This document shows, piece by piece, positions 1 to 41,467 of a stretch of DNA of 41,467 nucleotides. A program made the position numbers and the translations under genes. The stretch lies in the NCBI GenBank assembly GCA_001751075.1, contig MAVP01000003.1, forward strand, positions 1 through 41,467, given 5' to 3'. The DNA is from Desulfobacterales bacterium S7086C20. Its GTDB lineage: Bacteria; Desulfobacterota; Desulfobacteria; Desulfobacterales; C00003060. Positions within the stretch are counted from its first letter, which is position 1; every line of letters begins with the position of its first letter. Under the pieces are notes generated by a model. It was not told the origin of the DNA. It saw only the letters and a list, made by a program, of their open reading frames with translations, and made no database searches.

Positions 1-1413
1 CTTATTCAGCAAAAAGAAGAAATACGGTTTGTGATCTGCAAGCGAATGCTTGAGATCTATGCTTCTCAGCGCACGGTAGTTAACGGCAATCATAATGCCA
101 TTCCCATGGTCATGAATGAACATGTAGAGAAGGAGATAAAACGCTTCCAGGGTCGAGAGCGAAAGTTTTTCCTTGAATCTTACAAACGTTCGGGGAGATT
201 CCGCCCTTACATCCTTAAGGCCCTTAAAGAAGCCGGGCTTCCCGAAGAACTTTCATGGCTTCCATTGATCGAAAGCGGTTTTAAGGTAAGGGCCCTGTCT
301 AGAGCTAGGGCCCTTGGTTTGTGGCAGTTTATCCCGTCTACAGGCTATAAATTTGGCCTAACGAGGGATCGATGGGTTGATGAACGTATGGATGTCGTCA
401 AGTCGACCCAGGCGGCTATCGCCTACATGAAAGAACTCCACAATATATTTGGTGACTGGAGTACGGTTCTGGCAGCATACAATTGTGGCGAATTTAGGGT
501 ACTTAGGCTTATTCGAAATCAAAACATCAACTACCTCGATGACTTCTGGGATCTGTTCAGACAACTCCCGCGGGAAACTGCCGCGTATGTGCCTCGATTC
601 CTTGCTGCTTGGTATATCATAAACGAGCCTGAGAAGTTTGGCTTTGACCTGGGGGTTTCGGACTTGCCTCTTGATTATGAGTTGGTAGAAGTATCCAAAC
701 AGATTCGTTTGACAGACGTTGCCAAGTCTCTGGATATCCCCAAAACGGAGTTGCAGCTCTTAAACTCAGAACTTCGGCACAAGGTCACCCCCCCTCAGAC
801 ATACAAGCTGAAAGTGCCGGAAGGCAAGGGATCTGTTCTAATGGCCAAGCTTGATGATATCCCCGTCTATGTCCCATCCAGAACATATTACGCCTATCAC
901 CGCGTTCGGAAAGGACAAACCTTGTCTCAGTTGGCCCATCGATATCATACAAGCATTCGTGCCATTATGGAGGCAAATAACCTGCGTAGGGCAAACTATC
1001 TCAGAGTAGGGCAAAGGCTTAAGATTCCTGCTAGAGGGGAAAGCCGTACCTATGTGCTGGCAAGACAGGCTGCTCAGTCTAATGATACCTCAAAGCCACT
1101 TCACCACCGGGTTAAGCGGGGTGATTCTCTGTGGCTTCTCGCCCGAGCATATAAAACCAATATTCGAGAGATCATGCGCCTTAACAATTTGAGGTCGACC
1201 CGTCTTCATGTTGGTCAGGTTCTTATCGTTCGCGAGGGAGTTGATGGAAAAATGCTGGAAGGAACTCGGAATTATCAGGTAAGAAAAGGAGACAGCCCTT
1301 ATCAGATTGCCATGTTACACAATATGGAACTGGGACGATTCCTACGTATCAATCAACTGACTCCGAGGTCAAAGATATATCCTGGACAAACACTCTTTGT
1401 TGATGCAAAATAG
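1..1413 (+). CDS. mltD: Membrane-bound lytic murein transglycosylase with three LysM domains, MltD type (5' end cut)
   Basis: Cleaves the glycan strands of peptidoglycan in the periplasm. The frame is open to the first base of the window, so the true start and the signal peptide lie upstream; an internal start at base 31 is possible but unlikely. A family-1 SLT domain fills the first half: the catalytic Glu is in LPLIESGF, followed by the ALGLWQFIPSTG segment and the AAYNCGE segment. Three LysM repeats follow, at about residues 290-335, 350-395 and 410-455, each opening with a YxVRKGD-like motif and ending in GQ-L. This layout and length match MltD. The gene stops before an integron-like site and has no obvious terminator. 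The family assignment is firm; the exact role among redundant transglycosylases is inferred. Confidence 0.93.
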   Translation, partial: LIQQKEEIRFVICKRMLEIYASQRTVVNGNHNAIPMVMNEHVEKEIKRFQGRERKFFLESYKRSGRFRPYILKALKEAGLPEELSWLPLIESGFKVRALSRARALGLWQFIPSTGYKFGLTRDRWVDERMDVVKSTQAAIAYMKELHNIFGDWSTVLAAYNCGEFRVLRLIRNQNINYLDDFWDLFRQLPRETAAYVPRFLAAWYIINEPEKFGFDLGVSDLPLDYELVEVSKQIRLTDVAKSLDIPKTELQLLNSELRHKVTPPQTYKLKVPEGKGSVLMAKLDDIPVYVPSRTYYAYHRVRKGQTLSQLAHRYHTSIRAIMEANNLRRANYLRVGQRLKIPARGESRTYVLARQAAQSNDTSKPLHHRVKRGDSLWLLARAYKTNIREIMRLNNLRSTRLHVGQVLIVREGVDGKMLEGTRNYQVRKGDSPYQIAMLHNMELGRFLRINQLTPRSKIYPGQTLFVDAK

Positions 1414-1598
1414 CATCAATCATTCCCAAGGATTTTCTAAAAAAAGCAGCACTTTGCCCCCCAATGCCAATGCTCCTTCGCTGCAACCACCCTTGCCTTT
1501 GGCTACCCGTCGCCTCCGTCGGGCCGGGTCTGGACTTTGCCCGACACCTGTGTCATAGTACCGGACAGCACCATTTAGCAGCCCGGGCAGTGCCCGGC

Positions 1599-1657
1599 AC
1601 ACAACAAATCACTTCAGCCGACGCTCGTACCTCGCGCGGCCGAGTTTAACGTTAGCG
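1599..1657 (+). other. attC-like integron recombination site
   Basis: A 59-base segment with the layout of an integron cassette attC. The left outer element ends in CAAC (1602-1605) and is followed by AAATCACTTC. The inner element AGCCGACGC (1616-1624) faces GCGCGGCCGA (1634-1643) across a short loop, and GTTTAAC leads to the right core GTTAGCG (1651-1657). The arms pair imperfectly, as in real attC sites. The outer R'' box is not a strict match to RYYYAAC (ACACAAC), and the right core departs from GTTRRRY at its last two positions. No integrase gene is in the window. The preceding 185 bases (1414-1598) are GC-rich, hold small inverted repeats, and show no gene that I can support. Confidence 0.6.
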
Positions 1658-1694
1658 CGCCAGATGAATCTTATAATACTTTAATGGTGAAAAG

Positions 1695-1982
1695 ATGAAA
1701 AAAATATTTGATGGTAAAAAGACAGCAAAATTGGGCACTGAAAAGAATCCCGCTGTTGTAAATGTACAAACTGAAGAAAGAGTGAAAGAATTAGAATCAG
1801 TATTTGAAGAAAACCGTTGGAAATATACAATTGAATTGGAACCAGATAAACCTGAGGATATTACAAACTTAGAAATATTGTTGAATCCACTAAAAACAAA
1901 GATTGCCGAAAAGAAAGTGGGACGCAATGAACCCTGCCCCTGTGGAAGCGGTAAAAAGTATAAAAAATGCTGTGGCAAATAA
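1695..1982 (+). CDS. Small SEC-C motif (SWIM/SEC-C zinc-binding) protein
   Basis: A 95-residue protein ending in a SEC-C motif, [18 protein letters not shown], at residues 76-93. This Cys-rich zinc ligand set is also found at the C-terminus of SecA and in many small stand-alone proteins. The N-terminal two thirds is charged and resembles the small PBPRA1643-type SEC-C family. The function is unknown, possibly nucleic-acid or ribosome binding. Base composition is clearly A-rich compared with the neighbouring genes, which hints at horizontal transfer. The gene starts 38 bases after an attC-like site and has its own -10-like TATAAT at 1672-1677, so it may be a captured integron cassette. A tRNA-Arg follows 37 bases after the stop. 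The ribosome site is weak (GGTG, 5 bases before ATG). Confidence 0.85.
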
Positions 1983-2019
1983 GGCTATTTTTCATTCTAA
2001 AAAATTAACCTGAATATAT

Positions 2020-2095
2020 GCCCCCGTAGCTCAGGGGATAGAGCAAAGGATTCCTAATCCTTGCGCCGCCAGTTCGATTCTGGCCGGGGGCACCA
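2020..2095 (+). tRNA. tRNA-Arg (anticodon CCT)
   Basis: A complete cloverleaf can be drawn. The acceptor stem GCCCCCG pairs with CGGGGGC. The D-arm contains AGCTCAGGGGATAGAGC. The anticodon stem AAGGA/TCCTT holds the loop TTCCTAA, giving anticodon CCT, and the T-arm contains GTTCGATTC. The discriminator base is A (2092) and the CCA end is encoded (2093-2095). tRNA genes are common integration sites, and an attC-like site with a foreign-looking gene lies just upstream. The 100 bases after it, before queC, hold only a weak CCGGC/GTCGG-type hairpin followed by a T run (about 2104-2141), a possible tRNA terminator. Confidence 0.96.
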
Positions 2096-2195
2096 AATAA
2101 AACAGCCGGCAAAATACTGGGTTAGAGTGTGTCGGTTTTTCTCGCGCCTCCAACTTCCCGCCTAATACCTTGTCCGGCTTGCCCCATGACGTCCC

Positions 2196-2900
2196 TTACC
2201 GTCCTATGTAGGCAGTGGGATCGGGGACACCGGCTTTTTTGAACCCTTTCTTTCTTAAAAGACAGCTGTCACATTGCGCACAAGCCTTGCCGTCCGGCGA
2301 TGGATCGTAGCAACTGAGGGTTATGGCGTAGTCAACACCAAGTTCTATGCCTCTTTGAATAATCTGTGCCTTTGTCATTCGGATGAGAGGTGTTCTAATC
2401 CTTATCTTGGTCTTTCCTTCTACCCCTGCCTTTGTGGCCAGATTTGCCATATGCTCAAAGGCTTCGACATATTCAGGGCGACAATCGGGGTATCCGCTAT
2501 AGTCGATGGCGTTTACCCCAATAAAAATATCTGACGACCCCAGAACCTCCGCCCAGGCTAGGGCACAGGAAAGAAATATGGTGTTGCGTGCAGGTACATA
2601 CGTTACGGGAATTTCTTTTTCCATTTCTTTATAAGTTTTCGCCTTCGGGACATCGATATCATCCGTAAGTGCTGAACCGCCTATCTTTGCCAGGTCAATG
2701 TCGATTACCAGATGTTTTCTCGCATCAAGTTTCCTTGCCACCTGCTGGGCTGCCTTTAACTCCAGACCGTGGCGCTGGCCGTAGCGAAAACTTAGACTGT
2801 AAATGTCATACCCCTCCGACTTGGCGATTGCCATGGCCGTAGTGGAATCGAGTCCACCACTGGAAAGCACAACCGCTCTTTTTCCCTCACTCCTTGACAT
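2196..2900 (-). CDS. queC: 7-cyano-7-deazaguanine (preQ0) synthase QueC
   Basis: Converts 7-carboxy-7-deazaguanine to preQ0 using ATP and ammonia, the last preQ0 step in queuosine synthesis. The protein has 234 residues, normal for the family. The PP-loop ATP motif SSGGLDSTT is at residues 13-21. The zinc-binding Cys set is near the C-terminus (CYDPS, then CAQCDSC). [11 protein letters not shown] and [10 protein letters not shown] are typical QueC segments. The gene is the last of the queD-queE-queC run and starts 7 bases after the queE stop. All three genes follow the rhomboid and helicase genes on the same strand with short gaps, so they are probably co-transcribed. Confidence 0.97.
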
Positions 2901-2907
2901 GTTGATT

Positions 2908-3555
2908 TTACACGCCCCTTTGGTCAGAGGGCCAGACCACTTTATGAAGTTGAAGCTGGAGCCTCACATTCAAACGGTCTTTAAGAATCCAGTCTGCTAA
3001 TATCTTTGGCTCAATCTGTCCGAAAACAGGCGAGAAGTGAACTGGATGTTTCTTGCAAAAGTCAGGAGTCCTGGCATCCAGGATCTCCTTGGCAACGGAA
3101 AAGTCGTTTCGATCTCCAATCACAAACTTGACCTCGTCATGGTCGATTAATCTGTCCAGGTTTTCCATGTCGTTTTGTTCAAACTCACCACTGGATGGGC
3201 ACTTGATATCAACAATCTTAACGCAACGGTCATCGGCTTGGCTGATGTCCTGACTGCCATTGGTTTCCATCAAGACCTCATATCCATCGTCAAGCAAACG
3301 ATGAATGAGATGGGGTGTCTCTTCCTGGATCAGGGGTTCGCCGCCCGTAACTTCAACCAAAGGGCACTGGTGAGATGCAACTTGGCCGACAATTTCTTCG
3401 ATTGCCAGTTCTTTGCCCCCCTTGTAGGCATACTTGGTGTCACAGTAAGAGCATCGGAGGTTACATCCGGTAAGTCTTATAAAAACGCAACGACGACCGG
3501 CATAGGAAGATTCTCCCTGAATGCTGTGGAAGATCTCATTGACCTTCAAGCCCAC
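2908..3555 (-). CDS. queE: 7-carboxy-7-deazaguanine synthase QueE (radical SAM)
   Basis: Radical SAM enzyme that contracts 6-carboxy-tetrahydropterin to 7-carboxy-7-deazaguanine. The cluster motif CNLRCSYC (CX3CX2C, allowed in QueE) lies near residue 30, after the FHSIQGES segment that opens the family. [10 protein letters not shown] is the SAM-contacting motif. I place the start at the GTG at 3555 because GGAGG lies 7 bases upstream of it. A longer reading from TTG at 3570 has no ribosome site. With this start the gene overlaps the queD stop by 10 bases, which suggests translational coupling. Confidence 0.95.
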
Positions 3556-3938
3556 CTTTGTTCCTCCCAATAGAAAGCCCCAGCTCCGGGGGTTTCCGAT
3601 ACCTTGATCTTGGACACTTGCACAGTGTCAGTGTTAAGCTTTTCCCCCAACTCCTGATAAAGGAACTTGGCAATGTTTTCGGATGTGGGATTCAGCTCTT
3701 TGAATGCCGGCAAATCGTTAAGATTTAAGTGGTCCAGATTTTTAAGGACGTCCTTGACTTCCCGCTTTATGTCCCTGAAATCGACGGCGATTCCGATGCC
3801 ATCCAATTCCATGCACTTCACATAAACCTCAATGATCCAGTTGTGCCCGTGTACCCGAGAGCAGTCGCCCGCATAACCCCTGAGAGAATGGGCGGCAGAA
3901 AAATGGGTTTTTACGTATACTTCAAAGATGCCGGGCAT
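3546..3938 (-). CDS. queD: 6-carboxytetrahydropterin synthase QueD
   Basis: Makes 6-carboxy-5,6,7,8-tetrahydropterin from dihydroneopterin triphosphate, the first committed queuosine step after GTP cyclohydrolase. The protein has 130 residues. The zinc-binding histidines are in HFSAAHS and in VHGHNW, and the catalytic Cys is in GDCSRVHGH, all typical of the QueD/PTPS family. The start ATG has GGAGG 4 bases upstream. It begins 10 bases after the rhomboid gene stop and overlaps queE at its end. Confidence 0.96.
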   Translation of the reverse strand: MPGIFEVYVKTHFSAAHSLRGYAGDCSRVHGHNWIIEVYVKCMELDGIGIAVDFRDIKREVKDVLKNLDHLNLNDLPAFKELNPTSENIAKFLYQELGEKLNTDTVQVSKIKVSETPGAGAFYWEEQRWA

Positions 3939-3948
3939 ATATCCTCCA

Positions 3949-4923
3949 TTACAAGTCTCTTATTCTTACCTTTAGAAAGAGATCACCCTTAAGGCCCTCG
4001 GGGGTTTGTTTCCCCATCCCCTTTAGCCGAAGCTTGCTCCCTTCCGTAACACCTGGGGGCACATTTAACATAAAGACGTTCTTTCTAAAACCCTTGGCGA
4101 TGTTGACCAGCTTGCGTGTCCCAAGAAGGGCCTCGCGTTCACTCACGTCAATGACTGCATAAGAATTCAAGTTGTCTCCGACCTGTGCCGGACGGATTAC
4201 CTGCAGCCGCGGTGTGGAGCGTTTGTGCGTTAGGCCACGGAATTTCTTGTCGGCGCCTGTTTGGGGCAATATTTCGAAGAGCTTTAGAAGGATTATTCCA
4301 AATATGAACCCTCCAATGTGCGCCCACCAAGCAATGCCGGCGGCTTGCGCCGAGCTGCCGGCAGCGCTCATGAATTGTAAGATAAACCAGATGCCCAGAA
4401 AAACAAAGGCCGGCAGTTCCACGAAATGGAGGAAGAAAAAAATCGGTACAAGAGTAAGTATCTTGGCCTTTGGGTATAGTATGATGTAGGCGCCCATGAC
4501 ACCTGCAATGGCTCCGCTGGCCCCGATGGTGGGTATTTCAGAGTGCCAGTTAAGGGTCAGATGTGACAGGCCCGAAAGGAGTCCGCACAACAGGTAGAAG
4601 ACTAGGTATCTGAAGTGGCCGAGTCGGTCTTCAACATTGTCGCCGAATATGTAGAGGGACCACATATTACCAAGTAAGTGAAGGAATCCTCCGTGCAAAA
4701 ACATGAAGGTGACAAAGGCGACTATCTGCTGGCCTGTGGTGAAATAAGAGGCCATCTGAGGGACAGAATAGCGGGCCGGCACAAGGCCATAGGTGTAAAC
4801 AAATCTATTAGTTCCCTGCCCTTGATAAAGTTCAAAAACAAAGACTAAGACATTAATTGCAATGAGGATGCTGTTTACAACCGGGTAGGTTTCAGAACGT
4901 ATGGTGTCGCGAATAGGGATCAT
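3949..4923 (-). CDS. Rhomboid intramembrane serine protease with a DnaJ-C-like C-terminal domain
   Basis: A 324-residue fusion. Residues 1-218 are a rhomboid: about six membrane segments, the HGGFLHLLGNMW loop with Asn86, the catalytic serine in GASGAIAG (Ser136), and the catalytic histidine in WWAHIGGF (His202). It should cut membrane proteins within the bilayer. After a polar linker, residues 255-324 look like the C-terminal beta domain of DnaJ/Hsp40: residues FMLNVPPGVTEGSKLRLKG, then GLKGDLFLKV. The dnaJ gene in this same window has the parallel segments [19 protein letters not shown] and RKGDQIIQV. The tail would sit at the membrane surface and could bind unfolded substrates (inference). 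The gene starts 26 bases after the helicase stop. Confidence 0.9.
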   Translation of the reverse strand: MIPIRDTIRSETYPVVNSILIAINVLVFVFELYQGQGTNRFVYTYGLVPARYSVPQMASYFTTGQQIVAFVTFMFLHGGFLHLLGNMWSLYIFGDNVEDRLGHFRYLVFYLLCGLLSGLSHLTLNWHSEIPTIGASGAIAGVMGAYIILYPKAKILTLVPIFFFLHFVELPAFVFLGIWFILQFMSAAGSSAQAAGIAWWAHIGGFIFGIILLKLFEILPQTGADKKFRGLTHKRSTPRLQVIRPAQVGDNLNSYAVIDVSEREALLGTRKLVNIAKGFRKNVFMLNVPPGVTEGSKLRLKGMGKQTPEGLKGDLFLKVRIRDL

Positions 4924-4949
4924 AGCTTAATCATAATTATATCGCAAAA

Positions 4950-7022
4950 TCACCATTCCAGGTAATCTATTTGCTCTTGGCTTGTCAGTGACCATGATTC
5001 TAGAATATCTTCTGAGATGCCCTCAATAAACCGTGAAGGTCTGCATAGTACCATAGCTGTGCCTCGATCGTATATGTTAATCGGATAGGCAAAATAGAGG
5101 AGTTCTTTTGCCCTGGAGGCCGCCACATACATGAGGCGAAGCTCTTCTTCCATTTCATCAGCGTTGCGTGTGGCATAGATTGACGGGAAACGGCCTTCAA
5201 GGGTCCAGATAACAAAGACTGTGTGCCATTCCAGCCCTTTGGCTGAGTGGATCGTTGAAAGAACCAGTTGCTCATCTTCATAGTCAGTGGCCATTACATT
5301 GCCTACACTTGCATTAGGAGGTTCCAAGGCCATGTCGGACAAGAATTTTTCGACGTTATTGTAACGCTCCATAATTGACAAAAGGTGTACAAGGTCTTTG
5401 GAACGTTTAGGATGATTATCAAATCGTTTTTCCAAAATAGGTCGGTAATAGTCTACCACTCTTTCGCCAATCTCGGCTACGGGAAGAAAGGGATTTTGAA
5501 CAAGGTCTTCCAGCATGTCTCTAAGGCGTTCAAAAGACTTGGCATATCCTGGCTTTGGCCTTACTGTTGTCAGCCCGCCGACATCTTTTGCTGAGCTTAG
5601 GACCTGCCGAAATATCTCATTTGCTGTTTTGGGTCCGATCTTTTCTAAGAGAAGTAAAATCCGGTGCCAACTGACAGAGTCCTTCGGATTTGCGAGCACC
5701 TTCATGTGTGCCAGGACATCCTTGATGTGGGCTGTTTCCATGAATTTGAATCCCCCCACCTTTATGAACGGGATGTTGCTTCTGTTTAGTTCAATTTCAA
5801 GGTCAAAGGAATGAAAGCCGGAGCGAAACAATACAGCAATTTCATCAAGGGGAACACCTTCTTCTCGCAGTTCAAGTATCCTTTGTACCACGAACTCTGA
5901 CTGCATCCGTTCGTCTTTTGCCATTATCAGGGCAGGCGGAGCGCCATCTTTTTTCTGCGTGAAAAGCACTTTGGTATACTTTCTTTGCGCCTTGTTAATG
6001 ATGACGTTGGTAAGGTCTAGTATCGGCTGGGTACTGCGATAATTTTCTTCCAGTTTAACCAATTTGGTTCCCGGAAATATATCAGGAAAATCCATGATAT
6101 TGCCGAAATTGGCCCCTCTAAAACCATAGATACACTGTGAGTCGTCGCCGACAACCATTACATTGTCATGGGTGTCGGCAAGAAGCCTGACAATATCGGC
6201 CTGAATCATGTTTGTATCCTGGTATTCGTCAACCATGATATAGCGATGGACCCGAGAAAGTCTTTCCCGGACCTGTTTGTTGGCTTGGAGTAGGGTTTTC
6301 AAATAAACAAGAAGATCATCGTAGTCCATCAGGAGATGCTTCTGTTTGTGGATGCCGTAGGCTTCATGGAGGCGTATGAGGTCTGGGATGTCTCTTGCGA
6401 AGTTGGGGTAATCATCGAATACGACATCCTCGACAGAAACGCCTTTGTTCATGGCTTTACTGTAAATGTTGGCTATTGTTTTCTTGCGGGGAAAACGGCG
6501 ATCTTTCACATTTAGCTTCAGCCAGCCACGAAGCAAATTGATGACATCTTCTGAATCAACCCGGTCAAGAATATTGAATCCCGACTCAAACCCCGATTCT
6601 TGAGCATATTTTCTCAAGGTAAAGTTGGCAAAAGAGTGGAAGGTGCCGCCGCGTACGTTTTGACAACGATGGTCAAGCAGAGTTGCGGCCCTGCGGAGCA
6701 TCTCTTGCGAGGCCTTGCGTGTGAAGGTCAGCAACAAAATAGACTCTGGAGCAATCCCTTCTTCGATCAATCGGGCTACCCGGTATGTGACAGTTCGTGT
6801 CTTGCCGCTACCTGCTCCGGCAATAACAAGGATTGGGCCTTGTAGTGTTGTTACGGCCTCATATTGGGCGGTGTTGAGTACATCCTCATAGGGGATGGAA
6901 AACGCCTCGCTTTTGGCCTGAAAAGTGGTTTCCTTCAAGGGGTAGTGTTTCATTATTTCTGAGAGAGGGATGTTCTTTAAGTGCCTGGCATCGGAGTGGA
7001 GTGTTTGAAAATATTGAAACAA
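4950..7022 (-). CDS. UvrD/Rep/PcrA-type superfamily 1 DNA helicase
   Basis: ATP-dependent 3'-5' DNA helicase of about 690 residues. The order of motifs is complete: Q-motif LNTAQYEAV near residue 50, Walker A AGAGSGKTRT near 70, Walker B DEYQDTN near 267, motif III QCIYGFRGAN, motif IV EENYRSTQPIL, motif V TIHSAKGLEW, and motif VI VAASRAKE. The role is in repair or replication restart; I cannot decide between UvrD, Rep and PcrA. The longest reading starts at TTG (7022), inside the PilZ gene, with a GGAG only 2 bases away. The ATG at 6953 gives 667 residues and avoids the overlap but lacks a clear ribosome site, so the start is uncertain. Confidence 0.94.
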   Translation of the reverse strand: MFQYFQTLHSDARHLKNIPLSEIMKHYPLKETTFQAKSEAFSIPYEDVLNTAQYEAVTTLQGPILVIAGAGSGKTRTVTYRVARLIEEGIAPESILLLTFTRKASQEMLRRAATLLDHRCQNVRGGTFHSFANFTLRKYAQESGFESGFNILDRVDSEDVINLLRGWLKLNVKDRRFPRKKTIANIYSKAMNKGVSVEDVVFDDYPNFARDIPDLIRLHEAYGIHKQKHLLMDYDDLLVYLKTLLQANKQVRERLSRVHRYIMVDEYQDTNMIQADIVRLLADTHDNVMVVGDDSQCIYGFRGANFGNIMDFPDIFPGTKLVKLEENYRSTQPILDLTNVIINKAQRKYTKVLFTQKKDGAPPALIMAKDERMQSEFVVQRILELREEGVPLDEIAVLFRSGFHSFDLEIELNRSNIPFIKVGGFKFMETAHIKDVLAHMKVLANPKDSVSWHRILLLLEKIGPKTANEIFRQVLSSAKDVGGLTTVRPKPGYAKSFERLRDMLEDLVQNPFLPVAEIGERVVDYYRPILEKRFDNHPKRSKDLVHLLSIMERYNNVEKFLSDMALEPPNASVGNVMATDYEDEQLVLSTIHSAKGLEWHTVFVIWTLEGRFPSIYATRNADEMEEELRLMYVAASRAKELLYFAYPINIYDRGTAMVLCRPSRFIEGISEDILESWSLTSQEQIDYLEW

Positions 7023-7327
7023 GACTCCATAGACATGGCATCTCGAGGTGGCAAATCCATAAATTCTACGCCAATCCCCTTTTTAGATATATGAGAAACC
7101 CGCGCTTTCATACTTAACGCCTTGGTTTCATGGGGAAACTTCATTTCTATGTAAATACTGTCACCAATTTGGAACTGAGCAGGGTTCTCGGTGCGAATAA
7201 ATATCCCGTAAAGTCCAAGGTTTCTGACATCCCTCAAGCCGTCTTGTCCCTTTACTTGTATATCAAGGCGAAAGTCGATCCGCGGACTCTTCCTTTTTTC
7301 TGCTGGTTGATCTTCCATGATTGTCAC
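6977..7327 (-). CDS. PilZ domain protein
   Basis: A 116-residue single-domain protein. The RKSPR motif (RxxxR) is near residue 12, followed about 20 residues later by NLGLYGIF in the place of the usual (D/N)xSxxG motif. The rest fits the PilZ beta barrel (GDSIYIEMKFP, VSHISKKGIGVEFM). It probably binds cyclic di-GMP, but the serine of the second motif is replaced by glycine, so binding should not be taken for granted. Start GTG at 7327 has AGGAG 7 bases upstream. It is first in the operon leading to the helicase, rhomboid and queDEC genes, and has a promoter-like pair at 7361-7389. Confidence 0.88.
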   Translation of the reverse strand: MTIMEDQPAEKRKSPRIDFRLDIQVKGQDGLRDVRNLGLYGIFIRTENPAQFQIGDSIYIEMKFPHETKALSMKARVSHISKKGIGVEFMDLPPRDAMSMESCFNIFKHSTPMPGT

Positions 7328-7360
7328 GTAAAGACTCCTAAAATAAGCTCCAGTATAGAG

Positions 7361-7389
7361 TTAATATAGTGTTTTTCCCTTAATGTCAA
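7361..7389 (-). promoter_or_regulatory. Probable sigma-70 promoter of the PilZ-helicase-rhomboid-que operon
   Basis: On the minus strand a perfect -35 TTGACA (7389-7384) is followed after 17 bases by TATTAA (7366-7361), or after 15 bases by TATATT. Transcription would start about 20-30 bases before the PilZ start codon and its AGGAG. Confidence 0.6.
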
Positions 7390-7422
7390 CTTGATGCCAT
7401 GCTAGATCAGCCTTAAATTCTA

Positions 7423-7451
7423 TTGACACTCCAGAGGGGCTTTCCTATAGT
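7423..7451 (+). promoter_or_regulatory. Probable sigma-70 promoter of the transpeptidase gene
   Basis: TTGACA (7423-7428), exactly 17 bases, then TATAGT (7446-7451), close to the sigma-70 consensus. The expected transcription start is about 7458, only a few bases before the ATG at 7461, so the mRNA may be nearly leaderless. It diverges from the PilZ operon promoter. Confidence 0.65.
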
Positions 7452-7460
7452 CGTTTCCGT

Positions 7461-8777
7461 ATGATCATGCAAAACCACAAGGGCTGGCAAAATTATCAAA
7501 GGAAGTTAAGGCGAAAGGAATTGCGGCAAAGGTTTTTAAAGCAAAGCCTTTGGTCTTTGCCCTTCTTGGCGTTACTGATTCTGGGGGGGCTGTTTGCGAG
7601 AGTTGATCTGTTGTCCGGCTTATTTGGAGGTATTTTACAAACACAAAACCAGTGCGAGGGCAAAACGATAGTTGCCTCGAGCATATTGACCAAAGAAAAT
7701 CTGAAAGAGATATTAGAGCCTGAGGTCATGTTAGGCAACTCTGGGCAGAAAATCGACTTCAATTATGCCGGAAGTTTTTTTACACTGGAGACTACCCTAA
7801 ACAACGGTCTTCAACACTATATGTCCGAGAAGATAAAACATGCCCGTTCTCCACTGATTGGTTTTGTGGCCATTGAGCCTTCGACCGGACGGATCCTTTC
7901 CTTGACCGAGTCCAACAATATCGAGGAACAAGGGGAAGTATGCCTCGGCAGTCAATTTCCGGCGGCAAGTGTGTTTAAGATAGTAACCGCAGCGGCAGCT
8001 ATTGATCGTTGCAATATTTCTGCTGATACGAAACTCACGTACAATGGCCGCAGACATACGCTCTATAAGAATCAATTGACAGATCAAACAAATCGCTACA
8101 CGAATAGTGTCTCCCTGAAGGATTCTTTTGCTAAATCGATTAACCCGGCATTTGGCAAACTTGGTATCTTCTACTTGAAAAAGAACCTCCTTGAAGAATA
8201 TGCGATCCGATTTGGATTTAACCGGCAAATTGATTTTGAGCTTCCCGTTCAACCGAGTCATATTGCTGTAGGGAATGATCCTTATCATTGGGCGGAAATT
8301 GCTTGTGGATTTAATCGCCAGACCTTGATATCTCCCCTTCACGCGGCAATTATGGCCGCAACGATTGTCAATGATGGAAAACTTGTGAACCCTACAATTG
8401 TGGATCATGTAATTGATAGCAGGAAGGAGTCTGTCTATTCCAATAGTACTGATGTGGTCAGGCAGGTCATTTCTTCGGAGACATGTGAACAGATGAAAGA
8501 GCTGATGAGTGCCACTATTTCTCGCGGGACTAGTCAGCGAACATTTCGCGGATACCGCCGTGACCGTGTTTTGTCCAAGCTCCTTATTGGGGGGAAAACC
8601 GGCTCTATCAAGAACCGTAGTAATGAATTGCTCTACGATTGGTTTGTGGGCTTTGGTATAGAAAAGGGTGGCGCCAAGAAGTTAGCCCTGGCGGTATTGG
8701 TTGTTCATGGCAAGCTTCTCAGGGCAAGGGCTCAAGAATACGCCCGTCTTGCACTCAGATATTACTTCAGCACATAA
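7461..8777 (+). CDS. Stand-alone penicillin-binding transpeptidase domain protein
   Basis: A 438-residue membrane-anchored protein. A basic N-terminus is followed by one membrane segment at about residues 30-47. The transpeptidase domain carries all three active-site motifs: SVFK (Ser170 to Lys173), SIN (226-228) and KTG (379-381). It should form or trim peptidoglycan cross-links in the periplasm. It is shorter than normal class B PBPs and I see no PBP dimerisation domain between the anchor and the catalytic part, so it is not an ordinary FtsI or MrdA. There is no ribosome site before the ATG at 7461. The next ATG, at 7467, is equally possible. The 157 bases after it, up to dnaJ, hold no gene or clear terminator. 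Confidence 0.85.
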   Translation: MIMQNHKGWQNYQRKLRRKELRQRFLKQSLWSLPFLALLILGGLFARVDLLSGLFGGILQTQNQCEGKTIVASSILTKENLKEILEPEVMLGNSGQKIDFNYAGSFFTLETTLNNGLQHYMSEKIKHARSPLIGFVAIEPSTGRILSLTESNNIEEQGEVCLGSQFPAASVFKIVTAAAAIDRCNISADTKLTYNGRRHTLYKNQLTDQTNRYTNSVSLKDSFAKSINPAFGKLGIFYLKKNLLEEYAIRFGFNRQIDFELPVQPSHIAVGNDPYHWAEIACGFNRQTLISPLHAAIMAATIVNDGKLVNPTIVDHVIDSRKESVYSNSTDVVRQVISSETCEQMKELMSATISRGTSQRTFRGYRRDRVLSKLLIGGKTGSIKNRSNELLYDWFVGFGIEKGGAKKLALAVLVVHGKLLRARAQEYARLALRYYFST

Positions 8778-8934
8778 CATCTTGGAAACCGTAGTTTTCG
8801 ATTGCAATATAGGTAGTTTTACGGATTGCGTGTTCGCAAGAATCGATTTATGGGATAATCAAGTATTTTCAGGTTTCTCAAGTCCCCGGGTCAGTATAGC
8901 AGTTGTTCCTTAACTCATTTTCCGCTCTCGCCGT

Positions 8935-10029
8935 TCAGCCGGCAAAAACTTTTCTTATTCTGTTGGAAAACTTGGCTGATTCGAGTTCTGCAAATTCTTT
9001 CAGTAGTTTTTCTTGTTTTTTGCTCAGCCCTGTCGGGGTTTTTACCATTACTTGAATGATTTGATCACCCTTCCTGTGGCTCCTCAAAGATGGGATTCCC
9101 TCTCCTTTGAAGCGAAACACCTCTCCCGGCTGTGTACCTTTGGGAATATTGAGCTTCTTTTGCCCGTTTAAAGTAGGAACATCTATTTTGTTCCCAAGGG
9201 TTGCCTGTACAAAGGAAATAGGTATTTGACAGATTATGTCGTTGTTCTCGCGCCTAAAAAACTCGTGAGGCTCTACATGAACGAAGATATATAGGTCCCC
9301 AGGTGGGCCACCTCGGACACCACTTTCTCCCTCTCCGGTGAGGCGTAGTCTGGTACCTGTATCTACGCCGGCAGGCATCTTGACAGAGACGTTTTTCTTT
9401 CGTTCAACTTGTCCTGTTCCACTGCATTCATGGCAAGGATGAGGTATGCTTGTGCCCTGTCCGCGACAGTGGGGGCAGGTAGTTCTGACGGTGAAGAAAC
9501 CCTGACTGCGCCTGACTTCCCCAATTCCCCCACAGGCCTGGCACTTTTGGGGAGATGTTCCGGGCTCACACCCCGAACCTTCACAAGTCGGACAAGCCTG
9601 GAGCTTACTGACTTCTATCGTTGTTTCAAGGCCAAAGGCGGCATCCGTAAAGCTGATGTTCAAATCGTATCGCAGGTCGGCCCCACGTCGTGTCGCACTC
9701 GTAGATCGTCGCCCACCTCCAAAACCGAAAAACTCTTCGAATATGTCACCAAAGCTGGAAAATATGTCTTCAAAACCACCAAACCCGGAGAACCCCGTGC
9801 CTTGAAGCCCTTCATGGCCATATTGGTCATAAATCTGTCTCTTTTCGGGATCTCGAAGGACTTCGTATGCCTCAGCAGCCTCTTTGAATTTTTCTTCCGC
9901 TTCCTTGTCGCCGGCATTACGGTCTGGATGAAATTTCAACGCCAATTTTCTATATTTTGCCTTCATCTCACCATTGTCGGCATGCCTGCTAACGCCAAGG
10001 ATCTCGTAATAATCACGCTTTGTGGTCAT
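8935..10029 (-). CDS. dnaJ: Chaperone protein DnaJ
   Basis: Hsp40 co-chaperone that delivers substrates to DnaK and stimulates its ATPase. The J domain at residues 3-68 has the HPD motif (KFHPDRN), followed by a Gly/Phe-rich linker. Four CxxCxGxG zinc repeats are visible: [24 protein letters not shown] and CHECSGTG. The C-terminal substrate-binding beta domains follow. I use the ATG at 10029, which gives 364 residues and the standard opening [13 protein letters not shown] longer open frame to 10152 runs into a repeat and is not needed. No dnaK or grpE is in the window. Confidence 0.97.
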
Positions 10030-10078
10030 AATGTTGACTTGATTCCGGAAAACATTGATTGTTTCGTAAAACTTTATA

Positions 10079-10106
10079 AAGATAATACACAACCGTATGT
10101 TGTCAA
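10079..10106 (-). promoter_or_regulatory. Probable dnaJ promoter
   Basis: Minus strand TTGACA (10106-10101), 16 bases, then TATCTT (10084-10079), about 50 bases before the dnaJ ATG. I see neither a CIRCE element nor a sigma-32 pattern. The -35 box directly adjoins the left flank of a palindromic repeat. Confidence 0.5.
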
Positions 10107-10330
10107 CATTTGACGGTTTCGTAAAAAGTCTGATTTTGCTCTTCCCGTGCACGATTCTGGGATTCAGAAAACACCTGGCTAAATGTCAAACACGTAGTGA
10201 AGCTTTGCGCTCAACTCGGGCTAACGCCCTTAAACAGTTTGACATTTTTAACGCCAGGTAATTTCTGAATCTCTTTCCAGAATCGCGCAATGTCATTCGC
10301 AAAATGACTTTTTACGAGTCCAACATTTGA
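10104..10330. repeat. MITE-like palindromic element, family A, copy 1 (carrying a nested element)
   Basis: Bounded by an exact 10-base direct repeat CAACATTTGA (10104-10113 and 10321-10330), which looks like a target duplication. Inside, the ends are inverted: CGGTTTCGTAAAAAGT on the left and ACTTTTTACGAGTC on the right. A second palindrome, GTGCACGATTC facing CCAGAATCG, lies deeper. A related copy is at 12023-12140 and a looser one at 35775-35966. It separates the dnaJ promoter from the TPM gene and has no coding capacity. Confidence 0.8.
10161..10271. repeat. Palindromic element nested inside family A copy 1
   Basis: About 111 bases present here but absent from the matching position in the copy at 12023-12140. 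The ends are inverted: GATTCAGAAA (10161-10170) and TTTCTGAATC (10262-10271). The symmetry continues inward as CACCTGGC and AATGTCAAAC facing GTTTGACATT and GCCAGGT. This points to one small element inserted in another. Confidence 0.7.
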
Positions 10331-10421
10331 ACTTGACCCAAATCCACGGCTTCAATTTGGTACGGATAGAAGGGTTTCTTTCGAGATCTAGATGTGATAT
10401 TGAGCACGAAAAGGTTTTTTT

Positions 10422-11231
10422 ATGAAAACAAAGATATTGGGACATCTGAAAAGAGAATCAAGGATGGTCATAGGTTTGACCATCCTTGTATATATAACCC
10501 TCGTTTCGCTTGAAACAGGTCATAGCGCCCAGGAGTTTCCGAAACCTAGAGGCCTTGTCAACGATTTTGCAAATGTAGTCTCCCCTCAACATGAACAAAA
10601 ATTGGTTCAAATTACCAAAGAACTTCTGGAAAAGACAGGTGTGTCTGTCGTTGTGGTGGTTGTGCCTGACATTGGCGGTGAAGACTATAATGAATATGCT
10701 ACTCGCCTTTATGCTGACTGGGGCATAGGAAAAAAGGGGAAGGATCAAGGGGTCCTTATCTTTGTTACCGTCAAAGAGCGCAAGATGCGTATTGAAATAG
10801 GTTATGGGCTTGAAGGGCTAATCCCCGACGGCATGGCGGGTGAGATCCGTGACAGATATATGGTTCCGTATCTGAAGCAGGACCGTTTCGGTGAGGGGCT
10901 TTTGAATGGTACCTTGGTGATCTCACAAATTATTGCCAAGGATGCCGGCATAAGCATGTCCAGCAAAAGCCCCCGCAGGAAAGTTTCAAAGAAAACGTCC
11001 GGTTATTCAAGTTTATTGTTTTTATTGATTTTTCTTGGACTCGCTTTTCTTGGCGGAAGAAGAAGGGGTGGCCTGTTTCCCCTGTTGCTTATTATGGCTA
11101 TGGGACGCGGTGGATATGGGGCGGGTTACAGCAGGGGCGGCTTCGGAGGAAGTTTCGGAGGTTTTGGTGGTGGTTTCGGAGGTTTTGGAGGGGGCTTAAG
11201 TGGTGGAGGTGGAGCCGGTGGAGGGTTTTAA
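10422..11231 (+). CDS. TPM domain protein (YgcG type) with glycine-rich tail
   Basis: A 269-residue exported protein. The N-terminus (about 36 residues, with a hydrophobic core before HSAQEFP) is a signal peptide or anchor. A TPM domain follows at about residues 40-165, recognised by PRGLVNDFANVVSP, VVVVVPDIGG, GKDQGVLIFV and RKMRIEIGYGLEGLIPD. One membrane segment lies near residues 195-210. The last 50 residues are extremely rich in glycine and phenylalanine. TPM proteins often accompany LemA and are linked to envelope maintenance or photosystem repair; here lemA lies two genes on. The ribosome site is AAGG, 8 bases before the ATG. Confidence 0.9.
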   Translation: MKTKILGHLKRESRMVIGLTILVYITLVSLETGHSAQEFPKPRGLVNDFANVVSPQHEQKLVQITKELLEKTGVSVVVVVVPDIGGEDYNEYATRLYADWGIGKKGKDQGVLIFVTVKERKMRIEIGYGLEGLIPDGMAGEIRDRYMVPYLKQDRFGEGLLNGTLVISQIIAKDAGISMSSKSPRRKVSKKTSGYSSLLFLLIFLGLAFLGGRRRGGLFPLLLIMAMGRGGYGAGYSRGGFGGSFGGFGGGFGGFGGGLSGGGGAGGGF

Positions 11232-11244
11232 AGGAGAATAGCTT

Positions 11245-11982
11245 ATGGCGCGGGTACCAAAAGATCCAAGGGACATATTCCCTAGTATTGTTGATGATTA
11301 TAAGGGAGTCTTTGGTGATGGCCTTGTTTCGATAATCGTCTACGGGAGTACGGCGTGTGGCGAGTATGTTGCCGGTACGTCGGATATCAATCTCATGATC
11401 GTAGTCTCTGAGGATAAGATCGATTCCCTTGAGCAGGCATTTGGAGTCATTAAAAAGTGGAGAAAACATAATGTAGCTACTCCTTTGCTCTTGACGGAAG
11501 ATTATGTGAGGACATCGCTTGATGTCTTTCCTATTGAATATCTGAATTTCCAAAATTGCCATGAAGTGGTGTATGGGAAGGACATCCTAGATGAACTCAC
11601 CTTCGATCCATATCTGTTGAGACTGCAGTGTGAAAGGGAAATTAAGGGCAAATTGCTGTTGCTTCGAGAAGGTTTTCTGGAAACAAGGGGAAAAGGGAGA
11701 TATATCCAGGAGTTGATTTCGGATTCACTTCATGCCTTCATTGCCATTTTCAATGGGCTCCTCCATCTTAAGGGCAAGGAGCTGCCCCGGAATGGACGTG
11801 ATGTCGTCACGGAAATTTGTGCGACTTTTGGTTTGGATTTGGTCGTTTTTGAAAGACTTCTTGACATCAAGGCGAAAAGGATTAAGCCTTCCGCCAAAGA
11901 GCTGACCGAGCTTTTCAAATCTTACCTGAAAGAGGTTCGCAGGTTGTGGAAGGTTGTCGATATTCTGGAAATAGGGACCTAG
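11245..11982 (+). CDS. Nucleotidyltransferase-fold protein with altered catalytic motif
   Basis: A 245-residue soluble protein. The N-terminal part has the pol-beta-type nucleotidyltransferase signature: YGSTACGEYVAGTSDINLMI at residues 33-52. The usual motif is GS followed by D-x-D; here the second acid is Asn49 (SDIN), which should weaken or abolish metal-dependent transfer unless another residue substitutes. The C-terminal half is helical and charged. The substrate is unknown. It starts 13 bases after the TPM gene, with AGGAG 8 bases before the ATG, so the two are co-transcribed, and lemA follows after a repeat. This suggests a joint function with the TPM and LemA proteins (inference). Confidence 0.8.
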   Translation: MARVPKDPRDIFPSIVDDYKGVFGDGLVSIIVYGSTACGEYVAGTSDINLMIVVSEDKIDSLEQAFGVIKKWRKHNVATPLLLTEDYVRTSLDVFPIEYLNFQNCHEVVYGKDILDELTFDPYLLRLQCEREIKGKLLLLREGFLETRGKGRYIQELISDSLHAFIAIFNGLLHLKGKELPRNGRDVVTEICATFGLDLVVFERLLDIKAKRIKPSAKELTELFKSYLKEVRRLWKVVDILEIGT

Positions 11983-12022
11983 GCATTTGAAGCCGATTTC
12001 AAGGTCTTCGTCTCATAGCATT

Positions 12023-12140
12023 AAAATTGACGGTTTCGTAAAAAGTTTGATTTTGCTCTTTTCGTGCACGATTCCGGATCTCTTGCCAGAATCGTGCATT
12101 GTTATTCGCAGAATGACTTTTTACGAGTCAATCAAAATTG
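12023..12140. repeat. MITE-like palindromic element, family A, copy 2
   Basis: Shares with copy 1 the ends CGGTTTCGTAAAAAGT and ACTTTTTACGAGTC and the inner palindrome GTGCACGATTCCGG / CCAGAATCGTGCA. It is flanked by the direct repeat AAAATTG (12023-12029 and 12134-12140). It lacks the nested insert of copy 1. Its right edge touches the GGAGG ribosome site of lemA (12140-12144). Confidence 0.78.
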
Positions 12141-12151
12141 GAGGCATCTAA

Positions 12152-12727
12152 ATGACAAAAGGACAGAAAATCGGACTGATTGTTATAGCGGTTATTATAC
12201 TTGCGTTGGTTATCCCCTATTCATACTTGAAAGGGACGTATAACAGCCTTGTTCAAATGGATGAGACGGTAAAGGGGGCGTGGGCACAGGTTGAAAATCA
12301 GCTTCAACGTCGCTACGACTTGATACCAAACTATGTAGAGACGGTAAAAGGGTATGCCAAGCATGAAAAAGAGGTCTTTGTAAAAGTTACACAGGCGCGT
12401 TCCAGGGTGGCTGGCGCCGGTACAGTCCAGGAAAAAATGGAGGCAAACAACAGATTGTCTTCAGCCTTGGCACGACTTTTGATAGTAGTCGAAAGGTACC
12501 CTCAATTAAAGGCGAATACCAATTTTATTCGACTCCAAGATGAACTGGCTGGTACGGAAAACAGGATTGCCGTGGAGCGTCGCCGTTTCAACGAATCGGT
12601 AAGGGTATATAATACAAAAGTCCGGAGCTTCCCGACCAATTTTGTTGCAAATATGTTTGGTTTTGAGAAGGCTGTCTTTTTTGAGGTCCCAAAGGAAAAG
12701 CAGGAGGTTCCCAAGATAAAGTTTTAA
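12152..12727 (+). CDS. lemA: LemA family membrane protein
   Basis: A 191-residue protein with one N-terminal membrane segment (about residues 7-25) and a long helical periplasmic or cytoplasmic domain. The LemA signature is clear: YNSLVQMDETVKGAWAQVEN, then QLQRRYDLIPNYVETVKGYA, and near the end RRRFNESVRVYNTKVRSFP followed by FGFEKAVFFEV. The molecular function of LemA is not established; co-occurrence with TPM proteins is a known pattern, seen here too. GGAGG lies 7 bases before the ATG. The stop codon TAA is part of a 6-base direct repeat that flanks the next palindromic element. Confidence 0.93.
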   Translation: MTKGQKIGLIVIAVIILALVIPYSYLKGTYNSLVQMDETVKGAWAQVENQLQRRYDLIPNYVETVKGYAKHEKEVFVKVTQARSRVAGAGTVQEKMEANNRLSSALARLLIVVERYPQLKANTNFIRLQDELAGTENRIAVERRRFNESVRVYNTKVRSFPTNFVANMFGFEKAVFFEVPKEKQEVPKIKF

Positions 12728-12870
12728 CTAGTTTCCATCCATAAATGGCCCTTTTTCCTCTGAGCTGCGTTCTCCGCGGGTTTGCTCAGACAAAATATTG
12801 CTCATTTCTGAATTGGAAACTCACGCTAACGCCCATTTGGTTAAAAATATCTATGGATGGACACTAACTA
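12725..12870. repeat. MITE-like element, family B
   Basis: A 134-base body (12731-12864) with terminal inverted repeats GTTTCCATCCATA and TATGGATGGACAC (12 of 13 match), flanked by the direct repeat TAACTA (12725-12730 and 12865-12870). The left copy of the direct repeat includes the lemA stop codon. It contains no coding sequence. Confidence 0.78.
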
Positions 12871-12904
12871 TAGAAATCAAAGGCATAGGAGCAAAGTAAC
12901 AACA

Positions 12905-13918
12905 ATGAAAAAAGAAGATGCAATCTCGTTGGACCATGGCAGTGGGGGCAGAGCATCCCATGAACTGATAACCCGCGTTTTCCTGCCGGGATTTGATAAT
13001 GCCCTCCTGGACAGCTTGGAAGATAGTACTGTTTTCGAGGTAGGAGATCACAGGATGGCGTTTTCGACAGATTCCTATACGGTTGATCCAATCTTTTTCC
13101 CTGGTGGAGATATTGGGTGTTTGGCTGTACATGGCACCGTAAATGATATTGCTATGCGAGGGGCCGAACCCCTATATCTCAGTGTGGGCTTCATTATTGA
13201 AGAAGGATTTCCTATGGCCGACCTTGAGCGGATCTTAAAATCAATGAAAGAAGCGGCTGACACGGCCGGTGTACAGATTATTACGGGAGATACAAAGGTG
13301 GTAAATCGCGGTAGCGTTGACAAGATTTTTATTAATACCTCTGGGATTGGTATCATAAAGAGCAAGAGCGATATTGCCGGGAAGAATGCAAGAGTTGGAG
13401 ATTCAGTTTTAGTGAGTGGTACCATGGGAGATCATGGTGTTGCCGTCCTTTCTATGCGCGAAGGCCTTTCTTTTAAAGCTCCGATTCAAAGCGATTCTGC
13501 TCCCCTGAATGGCTTGGTGGCAGATATGATGGCTGCCAGTGATATGATTCATGCAATGCGCGATCCCACCCGTGGCGGGCTTGTTACAACCCTCAATGAA
13601 ATTGCCCTCCAGTCAGATGTGGGAATTGAACTAGTTGAGGACCAAATACCGTTGCGGGAAGGTGTGGAAGGGGCATGTGAACTCCTCGGCCTTGATCCTC
13701 TTTATCTTGCCAATGAAGGCAAGCTTATAGCCTTTGTAGATCCTGCGGATGTACAAAAGGTTCTGGAAACTATGAAGAAAAATCCCTATGGGCGCGAATC
13801 TGTCGTTATTGGCACGGTGGTAGCGGAGAATCAGGGAAAGGTATTTATGAAAACCGGCATTGGCGGTACCCGGATTCTCGACATGCTGACTGGTGAACAG
13901 TTACCGCGTATATGTTAG
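12905..13918 (+). CDS. hypE: Hydrogenase maturation protein HypE (carbamoyl dehydratase)
   Basis: Turns the carbamoyl group received from HypF into a thiocyanate on its C-terminal cysteine, the CN source for the iron of [NiFe]-hydrogenases. The chain of 337 residues opens with ISLDHGSGGRASHELI and ends in LPRIC, the conserved tail whose last Cys carries the carbamoyl group. AIRS-type ATP-binding segments are present (VNDIAMRGAEPLYLS, TGDTKVV, AMRDPTRGGL). I choose the ATG at 12905; AGGAG is 13 bases upstream, rather far. A longer frame from 12857 begins inside the family B repeat. hypA lies two genes on, and no hydrogenase structural genes are in the window. Confidence 0.95.
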   Translation: MKKEDAISLDHGSGGRASHELITRVFLPGFDNALLDSLEDSTVFEVGDHRMAFSTDSYTVDPIFFPGGDIGCLAVHGTVNDIAMRGAEPLYLSVGFIIEEGFPMADLERILKSMKEAADTAGVQIITGDTKVVNRGSVDKIFINTSGIGIIKSKSDIAGKNARVGDSVLVSGTMGDHGVAVLSMREGLSFKAPIQSDSAPLNGLVADMMAASDMIHAMRDPTRGGLVTTLNEIALQSDVGIELVEDQIPLREGVEGACELLGLDPLYLANEGKLIAFVDPADVQKVLETMKKNPYGRESVVIGTVVAENQGKVFMKTGIGGTRILDMLTGEQLPRIC

Positions 13919-14016
13919 AACTTAGGTAACATCTCAAAAAGTCCTGGCGTTACACCTGGCAAAGAAAAGATCCCCTTGCCCTAGCTTATTGAGGACTTAC
14001 GAACTTAGAGGTTATT

Positions 14017-15912
14017 ATGTTACATTTGATGAGAAAACATGCAGGTTCTTGGTTGATAAAGGTTGTGCTGGGTGTAATTGTAGTAGTCTTTGTCTTCTGG
14101 GGGGTTGGCAGCTATCGGGAGCGGCAAGGAAACCGTGTTGCAATTGTTAATGGCGAAGTGATTGCCTTGGATGAATATCGCGGAGCATATAAGCGGCTAA
14201 TGGAGCAGTACCGAGAGCAGTTTGGCGATGCCTTGGACCAGAAACTACTCAAAAGCCTCAATCTAAGGGAACAGGTGTTGGAACAGTTGATTAACCGTCG
14301 GCTCCTTTTGCAAGAGGCCGGCCATCTGGGGCTGCAGGTAGGCAATGATGAGCTGTTAAAGGCTATTCAAGGAATTGGTGCATTTCACGAGAATGGCCGG
14401 TTTAGTTCTAGGCAGTATCGGCGTACGATTGCTGCCAACCGAATGACTCCTGAGGTGTTTGAACAAAGCATGAAAGAGGATCTGCTCGCAGAAAAGATGC
14501 GAGGGATTGTTCTCGGGAGCATTAAGGTGTCAGATGCGGAGGCGTTGGAAACATTCAAATGGCGTGAAGAGATGGTCAGTATCGAATATATGAGGTTTGA
14601 ACCCTCTGCCTACAAAGATGTAAAGATAGCCCCGGAGGAGATTGAGTCTTATTTTTCCAGCCACGAGAAAGCATACGAGATACCACCGAAGATACGTGTT
14701 GGGTATGTGCGGTTTGGTTTCAAGGCATTTGAATCGCAGGCCGATATCTCAGACAATGATATCAAAGAATATTTTGAACTCAACAAGGAGACCTATGCCA
14801 CACCAAAAAAGGTTAGGGCTCGGCACATCCTTTTTCGGATAGAACCGGGATCTACGCAAGAACAACGTGATGAATTGCGAAATAAGGCCTGGGTTCTCAT
14901 GGAACAGGCAAGATCCGGGAAAGACTTTGCCAAGCTGGCGAAGGAATATTCTGATGATCCGGGCACCAAAAATAAAGGTGGTGACCTGGGATATTTTGCG
15001 AAAGATCGGATGGTAAAGCCCTTTTCTGATGCCGCTTTTGCAATGAAATCCGGCGAGATTAGTGAGCCGATTCTAAGTCGATTTGGCTGGCATATTATAA
15101 AGGTTGAGGCAATCCAGGAAGCCAAAGAGCCTGTCATAACTGATATCCAGGACGAGATTCGCAACAAACTTGTTAAAAAGGCGGCCAGAAGACTTGCCTA
15201 TGACATGACAGAAGAGTTCTATGATGCCAGTTATGGGATTGGTCATATTGCTGATGTGGCAAAAAGGCGTGGGGTAGAGGTGCTTGAAACAGCCTTTTTT
15301 GCGCGCAATGATCGCGTGGATGGAATCAAGGAGGCGCTAAAATTTGCGAAGGTTGCTTTTAATCTCAATGATAACGAGACAAGTGAACCGTTGGAATTGA
15401 CAGACGGATACTATATACTTGAGGTAATCGGCAAAAAAGAGGCCCAGATCCCTGAGTTAACTTTTGTTGAAGAAAAGGTGTACAATGACCTGACAAAGGT
15501 CACACAAAATGAGCTGGCAAGAAAGGATGCTGATAAGTTCTTACAAGCCGTAAAGGATGGGGCTGAGTTTCAAGCCGCGGCCGAGGACTTTGAGCCAAAG
15601 GTTGAGACTACAGACTTCTTCAAGCGATTTGATTCAGTTCCAGGTATTGGCCGCGAACAGAATTTGGCGGAACTTGCCTTCTCCTTAAGCCAGACAAAAC
15701 CATTGCCGGACAGAGTAATAAAGGGAAGAAAGGCCTACAATGTAATCCACTTGAAAGAGCGGCAAGATGCTGACGTTAAGGATTTTGAAGCAAAAAAAAC
15801 GCAGATCAAGTCTGGGATTATTTCAGAGAAACGTCAGGCACTGATGAATGAATGGTTCGCGCAGCTGCGCCGGCAGGGCGAGGTTTCCATTCAGAAAGGG
15901 TTTTTAGACTAA
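14017..15912 (+). CDS. Periplasmic peptidyl-prolyl isomerase/chaperone, PpiD/SurA type
   Basis: A 631-residue membrane-anchored folding factor. A short cytoplasmic start is followed by one membrane helix (LIKVVLGVIVVVFVFWGVG, residues 13-31). A SurA/PpiD N-domain (VAIVNGEVIALDEYRG onward) leads to a parvulin domain at about residues 262-375, recognised by RARHILFRIE, AKEYSDDPGTKNKGGDLGYF and FGWHIIKVE. A long C-terminal segment repeats the fold in degenerate form. The layout matches PpiD, which helps outer-membrane and periplasmic proteins fold. GAGG is upstream of the ATG at 14017. The stop overlaps the hypA start by one base (TAATG), so the two genes are translationally coupled. Confidence 0.9.
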   Translation: MLHLMRKHAGSWLIKVVLGVIVVVFVFWGVGSYRERQGNRVAIVNGEVIALDEYRGAYKRLMEQYREQFGDALDQKLLKSLNLREQVLEQLINRRLLLQEAGHLGLQVGNDELLKAIQGIGAFHENGRFSSRQYRRTIAANRMTPEVFEQSMKEDLLAEKMRGIVLGSIKVSDAEALETFKWREEMVSIEYMRFEPSAYKDVKIAPEEIESYFSSHEKAYEIPPKIRVGYVRFGFKAFESQADISDNDIKEYFELNKETYATPKKVRARHILFRIEPGSTQEQRDELRNKAWVLMEQARSGKDFAKLAKEYSDDPGTKNKGGDLGYFAKDRMVKPFSDAAFAMKSGEISEPILSRFGWHIIKVEAIQEAKEPVITDIQDEIRNKLVKKAARRLAYDMTEEFYDASYGIGHIADVAKRRGVEVLETAFFARNDRVDGIKEALKFAKVAFNLNDNETSEPLELTDGYYILEVIGKKEAQIPELTFVEEKVYNDLTKVTQNELARKDADKFLQAVKDGAEFQAAAEDFEPKVETTDFFKRFDSVPGIGREQNLAELAFSLSQTKPLPDRVIKGRKAYNVIHLKERQDADVKDFEAKKTQIKSGIISEKRQALMNEWFAQLRRQGEVSIQKGFLD

Positions 15913-16253
15913 TGCATGAAGTTTCCATTGCAATGGGTCTGATCAAGATGCTCGAAGATGAGACCAAGAAACACGGGGCCTCGCGAGTTACGCAAGTAAA
16001 TGTTCGGATAGGTGAGCTTTCAGCCTGCGTTCCAGATTCGCTTCAATTCGCTTTTGAGGTTGCTACTGAAGGCACTGTTGCGCAGGGGGCCGAACTCAAC
16101 ATAGAGGTAGTGCCCGCTAAAGGGCGATGTGGTGGTTGTGATATAGAGTTTCATGTGGAAGATGCCATATTCCTCTGCCCTCAATGCAATCAAATAGTCT
16201 CAGAAATCATTTCCGGTAGGGAACTCGAACTTACCAATTTTGAAGCGGAATAA
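15912..16253 (+). CDS. hypA: Hydrogenase maturation nickel chaperone HypA
   Basis: Delivers nickel to [NiFe]-hydrogenase large subunits. The 113-residue chain begins MHEVSIA, where His2 and Glu3 bind nickel. The zinc site is formed by Cys73, Cys76 (CGGC), Cys89 and Cys92 (CPQC), the same positions as in Escherichia coli HypA. The start ATG overlaps the stop codon of the ppiD-like gene. A longer reading into that gene has no support. Confidence 0.95.
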   Translation: MHEVSIAMGLIKMLEDETKKHGASRVTQVNVRIGELSACVPDSLQFAFEVATEGTVAQGAELNIEVVPAKGRCGGCDIEFHVEDAIFLCPQCNQIVSEIISGRELELTNFEAE

Positions 16254-16272
16254 TCCGTTTGGTTCAAAACAG

Positions 16273-16494
16273 ATGAAGTTAAATCTAAAAAACTTCACTA
16301 CCTCCCTTCTTTTCTTGCTAGGTTTCCTGTTGTTCTATAAGTTTCTCAATTCGATTATGCCAAGCACGGGGAGGTGGACGTTCTTATACCCCTTGATGTT
16401 GTTAATACTCGCCCTTGTACTGATCGTGGTCGTGAGTTCAATCATGAAAAAGCGTGAACGCCTCGATGAAGACAAAAAACAGGGGCATCAATAG
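16273..16494 (+). CDS. Small membrane protein of unknown function
   Basis: A 73-residue protein from the ATG at 16273; a TTG at 16240 would overlap hypA and is less likely. Two hydrophobic segments are visible, at about residues 8-25 and 35-54, with a charged C-terminus (KKRERLDEDKKQG). I do not recognise a family. It is 19 bases downstream of hypA and could be in the same transcript. There is no strong ribosome site. The following 102 bases, before the dikinase gene, contain only short hairpins. Confidence 0.55.
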   Translation: MKLNLKNFTTSLLFLLGFLLFYKFLNSIMPSTGRWTFLYPLMLLILALVLIVVVSSIMKKRERLDEDKKQGHQ

Positions 16495-16596
16495 AAAGCC
16501 TCCTAGAACTTTACAAAAAAGCCTTTTCCACAAAAGGACTGCTGGGACAACAACCGCGGCCAAATCTATCAAATAGAGTTTGCGAGATCTTACACT

Positions 16597-19500
16597 ATGC
16601 CCACACCACTCATGGAGACACTCAGAAAACAGACCAAAGAGGAAACCATTTCTTACGAGTATACATACTGTCTTGACGGTGGTGAACTGGCTATTGCCGT
16701 AGGTAAAGACGAGAACCAGTACCGTATCAGTCTGATCACAGACATTGACGGACCGCTGATCCTTCATTGGGGTATTTCAAAACATTCTCGGCAGCAATGG
16801 GTCTTGCCGCCGGCCGACATACGTCCTAGTGGAACAGTTGTGCTTCAAGATAAGGCCGCCGAGACGACCTTTGCTGAAGAGGGTGATTACAGAAAAGTTC
16901 AACTAAACCTCGCGGGGAAAGATGCGCCAATCGGCATTCCCTTTGTCGTCAGGCAGGTTGGTACTGATCGTTGGATAAAAGATAATGGGCGCAATTTTTA
17001 TATTCCCGTTGCTGTTTCCCGGCAATACAAAGAGACTTTTAAAGACGTTGCTGTGGCAGGACTTGCCGATACGATCATTGAAAGGGAAATGGGTCCGCAC
17101 TCATGGACACTGATGCATCGCTTCAATCTGTGTTATGACCTGCTGGAAAGTATTGGAGGCAATGTTGAAGGATTAGCGCTGATCTATGTGTGGCTCCGAT
17201 TTTCCGCCTTGAGGCAACTGGACTGGCAGCGCAACTACAACACCCAACCAAGAGAATTGAGCCATGCCCAGGACCGTCTGACCCTTAAACTTGCTGAGCA
17301 GTATCAAAGACAACCACAAGGCCGAGAGTTTATCCGGCTGATACTTACTACCTTGGGCCGAGGCGGTGAAGGGCAGCGTGTGCGTGATGAGGTCTTAAAC
17401 ATTATGCACCGTCATCACATCAAGGAGATTTCAGGCCATTTCATGGAAGAATGGCACCAAAAACTGCATAACAACACCACACCTGATGATGTTGTTATCT
17501 GTGAGGCGTACCTGGCATTCCTCAAAGCAAACGGCAACCTTGACATCTTTTACAAGACTCTCGAGGCGGGTGGTGTTACCAGAAAACGATTGAAGGGCTT
17601 TGAGCGATCCATTGTGTCAGACCCTGATTTCATTGCCCACCTGAAAGAGGCATTGATCCACGATTTTGAACATTTCCTGGGTATCCTCAAAAGCGTTCAT
17701 AGCGGTACTGATCTTGGGACTGCCATCCATGCCGCCAGGCACCTGTTCGATAAAAAACTCCACGATCTAATGGATTTTATATGGGCCCATCGCGATGATC
17801 CGGGAACCCGGGCAGGGATACTCGTTGCAAAGATCGTTGAGGGGCGCCAACACTTGAAGATGCAACTAGAGTACGCCGGAACGAATGGCCGAGATGCGCT
17901 CTTCGTCGACCTTGCACTTGATGATTTCTTGCGTGTTGTCATAGAACGCAATCTTTGCCATGATATCAGCGGAGATGAATTAGCAGAACTGATCACAATG
18001 GTGACAGAAGACCTACTCATCACAGAAGAAAACGACGAACTTGAATACTCTTTGGGCCACTGGAAACGCCTCGGGCAGAGGCCCCGCTTTAAACAGCAGT
18101 GGTCGCTTGAAGCCAAGGCCGTGCTGGACCGTGTTGGGCGTGCCTTAGGTGCTGTAATAGACCGCTATTACCAGATCCTTCAGCCAATGGCGGAATTTCT
18201 AGGCACAGCCTTTGAGGCAGAACCTTGGATTATTACACTATTCAGTGAAGAAGTTGTGCGTGGCAGTCCCGCGTTTGCGCTGGCCGCACTCTTGCGTCAG
18301 ATTGATCCTGTATTGCGGAAAAGCGCCGAGCTTGGCAATTGGCAGGTAATCAGCCCCGGGCAGACAACGGGCATAGTCGATGTAGTCTCTAATATGCAGT
18401 CCATTCAGAGTAAAGACTTTTCGCAAAACACCGTCATCATTGCCGACATTATTACAGGGGCCGAGGAGATTCCGGCAAACATCAGTGCTATCATCACTCC
18501 GGATACAACCGATATCGTATCCCACGTGGCGATTCGTGCCAGAAATGCAAAAGTTCTTTTTGCTACGTGTTACGATAGTGATACAATTGCTCAGTTGAAG
18601 TCCATCAGAGGACACTGGCTCCAGCTAAGCGTGAATGTGGCCGGTGACGTGGTGTTTGAGGAAAGCCGGGAAGCGGATGCAAAAGATGCGAAGCCGCTTT
18701 CTGAGCAAAGCGCTATCCCACACCTCCTATCCCGGCCCGGATTTACCGATTATGCCGTAACCGCCGGTGAGTTTAATGAGGGAAACGTTGGGGGCAAATC
18801 CCACAACTTGAAACAGCTACATGGCAAAGTGCCGAATTGGATTCATTTGCCTGCTTCAGTGGCACTTCCCTTCGGGGTTTTCGAAGAGGTTCTTTTCCGA
18901 GAGGAAAACAGGAAGGTTTCCAAACAATACGAAGCACTGATTCATGATATCGATAAGGAAAAGGAGAATGCAAGGGATGAGATCCTTGGTAAACTCCGAA
19001 AAACTGTTATGTCCCTTGCCGCGCCCGAGGAATTGGTCTCTTGCCTTCGTGAAGCAATGTATGAAGCAAGGCTTCCTTGGCCGGAAAACTGGGAAGGCGC
19101 CTGGAGGGGCATCAAAGGGGTGTGGGCCTCAAAGTGGAATGACAGAGCACTTTTGAGCCGAAAGATCAGAGGAATACCTCATGACGATCTCTTCATGGCT
19201 GTCCTCATCCAAGAGGTGGTTGAGGCTGAATACAGTTTCGTGATTCATACTGTCAATCCTTTGACAGGTGACGGAAAAGAGGTGTATGCAGAGGTCGTTT
19301 CCGGCCTTGGAGAAACCTTGGTGGGCAATTACCCGGGAAGGGCTCTGAGCTTTACCTGTAACAAGGATGGGCTTAAACCAAAGATCAAGGCCTTTCCGAG
19401 CAAGAGCATTGGTCTTTTCGGTAGAGGGTTGATTTTCCGCTCTGATTCTAATGGAGAAGATCTCGCCGATTATGCGGGGGCTGGCCTGTATGACAGCATT

Positions 19501-19716
19501 ATGCTGGAGCCTCCGGTCAAGACCCGCTTGGATTATACCGAGGAATTGCTCATACAAGATGAAGATTTTAGAAACGAATTCATGGTTTCAGTTGCCACTA
19601 TTGGCGCCATAATTGAGGAGGCCTTGGGCTTTCCGCAAGATATCGAGGGAGCATATTGCAAGGGGCAATACCATGTAGTGCAAACGCGCCCACAGGTTGG
19701 AACTGCAAATGAGTAA
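16597..19716 (+). CDS. Alpha-glucan, water dikinase homologue (GWD type)
   Basis: A 1039-residue homologue of plant GWD, which moves the beta-phosphate of ATP onto glucosyl residues of starch and releases the gamma-phosphate as Pi. One N-terminal carbohydrate-binding segment like CBM45 is visible (ILHWGISKHSRQQWVLPP, residues 55-72); plant GWD has two. The middle carries the GWD-specific stretch EEWHQKLHNNTTPDDVVI (284-301). The phosphohistidine domain has ITPDTTDIVSHVAIRARNAK (633-652), with catalytic His643. The C-terminal ATP-binding domain has RSDSNGEDLADYAGAGLYDS (948-967) and PQDIEGAY...VVQTRPQ. These motifs separate it from PEP synthase and PPDK. The next gene starts within its last 8 bases. 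It has no clear ribosome site. Confidence 0.93.
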   Translation: MPTPLMETLRKQTKEETISYEYTYCLDGGELAIAVGKDENQYRISLITDIDGPLILHWGISKHSRQQWVLPPADIRPSGTVVLQDKAAETTFAEEGDYRKVQLNLAGKDAPIGIPFVVRQVGTDRWIKDNGRNFYIPVAVSRQYKETFKDVAVAGLADTIIEREMGPHSWTLMHRFNLCYDLLESIGGNVEGLALIYVWLRFSALRQLDWQRNYNTQPRELSHAQDRLTLKLAEQYQRQPQGREFIRLILTTLGRGGEGQRVRDEVLNIMHRHHIKEISGHFMEEWHQKLHNNTTPDDVVICEAYLAFLKANGNLDIFYKTLEAGGVTRKRLKGFERSIVSDPDFIAHLKEALIHDFEHFLGILKSVHSGTDLGTAIHAARHLFDKKLHDLMDFIWAHRDDPGTRAGILVAKIVEGRQHLKMQLEYAGTNGRDALFVDLALDDFLRVVIERNLCHDISGDELAELITMVTEDLLITEENDELEYSLGHWKRLGQRPRFKQQWSLEAKAVLDRVGRALGAVIDRYYQILQPMAEFLGTAFEAEPWIITLFSEEVVRGSPAFALAALLRQIDPVLRKSAELGNWQVISPGQTTGIVDVVSNMQSIQSKDFSQNTVIIADIITGAEEIPANISAIITPDTTDIVSHVAIRARNAKVLFATCYDSDTIAQLKSIRGHWLQLSVNVAGDVVFEESREADAKDAKPLSEQSAIPHLLSRPGFTDYAVTAGEFNEGNVGGKSHNLKQLHGKVPNWIHLPASVALPFGVFEEVLFREENRKVSKQYEALIHDIDKEKENARDEILGKLRKTVMSLAAPEELVSCLREAMYEARLPWPENWEGAWRGIKGVWASKWNDRALLSRKIRGIPHDDLFMAVLIQEVVEAEYSFVIHTVNPLTGDGKEVYAEVVSGLGETLVGNYPGRALSFTCNKDGLKPKIKAFPSKSIGLFGRGLIFRSDSNGEDLADYAGAGLYDSIMLEPPVKTRLDYTEELLIQDEDFRNEFMVSVATIGAIIEEALGFPQDIEGAYCKGQYHVVQTRPQVGTANE

Positions 19717-22700
19717 TCACCGCCGAATCAGGATCGGCAATCAGAGCGCTTTTTCAGCGGAAAGGGTAATTCAACCCTTCGAGTTTGCCGTAGCAAGTGG
19801 CTTCGATGCCTTTGAATGGCTTCCGGACAAAAAGGAATCCGGAGCTGGTTGGCAAGAATGCGATATTGATGCTCAAACACGCCGTTACATAAGAAACACA
19901 GCCCGTCAACACGACATCAGACTGTCTGTTCATGCCCCGTGGCACGTCAATCCTTCAGAACCAGACCTCAGCGAGCAGCTTCTTAAAACCGTACAGTTTG
20001 CTCAGGACATCGAAGCATCGCTTTTAAATGTCCACCTCTTTACTGAAAATGGGACTGAGGCCTATGTTCGAGGCATCATCCCGTTTATTAAGTCTCTCAG
20101 AAAAACCGGAAGCAGGCTCTCAATCGAGAATACCCCCCTGACAGCCCCCGGGGACTTGAACGCATTTTTTGCTACACTACAACACCTTGCCCCCGCCGAG
20201 GCAACACAGACAGGGATGTGCCTCGACCTGGGACACGCCAATCTGTGTTCCGCCACCTTAAATGACTACATCAAGTTCATTGACCTTCTTGATCCTGACA
20301 TTCCCATCATTCATATTCATCTGCACGAAAACTACGGGGACCATGACAGTCACTTGACCCTGTTTACAGGGCCTTCCGGACAGGATGTCTCCGGCATCAA
20401 GGCCTTTTTAAAACTCATAAAAAAACGCCGGTTTTCAGGCAGTATCATCTTGGAACAGTGGCCCGAACCACCTAGTCTGCTAATTGAGGCCCGTAACAAC
20501 CTGAAAATCATGATCGGCAATTCGCCGCCGCCCCTTGTTGAACCCCGAAATGCCAACACAGAGGACTTTGTGAGTGTTATTGCCGAGGCAGACAGACAAC
20601 ACAGAAGTTGGAGAGAAAAACTTGCCTGGGTCCATGATTTTGTTGCCGAGAAAATCTCTTCTCATAACACGAGGCAACTTACTTACCTGATGATCTATCT
20701 GCGTTTTATCGGCACAGGCCAGGTTGCCTGCACCGAGGATGGCAAACACTACCGTCCTTCTCATCATGCCAAGATCGCCCGCGGAATCCACAATCGTCTG
20801 GCCGAGATAACTACTCCCGAAAATGTCTTTATCATCAGGAAGATCTATCCATGGCTGCCCTCGTATGAGAACCGCTTTGCTAATGCGGAACCACTCACAC
20901 GGATAAGAGATCTTGCCCACCGAAACGATATTTGCAAAGAACTCAAACAAGAAATAAAGCACACACTGCAAAATAAGCTGCACAGATGTGCCGGCCCGGA
21001 GGATCTTGCCACATCAGCAGCCTTGCTTAAAAGGATAACAGCCCCTAATGCAAATTACCCAAATGACTTTGTTAAAGAGTTTGTGAGATTCCATGAAGAA
21101 CTAGAGGAGTTTTTTAATGTCCATTCCTTGGAAGAGCAGCTTGAAGCCATCGCCTCCAATGCTCGGAAGGATGAAGATTCTACTACCTTCAAGTTGATAA
21201 GCGATTTCCTTAAAGCCAAGAAAAAGGCTGTTACGTCGGAAGAGTTGATAACTGCTTTTGAGCTTTTGACAACACTTCGTCGTCAATTTTTTAAAAAGTC
21301 TAAGATTGATACCAGCGCTCAGCAGCAAGGACTTCAACTGGCCGACATAAGATTGGAAGACTATGCTTTTGTTCTGTTGAGCCAATTGATCAATCACCTT
21401 GCCACTGCTGGAAAAGAAAACATGCAGTGGCCTATGGCGGGACACTGTTTAGGCTTGGCCATTTTGAACCTGCGCCTAAGCGGCTTGGACAGCTTCGAAT
21501 GTCGGGCCATAGAATCGGAATTAGAGCTTTGGCATGAAAGTTTTACACCCAAAAACCGTGAGCATGTTCTTCGTCTCAAGGCTACAATTGATCGTTGTCG
21601 AAGACTGGCAGAGAGATATTCAGACAAGATCCTTTCCCTGTTTCCCGAAAAGGTTCAAAGACTGGGCCGGGCCTTGGGTGTGGCCAAAGAAGCCATAAGG
21701 GTTTTTTCTGAGGCCGAGATTCGAAGCCATTTAGTCTTTCAAGTCTCAAGGCTTGTGGATCTTGTGTTGAAATCGATCCGCTCAGTTGCCTACCTCTCTC
21801 CGTGGGACGCTATCGTGTGCGAGAAAGTTTGTGGCCGTCTAGTCGAGACCCAATATCTTGACGATTTATCCGACCTCTCTGATGAACTGGTCGTGGTATT
21901 GCTTGAAAAAGCCCGGGGCGATGAAGAGCTATCTGCCGGCGTAGGAGGTATCGTCTTGGCCCACGAAATGGCGCATCTTTCTCACCTAGCGGTCCGGGCG
22001 CGGCAAGAAAAAGTAGCGCTAGCCGTGTGCGAAGACGCAAACCAATTTGGGGAGCTTAGAAACCTTGTCAATACACAGGTTGTCTTGGGAGTATCTCCTG
22101 AAGGTGTAGTGCTTGAAACCTCCTCAAATCATGGTATCGTAGAGGCAACTGACAGGAAAAGCAAGATTGGGCATGGGAACATTGATGTGGCTGATGTGCC
22201 TTTATCTTTTTCAGTCCCGTTGATCCCACTTAACGAAGTTACGCAGAAAACAGGGGGAAGTAAGGCATATGGAGCAAGACGCCTTGAAGAAATCTCACGC
22301 GTTCAGACCGCTGGGTTTGCAACACCTCCCGGAGTTGTGATTCCCTTTGGTGTGATGGAAGAGTCTCTGCACTTTTCGCCGGCCCTTAAAGAAGAGTACC
22401 AAGCCTTGGTCAACCAGCTAAACGACCTAGAACAAGATGATTTCTCAGAGGCCTTGGCAAGACTGCAACGTATCCATGACGAGCCTAGTGTTTCCCGCGA
22501 GATAGTCCGACTGGTGCAGAAAAAATTCCCGCATGACGCACGACTTATGGTGCGTTCAAGCGCCAACTGCGAGGACCTGGAAAGATTATCAGGGGCCGGG
22601 TTGTACGAATCAGTAGCAAACGTATCGCCATCTGAGCTATCTCAAGCAATATGTGAAGTCTGGAGATCCCTGTGGGCCAAGCGGGCGGTCATGAACAGGA

Positions 22701-23176
22701 AAAGGCATGGCATCCCGCATGATAGGGCTCATATGGCACTGCTCATCCAGCAGATGCTGGTTGCCGATCTTTCGTTCATCATCCACACGGTCAATCCCAT
22801 AGACCATAACACGAACGAGGCTTATGTCGAGCTAGCGGTGGGATTGGGAGAAACCTTGGCCTCCGGCAAGTCCCCGGGATGTCCATATCGAATGCTCTGC
22901 GACAAGAATACAGGGGCGGTCAGAATGCTGGCCTTTGCCAGCTTCAGCCAGGCCTTGTGGCCTGATCTTTCAGTGGATCTGAGAGCCGAAACGATAGACT
23001 ATTCCAAGATCAACCTAACAATAGATGAAGATTTCAGAAACCGTTTGGGGGGCCGCCTTGGAGCAATGAGTCGATTTGTGGAAAAGGCCCTGGGGGGACC
23101 TCAAGATATCGAGGGACTTGTGATTGATAGTAAGATCTATCTTGTCCAGGCGCGACCTCAACAAGATGTTTTGTAA
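19709..23176 (+). CDS. TIM-barrel sugar isomerase-like domain fused to a PWD-like glucan dikinase
   Basis: A 1155-residue fusion. Residues 1-265 form a xylose-isomerase-like (AP endonuclease 2) TIM barrel with likely metal ligands in VHLF (His109), SIENT (Glu140), LDLGH (Asp173, His176), HIHLHEN and ILEQW (Glu249). Residues 280-640 are helical and unassigned. The dikinase part has a phosphohistidine domain, HEMAHLSHLAVRARQEK (752-768), with His759 aligned to the catalytic His of plant phosphoglucan, water dikinase. The ATP-binding domain follows, with MVRSSANCEDLERLSGAGLY (947-966) and PQDIEGL...LVQARPQ (1131-1151). It probably phosphorylates glucan, perhaps already phosphorylated glucan. The ATG at 19709 overlaps the GWD stop. 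Confidence 0.88.
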   Translation: MSNHRRIRIGNQSAFSAERVIQPFEFAVASGFDAFEWLPDKKESGAGWQECDIDAQTRRYIRNTARQHDIRLSVHAPWHVNPSEPDLSEQLLKTVQFAQDIEASLLNVHLFTENGTEAYVRGIIPFIKSLRKTGSRLSIENTPLTAPGDLNAFFATLQHLAPAEATQTGMCLDLGHANLCSATLNDYIKFIDLLDPDIPIIHIHLHENYGDHDSHLTLFTGPSGQDVSGIKAFLKLIKKRRFSGSIILEQWPEPPSLLIEARNNLKIMIGNSPPPLVEPRNANTEDFVSVIAEADRQHRSWREKLAWVHDFVAEKISSHNTRQLTYLMIYLRFIGTGQVACTEDGKHYRPSHHAKIARGIHNRLAEITTPENVFIIRKIYPWLPSYENRFANAEPLTRIRDLAHRNDICKELKQEIKHTLQNKLHRCAGPEDLATSAALLKRITAPNANYPNDFVKEFVRFHEELEEFFNVHSLEEQLEAIASNARKDEDSTTFKLISDFLKAKKKAVTSEELITAFELLTTLRRQFFKKSKIDTSAQQQGLQLADIRLEDYAFVLLSQLINHLATAGKENMQWPMAGHCLGLAILNLRLSGLDSFECRAIESELELWHESFTPKNREHVLRLKATIDRCRRLAERYSDKILSLFPEKVQRLGRALGVAKEAIRVFSEAEIRSHLVFQVSRLVDLVLKSIRSVAYLSPWDAIVCEKVCGRLVETQYLDDLSDLSDELVVVLLEKARGDEELSAGVGGIVLAHEMAHLSHLAVRARQEKVALAVCEDANQFGELRNLVNTQVVLGVSPEGVVLETSSNHGIVEATDRKSKIGHGNIDVADVPLSFSVPLIPLNEVTQKTGGSKAYGARRLEEISRVQTAGFATPPGVVIPFGVMEESLHFSPALKEEYQALVNQLNDLEQDDFSEALARLQRIHDEPSVSREIVRLVQKKFPHDARLMVRSSANCEDLERLSGAGLYESVANVSPSELSQAICEVWRSLWAKRAVMNRKRHGIPHDRAHMALLIQQMLVADLSFIIHTVNPIDHNTNEAYVELAVGLGETLASGKSPGCPYRMLCDKNTGAVRMLAFASFSQALWPDLSVDLRAETIDYSKINLTIDEDFRNRLGGRLGAMSRFVEKALGGPQDIEGLVIDSKIYLVQARPQQDVL

Positions 23177-24221
23177 AACCATAGCCACAGTTTCCCAATC
23201 TCCTCGCTTGCTGGGACTCTTTCAGAAAAGGATTGATGGTGATGATGCACTGCTCGATTTGGCCAGGGTCCGTTTTAATGAAATGGGTCTTGGAGCAGAG
23301 TTTTATGCTGAAACAACAGAGGAACTTGACCACTTACTGAAATTCAGACCTGCGGCTGAAACCCCTCTGGTGGCCCATTTGCGGCGTGGAATTAATCTGC
23401 TCGAGAAAAAGGATTTGAGCTTAGTCATTGATTTTGCAGAAAGATTCAAAGGCCGGCTCTTTGGCTTTGTCGTCCATGATCAACCCGAAATCTCCACCCG
23501 CTTTGACGATTACTTGTCTGCTTTAAACAGGCTTGAAGCTGAATACAACAAGATCCAGGGGAGCCCCTATCTTTTCATAGAATATGCTGTGGGCCTGGCC
23601 CCTTCTCTTTTTGTCCATTTCGCAGAAACCATGAAAGGTCTTCAGCGAATAAGCTGTTGCATTGACATAGGTCATATCGGCCTATGGCAGGCGAGAACTG
23701 CTTATAGCAAAGAGCATCCCGGAAAAGATGTATGTAGCCTAACAACAGACGATTCTTCTTTGCCGGAAGTAATCGAAGACGTTCAAAGTGCGGTTCGTTC
23801 AGCACTGGATACAGTGTTAAGCATAGTTCGGGTGCTAGGCCGTTTAGAAAAACCGTTGCATTTCCATCTTCATGATGGCCATCCTCTTTCAATTACGAGT
23901 CCCTTTGGAATTTCCGACCACCTGAGTTTTCTGGATAAAATTCCCGTTCCCTTTGAATACAAGGGAAAAAGGTCTCTTGATCCCATGTTTGGTCCTTCAG
24001 GTCTTTCAAGTATCGTTTCTGAGTCATTGAAGCACCTCGGTCCAGAGCAAGTCTCTTTTTCACTTGAGATTCATCCTGCACAGGGAAGGCTTCCCCTTGA
24101 AGATGCTTCTTACCTTTTCGATCACTGGGAGGAAAAGACGAATGCAGAAAGGATGAACCACTGGCTTTGGGTGCTTTCTCAAAATCAGCAGCTTGTGCAG
24201 AACTCATTGGAAGGAAAATAA
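23166..24221 (+). CDS. Second TIM-barrel (xylose isomerase-like) protein of the glucan cluster
   Basis: A 351-residue protein resembling sugar-phosphate isomerase/epimerase TIM barrels. Candidate metal ligands lie on the expected strands: Glu in LFIEYAVG, Asp and His in CIDIGHIG, His in HFHLHDGHP, and Glu in SLEIHPA near the end. It has only distant likeness to the barrel at the N-terminus of the preceding dikinase. The substrate is unknown; a phosphorylated sugar released from the glucan is a guess. The ATG at 23166 lies within the last 11 bases of the dikinase gene, so translation is coupled. The GH13 gene starts 2 bases after the stop. Confidence 0.8.
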   Translation: MFCKTIATVSQSPRLLGLFQKRIDGDDALLDLARVRFNEMGLGAEFYAETTEELDHLLKFRPAAETPLVAHLRRGINLLEKKDLSLVIDFAERFKGRLFGFVVHDQPEISTRFDDYLSALNRLEAEYNKIQGSPYLFIEYAVGLAPSLFVHFAETMKGLQRISCCIDIGHIGLWQARTAYSKEHPGKDVCSLTTDDSSLPEVIEDVQSAVRSALDTVLSIVRVLGRLEKPLHFHLHDGHPLSITSPFGISDHLSFLDKIPVPFEYKGKRSLDPMFGPSGLSSIVSESLKHLGPEQVSFSLEIHPAQGRLPLEDASYLFDHWEEKTNAERMNHWLWVLSQNQQLVQNSLEGK

Positions 24222-24223
24222 CT

Positions 24224-25522
24224 GTGAAACCAACGGCAAAGATGATCATCTATAATTTGTTCCCTCTCTTGGCAGGCAAGTTTACCGATTGGGAAAAGCA
24301 TTTGTTAAGGGCATCTGAGATGGGCTTCAATTGGGTTTTTGTGAATCCGATTCAGCGTCCCGGAAAATCGGGGAGCCTTTACTCTATTGCCGACTATTAT
24401 GCCTTCAACCCGTTGCTGGTTGACAAAGAGAGCCGAAAGAAACCGCAACAGCAGGTAAAAGATGTTGCCGGGTCTGCGGAAAAACTGGGCCTCAGCTTGA
24501 TGGTGGATCTTGTAATCAATCACTGCGCTGCTGATTCGGAGCTGATCAAGTCTCACCCGAAATGGTTTCAGTGGAAGGACAGCGATCATGTGGCCCACCC
24601 TTCCTGTGACGAAAACGGAGAAAGGGTGGTCTGGAAAGACCTTGCGAAGTTTGATCATGACAACTCGCAGGACAAGGAAGGACTTTTTAGATTTCTATCT
24701 GATGTGGTGATGTACCTGATAGATCTAGGATTTAAGGGTTTCCGTTGTGACGCAGCGTATCAAGTCCCCAGGGCCGTGTGGGAAAGGCTCATAAGTGAGA
24801 TACGAAAGAGACATCCTGAGGTGAAGTTCTTTGCGGAAACACTCGGGTGTTCACCAGACCAAACCATACAAACAGCAGGAGCTGGTTTTGACTACATATT
24901 TAACAGCTCAAAGTGGTGGGATTTTGAAGCCCAGTGGTTGATGAAACAATATGCCCTTACGCGTGAGATTGCGCCTTCCATAGGTTTTCCTGAAAGCCAC
25001 GATACCGTGAGGCTCTATGATGAACTCGATGGCAACATGGCTGGGATGAAACAACGCTATCTATTTTCAGCACTTTTCTCTTCAGGGGTTATGATGCCCA
25101 TGGGGTTTGAATACGGCTTCAGGAGAAAACCCCATGTAGTAAAGACAAGGCCACAAGACTGGGAAACAACCGATGTTGATATGACGCATTTCATAAAAGC
25201 CGTAAACAAGCTTAAGGCAGGGCATGCAATCTTTCAGGAAGAAGCGCTAACCGAAATACTGTACTACAACAATCCGAATCTTCTCCTCTTGTGGAAGGCC
25301 TCTACTACCACTCAAGAAGAATGTCTCATTATCGTCAACAAGGATATTTCCAACAAACAGCATTTTCATGTAGAAAGTCTGCAAGAATTTGTTCAGGCAG
25401 GGGCTCCACTTGTTGATCTCTCTCCAGAATATCAAATGAACTATATTCCCAGCCCCTTTTCGTACGATTTCCGGCCAGGACAGGGTATAGTCTTGATGAC
25501 TTTAAGGGATTTGCCGAAGTAG
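24224..25522 (+). CDS. GH13 (alpha-amylase family) glycoside hydrolase or transglycosidase
   Basis: A 432-residue single-chain GH13 enzyme. All three catalytic residues are present: nucleophile Asp176 in GFRCDAAYQ, acid/base Glu205 in FFAETLG, and Asp260 in FPESHDTVRL. The conserved VDLVINH is at residues 94-100. There is no signal peptide, so it acts on cytoplasmic glucan. It lacks the extra N-domain of branching and debranching GH13 enzymes; the exact reaction (hydrolysis or transfer) cannot be read from sequence. The GTG start at 24224 has AAGGA 8 bases upstream and follows the previous stop by 2 bases. An ATG at 24242 is the alternative. The 149 bases after it hold no clear gene or terminator. 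Confidence 0.88.
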   Translation: MKPTAKMIIYNLFPLLAGKFTDWEKHLLRASEMGFNWVFVNPIQRPGKSGSLYSIADYYAFNPLLVDKESRKKPQQQVKDVAGSAEKLGLSLMVDLVINHCAADSELIKSHPKWFQWKDSDHVAHPSCDENGERVVWKDLAKFDHDNSQDKEGLFRFLSDVVMYLIDLGFKGFRCDAAYQVPRAVWERLISEIRKRHPEVKFFAETLGCSPDQTIQTAGAGFDYIFNSSKWWDFEAQWLMKQYALTREIAPSIGFPESHDTVRLYDELDGNMAGMKQRYLFSALFSSGVMMPMGFEYGFRRKPHVVKTRPQDWETTDVDMTHFIKAVNKLKAGHAIFQEEALTEILYYNNPNLLLLWKASTTTQEECLIIVNKDISNKQHFHVESLQEFVQAGAPLVDLSPEYQMNYIPSPFSYDFRPGQGIVLMTLRDLPK

Positions 25523-25671
25523 ACAGCCTGCCAGTCCCTTTGGGCGAAAATGCTTCAGATCGCGTGCTTTTCGGAAAAGTCAAACTTTTTTACTGGATTT
25601 TCTTATAGTCTTTCGATAAGTTACAGCCAGATTTTGGCAGGTTTTCAGTAAGTGCGCAAAGGTGTTCGTCA

Positions 25672-26433
25672 ATGCATCTTGTTGCTCTTCACGTGTTTGG
25701 TTTGTATCTTCTCAATAAACTTAACTTAATAACCTGGGGCAATAAGGCCATTAACCGACTCAGGCCGAACGGGTGGGTGTTACCAGTGTATTGTTGTGCA
25801 ACAAGTGAAACCGCTGACAAAGCACACAGCCTCATAGATTCTTGCATCGAAACAAGAGTTGTTCTTTTGCCCGTTGACCCGTACCTGGTTCATGTTTACT
25901 GGGAGGTCAACTCTAAGGAAATTGATAGAGCAAGATATTTGCTGGGTGACACATACGAATCTTCGCAGGCTTTACTCAGGTTCTATGATGTTACCAATGT
26001 TTTCTTTGACGGTACAAATGCCAACAGCTCGTTTGATGTGAAAATCGACCTTGAATCGAAGAGCTGGTATGTTCGCCTCTGGGTCCCAGACAAGTCATAC
26101 GTTGTTGAACTGGGCTATAGGACCACCGACGGCAGTTTCTTTTCGTTGGCACAATCAAACACCGCGCGCACACCCCGTGCCTGGCCTGTACCAAGGGTGG
26201 ATGACACCTACTCGCTCGTTGATCGACGTGCCGACGATGGCCTGGCAACCACCGAAGTCCATACAGCACCTCATGGCGGTGACAAGAAGCAATCCAATCG
26301 GCGAGAGTTAACCTCCCAAACGTGGGAAACCGAGCCTGAACCCAAAGATGAGAGTTTAACACAGATGAATGAGGAGCAATTTTCCTTTGGTATGTCATCA
26401 TATCGTATCTCATCAATACGGTGCTTGCGATGA
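25672..26433 (+). CDS. DUF4912 domain protein
   Basis: A 253-residue protein with a DUF4912 domain at about residues 60-185, marked by LLPVDPYLVHVYWEV, LLRFYDVT, SWYVRLWVPDKSYVVELGY and SFFSLAQSNTARTPR. The domain looks like an immunoglobulin-like sugar- or protein-binding fold; its biochemical role is unknown. The C-terminal 65 residues are polar and probably disordered. AAGGTG lies 7 bases before the ATG at 25672, but the first 35 residues are poorly conserved-looking, so the start is uncertain. It sits between GH13 and GH57 enzymes, which suggests an accessory role in glucan binding or regulation. Confidence 0.8.
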   Translation: MHLVALHVFGLYLLNKLNLITWGNKAINRLRPNGWVLPVYCCATSETADKAHSLIDSCIETRVVLLPVDPYLVHVYWEVNSKEIDRARYLLGDTYESSQALLRFYDVTNVFFDGTNANSSFDVKIDLESKSWYVRLWVPDKSYVVELGYRTTDGSFFSLAQSNTARTPRAWPVPRVDDTYSLVDRRADDGLATTEVHTAPHGGDKKQSNRRELTSQTWETEPEPKDESLTQMNEEQFSFGMSSYRISSIRCLR

Positions 26434-26485
26434 TCAGCTCTGAAGTTTCACGATTTCCTACAAGTCCTTTTCGCGGGGTTTGAAA

Positions 26486-28081
26486 ATGGAAAAGGCTTAT
26501 CTGGCTATTGTGCTTCATGCGCATCTTCCTTATGTCAGACATCCTGAACACGTAGATTCTCTTGAGGAGAACTGGCTGTATGAGGCTATCACCGATACTT
26601 ACATCCCTCTGCTTTTCGTGCTGGAAGGTTGTGTAAAAGATGGAATTGACTTTCGCCTGACTCTGTCACTTACCCCCACCCTTGCCTCTATGCTCGCAGA
26701 CCCGTTGTTGCAGAGCAGATATTTGGAAAGACTGGAAAGGATGATAGAGTTGGCCCAAAAGGAGATTAAACGCACTAGATCCCAGCCCGAATTTAACGCC
26801 TTGGCCCTTATGTACAACACCCGTCTTGGGCAGGTGCATGAGGCTTTCGTCAATCGTTATGAACAAAACTTGCTCCAGGCCTTCAGGTCCCTACAAGAAC
26901 GCGGAAAAGTGGAAATCATGGCCTGCGCCGCCACGCATGCTTATCTCCCCCTGCTTTCAGTAAACAGGTCCGCTGTTAGGGGACAGATTGGGATCGGGGT
27001 TGAACATTACAGGGAAGTATTCGGGAAAAGCCCCGAGGGCTTCTGGTTGCCGGAATGCGGTTATTATCCTGGAGTCGACGAATTACTCGACGAATATGGC
27101 ATACGATATACTGTACTTGAGACTCACGGTATCACGCGGGGCAACCCAAGACCTGAGTTTGGCGTCAATGCCCCTGTTTTTTGTTCCTCAGGAGTTGCTG
27201 CCTTTGGGCGAGACCCTAAATCCTCGGCCCAAGTTTGGAGTTCTGAAATCGGTTATCCAGGGGATTATGATTACAGGGAATTCTATCGTGACATTGCTTA
27301 CGATCTTGACCTCGGATATGTCGCGCCCTATATTCACAGGGATGGGATTCGAGTAGATACCGGCTTTAAGTATTTCCGTATTACCGGCAAGGGCAATCAC
27401 AAGGACACCTACATCCCAGAACAAGCAGAAAAGAAGGCCGAGCTTCACGCAGAAGATTTTATATCCAAGCGCTTCAAACAGGTTGAATATCTTGGCTCCA
27501 TTATGGATCGCAAACCAATCATTGTGGCCCCCTTTGACGCTGAGCTATTCGGCCATTGGTGGCATGAAGGACCATTGTGGCTGGACCATGTTATCCGCAA
27601 ACTTCATTCGGCACAGGCGGGAATCAGGCTTGCTACGCTTTCTGAATACCTCGAACAATATCCCATAAATCAGGTTTCAACACCTTCCTATTCCAGTTGG
27701 GGACACCATGGGTTCAATGAGACCTGGCTCAACGGGAAAAACGAATGGATCTATCCTTGTCTCCATAAAAGCGCACTGCAAATGGAAAGGCTGGCGAACA
27801 ATTATCCTCAGGCCAAAGGCTTGACATTGAGGGCGCTTAAACAAGCAGCACGGGAGTTGTTGCTGGCACAGTCAAGCGACTGGGCTTTTATGATCAATGC
27901 AGGCACTATGGCAGAATACGCTACTGAGCGAACCAAAAGGCATATCTCCCGCTTGGCAAGACTAGCACAAGACGTTGAGTCAGACAGTATCGACCAAGTC
28001 TGGCTGTCCAAATTGGAAACCCGGGACAACATCTTTCCTGGAATAGACTACCGCTTCTTTTGTGGAAGTTCTCGTTTATGA
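26486..28081 (+). CDS. GH57 1,4-alpha-glucan branching enzyme
   Basis: Introduces alpha-1,6 branches into alpha-1,4-glucan in the cytoplasm. The 531-residue chain matches GH57 branching enzymes with a DUF1957-type C-terminus. The opening LAIVLHAHLPYVRHP has the conserved HxH. The nucleophile is Glu190 in FWLPECGYYPG, and the acid/base is Asp351 in APFDAELFGHWWHEG, close to the positions known in the Thermococcus kodakarensis enzyme. The C-terminal helical part contains SSDWAFMINAGTMAEYA. The start ATG is at 26486; the upstream TTG at 26480 is less likely. glgA follows after 31 bases, so the pair would build a branched polymer. Confidence 0.94.
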   Translation: MEKAYLAIVLHAHLPYVRHPEHVDSLEENWLYEAITDTYIPLLFVLEGCVKDGIDFRLTLSLTPTLASMLADPLLQSRYLERLERMIELAQKEIKRTRSQPEFNALALMYNTRLGQVHEAFVNRYEQNLLQAFRSLQERGKVEIMACAATHAYLPLLSVNRSAVRGQIGIGVEHYREVFGKSPEGFWLPECGYYPGVDELLDEYGIRYTVLETHGITRGNPRPEFGVNAPVFCSSGVAAFGRDPKSSAQVWSSEIGYPGDYDYREFYRDIAYDLDLGYVAPYIHRDGIRVDTGFKYFRITGKGNHKDTYIPEQAEKKAELHAEDFISKRFKQVEYLGSIMDRKPIIVAPFDAELFGHWWHEGPLWLDHVIRKLHSAQAGIRLATLSEYLEQYPINQVSTPSYSSWGHHGFNETWLNGKNEWIYPCLHKSALQMERLANNYPQAKGLTLRALKQAARELLLAQSSDWAFMINAGTMAEYATERTKRHISRLARLAQDVESDSIDQVWLSKLETRDNIFPGIDYRFFCGSSRL

Positions 28082-28112
28082 ATACGAGTCTTTTCGCTGA
28101 TGGATTAAAGAC

Positions 28113-29579
28113 ATGTTTATCGTTATGATCACCCCGGAATGTGCCCCTGTTGCCAAAGTCGGTGGCCTGGGAGATGTCGTACAGGGGCTTTCCCGCGAAC
28201 TGGACCTCAGGGGAAATGCGGTAGAGATTATTCTGCCCAAGTATGATTGTATGCGCTACGATCGCATCTGGGGGCTTGAAAAGACATTCGGAGATTTATG
28301 TGTTCCCTACCATGACCAGCATGTTCATTGCGATGTCTATTTCGGCTTTGTAGACGGCCTGAAATGCTTTTTCATTGAACCGCATTCTTTCAAGAATTTT
28401 TTCGACCGGCACACCTTCTACGGGCACGATGATGACGTCGAACGCTTTGCCTTCTTTTCCAGAGCTGCCCTGGAGTTCATGCTCAAGACAAACAAGCATC
28501 CCGACATTATCCACTGTCACGATTGGCAGACGGCGCTGGCGCCGGTCCTTCTCTTTGATATATATAAACACATGGGAATGACCCACCCGAGAGTCTGCTA
28601 TACGTTGCACAATCTCAAGCATCAGGGTGTCACCGGGGAATATGTGCTGCGCCAAGTCGGCCTGGATCCTGCTCATTACATGACACAGGACAAGCTTCAA
28701 GACAACTTCAACCACGGTGCTGTAAACCTGATGAAGGGAGGAATCGTTTATTCAAACTTTATTACCACAGTCTCCCCTCGCTATGCCGACGAAATAAAAC
28801 ATTCTGACATGGGATGCGGCTTGCAACATACACTCCATGACCATGCCGCAAAATTTGGTGGAGTCTTAAACGGCATTGATTACAACGTTTGGAATCCAGA
28901 AACCGACCCCTATATTGCCTGTCAATATGGAGTGGAAACGGTCGGTGACAAATACAAAAACAAAGAGGCCCTACGCCAAAGGCTCTGGTTAGGAAAGGGT
29001 TTCAAGCCGATTGTTGCTGTGGTAAGTCGTCTCGACCATCAAAAAGGGGTGGGCCTGATACGGCACGCGATTTCTTATGCCCTTGAAAACTCCTGTCAGT
29101 TTATCCTTTTAGGATCAAGTCCTGATCCCGTCACCAACAACGATTTCTGTGCCCTGAAGCAATGGCTGAATGACAACCCAGATTGTCACCTCGAGATTTC
29201 ATATGATGAGGAGCTGGCACACCTCATATATGCAGGGGCTGACATGATTCTCATACCCAGCGCCTTTGAACCTTGCGGCCTGACACAAATGATCGCCATG
29301 AAATATGGAACTCTCCCCATTGTTCGAAACATTGGCGGATTAGCAGACACAGTGTCTGATGCGGATTATTCGCACAGGCCGTATCACGAACGTAACGGCT
29401 ATGTTTTTAATGATTTTGATAACCAAGGGCTCCAGTCTGCAATGAGCCGGGCCATTGGCCTTTGGAACGTATACCCAGAGTATTTCCGGGAGCTTATGGT
29501 AAATGCAATGAGGTACGACTACTCCTGGAACCATCCTGGACAGCACTATCTCAATATTTACAATCACATTAAGGAGTAG
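28113..29579 (+). CDS. glgA: Glycogen/starch synthase GlgA (GT5)
   Basis: Adds glucosyl units from ADP-glucose (or UDP-glucose) to the non-reducing end of alpha-1,4-glucan. The 488-residue length fits the family. The nucleotide-sugar motif AKVGGLGDVV gives Lys15, as in Escherichia coli GlgA. Other GT5 marks are CHDWQTALAP, VLNGIDYNVWNP, VSRLDHQKG and the C-terminal IPSAFEPCGLTQMIAM. The gene for the sugar donor (glgC) is not in the window. The ribosome site is weak. The 277 bases after the stop contain no gene I can support and no strong terminator. Confidence 0.96.
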   Translation: MFIVMITPECAPVAKVGGLGDVVQGLSRELDLRGNAVEIILPKYDCMRYDRIWGLEKTFGDLCVPYHDQHVHCDVYFGFVDGLKCFFIEPHSFKNFFDRHTFYGHDDDVERFAFFSRAALEFMLKTNKHPDIIHCHDWQTALAPVLLFDIYKHMGMTHPRVCYTLHNLKHQGVTGEYVLRQVGLDPAHYMTQDKLQDNFNHGAVNLMKGGIVYSNFITTVSPRYADEIKHSDMGCGLQHTLHDHAAKFGGVLNGIDYNVWNPETDPYIACQYGVETVGDKYKNKEALRQRLWLGKGFKPIVAVVSRLDHQKGVGLIRHAISYALENSCQFILLGSSPDPVTNNDFCALKQWLNDNPDCHLEISYDEELAHLIYAGADMILIPSAFEPCGLTQMIAMKYGTLPIVRNIGGLADTVSDADYSHRPYHERNGYVFNDFDNQGLQSAMSRAIGLWNVYPEYFRELMVNAMRYDYSWNHPGQHYLNIYNHIKE

Positions 29580-29856
29580 AGGATAAATCTCGTAAGAGAC
29601 TAAGTTTTGGACCTGTGTGGATTCCCGGATGCTCCCCCCCCATCATTTTCTTCGTTATTGTTACAAATAGTTCCACCGATTGGTATTTCTTTTCCCAAAA
29701 TATAACCTAAATTACCCAATTGCCCCGTTGTTCCTTCCCGGGGTGTCTAGCTATAACTTTTTGTAATATATAGAGAATCGTCCGTTCTGGCCCGGTGGCA
29801 TGCAATTTTCAAGAGCTATCCAATAGCGTATGGATATCTTTTGAGGATGTTAGCGT

Positions 29857-30327
29857 GTGGACATGAATGTTTACTACCTACCGGACAGGCGTTGCGGTGA
29901 TGATCGACGCAAGAACAAGATCCCCATTCTTACCATCTCTTCACTACTAGGGAGACGCCGGATACCGAGACGTCAAGAAGACAGGGGGGGCTCCTTTGCT
30001 ATTGACGTGTACTGCTCCAAGACGTTGTTCATGATTCTGTTGATTGTCTCGCTGAGTGTATTGGATGCCATGCTAACACTCTACCTGGTAGAGCACGGTG
30101 CGGTAGAGATGAATCCTGTCATGGCCTATTTTCTAAGCCATGGTCCTCTCATCTTCTTCAGCGCCAAGTATCTGCTGACCTGCTCATGTACCATGCTGGT
30201 ATTGATCAACAGCCGGTCTTTTCTGTTTGGAACCAAAATCCGGGCCGAAGCGCTCTTCGTTGCATTTGCCATTCCTTTCGCCCTTGTGGTGAAATGGCAG
30301 CTCTATTTGATCTTCTTCGTCCTCTAG
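29857..30327 (+). CDS. DUF5658 family small membrane protein
   Basis: A 156-residue protein. The first 45 residues are arginine-rich (RRCGDDRR, GRRRIPRRQEDR). Three membrane segments follow, at about 55-75, 88-110 and 128-152, with the DUF5658 pattern LSVLDAMLTLYLVEHGAVEMNPVM (shown here as adjoining pieces LSVLDAMLTLYL and VEHGAVEMNPVM) in the first part. The function is unknown. GAGG lies 8 bases before the GTG at 29857; an ATG at 29863 is the alternative. Its TAG stop lies in the CTAG that flanks a palindromic element, so the natural C-terminus may have been changed by the insertion. Confidence 0.75.
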   Translation: MDMNVYYLPDRRCGDDRRKNKIPILTISSLLGRRRIPRRQEDRGGSFAIDVYCSKTLFMILLIVSLSVLDAMLTLYLVEHGAVEMNPVMAYFLSHGPLIFFSAKYLLTCSCTMLVLINSRSFLFGTKIRAEALFVAFAIPFALVVKWQLYLIFFVL

Positions 30328-30472
30328 GAGGCTGTCCGAGAATGGCTCTTTTTCCCAATCTCTGCGTCAGGCTCAAATTTTAATCCTCGAAATATGTCAA
30401 TATATTCCTGCGGTTAAAATTTTCGCCTTCCTTGACCTCGGAAAAAATATCTCATTCTCGGACAGCCTCCTA
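30324..30472. repeat. MITE-like element, family C, with perfect inverted ends
   Basis: The body 30328-30468 begins GAGGCTGTCCGAGAATG and ends with its exact reverse complement, 17 bases (20 if the flank is counted). It is flanked by CTAG on both sides (30324-30327 and 30469-30472). A 4-base CTAG duplication is the type produced by IS5-group transposases. A core of about 70 bases (30366-30435) is shared with the element at 37841-38017. It ends 60 bases before the CCA end of tRNA-Val. Confidence 0.82.
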
Positions 30473-30531
30473 GGAGCGCATCGATGGTTATGGAGAAGAT
30501 ACCGGGAAAATGGGTAAGTATTTGGCACTAT

Positions 30532-30606
30532 TGGTAGGCACGCGGGGATTTGAACCCCGGACCTCTACCGTGTCAAGGTAGCGCTCTCCCCCTGAGCTAC
30601 GTGCCT
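30532..30606 (-). tRNA. tRNA-Val (anticodon GAC)
   Basis: On the minus strand the acceptor stem AGGCACG pairs with CGTGCCT. The anticodon stem CTACC/GGTAG holds TTGACAC, giving anticodon GAC. The T-arm contains GGTTCAAATCC. The discriminator is A and the CCA end is encoded (30534-30532). The 73 bases between it and pgsA hold no further gene. Confidence 0.96.
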
Positions 30607-30679
30607 GCGTTGATAGCTTTGCATAACCTCGTCTCAGTCATTGTGTCAAGCAAAATAGCAGGCCCAGCGGAGCAAATCT

Positions 30680-31252
30680 TCATTTCATCTCTCCGTTTGA
30701 ATTGTTATCCTGCAAGATGACCAGGCCCCTGTATATATATTGGAGGCCCGAGGCCGTAGTCACAGCGGCTGTGAACCAGAACAAAAACCATTCGATCTGA
30801 GCCATTGCATGGACTTGATGGGCAACAAGAACGGCGCAAACCGTTGCTAGCTGAGCAACAGTGGTGATTTTGCTCAAGATGGAAGGCTTTATTTCAATAC
30901 TGCGATTCATGATGTTCAGCAAGACTATCCCAAATATGATCAATATATCCCGAGTGATAACAATCACGCTAAGCCAGCTTGGGATCATACGCTGGATGGC
31001 AAGGGTTACAAACGCAGTAGTTAGCAGCAGTTTGTCTGCAGTAGGGTCTAGATAAGCCCCAAGGGTTGTCTTTCGTTTAAATAAACGAGCTACGAGACCA
31101 TCCAATCCGTCGGTGATGGCAGCCACGACAAAAACGAGTAGGGCACCGTCAAAGAGGTGCCTTATCAGGCAGATGGCAAAGACTGGGGTGAGGAGTATCC
31201 TAACAAGGGTCAAGGTATTGGGGATATTGATGCGGGGCGTTGACTTTTTCAT
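30680..31252 (-). CDS. pgsA: CDP-diacylglycerol-glycerol-3-phosphate 3-phosphatidyltransferase
   Basis: Membrane enzyme that makes phosphatidylglycerol phosphate from CDP-diacylglycerol and glycerol 3-phosphate. The 190-residue chain starts with the family-typical IPNTLTLVRILLTPVFA and has the CDP-alcohol phosphotransferase motif across DGLDGLVAR, then G and two Asp in LGAYLDPTADK, which bind metal. Four or five membrane segments are visible. It starts 35 bases after the FlgT-like gene on the same strand and may be its last co-transcribed partner. Other CDP-alcohol transferases share the motif; the opening segment favours PgsA. Confidence 0.92.
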   Translation of the reverse strand: MKKSTPRINIPNTLTLVRILLTPVFAICLIRHLFDGALLVFVVAAITDGLDGLVARLFKRKTTLGAYLDPTADKLLLTTAFVTLAIQRMIPSWLSVIVITRDILIIFGIVLLNIMNRSIEIKPSILSKITTVAQLATVCAVLVAHQVHAMAQIEWFLFWFTAAVTTASGLQYIYRGLVILQDNNSNGEMK

Positions 31253-31287
31253 AGTTGCGAATCGTGGTATGGTAATCTATGAAATAT

Positions 31288-32559
31288 TTACCATGTTTCA
31301 GATTCTACTTCTGTTGGCCTTTGCCAGTCATCTGAAAAGTTAACTTTTGGTATTAGCTCGAGTGTTATGCTATTTTCTTTAACCTCAAGGATATTCACTC
31401 CAAAACCTTCAAAGTTTTTCAGTATCAATTCCTCTGCCAGTGCGCTGGTATTTCCTTGAAGATTAACATCTATCTCAGCCTCATCGGTCTTGATTGTTCG
31501 TAGATAGACATTTTTGATGCCTGCGATTTCATCCCTGAGGGTCTTTCGGAATTTGACAAAGTCGACATATTCCCTGATACCCTTCACAACCAATTGTACC
31601 AGGACAGTTTGTCTGGTTCCCCTCCCCCAGCTTGCCGTGATTTGTCTGATGATATCTTTGGCTATATCTGAGGTGGCAAGCGCAAGGGCCTTGGTACCTG
31701 CAACAGTCTCATTTGCATGAACGGCAGCTTTTGCAGAGTTGAATGAACCAATAATTTTACCATTGTCAACCTTGAGTGCTCGAAGAGAAACCTTGGCTTC
31801 AACAGACTTCGTGCCTGTCCCGGAAATATTGCCGGTTAGTTGAGCAAAGGCCTCGCCTATTATTACTACATCGGCGCCAAGTTGTCTGGCAAGTTCTGCG
31901 GCCATTTCATCACTGAGATCAGTATCAGGGATTCTACCCTCACTTGTTTCTTGGGTTGAAAGCGTTTCAGGCGCCAGGACTGCAAACCCCTTTTCTTTTA
32001 GTGTTCGTTCTAGTGTATCCTCTACGGTTAATGGCAATTTCATAAATGTAAATGTATTTTGTTTCCATGTGTATCGGGGCCAAGTGTGGCCAACATTTTT
32101 TTCTGTGAGCAGGAGCACAACCCTTGGCAGTTCCTTTTCGGTTAAGAGTACGCCGATATCCTGCAATTTGTTGTGAAGGACATCAATCAACAAGGTTGCT
32201 TGCACTACTACCCGATAATAAGAACCGGCCTTGGATTCTGTAAGTACCTTGTAATCATGGATGAAGTCCTTGAATTGCGTATAGATATGCTCACTGAGTA
32301 GCTGAAAATGGCTAACCACCACTGCGGGTGAAATCAAGAGCCCAACACCTTCCTCCACAGCGTTCCATAGACCATGTTCGATAGCCTTGTCCCGGGCACT
32401 TGCCACTTTGTCATGGTAAATCTGGCCCGTTCCTATAACTTCTACGATTTTTGTCTGCTGAACGTTTTGGCCCCATACGATATTGCCAGACCAACTTAGA
32501 CACAAAAAAAAGAAAAAGAGTGAAATGAGACGTCCGGTCCTAGAAAATTTCATGCCCAC
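31288..32559 (-). CDS. Exported protein, FlgT-like/CsgG-like repeat domains
   Basis: A 423-residue secreted protein. A signal peptide at the start contains LISLFFFFLCLSWSGNIVWG. The segment VEVIGTGQIYHDKVASARDKA looks like the FlgT N-terminal (LPP20-like) fold, where an A-rich helix follows the first strand. The middle (GFAVLAPETLST, then ARQLGADVVIIGEAFAQ) resembles the nucleotide-free alpha/beta fold of CsgG and the FlgT middle domain, and GIREYVDFVKFRKTLRDEI begins a C-terminal repeat. The role may be a periplasmic or outer-membrane assembly factor; no flagellar genes are nearby. It may start at GTG 32559, overlapping the previous stop (TAGTG), or at ATG 32553. Confidence 0.65.
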   Translation of the reverse strand: MGMKFSRTGRLISLFFFFLCLSWSGNIVWGQNVQQTKIVEVIGTGQIYHDKVASARDKAIEHGLWNAVEEGVGLLISPAVVVSHFQLLSEHIYTQFKDFIHDYKVLTESKAGSYYRVVVQATLLIDVLHNKLQDIGVLLTEKELPRVVLLLTEKNVGHTWPRYTWKQNTFTFMKLPLTVEDTLERTLKEKGFAVLAPETLSTQETSEGRIPDTDLSDEMAAELARQLGADVVIIGEAFAQLTGNISGTGTKSVEAKVSLRALKVDNGKIIGSFNSAKAAVHANETVAGTKALALATSDIAKDIIRQITASWGRGTRQTVLVQLVVKGIREYVDFVKFRKTLRDEIAGIKNVYLRTIKTDEAEIDVNLQGNTSALAEELILKNFEGFGVNILEVKENSITLELIPKVNFSDDWQRPTEVESETW

Positions 32560-33152
32560 TACTTCTCCTGTATAACTTTAATAAAATTAAGTTCTTGCCT
32601 TGCTTCATCAACATGCGTTTTGTTGATTTCAATGACCTTTTTAAAAAGTCTCGTTGCCTTCGTGAACTTAGATGCCTCCTGATAGATTTTTCCCATATAG
32701 TAATGTGCTTCAGAGGAGTCTGGAAAAAGTTTTATAGCCTCTCTGTAAGCTGATTCGGCTTCAGCAAACCAATTTTTAAAATTGGTTCCTCTATCCATTA
32801 GATACAATCGTATAAGTCCCACATGCGCAAAGGCCAATTCCTCATCTGTATTTGCCAGGGTTTGGGCTTTTCTTATCTCTTCTATGCCCTTTTTGCAATT
32901 GCCTTTATTACCCCAAACCAAACCGGAACCAACGTAGGCCTTAGAGTATGTTGGGGCCAATACCTTGGCGAGTTCGAATTCTCGGATGGCGTCACTATAT
33001 TTTCCCAACTCAAGGAATTTTATACCGCTGCAGACATGGTGTTTGGGTGTGTTCAGTATGTTCTCCGTTGTTACCGGCTTTAGAGCACACCCATACAAGG
33101 GGACAAAAGCAACCAGCAACGTCCCTATCAGTACAAAAGACCTAAGTCTCAT
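32559..33152 (-). CDS. TPR-repeat lipoprotein
   Basis: A 197-residue protein with a lipoprotein signal peptide ending in the lipobox LYGC at about residues 19-22. Three or four tetratricopeptide repeats follow: ELGKYSDAIREFELAKVLAP, then AESAYREAIKLFPDSSEAHY, then SKFTKATRLFKKVIEIN. Such proteins are scaffolds; Pil/Tol/Bam-type complexes use similar ones. It is preceded by AAGGAGG 9 bases before the ATG, and its stop overlaps the next gene by one base. It lies between two exported proteins, suggesting a three-part envelope complex (inference). Confidence 0.85.
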   Translation of the reverse strand: MRLRSFVLIGTLLVAFVPLYGCALKPVTTENILNTPKHHVCSGIKFLELGKYSDAIREFELAKVLAPTYSKAYVGSGLVWGNKGNCKKGIEEIRKAQTLANTDEELAFAHVGLIRLYLMDRGTNFKNWFAEAESAYREAIKLFPDSSEAHYYMGKIYQEASKFTKATRLFKKVIEINKTHVDEARQELNFIKVIQEK

Positions 33153-33198
33153 TTTGTTCTGCCTCCTTTTTGCAAAAAAAGGCCTTTCATGGATCTGG

Positions 33199-34053
33199 TC
33201 AGTCTATGACAATTATGACCTTGCATTTTTTTAATAACAATAGGTTTTCAGAAGCACTCTGGACCTTTGAGGCATCTGTGTTACTTATAATAAAATTGCA
33301 TCGGCAAAGCCCCCGTGTTCTTAAGGCCCTGATTATTAGGGGGTTGCCTGACACCCTTGGATTGTTTTGTGCGGATTTGAGGTCTCTTTCATATGCAACC
33401 GTTCCTTGCTGGACGGCAAATTCGCGGCTTATATATGCTGAACCATAGACCTCCTTGCCGCTTTCATCTACAATCGTCGGAGACATAGATGGTACGGCAT
33501 TAAGTCCACGGGCATCAAGTACGAACCCTGTGTATGCAGGAGTCGTAGGAAGGGGCGTAATCTCGTTGCTGCGAAGTGCCTTTATCTGTGGTACAGACTT
33601 GATGCCCGGCGGGAGTGCCAGTTGTGCGAAACCGCCCTTCATCTTAAATGCTAGAGTGACTTCCATTGTACCATTTGATAGATACTCCCTCTTGACAACT
33701 TCAGCTTCTTTAACCATGCCTCGAAGCTGGTTTTCTATCATGGAACTATTTCTTATTAAATCCTCAACGATGGAAGATGAATCTATCCTCACTTTCCTTA
33801 TTGTTGCAAAGAGATTTGAGAAGGGGACTGTTTCTGTGTTCGGGGCTATCGGTTCTTCTTGGTTTTTTTCACTATCTTTTCCTGGAGCTGTTCCTATCCC
33901 ATTGGCATAGATGACCCATTGGGACCAGTTTATGTGCCCACAATTATCAACCTTTTCAACAAACTCATCTTCTTCCGCAGCCAAGAAAGGTGCGGTCAGG
34001 CAGAGAACTAGTACTGCTAAAGCCGTAGCTACAAAGAGATTAACAATTTTCAC
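33199..34053 (-). CDS. LPP20-like exported protein
   Basis: A 284-residue protein with a typical signal peptide (hydrophobic residues 5-25, then LAAEEDEF). No lipobox Cys is visible at the cleavage region. The segment WVIYANGIGTAP, the long helix IRKVRIDSSSIVEDLIRNS, and GTMEVTLAFKMKGGFAQLAL resemble the LPP20 fold, also found in FlgT N-terminal domains. The C-terminal part (PAYTGFVLDARGL, then VYGSAYISREFAVQQG) is shared with other exported proteins of this type. The function is unknown. The GTG start has AGGA 7 bases upstream. It is first of the three exported-protein genes and follows leuA after 60 bases. Confidence 0.65.
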   Translation of the reverse strand: MKIVNLFVATALAVLVLCLTAPFLAAEEDEFVEKVDNCGHINWSQWVIYANGIGTAPGKDSEKNQEEPIAPNTETVPFSNLFATIRKVRIDSSSIVEDLIRNSSMIENQLRGMVKEAEVVKREYLSNGTMEVTLAFKMKGGFAQLALPPGIKSVPQIKALRSNEITPLPTTPAYTGFVLDARGLNAVPSMSPTIVDESGKEVYGSAYISREFAVQQGTVAYERDLKSAQNNPRVSGNPLIIRALRTRGLCRCNFIISNTDASKVQSASENLLLLKKCKVIIVID

Positions 34054-34113
34054 AAAAAGTTCCTAAAGTCAGCAATCTCCGGTTAGGAAATTGGTGGGCC
34101 GTGCCCTTCTTTT

Positions 34114-35673
34114 TTAGTCGGTGGATTCATCGCTGTACAGGTGTCTTTCAGATCCGTGTTCCAGGAAGCAAATTATTCGGTCAATTGCTTCTACGTAGGC
34201 CTTCGCACTTGCCTTGAGGATGTCAGTACTGGAACCGCGTCCCAGGGCACGAAAGCCCTCGCGCGATACCCATACCGTGGCCACACCCATGGCTTCTTTT
34301 GTCTCTGTGACGGCGTTGACCTGAAATTGCTCCAGCTTGTGATCAATTCCTGCAATCTTATCTATGGCCTTGAATATGGCATCGATCGGCCCATCGCCTT
34401 CGGAGCTTGCCTCCAAGATGACATCTCCTTTACGAAGCCTCACCTTGGCCTTTGGGGTACTACCATTGCCGGTCGATATCTTGTAAGACTCCAGACCGTA
34501 AAGAGCACTGTCGGTGAATTGTGCAAAGATTACGTCCTGGACTATAATGTCTACATCTTCATCGTAGACCTGTTTTTTCTTGTCCGCAAGGGCCACAAAA
34601 CGTTCATGGACTGTCTTGAACTCGGTTTCGTCAAGCTCATAGCCAAGCGCCGATATCTTTCCCCTCAAGGCATGTCTTCCAGACCTTGCTGTAAGGATCA
34701 TGGTATGCTCTGTAATGCCAAGGTCTTCCGGGCGCATGATTTCATAGGTGTTCCGATCCTTCATAATGCCGTCCTGATGGATGCCGGAAGAGTGGGCAAA
34801 GGCGTTGGCGCCAACAATTGCCTTATTGGCTTGAACCATCATTCCCATAAGGCGGCTAACCAGCCTGCTGGTTCTTAAGATTTCCTTGGTATTTACTGAT
34901 GTGCAAAATTCGAAGTAGTCTTTTCGTGTCCTGATGGCCATGACAATCTCTTCCAGCGAGGCATTCCCTGCTCTTTCTCCCAGGCCGTTGATTGTACACT
35001 CCACTTGTCTAGCTCCGTTTTCAATAGCCGCTAAGGTGTTGGCGGTGGCCAACCCCAAGTCGTTATGGCAGTGAACACTGAGCAGACATTCGTCAATGTT
35101 TGAGACGTTTTCCTTGATGTGACGAACGAGTGTGCCGTACTGATTGGGGACCGCATATCCGACAGTATCCGGAAGATTTACCACTGTAGCTCCGGCCGCA
35201 ATTACCTGCTCAACCACCTGGGCGAGATAATTTGGGTCTGTACGTGAGGCGTCCTCAGTTGAATATTCTACGTCATGGCACAGGGACTTAGCAAATTTCA
35301 AGGCTTCAAGACCCCGTTCTAAGGCCTTTTGGCGATCTAAGCCGAATTTTTTCTGGATATGGACATCTGAAGTCCCAAGAAAGACGTGTATGCGGGGCCT
35401 TTCCGCCCCCTTTATTGCCTCCCATGCCGTCTCAATATCCTTCTTTACTGCCCGAGCAAGGGCGACAACTGTAGGACCTTTTACCTTTTGGGCAATCATC
35501 TTGACGGCCTCGAAGTCCCCAGGAGACGAGATGGGAAAACCGGCCTCAATGGCATCAACCTGTAGCCTTTCAAGTTGCAGTGCAATTTGAAGCTTTTCTC
35601 TCGGAGTCAGGCGCGCTCCTGGAATCTGTTCTCCGTCTCGTAATGTAGTGTCAAAAATGAATATACTCTCCAT
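34114..35673 (-). CDS. leuA: 2-isopropylmalate synthase LeuA
   Basis: Condenses acetyl-CoA and 2-oxoisovalerate to 2-isopropylmalate, the first leucine-specific step. The 519-residue chain has the catalytic start IFDTTLRDGEQIPGARL, the substrate segment SVHCHNDLGLATANTLAA, the VECTINGLGERAGNASLEE motif, and a C-terminal LeuA dimer domain (VYDEDVDIIVQDVIF, GPIDAIFKAID) that binds leucine for feedback control. The length and HSSGIHQDGIMK favour LeuA over citramalate or homocitrate synthase. I use the ATG at 35673 with GGAGAGG upstream; the frame opens 10 codons earlier without support. Expression is probably controlled by the attenuator at 35975-36126, about 300 bases upstream. Confidence 0.93.
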   Translation of the reverse strand: MESIFIFDTTLRDGEQIPGARLTPREKLQIALQLERLQVDAIEAGFPISSPGDFEAVKMIAQKVKGPTVVALARAVKKDIETAWEAIKGAERPRIHVFLGTSDVHIQKKFGLDRQKALERGLEALKFAKSLCHDVEYSTEDASRTDPNYLAQVVEQVIAAGATVVNLPDTVGYAVPNQYGTLVRHIKENVSNIDECLLSVHCHNDLGLATANTLAAIENGARQVECTINGLGERAGNASLEEIVMAIRTRKDYFEFCTSVNTKEILRTSRLVSRLMGMMVQANKAIVGANAFAHSSGIHQDGIMKDRNTYEIMRPEDLGITEHTMILTARSGRHALRGKISALGYELDETEFKTVHERFVALADKKKQVYDEDVDIIVQDVIFAQFTDSALYGLESYKISTGNGSTPKAKVRLRKGDVILEASSEGDGPIDAIFKAIDKIAGIDHKLEQFQVNAVTETKEAMGVATVWVSREGFRALGRGSSTDILKASAKAYVEAIDRIICFLEHGSERHLYSDESTD

Positions 35674-35774
35674 GATTTGCCTCTCCCCCTTGTATCTTTT
35701 CAATAACCCAGGACACCCGGGCTTTGTGAGAACTTACTTTCTTTTTTTACCAGAATTCCGACAAACTGCCAGGG

Positions 35775-35966
35775 CAATTTTGACGACTTCGCAAAAAGTC
35801 CATCTGCGGCGTTGCGCTTCATCTTTCGTCACTGCGACGTACGATCAGTACGTCTCATTCCTCAAGAATGCGCCGCAAAAGCGGCTTGAAAACAGTATGC
35901 GCGCCTTGCATCTGGAGCTTTTTGCTGTGTCGTCTGTTTGTGGACTTTTTATGAGTCCATCAATTT
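35775..35966. repeat. MITE-like element, family A relative, between the leu attenuator and leuA
   Basis: The ends resemble family A: GACGACTTCGCAAAAAGTCC on the left, and GGACTTTTTATGAGTCC on the right. CAATTT flanks both sides (35775-35780 and 35961-35966), a likely target duplication. The interior differs from the other copies and contains short palindromes such as GACGTACGATCAGTACGTC. No coding sequence is present. It fills most of the space between the terminator and the leuA start. Confidence 0.72.
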
Positions 35967-35974
35967 CCGGCCTC

Positions 35975-36009
35975 GAAAAAAAAGCCGCAGGTTTTAGTGC
36001 CCGCGGCTC
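35975..36009 (-). terminator. Attenuator terminator of the leu leader
   Basis: On the minus strand AGCCGCGGG and CCTGCGGCT form a 9-pair stem with one mismatch around an 8-base loop (36008-35983), directly followed by eight T. A second copy of CCTGCGG lies at the end of the leader peptide (36044-36037) and can pair with the first stem arm (36006-35999), preventing the terminator. This is the classic antiterminator arrangement. Confidence 0.8.
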
Positions 36010-36033
36010 TTAATTCCTTGGTTTGGTCCTAAA

Positions 36034-36126
36034 CTACCGCAGGCAGACCACTCCGAGAAAGAGCCCCAAAAGAAGCAACAAACCCGACGGTAGCAGTAGG
36101 AATATGTGTGATTTTGCTGTAAGCAT
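36034..36126 (-). CDS. leuL: Leucine leader peptide (LeuL-like)
   Basis: A 30-residue open frame from ATG to TAG. Twelve of its thirty residues are leucine, including LLLLL and LLL runs (MLTAKSHIFLLLPSG, then LLLLLGLFLGVVCLR). Ribosomes stalling at the Leu codons when charged tRNA-Leu is scarce would leave the end of the leader RNA free to pair with the terminator arm, so leuA is read. If leucine is plentiful the ribosome reaches the TAG and covers that segment. There is no clear ribosome site. A TTGACA lies 30 bases upstream (36161-36156) but the -10 is poor, so the promoter is uncertain. A transmembrane mini-protein is the alternative reading. Confidence 0.75.
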   Translation of the reverse strand: MLTAKSHIFLLLPSGLLLLLGLFLGVVCLR

Positions 36127-36346
36127 GACTAACAAAAAGCACGACAGGGTTTAAGTGTCAAGCTATTTTTTCGACAAACAGCTTGACTTCAGCCTTATCA
36201 GTTGCTACTCAAAATCATTTGTTTCCCGTTTTCACAGCGCTTGGATGCATAGTTAGTTGTGCGGCTTACGTCTTGCAGTGCAGTTGCCATGTGTCAGAAT
36301 CGGATGCATCTCCTGTATTAATAGCCTACCAAACATCTAAACTATT

Positions 36347-37579
36347 GTGGACACCGAAATGATATACCCTGAAACGCTTAAACCTCTTGCTTACGATATT
36401 GTCCCCTCAGCGGAGATTTTCGGCCGGATCTCAAGACTTCAAGAAAGGCTCGCGCGGGCCGCCCTTGACGGGGCCATCATCGTTGACATAGTGAACCTGT
36501 TTTACTTCACAGGCACTATCCAGCAGGGAGTCCTCTTTGTGCCCCAAGAAGGAGACGCGCTCTTTTTTATACGCCGCAGCCTTGAACGGGCAGAAAGGGA
36601 AACGCCCATTAAGGGCCTGATTCCCATAAAGCGCTTTGATGAGATGGTAGGTCATATTGCCGATGCTGGCCGCAAGGTGCCAAGGCTCGGATTGGATGAA
36701 ACCACCATCCCTGTTTCAGTGTTTAAAAAAGTTTCCGGGGCTTTTCAGGAGTCTGCCTTTGAAGATATCGGTTTTGCACTCGCCATGATCAGGGCAGTGA
36801 AGTCGGACTACGAGGTGGAGCTAATCCGTGAGGCTGGGAGAAGACACAAGCTCATATATGATAAGATCCCGGATATGATTTCAGAGGGGATAACAGAATG
36901 GGAACTCGGTTCAGCTATCCTAGCAGAAATGCTCAAGCTCGGGTTTACGGGCCTTGGAAGGCTTGCGACCTTTAACAGTGAGCTTTTTGGCGGCGTGATC
37001 AGCTTTGGAGACTCCGGCAATTATCCCACTTCATCAGTTGGCCCTGACGGTCTGGTAGGCCTTAGCCCTGCCTTTCCACTCCTTGGTGGGGCCAGGAGGC
37101 TAAAAAGAGACGAGATCATTTTTGTCGATACAGGCTTTTCGTATCATGGCTACAATACGGATAAGACCAGGATATTTTGCCTAGGAGACTTGCCACAAGC
37201 CGCCCTGGATGCCCACAAGACCTGTCTGGACATACAAGAGGCACTGCGGTGGCGATTGAAAACCGGTGCCATGCCCGGCGAGATATTCGATGATGTCTAT
37301 GAGGCTGTAGTATTGACACGGAATTTTGATGACAACTTCATGGGTTTTGGAACCAACAAGGTCCCCTTCTTGGGCCACGGCATAGGTCTGGTGTTTGATG
37401 AATATCCTGCCATCGCAAGAAAGATCCGTACGCCTCTTAAAGAGAATATGGTAATTGCCTTGGAACCGAAGAAGGGCCTTGAAGGGATCGGGTTGGTAGG
37501 CATTGAAAATACGTTCTTGGTGACAGAACAAGGCGGGGAGAAGCTAACGATCGGTTCGGATGAGATAGCCCTGGTTTGA
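36347..37579 (+). CDS. M24 family metallopeptidase (Xaa-Pro peptidase-like)
   Basis: A 410-residue creatinase/aminopeptidase-fold protein. The N-terminal third is the creatinase domain (ARAALDGAIIVDIVNLFYFT). The catalytic domain shows all five metal ligands of M24: Asp in FVDTGFSYHGYNTDKTR (two Asp), His in FLGHGIGL, Glu in ALEPKKG, and Glu in GIENTFLV. It probably removes N-terminal residues next to proline or acts on a related amide; the exact substrate is unknown. GTG at 36347 and ATG at 36359 are both possible starts, without a clear ribosome site. The 220 bases upstream, shared with the leu leader, hold TTGACT (36184-36189) as a possible -35. Confidence 0.87.
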   Translation: MDTEMIYPETLKPLAYDIVPSAEIFGRISRLQERLARAALDGAIIVDIVNLFYFTGTIQQGVLFVPQEGDALFFIRRSLERAERETPIKGLIPIKRFDEMVGHIADAGRKVPRLGLDETTIPVSVFKKVSGAFQESAFEDIGFALAMIRAVKSDYEVELIREAGRRHKLIYDKIPDMISEGITEWELGSAILAEMLKLGFTGLGRLATFNSELFGGVISFGDSGNYPTSSVGPDGLVGLSPAFPLLGGARRLKRDEIIFVDTGFSYHGYNTDKTRIFCLGDLPQAALDAHKTCLDIQEALRWRLKTGAMPGEIFDDVYEAVVLTRNFDDNFMGFGTNKVPFLGHGIGLVFDEYPAIARKIRTPLKENMVIALEPKKGLEGIGLVGIENTFLVTEQGGEKLTIGSDEIALV

Positions 37580-37840
37580 TCGGTGTTGGAATATCCGCGG
37601 AAAGACAGGTGGCCCAAAAGTTTAAGACAACAAAACTTTCTTTTAGATACGGAAATAGGGAGGAGACGTTCTACGCCATTTTCACGATTTTCCTGGCACT
37701 TGCACGCGATTATCTACCTAACTCAGCTTTCACGGCCAGCCCGATTCTCTCCGACGTATATGGTTTCTTCATATATTGCCCGGCGCCTAGTTGCTGGACT
37801 TCCCTGTTCTTTTTCCATGACTATGCCTTGTACTCGGCAG
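37580..37840. other. Non-coding gap without recognised features
   Basis: Between the M24 gene and the palindromic element I find no protein frame with a believable ribosome site and family match, no RNA gene, and no terminator. A 90-codon open stretch starting with TTG is present but does not look like a protein. Confidence 0.5.
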
Positions 37841-38017
37841 CGCCTTGAGACCTTTGCAAAACGCCCCTTTTTGCCCGATTGAGCGCTATGCTTCACTTCG
37901 TGTCTGTGTCAGGCTCAAATTTTAATCCTCGAAATACTCAATGTATTCCTGTGGTTAAAATTTTCGCCTTTCTTGAACTCTAACAAAAATTTGCATTTTT
38001 CAAAGGTCTCGCCTTGA
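37841..38017. repeat. MITE-like element, family C/D hybrid
   Basis: Flanked by CGCCTTGA on both sides (37841-37848 and 38010-38017). The ends are imperfect inverted repeats, GAGACCTTTGCAAAA and TTTTTCAAAGGTCTC. The inner core at 37908-37976 is nearly the same as 30366-30435 of the family C element, but the outer ends differ. It lies just downstream of the tupA stop. Confidence 0.78.
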
Positions 38018-38027
38018 AAGCCCTTGT

Positions 38028-38858
38028 CTATTTTGCGTTGGCCGTAAAAAGCTGTTTTCCCAGTAGCCTGAAATCAGCAATGACTTTTTGGATCTTAGTT
38101 GACGTGATCCAACCCGCAAACTTCGTGGCCAGATCGTACTTGACCGATTTGCAGTGCTTTGGGTTCACTGCCAAAACACTGTACTGATTGAAAAGGGAGG
38201 CATCTCCATCTACCAGTATCTTCAACGGAGGGTTCCCCTTCTTGTTGGCCTCGTATTTGATGTACGTGCCGCGATCCGTCATGGTGTAGCCGTCGCGTTC
38301 CTCAGCCACCAGGATAGTCTTTATCATGCCCTGGCCGGTTTGTACATACCAGCCCGCCTTGTCAGGAACCGCCAAACCCGCCTTCTGCCACAGGGAGATC
38401 TCCTTTTTGTTGGTCCCTGAATTATCTCCACGGCTGGCAAAAACGGCTTCGGCCTTGGCAATAGTCTTCATGGCATCGCACACCTTCATGCCTTTAACCT
38501 TGGCAGGATCATGGGGAGGACCTATGATGATGAAATCGTTGTACATCACCTCTTTACGGTCCACGCCGTATCCCTTGGCTACGTAAGCTTTTTCAGCGGC
38601 GGGAGCATGGACAAGCAGAACATCTACATCACAGTTTTCCCCCATTTTCAGAGCCTTGCCGGTACCTACGGCCGTCCATTTCAGTTCGATGCCCGTGTCT
38701 TTTTTGAATATGGGCGCCAGTTCGTCCAAAAGACCCGTGTTGTCCGTACTCGTGGTGGTGGCCATCATTAGACTCTCCGCCAAAACCGGAAAGGGAAACA
38801 CAACGAATACAACAAACAAAAAAATACATACCGGTACCACAATTCTTCTCATTATCAT
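38028..38858 (-). CDS. tupA: Tungstate (TupA-type) ABC transporter substrate-binding protein
   Basis: Periplasmic binding protein for oxyanions, probably tungstate. From the ATG at 38858 the chain has 276 residues with a signal peptide (hydrophobic stretch IVVPVCIFLFVVFVVFPFP, then VLAES). The mature start ATTTSTDNTGLLDELAP is the TupA signature. VGTGKALKMGENCDVDVLLV and RGDNSGTNKKE line the anion pocket. AAGGAGG stands 4 bases before the ATG; the ATG at 38852 is also possible. No tupB or tupC follows: downstream is a repeat and then a convergent gene. Tungsten would be used by formate dehydrogenases or aldehyde oxidoreductases, typical of anaerobes. Confidence 0.93.
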   Translation of the reverse strand: MIMRRIVVPVCIFLFVVFVVFPFPVLAESLMMATTTSTDNTGLLDELAPIFKKDTGIELKWTAVGTGKALKMGENCDVDVLLVHAPAAEKAYVAKGYGVDRKEVMYNDFIIIGPPHDPAKVKGMKVCDAMKTIAKAEAVFASRGDNSGTNKKEISLWQKAGLAVPDKAGWYVQTGQGMIKTILVAEERDGYTMTDRGTYIKYEANKKGNPPLKILVDGDASLFNQYSVLAVNPKHCKSVKYDLATKFAGWITSTKIQKVIADFRLLGKQLFTANAK

Positions 38859-38893
38859 ATCTCCTCCTTTGTTTCGCTTTTCCCGTCCGTAAT

Positions 38894-38942
38894 CAGCATG
38901 GTGCAATCCGGATGAACCAAACAGCCGGATATGCCATGCCTG
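38894..38942 (-). promoter_or_regulatory. Structured leader hairpin upstream of tupA
   Basis: An interrupted inverted repeat, CAGCATGG-(bulge)-TCCGG facing CCGGATATGCCATGCCTG, 36 bases before the tupA start. On the minus strand it could fold into a long stem with a loop of about 14 bases. It could be a metal-oxyanion riboswitch or a repressor site; I cannot match it to a known motif. A -35-like TTGACA lies at 38983-38978, but its -10 partner is weak. Confidence 0.4.
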
Positions 38943-39124
38943 ACCTATATGTCGCACTTAGCATAATACATGGGCTGTGTCAACAATAAATTGTATGTCG
39001 CTCGGGGAAAAAGTAGCATATGTGGTATGTTTTTCTTGACGAGCTGGGATCCCTTTGGTATAAAGCCGGGGCTTTGGTTGTTCACGCGCCAAAATTCCTG
39101 AAAGAGATCAATGAGGGAGGATTT

Positions 39125-40039
39125 ATGAAGACTATTGCTATTGCGAATCAGAAAGGCGGATGCGGTAAGACGACGACGGCTATTAACTTATCATCATGTT
39201 TGGTGCAAAGGGGGCAGAAGGTCCTGCTCATTGATTGCGATCCTCAGGCACATGCCAGTATGGGGCTGGGCGTGGATCCCGAGCATAAACGGAGTATGTA
39301 TAGTGTTATGACACCACGGGAGAGCGAACGCTTGGCAATCGAGAACATTGTAATACCTATCAAGGAAAACTTTGATCTAGCGCCCTCCAATGTAACACTG
39401 AGTGCCGTGGAACAGGAGTTTGCCAGCCTGGAAGGCAGGGAGAGTAAGCTTGCCCAGGTTATTGACACACTGGAGGATTCTTATGACTATGTCATAATAG
39501 ATTGTCCTCCGAGCATTGGACATCTTTGTTTCAATGCCCTTAGGGCTTCTGGAGAAGTGATCATACCAATCGACATGAGCCTTTTTTCCCTTCGCGGAGT
39601 TGCGAGGCTCTCAGAGCTTGTTATGCTGCTCAAGGACCAGTGTGGCCATAAGACAAAACCCCGTGCCCTTGTCACCATGTATGATTACAGGACTCGATAT
39701 TCCAGCCATGTCCTGGAGAAGGTCAAGGAGCAATTCGGAGACGGGGTATTTGATACGGTCATCCGTTACAATATCCGTCTTAGAGAGACGGTGGACCATG
39801 GACTACCGGTGGGAGACTATGACAAGCACGCCATCGGCTACAAGGACTATGACAGACTAGCGAAGGAAATTATTACCTCACAGGTTGATACGATGGCGGA
39901 TGTTGCAAGTGTATTGAGTAGTGCAGACGAACTCTGGCACAGGCCGGATAATCATTTCGATGCCGTTGTTGAAGCCTCCATCTTGGAAGAGAACACCTCT
40001 GAGGCCGAAGACGCCTCTGACACCGGCTATACAATATAG
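39125..40039 (+). CDS. ParA/Soj-family partition ATPase, orphan
   Basis: A 304-residue ATPase from the ATG at 39125, which has GGGAGG 4 bases upstream. The deviant Walker A KGGCGKTTT is at residues 10-18, followed by LLIDCDPQAHASMGLG (Walker A') and DYVIIDCPPSIG (Walker B). These are typical of ParA and MinD-like proteins that position DNA or large complexes. The C-terminal 40 residues are acidic and probably flexible. No parB or parS site is seen next to it, so chromosome segregation is not proven; positioning of another cargo is possible. The following gene is convergent. Confidence 0.9.
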   Translation: MKTIAIANQKGGCGKTTTAINLSSCLVQRGQKVLLIDCDPQAHASMGLGVDPEHKRSMYSVMTPRESERLAIENIVIPIKENFDLAPSNVTLSAVEQEFASLEGRESKLAQVIDTLEDSYDYVIIDCPPSIGHLCFNALRASGEVIIPIDMSLFSLRGVARLSELVMLLKDQCGHKTKPRALVTMYDYRTRYSSHVLEKVKEQFGDGVFDTVIRYNIRLRETVDHGLPVGDYDKHAIGYKDYDRLAKEIITSQVDTMADVASVLSSADELWHRPDNHFDAVVEASILEENTSEAEDASDTGYTI

Positions 40040-40090
40040 TAGTGTTGTCCCCGGATGGCGGGAAGAATATTTGTGTCGGGGCAGTTTCGT

Positions 40091-40849
40091 CTATTTCAGA
40101 TATCGGCTTCTCAGCTTGACAAACTCATCATATTCTTCAGCAGACGTTTCACGATCAATTGAGTCCTCCCGGTCTGCCGTGGGCTGAACGCATGAGGTTT
40201 GAGGGGAGGTTTCGTCTGCCCTGGGCTGCTCGGAGCATATGGGTGTTACGGGTTCGAAGTGAACCACAGGCTTTCCAAGGTCTTCGACCTGGAAGATACG
40301 GTACTTAACCAGGTGAACTTTCAGCGCCGGATCCCAGTGGCCCATAATGCGATGTACGGACTTTGAAAAGCGACTTGAGAAGAGAAACATCTTCATTTCG
40401 CTGCTCGTGTTCATGATCGCTCCGTTTACCGAGATCAATTCCTTTGCCCACAAGTAGTAGGCGAGTGACTCAACAAGAAAGGCTTCGCTGTCTTGTTCAC
40501 TGTTGAGTCTGGCCACGGTGACACAGTCTCTCGACTTGCTGGTAAAGGCTACATCCGATGAGCCAAATTCAGACGAGACAATCCTTTCTAGGTGAACAAC
40601 CTCCGGGTTGCCCTGAGAGTGAAGCAGGAAATCACCGGCCGCACGGATCAAGTCTTCCCGCGGGGCTTTTGCCGTAATGACCTCAGAAGCAATTCTCAAC
40701 ATCCCTGTGTCTCCTCGATAGAAGGTGGGTTCCGTTTTCCCGGCGCCCGATAATTGGCAAGACGTTGTTGCCCCTTCATCAACCGTTTTGTAGGCGGAAA
40801 GGAAATGATGAGCAACCCGGTCTATTCCATAAGGCTTCTTTTTTAACAT
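40091..40849 (-). CDS. Hypothetical protein
   Basis: A 252-residue soluble protein with no family that I recognise. The central part (residues 65-190) alternates predicted strands and helices (VVHLERIVSSEFGSSDVAF, then DSEAFLVESLAYYLWAKELI). The last 60 residues are acidic, Ser/Thr- and Pro-rich and probably disordered. There is no signal peptide or membrane segment. AGGG is 6 bases before the ATG. It is convergent with the parA gene, whose stop lies 51 bases away; the gap holds a CCCCG/CGGGG inverted repeat that could end both transcripts. Codon use looks like that of its neighbours, so it is probably a real gene. Confidence 0.7.
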   Translation of the reverse strand: MLKKKPYGIDRVAHHFLSAYKTVDEGATTSCQLSGAGKTEPTFYRGDTGMLRIASEVITAKAPREDLIRAAGDFLLHSQGNPEVVHLERIVSSEFGSSDVAFTSKSRDCVTVARLNSEQDSEAFLVESLAYYLWAKELISVNGAIMNTSSEMKMFLFSSRFSKSVHRIMGHWDPALKVHLVKYRIFQVEDLGKPVVHFEPVTPICSEQPRADETSPQTSCVQPTADREDSIDRETSAEEYDEFVKLRSRYLK

Positions 40850-41002
40850 TTAAAACCCTGTGGCGCCAGCAGTGGGCGGCCCATCTCTTCAAAAAGATAA
40901 GCAAAGGCTCAGTTCAACTACATATGGAAACGCGAGAAACATTGTGCACAAGATGTCGTGGCTGTCAAGGAGAAAACAGAATGGATGAGGTGAACTCGGC
41001 TC

Positions 41003-41467
41003 TTACAATGCGCGGCCAAGCTCATCCGCCTCGGCTAATGCATGAAAGAGGGTTCTGGGCGACTTCGCATCGCCTATGATATGGACCTCAATGGCGGCTT
41101 CTTTAAACAATCCCAATGCCTGTCTATTCGGGCGCATTCCTTCTGAAAGCACGATATCGGTTATCATCTCTAATGTCTCAACTTGCCCTTTTAAAAGGAG
41201 CCTGATGCCATTTCCCAAAAACTCCTTGATAGTGGCACGTCTCATGAGCTGAACACCCGGCCGTTTCATCCTTTCCATCAAATAGGTTCTATCGTTTGGC
41301 GCCATCTCTTTTGCAAAGTGATCGCCACGATGCAAAACAAAGACCTCTTTTCCCGCCTCTGCAAGGAAGTCTGCTACCTGAAGGGCTGCCATATTCCCTC
41401 CAAGGACTACAACCCTATTGCCTGGGGTCGAATCGGATTGGAGTATATCGGTAATTGTATGAAGAAT
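41003..41467 (-). CDS. FAD/NAD(P)-dependent oxidoreductase, C-terminal part (5' end cut by the window)
   Basis: The last 154 residues of a larger enzyme; the frame is open to the window edge. It begins in an NAD(P)-binding Rossmann fold with GNRVVVLGGNMAALQVADFL, in which the dinucleotide motif is GGNxAA, and contains EVFVLHRGD and the final TDIVLSEGMRPNRQAL, typical of the pyridine-nucleotide disulphide and 2,4-dienoyl-CoA reductase / NADH:flavin oxidoreductase families. ATG 41392 is not the true start because coding continues upstream. The missing N-terminal part would decide the exact family. Confidence 0.8.
   Translation of the reverse strand: MLHTITDILQSDSTPGNRVVVLGGNMAALQVADFLAEAGKEVFVLHRGDHFAKEMAPNDRTYLMERMKRPGVQLMRRATIKEFLGNGIRLLLKGQVETLEMITDIVLSEGMRPNRQALGLFKEAAIEVHIIGDAKSPRTLFHALAEADELGRAL

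Follow-up and report, generated by a model that had tools for sequence, protein, structure and literature searches.

The window analysed here, a stretch of 41,467 nucleotides, contains an open reading frame that, judged from its sequence, is a full-length dikinase of the GWD (alpha-glucan, water dikinase) family. The genes that follow it point to a dedicated phosphoglucan system that comprises a glucan synthase of its own, a pair of dikinases and candidate TIM-barrel phosphoesterases and that would work apart from the ordinary glycogen pathway of the genome; we advance this reading tentatively and rate it at somewhat under an even chance. The GWD protein itself likely phosphorylates alpha-glucan, as its homology suggests.

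The GWD gene occupies exactly positions 16597-19716 of the forward strand, from ATG to stop, and encodes 1039 amino acids arranged as an Ig-like N-terminal module, a central domain, a phosphohistidine domain with His643 and an ATP domain. Pfam searches located a single copy of Ig_N_CWD1 (PF23166) at residues 27-138 (E 3e-27 in one search, 9e-29 in another), GWD1_pHisD (PF22973) at residues 581-693 (E 5e-36) and PPDK_N (PF01326) at residues 836-1035 (E 1e-25). The N-terminal region of GWD type, present by its match to PF23166, is predicted to be a glucan-binding module; the CBM45 model itself is absent from the libraries used. Residues 284-299 read EEWHQKLHNNTTPDDV, and His643 sits in DIVSHVAIRARN. 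The best solved structures were chains of the plant GWD central domain, 9ha9 and 9qvi (E 5e-93 over residues 156-577), and the central domain is 44% identical to the plant domain. W286, H287, H643 and the ATP-site residues S949, D950 and D955 were invariant in all bacterial GWDs covering them (58-63 rows, with H643 kept in 58 of 58), and the RSDSNGED residues of the ATP domain were invariant or almost so. Reading frame, motifs, Pfam domains and matches to plant structures agree, and they bear out the original prediction of a real GWD homologue with the family-specific stretch, His643 and the ATP domain. The exact start of the gene is uncertain, since the open frame extends back to 16507 and no clear ribosome-binding site was seen upstream of the ATG.

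An identity as PEP synthase or pyruvate phosphate dikinase (PPDK) was considered and rejected. The models of these enzymes matched the ATP domain alone, scoring 72 bits where the cut-off is 598, and the family-model search gave no full-length match that would include their PEP/pyruvate domain. Among solved structures, too, PEP synthase aligned with the ATP domain only. Placement of the protein among PEP synthases or PPDKs, which had been named as the outcome that would overturn the assignment, did not hold.

The window protein has the domain order of plant GWD1 (EC 2.7.9.4) and shares with it the Pfam N module, the central domain, the EWHQKLHNNT motif and the phosphohistidine and ATP domains. 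It differs from the plant enzyme in having one N module, in being without the first cysteine of the CFATC-type pair, and in its genomic setting, an operon that also codes for a dedicated glucan synthase, a branching enzyme and TIM barrels. Tandem N modules, another likeness to plant GWD1, occur in many bacterial relatives (8 of the 10 scanned, which were chosen partly for their long N termini), and the N-terminal lengths of bacterial GWDs cluster near 140 and 280. In plant GWD1 the redox pair is a CFATC-type motif. No such cysteine pair was found near the catalytic histidine of the bacterial proteins: a cysteine at position 654 was seen in 0 of 58 bacterial GWDs, while Cys658 was always present in these rows. 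The redox pair is a regulatory trait of plant GWD1 and no requirement of the family.

In the tree of central domains, 59 bacterial GWDs lay on one side of a branch and the single plant row on the other, with a support of 85 that was not starred; this one plant sequence stands on a long branch and the tree gives no direction of transfer. Thus, of the description 'plant-type GWD', membership of the GWD family stands and a special likeness to plants does not, since the bacterial proteins group apart from the plant row; given the missing first cysteine of the redox pair, the term is misleading, and no bacterial GWD sequence was especially plant-like. Rows from Nitrospirota, Proteobacteria and desulfobacterial genomes were intermixed in the tree, which is consistent with exchange between phyla, with the binning of metagenome-assembled genomes as a caveat.

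Six further genes lie downstream of GWD, all on the same strand and closely packed. These code for DIK2 (19709-23176, overlapping GWD by 8 bp), TIM2 (23166-24221, overlapping DIK2), a GH13 alpha-amylase/glucanotransferase-like protein (24167-25522, likely ATG at 24242), a DUF4912 protein that is a conserved neighbour (25672-26433), a GH57 alpha-1,4-glucan branching enzyme with a BE_C domain (26480-28081) and GlgA2, a cluster-specific ADP-glucose glucan synthase (28113-29579) with 36% identity to the other GlgA of the genome. With GlgA2 and the GH57 enzyme in the same cluster, the claim that GWD belongs to a cluster which makes and branches alpha-glucan was confirmed. Its place at the head of the GWD-GlgA cluster was also correctly seen, but the second dikinase and the second TIM barrel had gone unrecognised. 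The complete seven-gene order was found in two more genomes of the genus, one of them as the public contig DAOUZN010000030.1. Our searches of the open-access literature turned up no account of the operon, nor of the TIM-barrel partners or a bacterial PWD-like partner.

A HypA gene precedes GWD in the window and is not beside GWD in the two other full-cluster members of the genus. Genes flanking the cluster in the window are not beside it in other carriers of the genus, and all its genes may be transferred together. Rfam returned two tRNAs only; a tRNA-Val gene (30532-30606, reverse strand) lies directly downstream of the cluster. In scans for promoters and terminators, matches were no more frequent than in shuffled sequences. 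The DUF4912 gene keeps its place beside that of the GH57 enzyme across several phyla, and its product is possibly a glucan-binding or scaffold protein. Contamination with algal DNA was rejected, as bacterial genes flank both sides and the same operon occurs in other genomes.

DIK2 (1155 aa) is a fusion protein that begins with a TIM barrel, TIM1 (residues 1-270), and continues as a second dikinase of the GWD/PWD type with a central domain (285-700), a phosphohistidine domain with His759 and an ATP domain. GWD1_pHisD (PF22973, E 4e-20) and PPDK_N (PF01326) were both detected by Pfam, the middle region aligned with the GWD central domain (hhalign 99%, E 1.4e-18), and in a PDB profile search the DIK2 profile reached plant 9ha9 (E 5e-9), so that a second GWD-type dikinase with homologous central, phosphohistidine and ATP domains is present in the cluster. 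The AlphaFold model of DIK2 (mean pLDDT 85.6) matched the ATP domain of rifampin phosphotransferase and, in its N-terminal part, MJ1311 along with epimerase-like and endonuclease-IV-like barrels. DIK2 resembles PWD (EC 2.7.9.5) in being an additional dikinase related to GWD and encoded in its cluster, but algal and plant PWD carry a CBM20 (PMC8703398). DIK2 showed no N-terminal CBM20 and has the TIM barrel in its place; therefore, it was not filed as PWD. No PWD sequences were found in the collections searched, the PDB profile search included. We take the DIK2 motifs to resemble those of plant PWD, as a lead only, and a PWD-like role is put forward as a hypothesis.

TIM1 matched AP_endonuc_2 (E 5e-19), and its nearest solved relatives by profile were MJ1311 (3wqo, E 4e-14) and endonuclease IV (5zhz, E 0.001); the match to the NCBIfam model of CbiR (E 7e-11) was below cut-off. 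Nine residues, H75, H109, E140, D173, H176, H204, D213, H215 and E249, were invariant in 37 of 37 TIM1 sequences, fused or free-standing, and run in the order of the nine metal ligands listed for endonuclease IV. Sites one to six, up to and including the first strand of the HxH region, were assigned by HMMER alignment with 5zhz, D213 and H215 by motif, and E249 by alignment with MJ1311. Although TIM1 shares the fold and the nine-ligand order with the endonuclease IV/CbiR/MJ1311 family, it stays below the family cut-offs, it is fused to or adjoins glucan dikinases, and nothing points to DNA or cobamide as its substrate. TIM2 (frame open from 23124, ATG at 23166) is a divergent metal-site TIM barrel of the xylose-isomerase-like superfamily. 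No Pfam family matched it; its model is a confident barrel (pLDDT 92.2) with weak xylose-isomerase-like matches in the fold search, and it has an invariant H/E/D/H set comparable to that of TIM1, to which it is related (hhalign 91%, E 9e-7).

A scan of genome contigs yielded 62 GWD loci, labelled as Deltaproteobacteria/Desulfobacterota, Nitrospirota, Nitrospinota, anammox Planctomycetota, Verrucomicrobiota, Acidobacteriota and gamma- or beta-Proteobacteria; the scan patterns were derived from the window GWD and more distant bacterial GWDs may escape them. GWD is patchy across at least seven phyla, and its carriers are mostly uncultured. No GWD relatives were met in the viral contigs scanned. 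Of the 43 loci whose downstream sequence reaches 3 kb or more, 30 have TIM1 after GWD (29 without L034). Full DIK2 and TIM2 agreed in 35 of the 36 loci with at least 5.2 kb downstream (15 with both, 20 with neither), L021 being the sole locus with DIK2 but without TIM2. Since the sequences are related, neither the GWD-TIM1 nor the DIK2-TIM2 counts are independent events, and the Fisher P of 6e-8 for DIK2 and TIM2, from a table scoring L034 without DIK2, is indicative only. TIM1 alone stands beside GWD in many loci without the DIK2 kinase half, and L011 and L049 encode TIM1 and the kinase half in two distinct reading frames. Read most simply, these patterns make TIM1 a partner of GWD and TIM2 a partner of the DIK2 kinase.

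In some Nitrospirota loci, GWD lies beside GH13 with neither TIM1 nor TIM2 near. A calcineurin-like phosphoesterase, which could be an alternative phosphatase, was observed near GWD in L043, L051, L053, L054 and L060, mostly Nitrospirota loci without both TIM barrels. The GlgX-type debranching enzyme family is represented near GWD in L041, L044, L054 and L058, and the L058 enzyme has an additional match to PF21156, the C-terminal domain of plant isoamylase. In Nitrospirota and anammox loci (L012, L022, L026, L029, L030 and L057), GWD repeatedly has a DUF3536-containing GH57 protein as a neighbour.

Elsewhere in the genome lie GlgP (C28), a GH13 GlgB (C10), GlgX (C40, above cut-off) and a second GlgA (C56), together with the start of GlgC, cut off after 64 codons by the end of a contig (C37). 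The cluster thus gives this genome another synthase and another branching enzyme and, because of the separate conventional glycogen pathway, looks like a dedicated second polyglucan system. Within the genus, the other GlgA, with 34-38% identity to GlgA2, was present in 19 of 21 genomes. GlgA2 itself was found at 80-82% identity only in G302 and G309, both with the whole cluster, apart from a fragment with 64% identity in G300; in several genomes that bear GWD, the assembly is broken up in this region.

In the proposed mechanism, GlgA2 and the GH57 branching enzyme would build an alpha-glucan, and GWD would pass the beta-phosphate of ATP via His643 onto glucosyl residues of this polymer. The kinase half of DIK2 would perform the same chemistry via His759, probably as a second, PWD-like phosphorylation, whose target may be another glucosyl position or a pre-phosphorylated glucan. 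TIM1, acting with GWD, and TIM2, acting with the DIK2 kinase half, would remove glucan phosphate in a metal-dependent manner, after which GH13 and GlgP could break down the opened chains. The barrels would thereby fill the role of plant SEX4 and LSF2 via an unrelated fold. Their likeness to the phosphoglucan phosphatases SEX4, LSF2 and laforin is in the proposed role only, those enzymes being dual-specificity phosphatases, and no dual-specificity phosphatase (Pfam DSPc) was detected in the genome. We infer the glucan substrate, the phosphorylated positions, the phosphatase activity of the barrels and the physical state of the polymer.

The fold searches with TIM1 and TIM2 also matched sugar epimerases and isomerases, D-tagatose/D-psicose 3-epimerases and xylose isomerase among them. 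It is therefore conceivable, although we consider it rather unlikely, that GWD works as in plants and DIK2 is a second glucan dikinase, while the barrels are isomerases or epimerases acting on sugars or sugar phosphates from the breakdown. The ligand set alone is no proof of a phosphoesterase, since a D-x-H metal motif of similar look occurs in another barrel protein of the genome that has no dikinase link. However, the extra ligands of endonuclease IV type (H75, H109, D213 and H215) are kept in every TIM1 sequence, the best TIM1 profile matches are MJ1311 and endonuclease IV and not characterised sugar epimerases, and fusion to a kinase and pairing with dikinases are less expected of an isomerase. 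On these features, we tentatively favour metal-dependent phosphoesterases for both barrels. As to the polymer, the cluster might phosphorylate ordinary soluble glycogen, tuning its branching or turnover, with no starch-like polymer formed; we judge this close to an even bet, if slightly short of it, and it is compatible with a dedicated phosphoglucan system, which fixes no physical state. Soluble glycogen would fit the presence of GlgA and of a branching enzyme of family GH57 among the cluster genes, and also the report that glucan phosphate reduces the affinity of branching enzymes, a bacterial one included (PMC13011383). Yet a conventional GlgA, GH13 GlgB and GlgX lie elsewhere in the genome, so that a second set would be redundant unless it served a different polymer. 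GWD on its own is no proof of an insoluble polymer and the genome has a conventional glycogen set besides, so the original suggestion of a starch-like glucan in place of soluble glycogen is not supported in the form given.

The origin of the bacterial genes was considered as well. The only mention of bacterial GWD that we found in the open-access literature is the legend of a figure in a 2018 Goniomonas paper, according to which some bacteria could have gained GWD by lateral gene transfer (PMC6260743). A recent acquisition from algae or plants would agree with the patchy spread of the gene, which matched in 4 of 297 genomes of the phylum, the window's own genome counted, and in 12 of 60 relatives, every one in the same genus of 22 genomes (10 with a clear GWD, and G307 and G308 with DIK2-like fragments only). 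Nevertheless, such a recent origin seems very improbable to us: bacterial GWDs are deeply diverged, with central domains 49-71% identical to that of the window protein, they sit in conserved bacterial operons, and their position on one side of the tree, facing the single plant row, argues against recent transfers from plants.

The cluster might even represent a complete bacterial phosphoglucan cycle, in which dikinases orthologous to plant GWD and PWD would each have their own endonuclease-IV-like phosphatase and act on a possibly starch-like second polymer, a reading that we regard as unlikely. If it were true, the GWD/PWD pair would predate plastids, and the starch-phosphorylating enzymes of plants would derive from such a bacterial system. 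The operon would offer a tractable system for the working of glucan dikinases and a testable source for the plant starch-phosphorylation pathway, and its TIM barrels may constitute a new class of phosphoglucan phosphatases with an unrelated fold.
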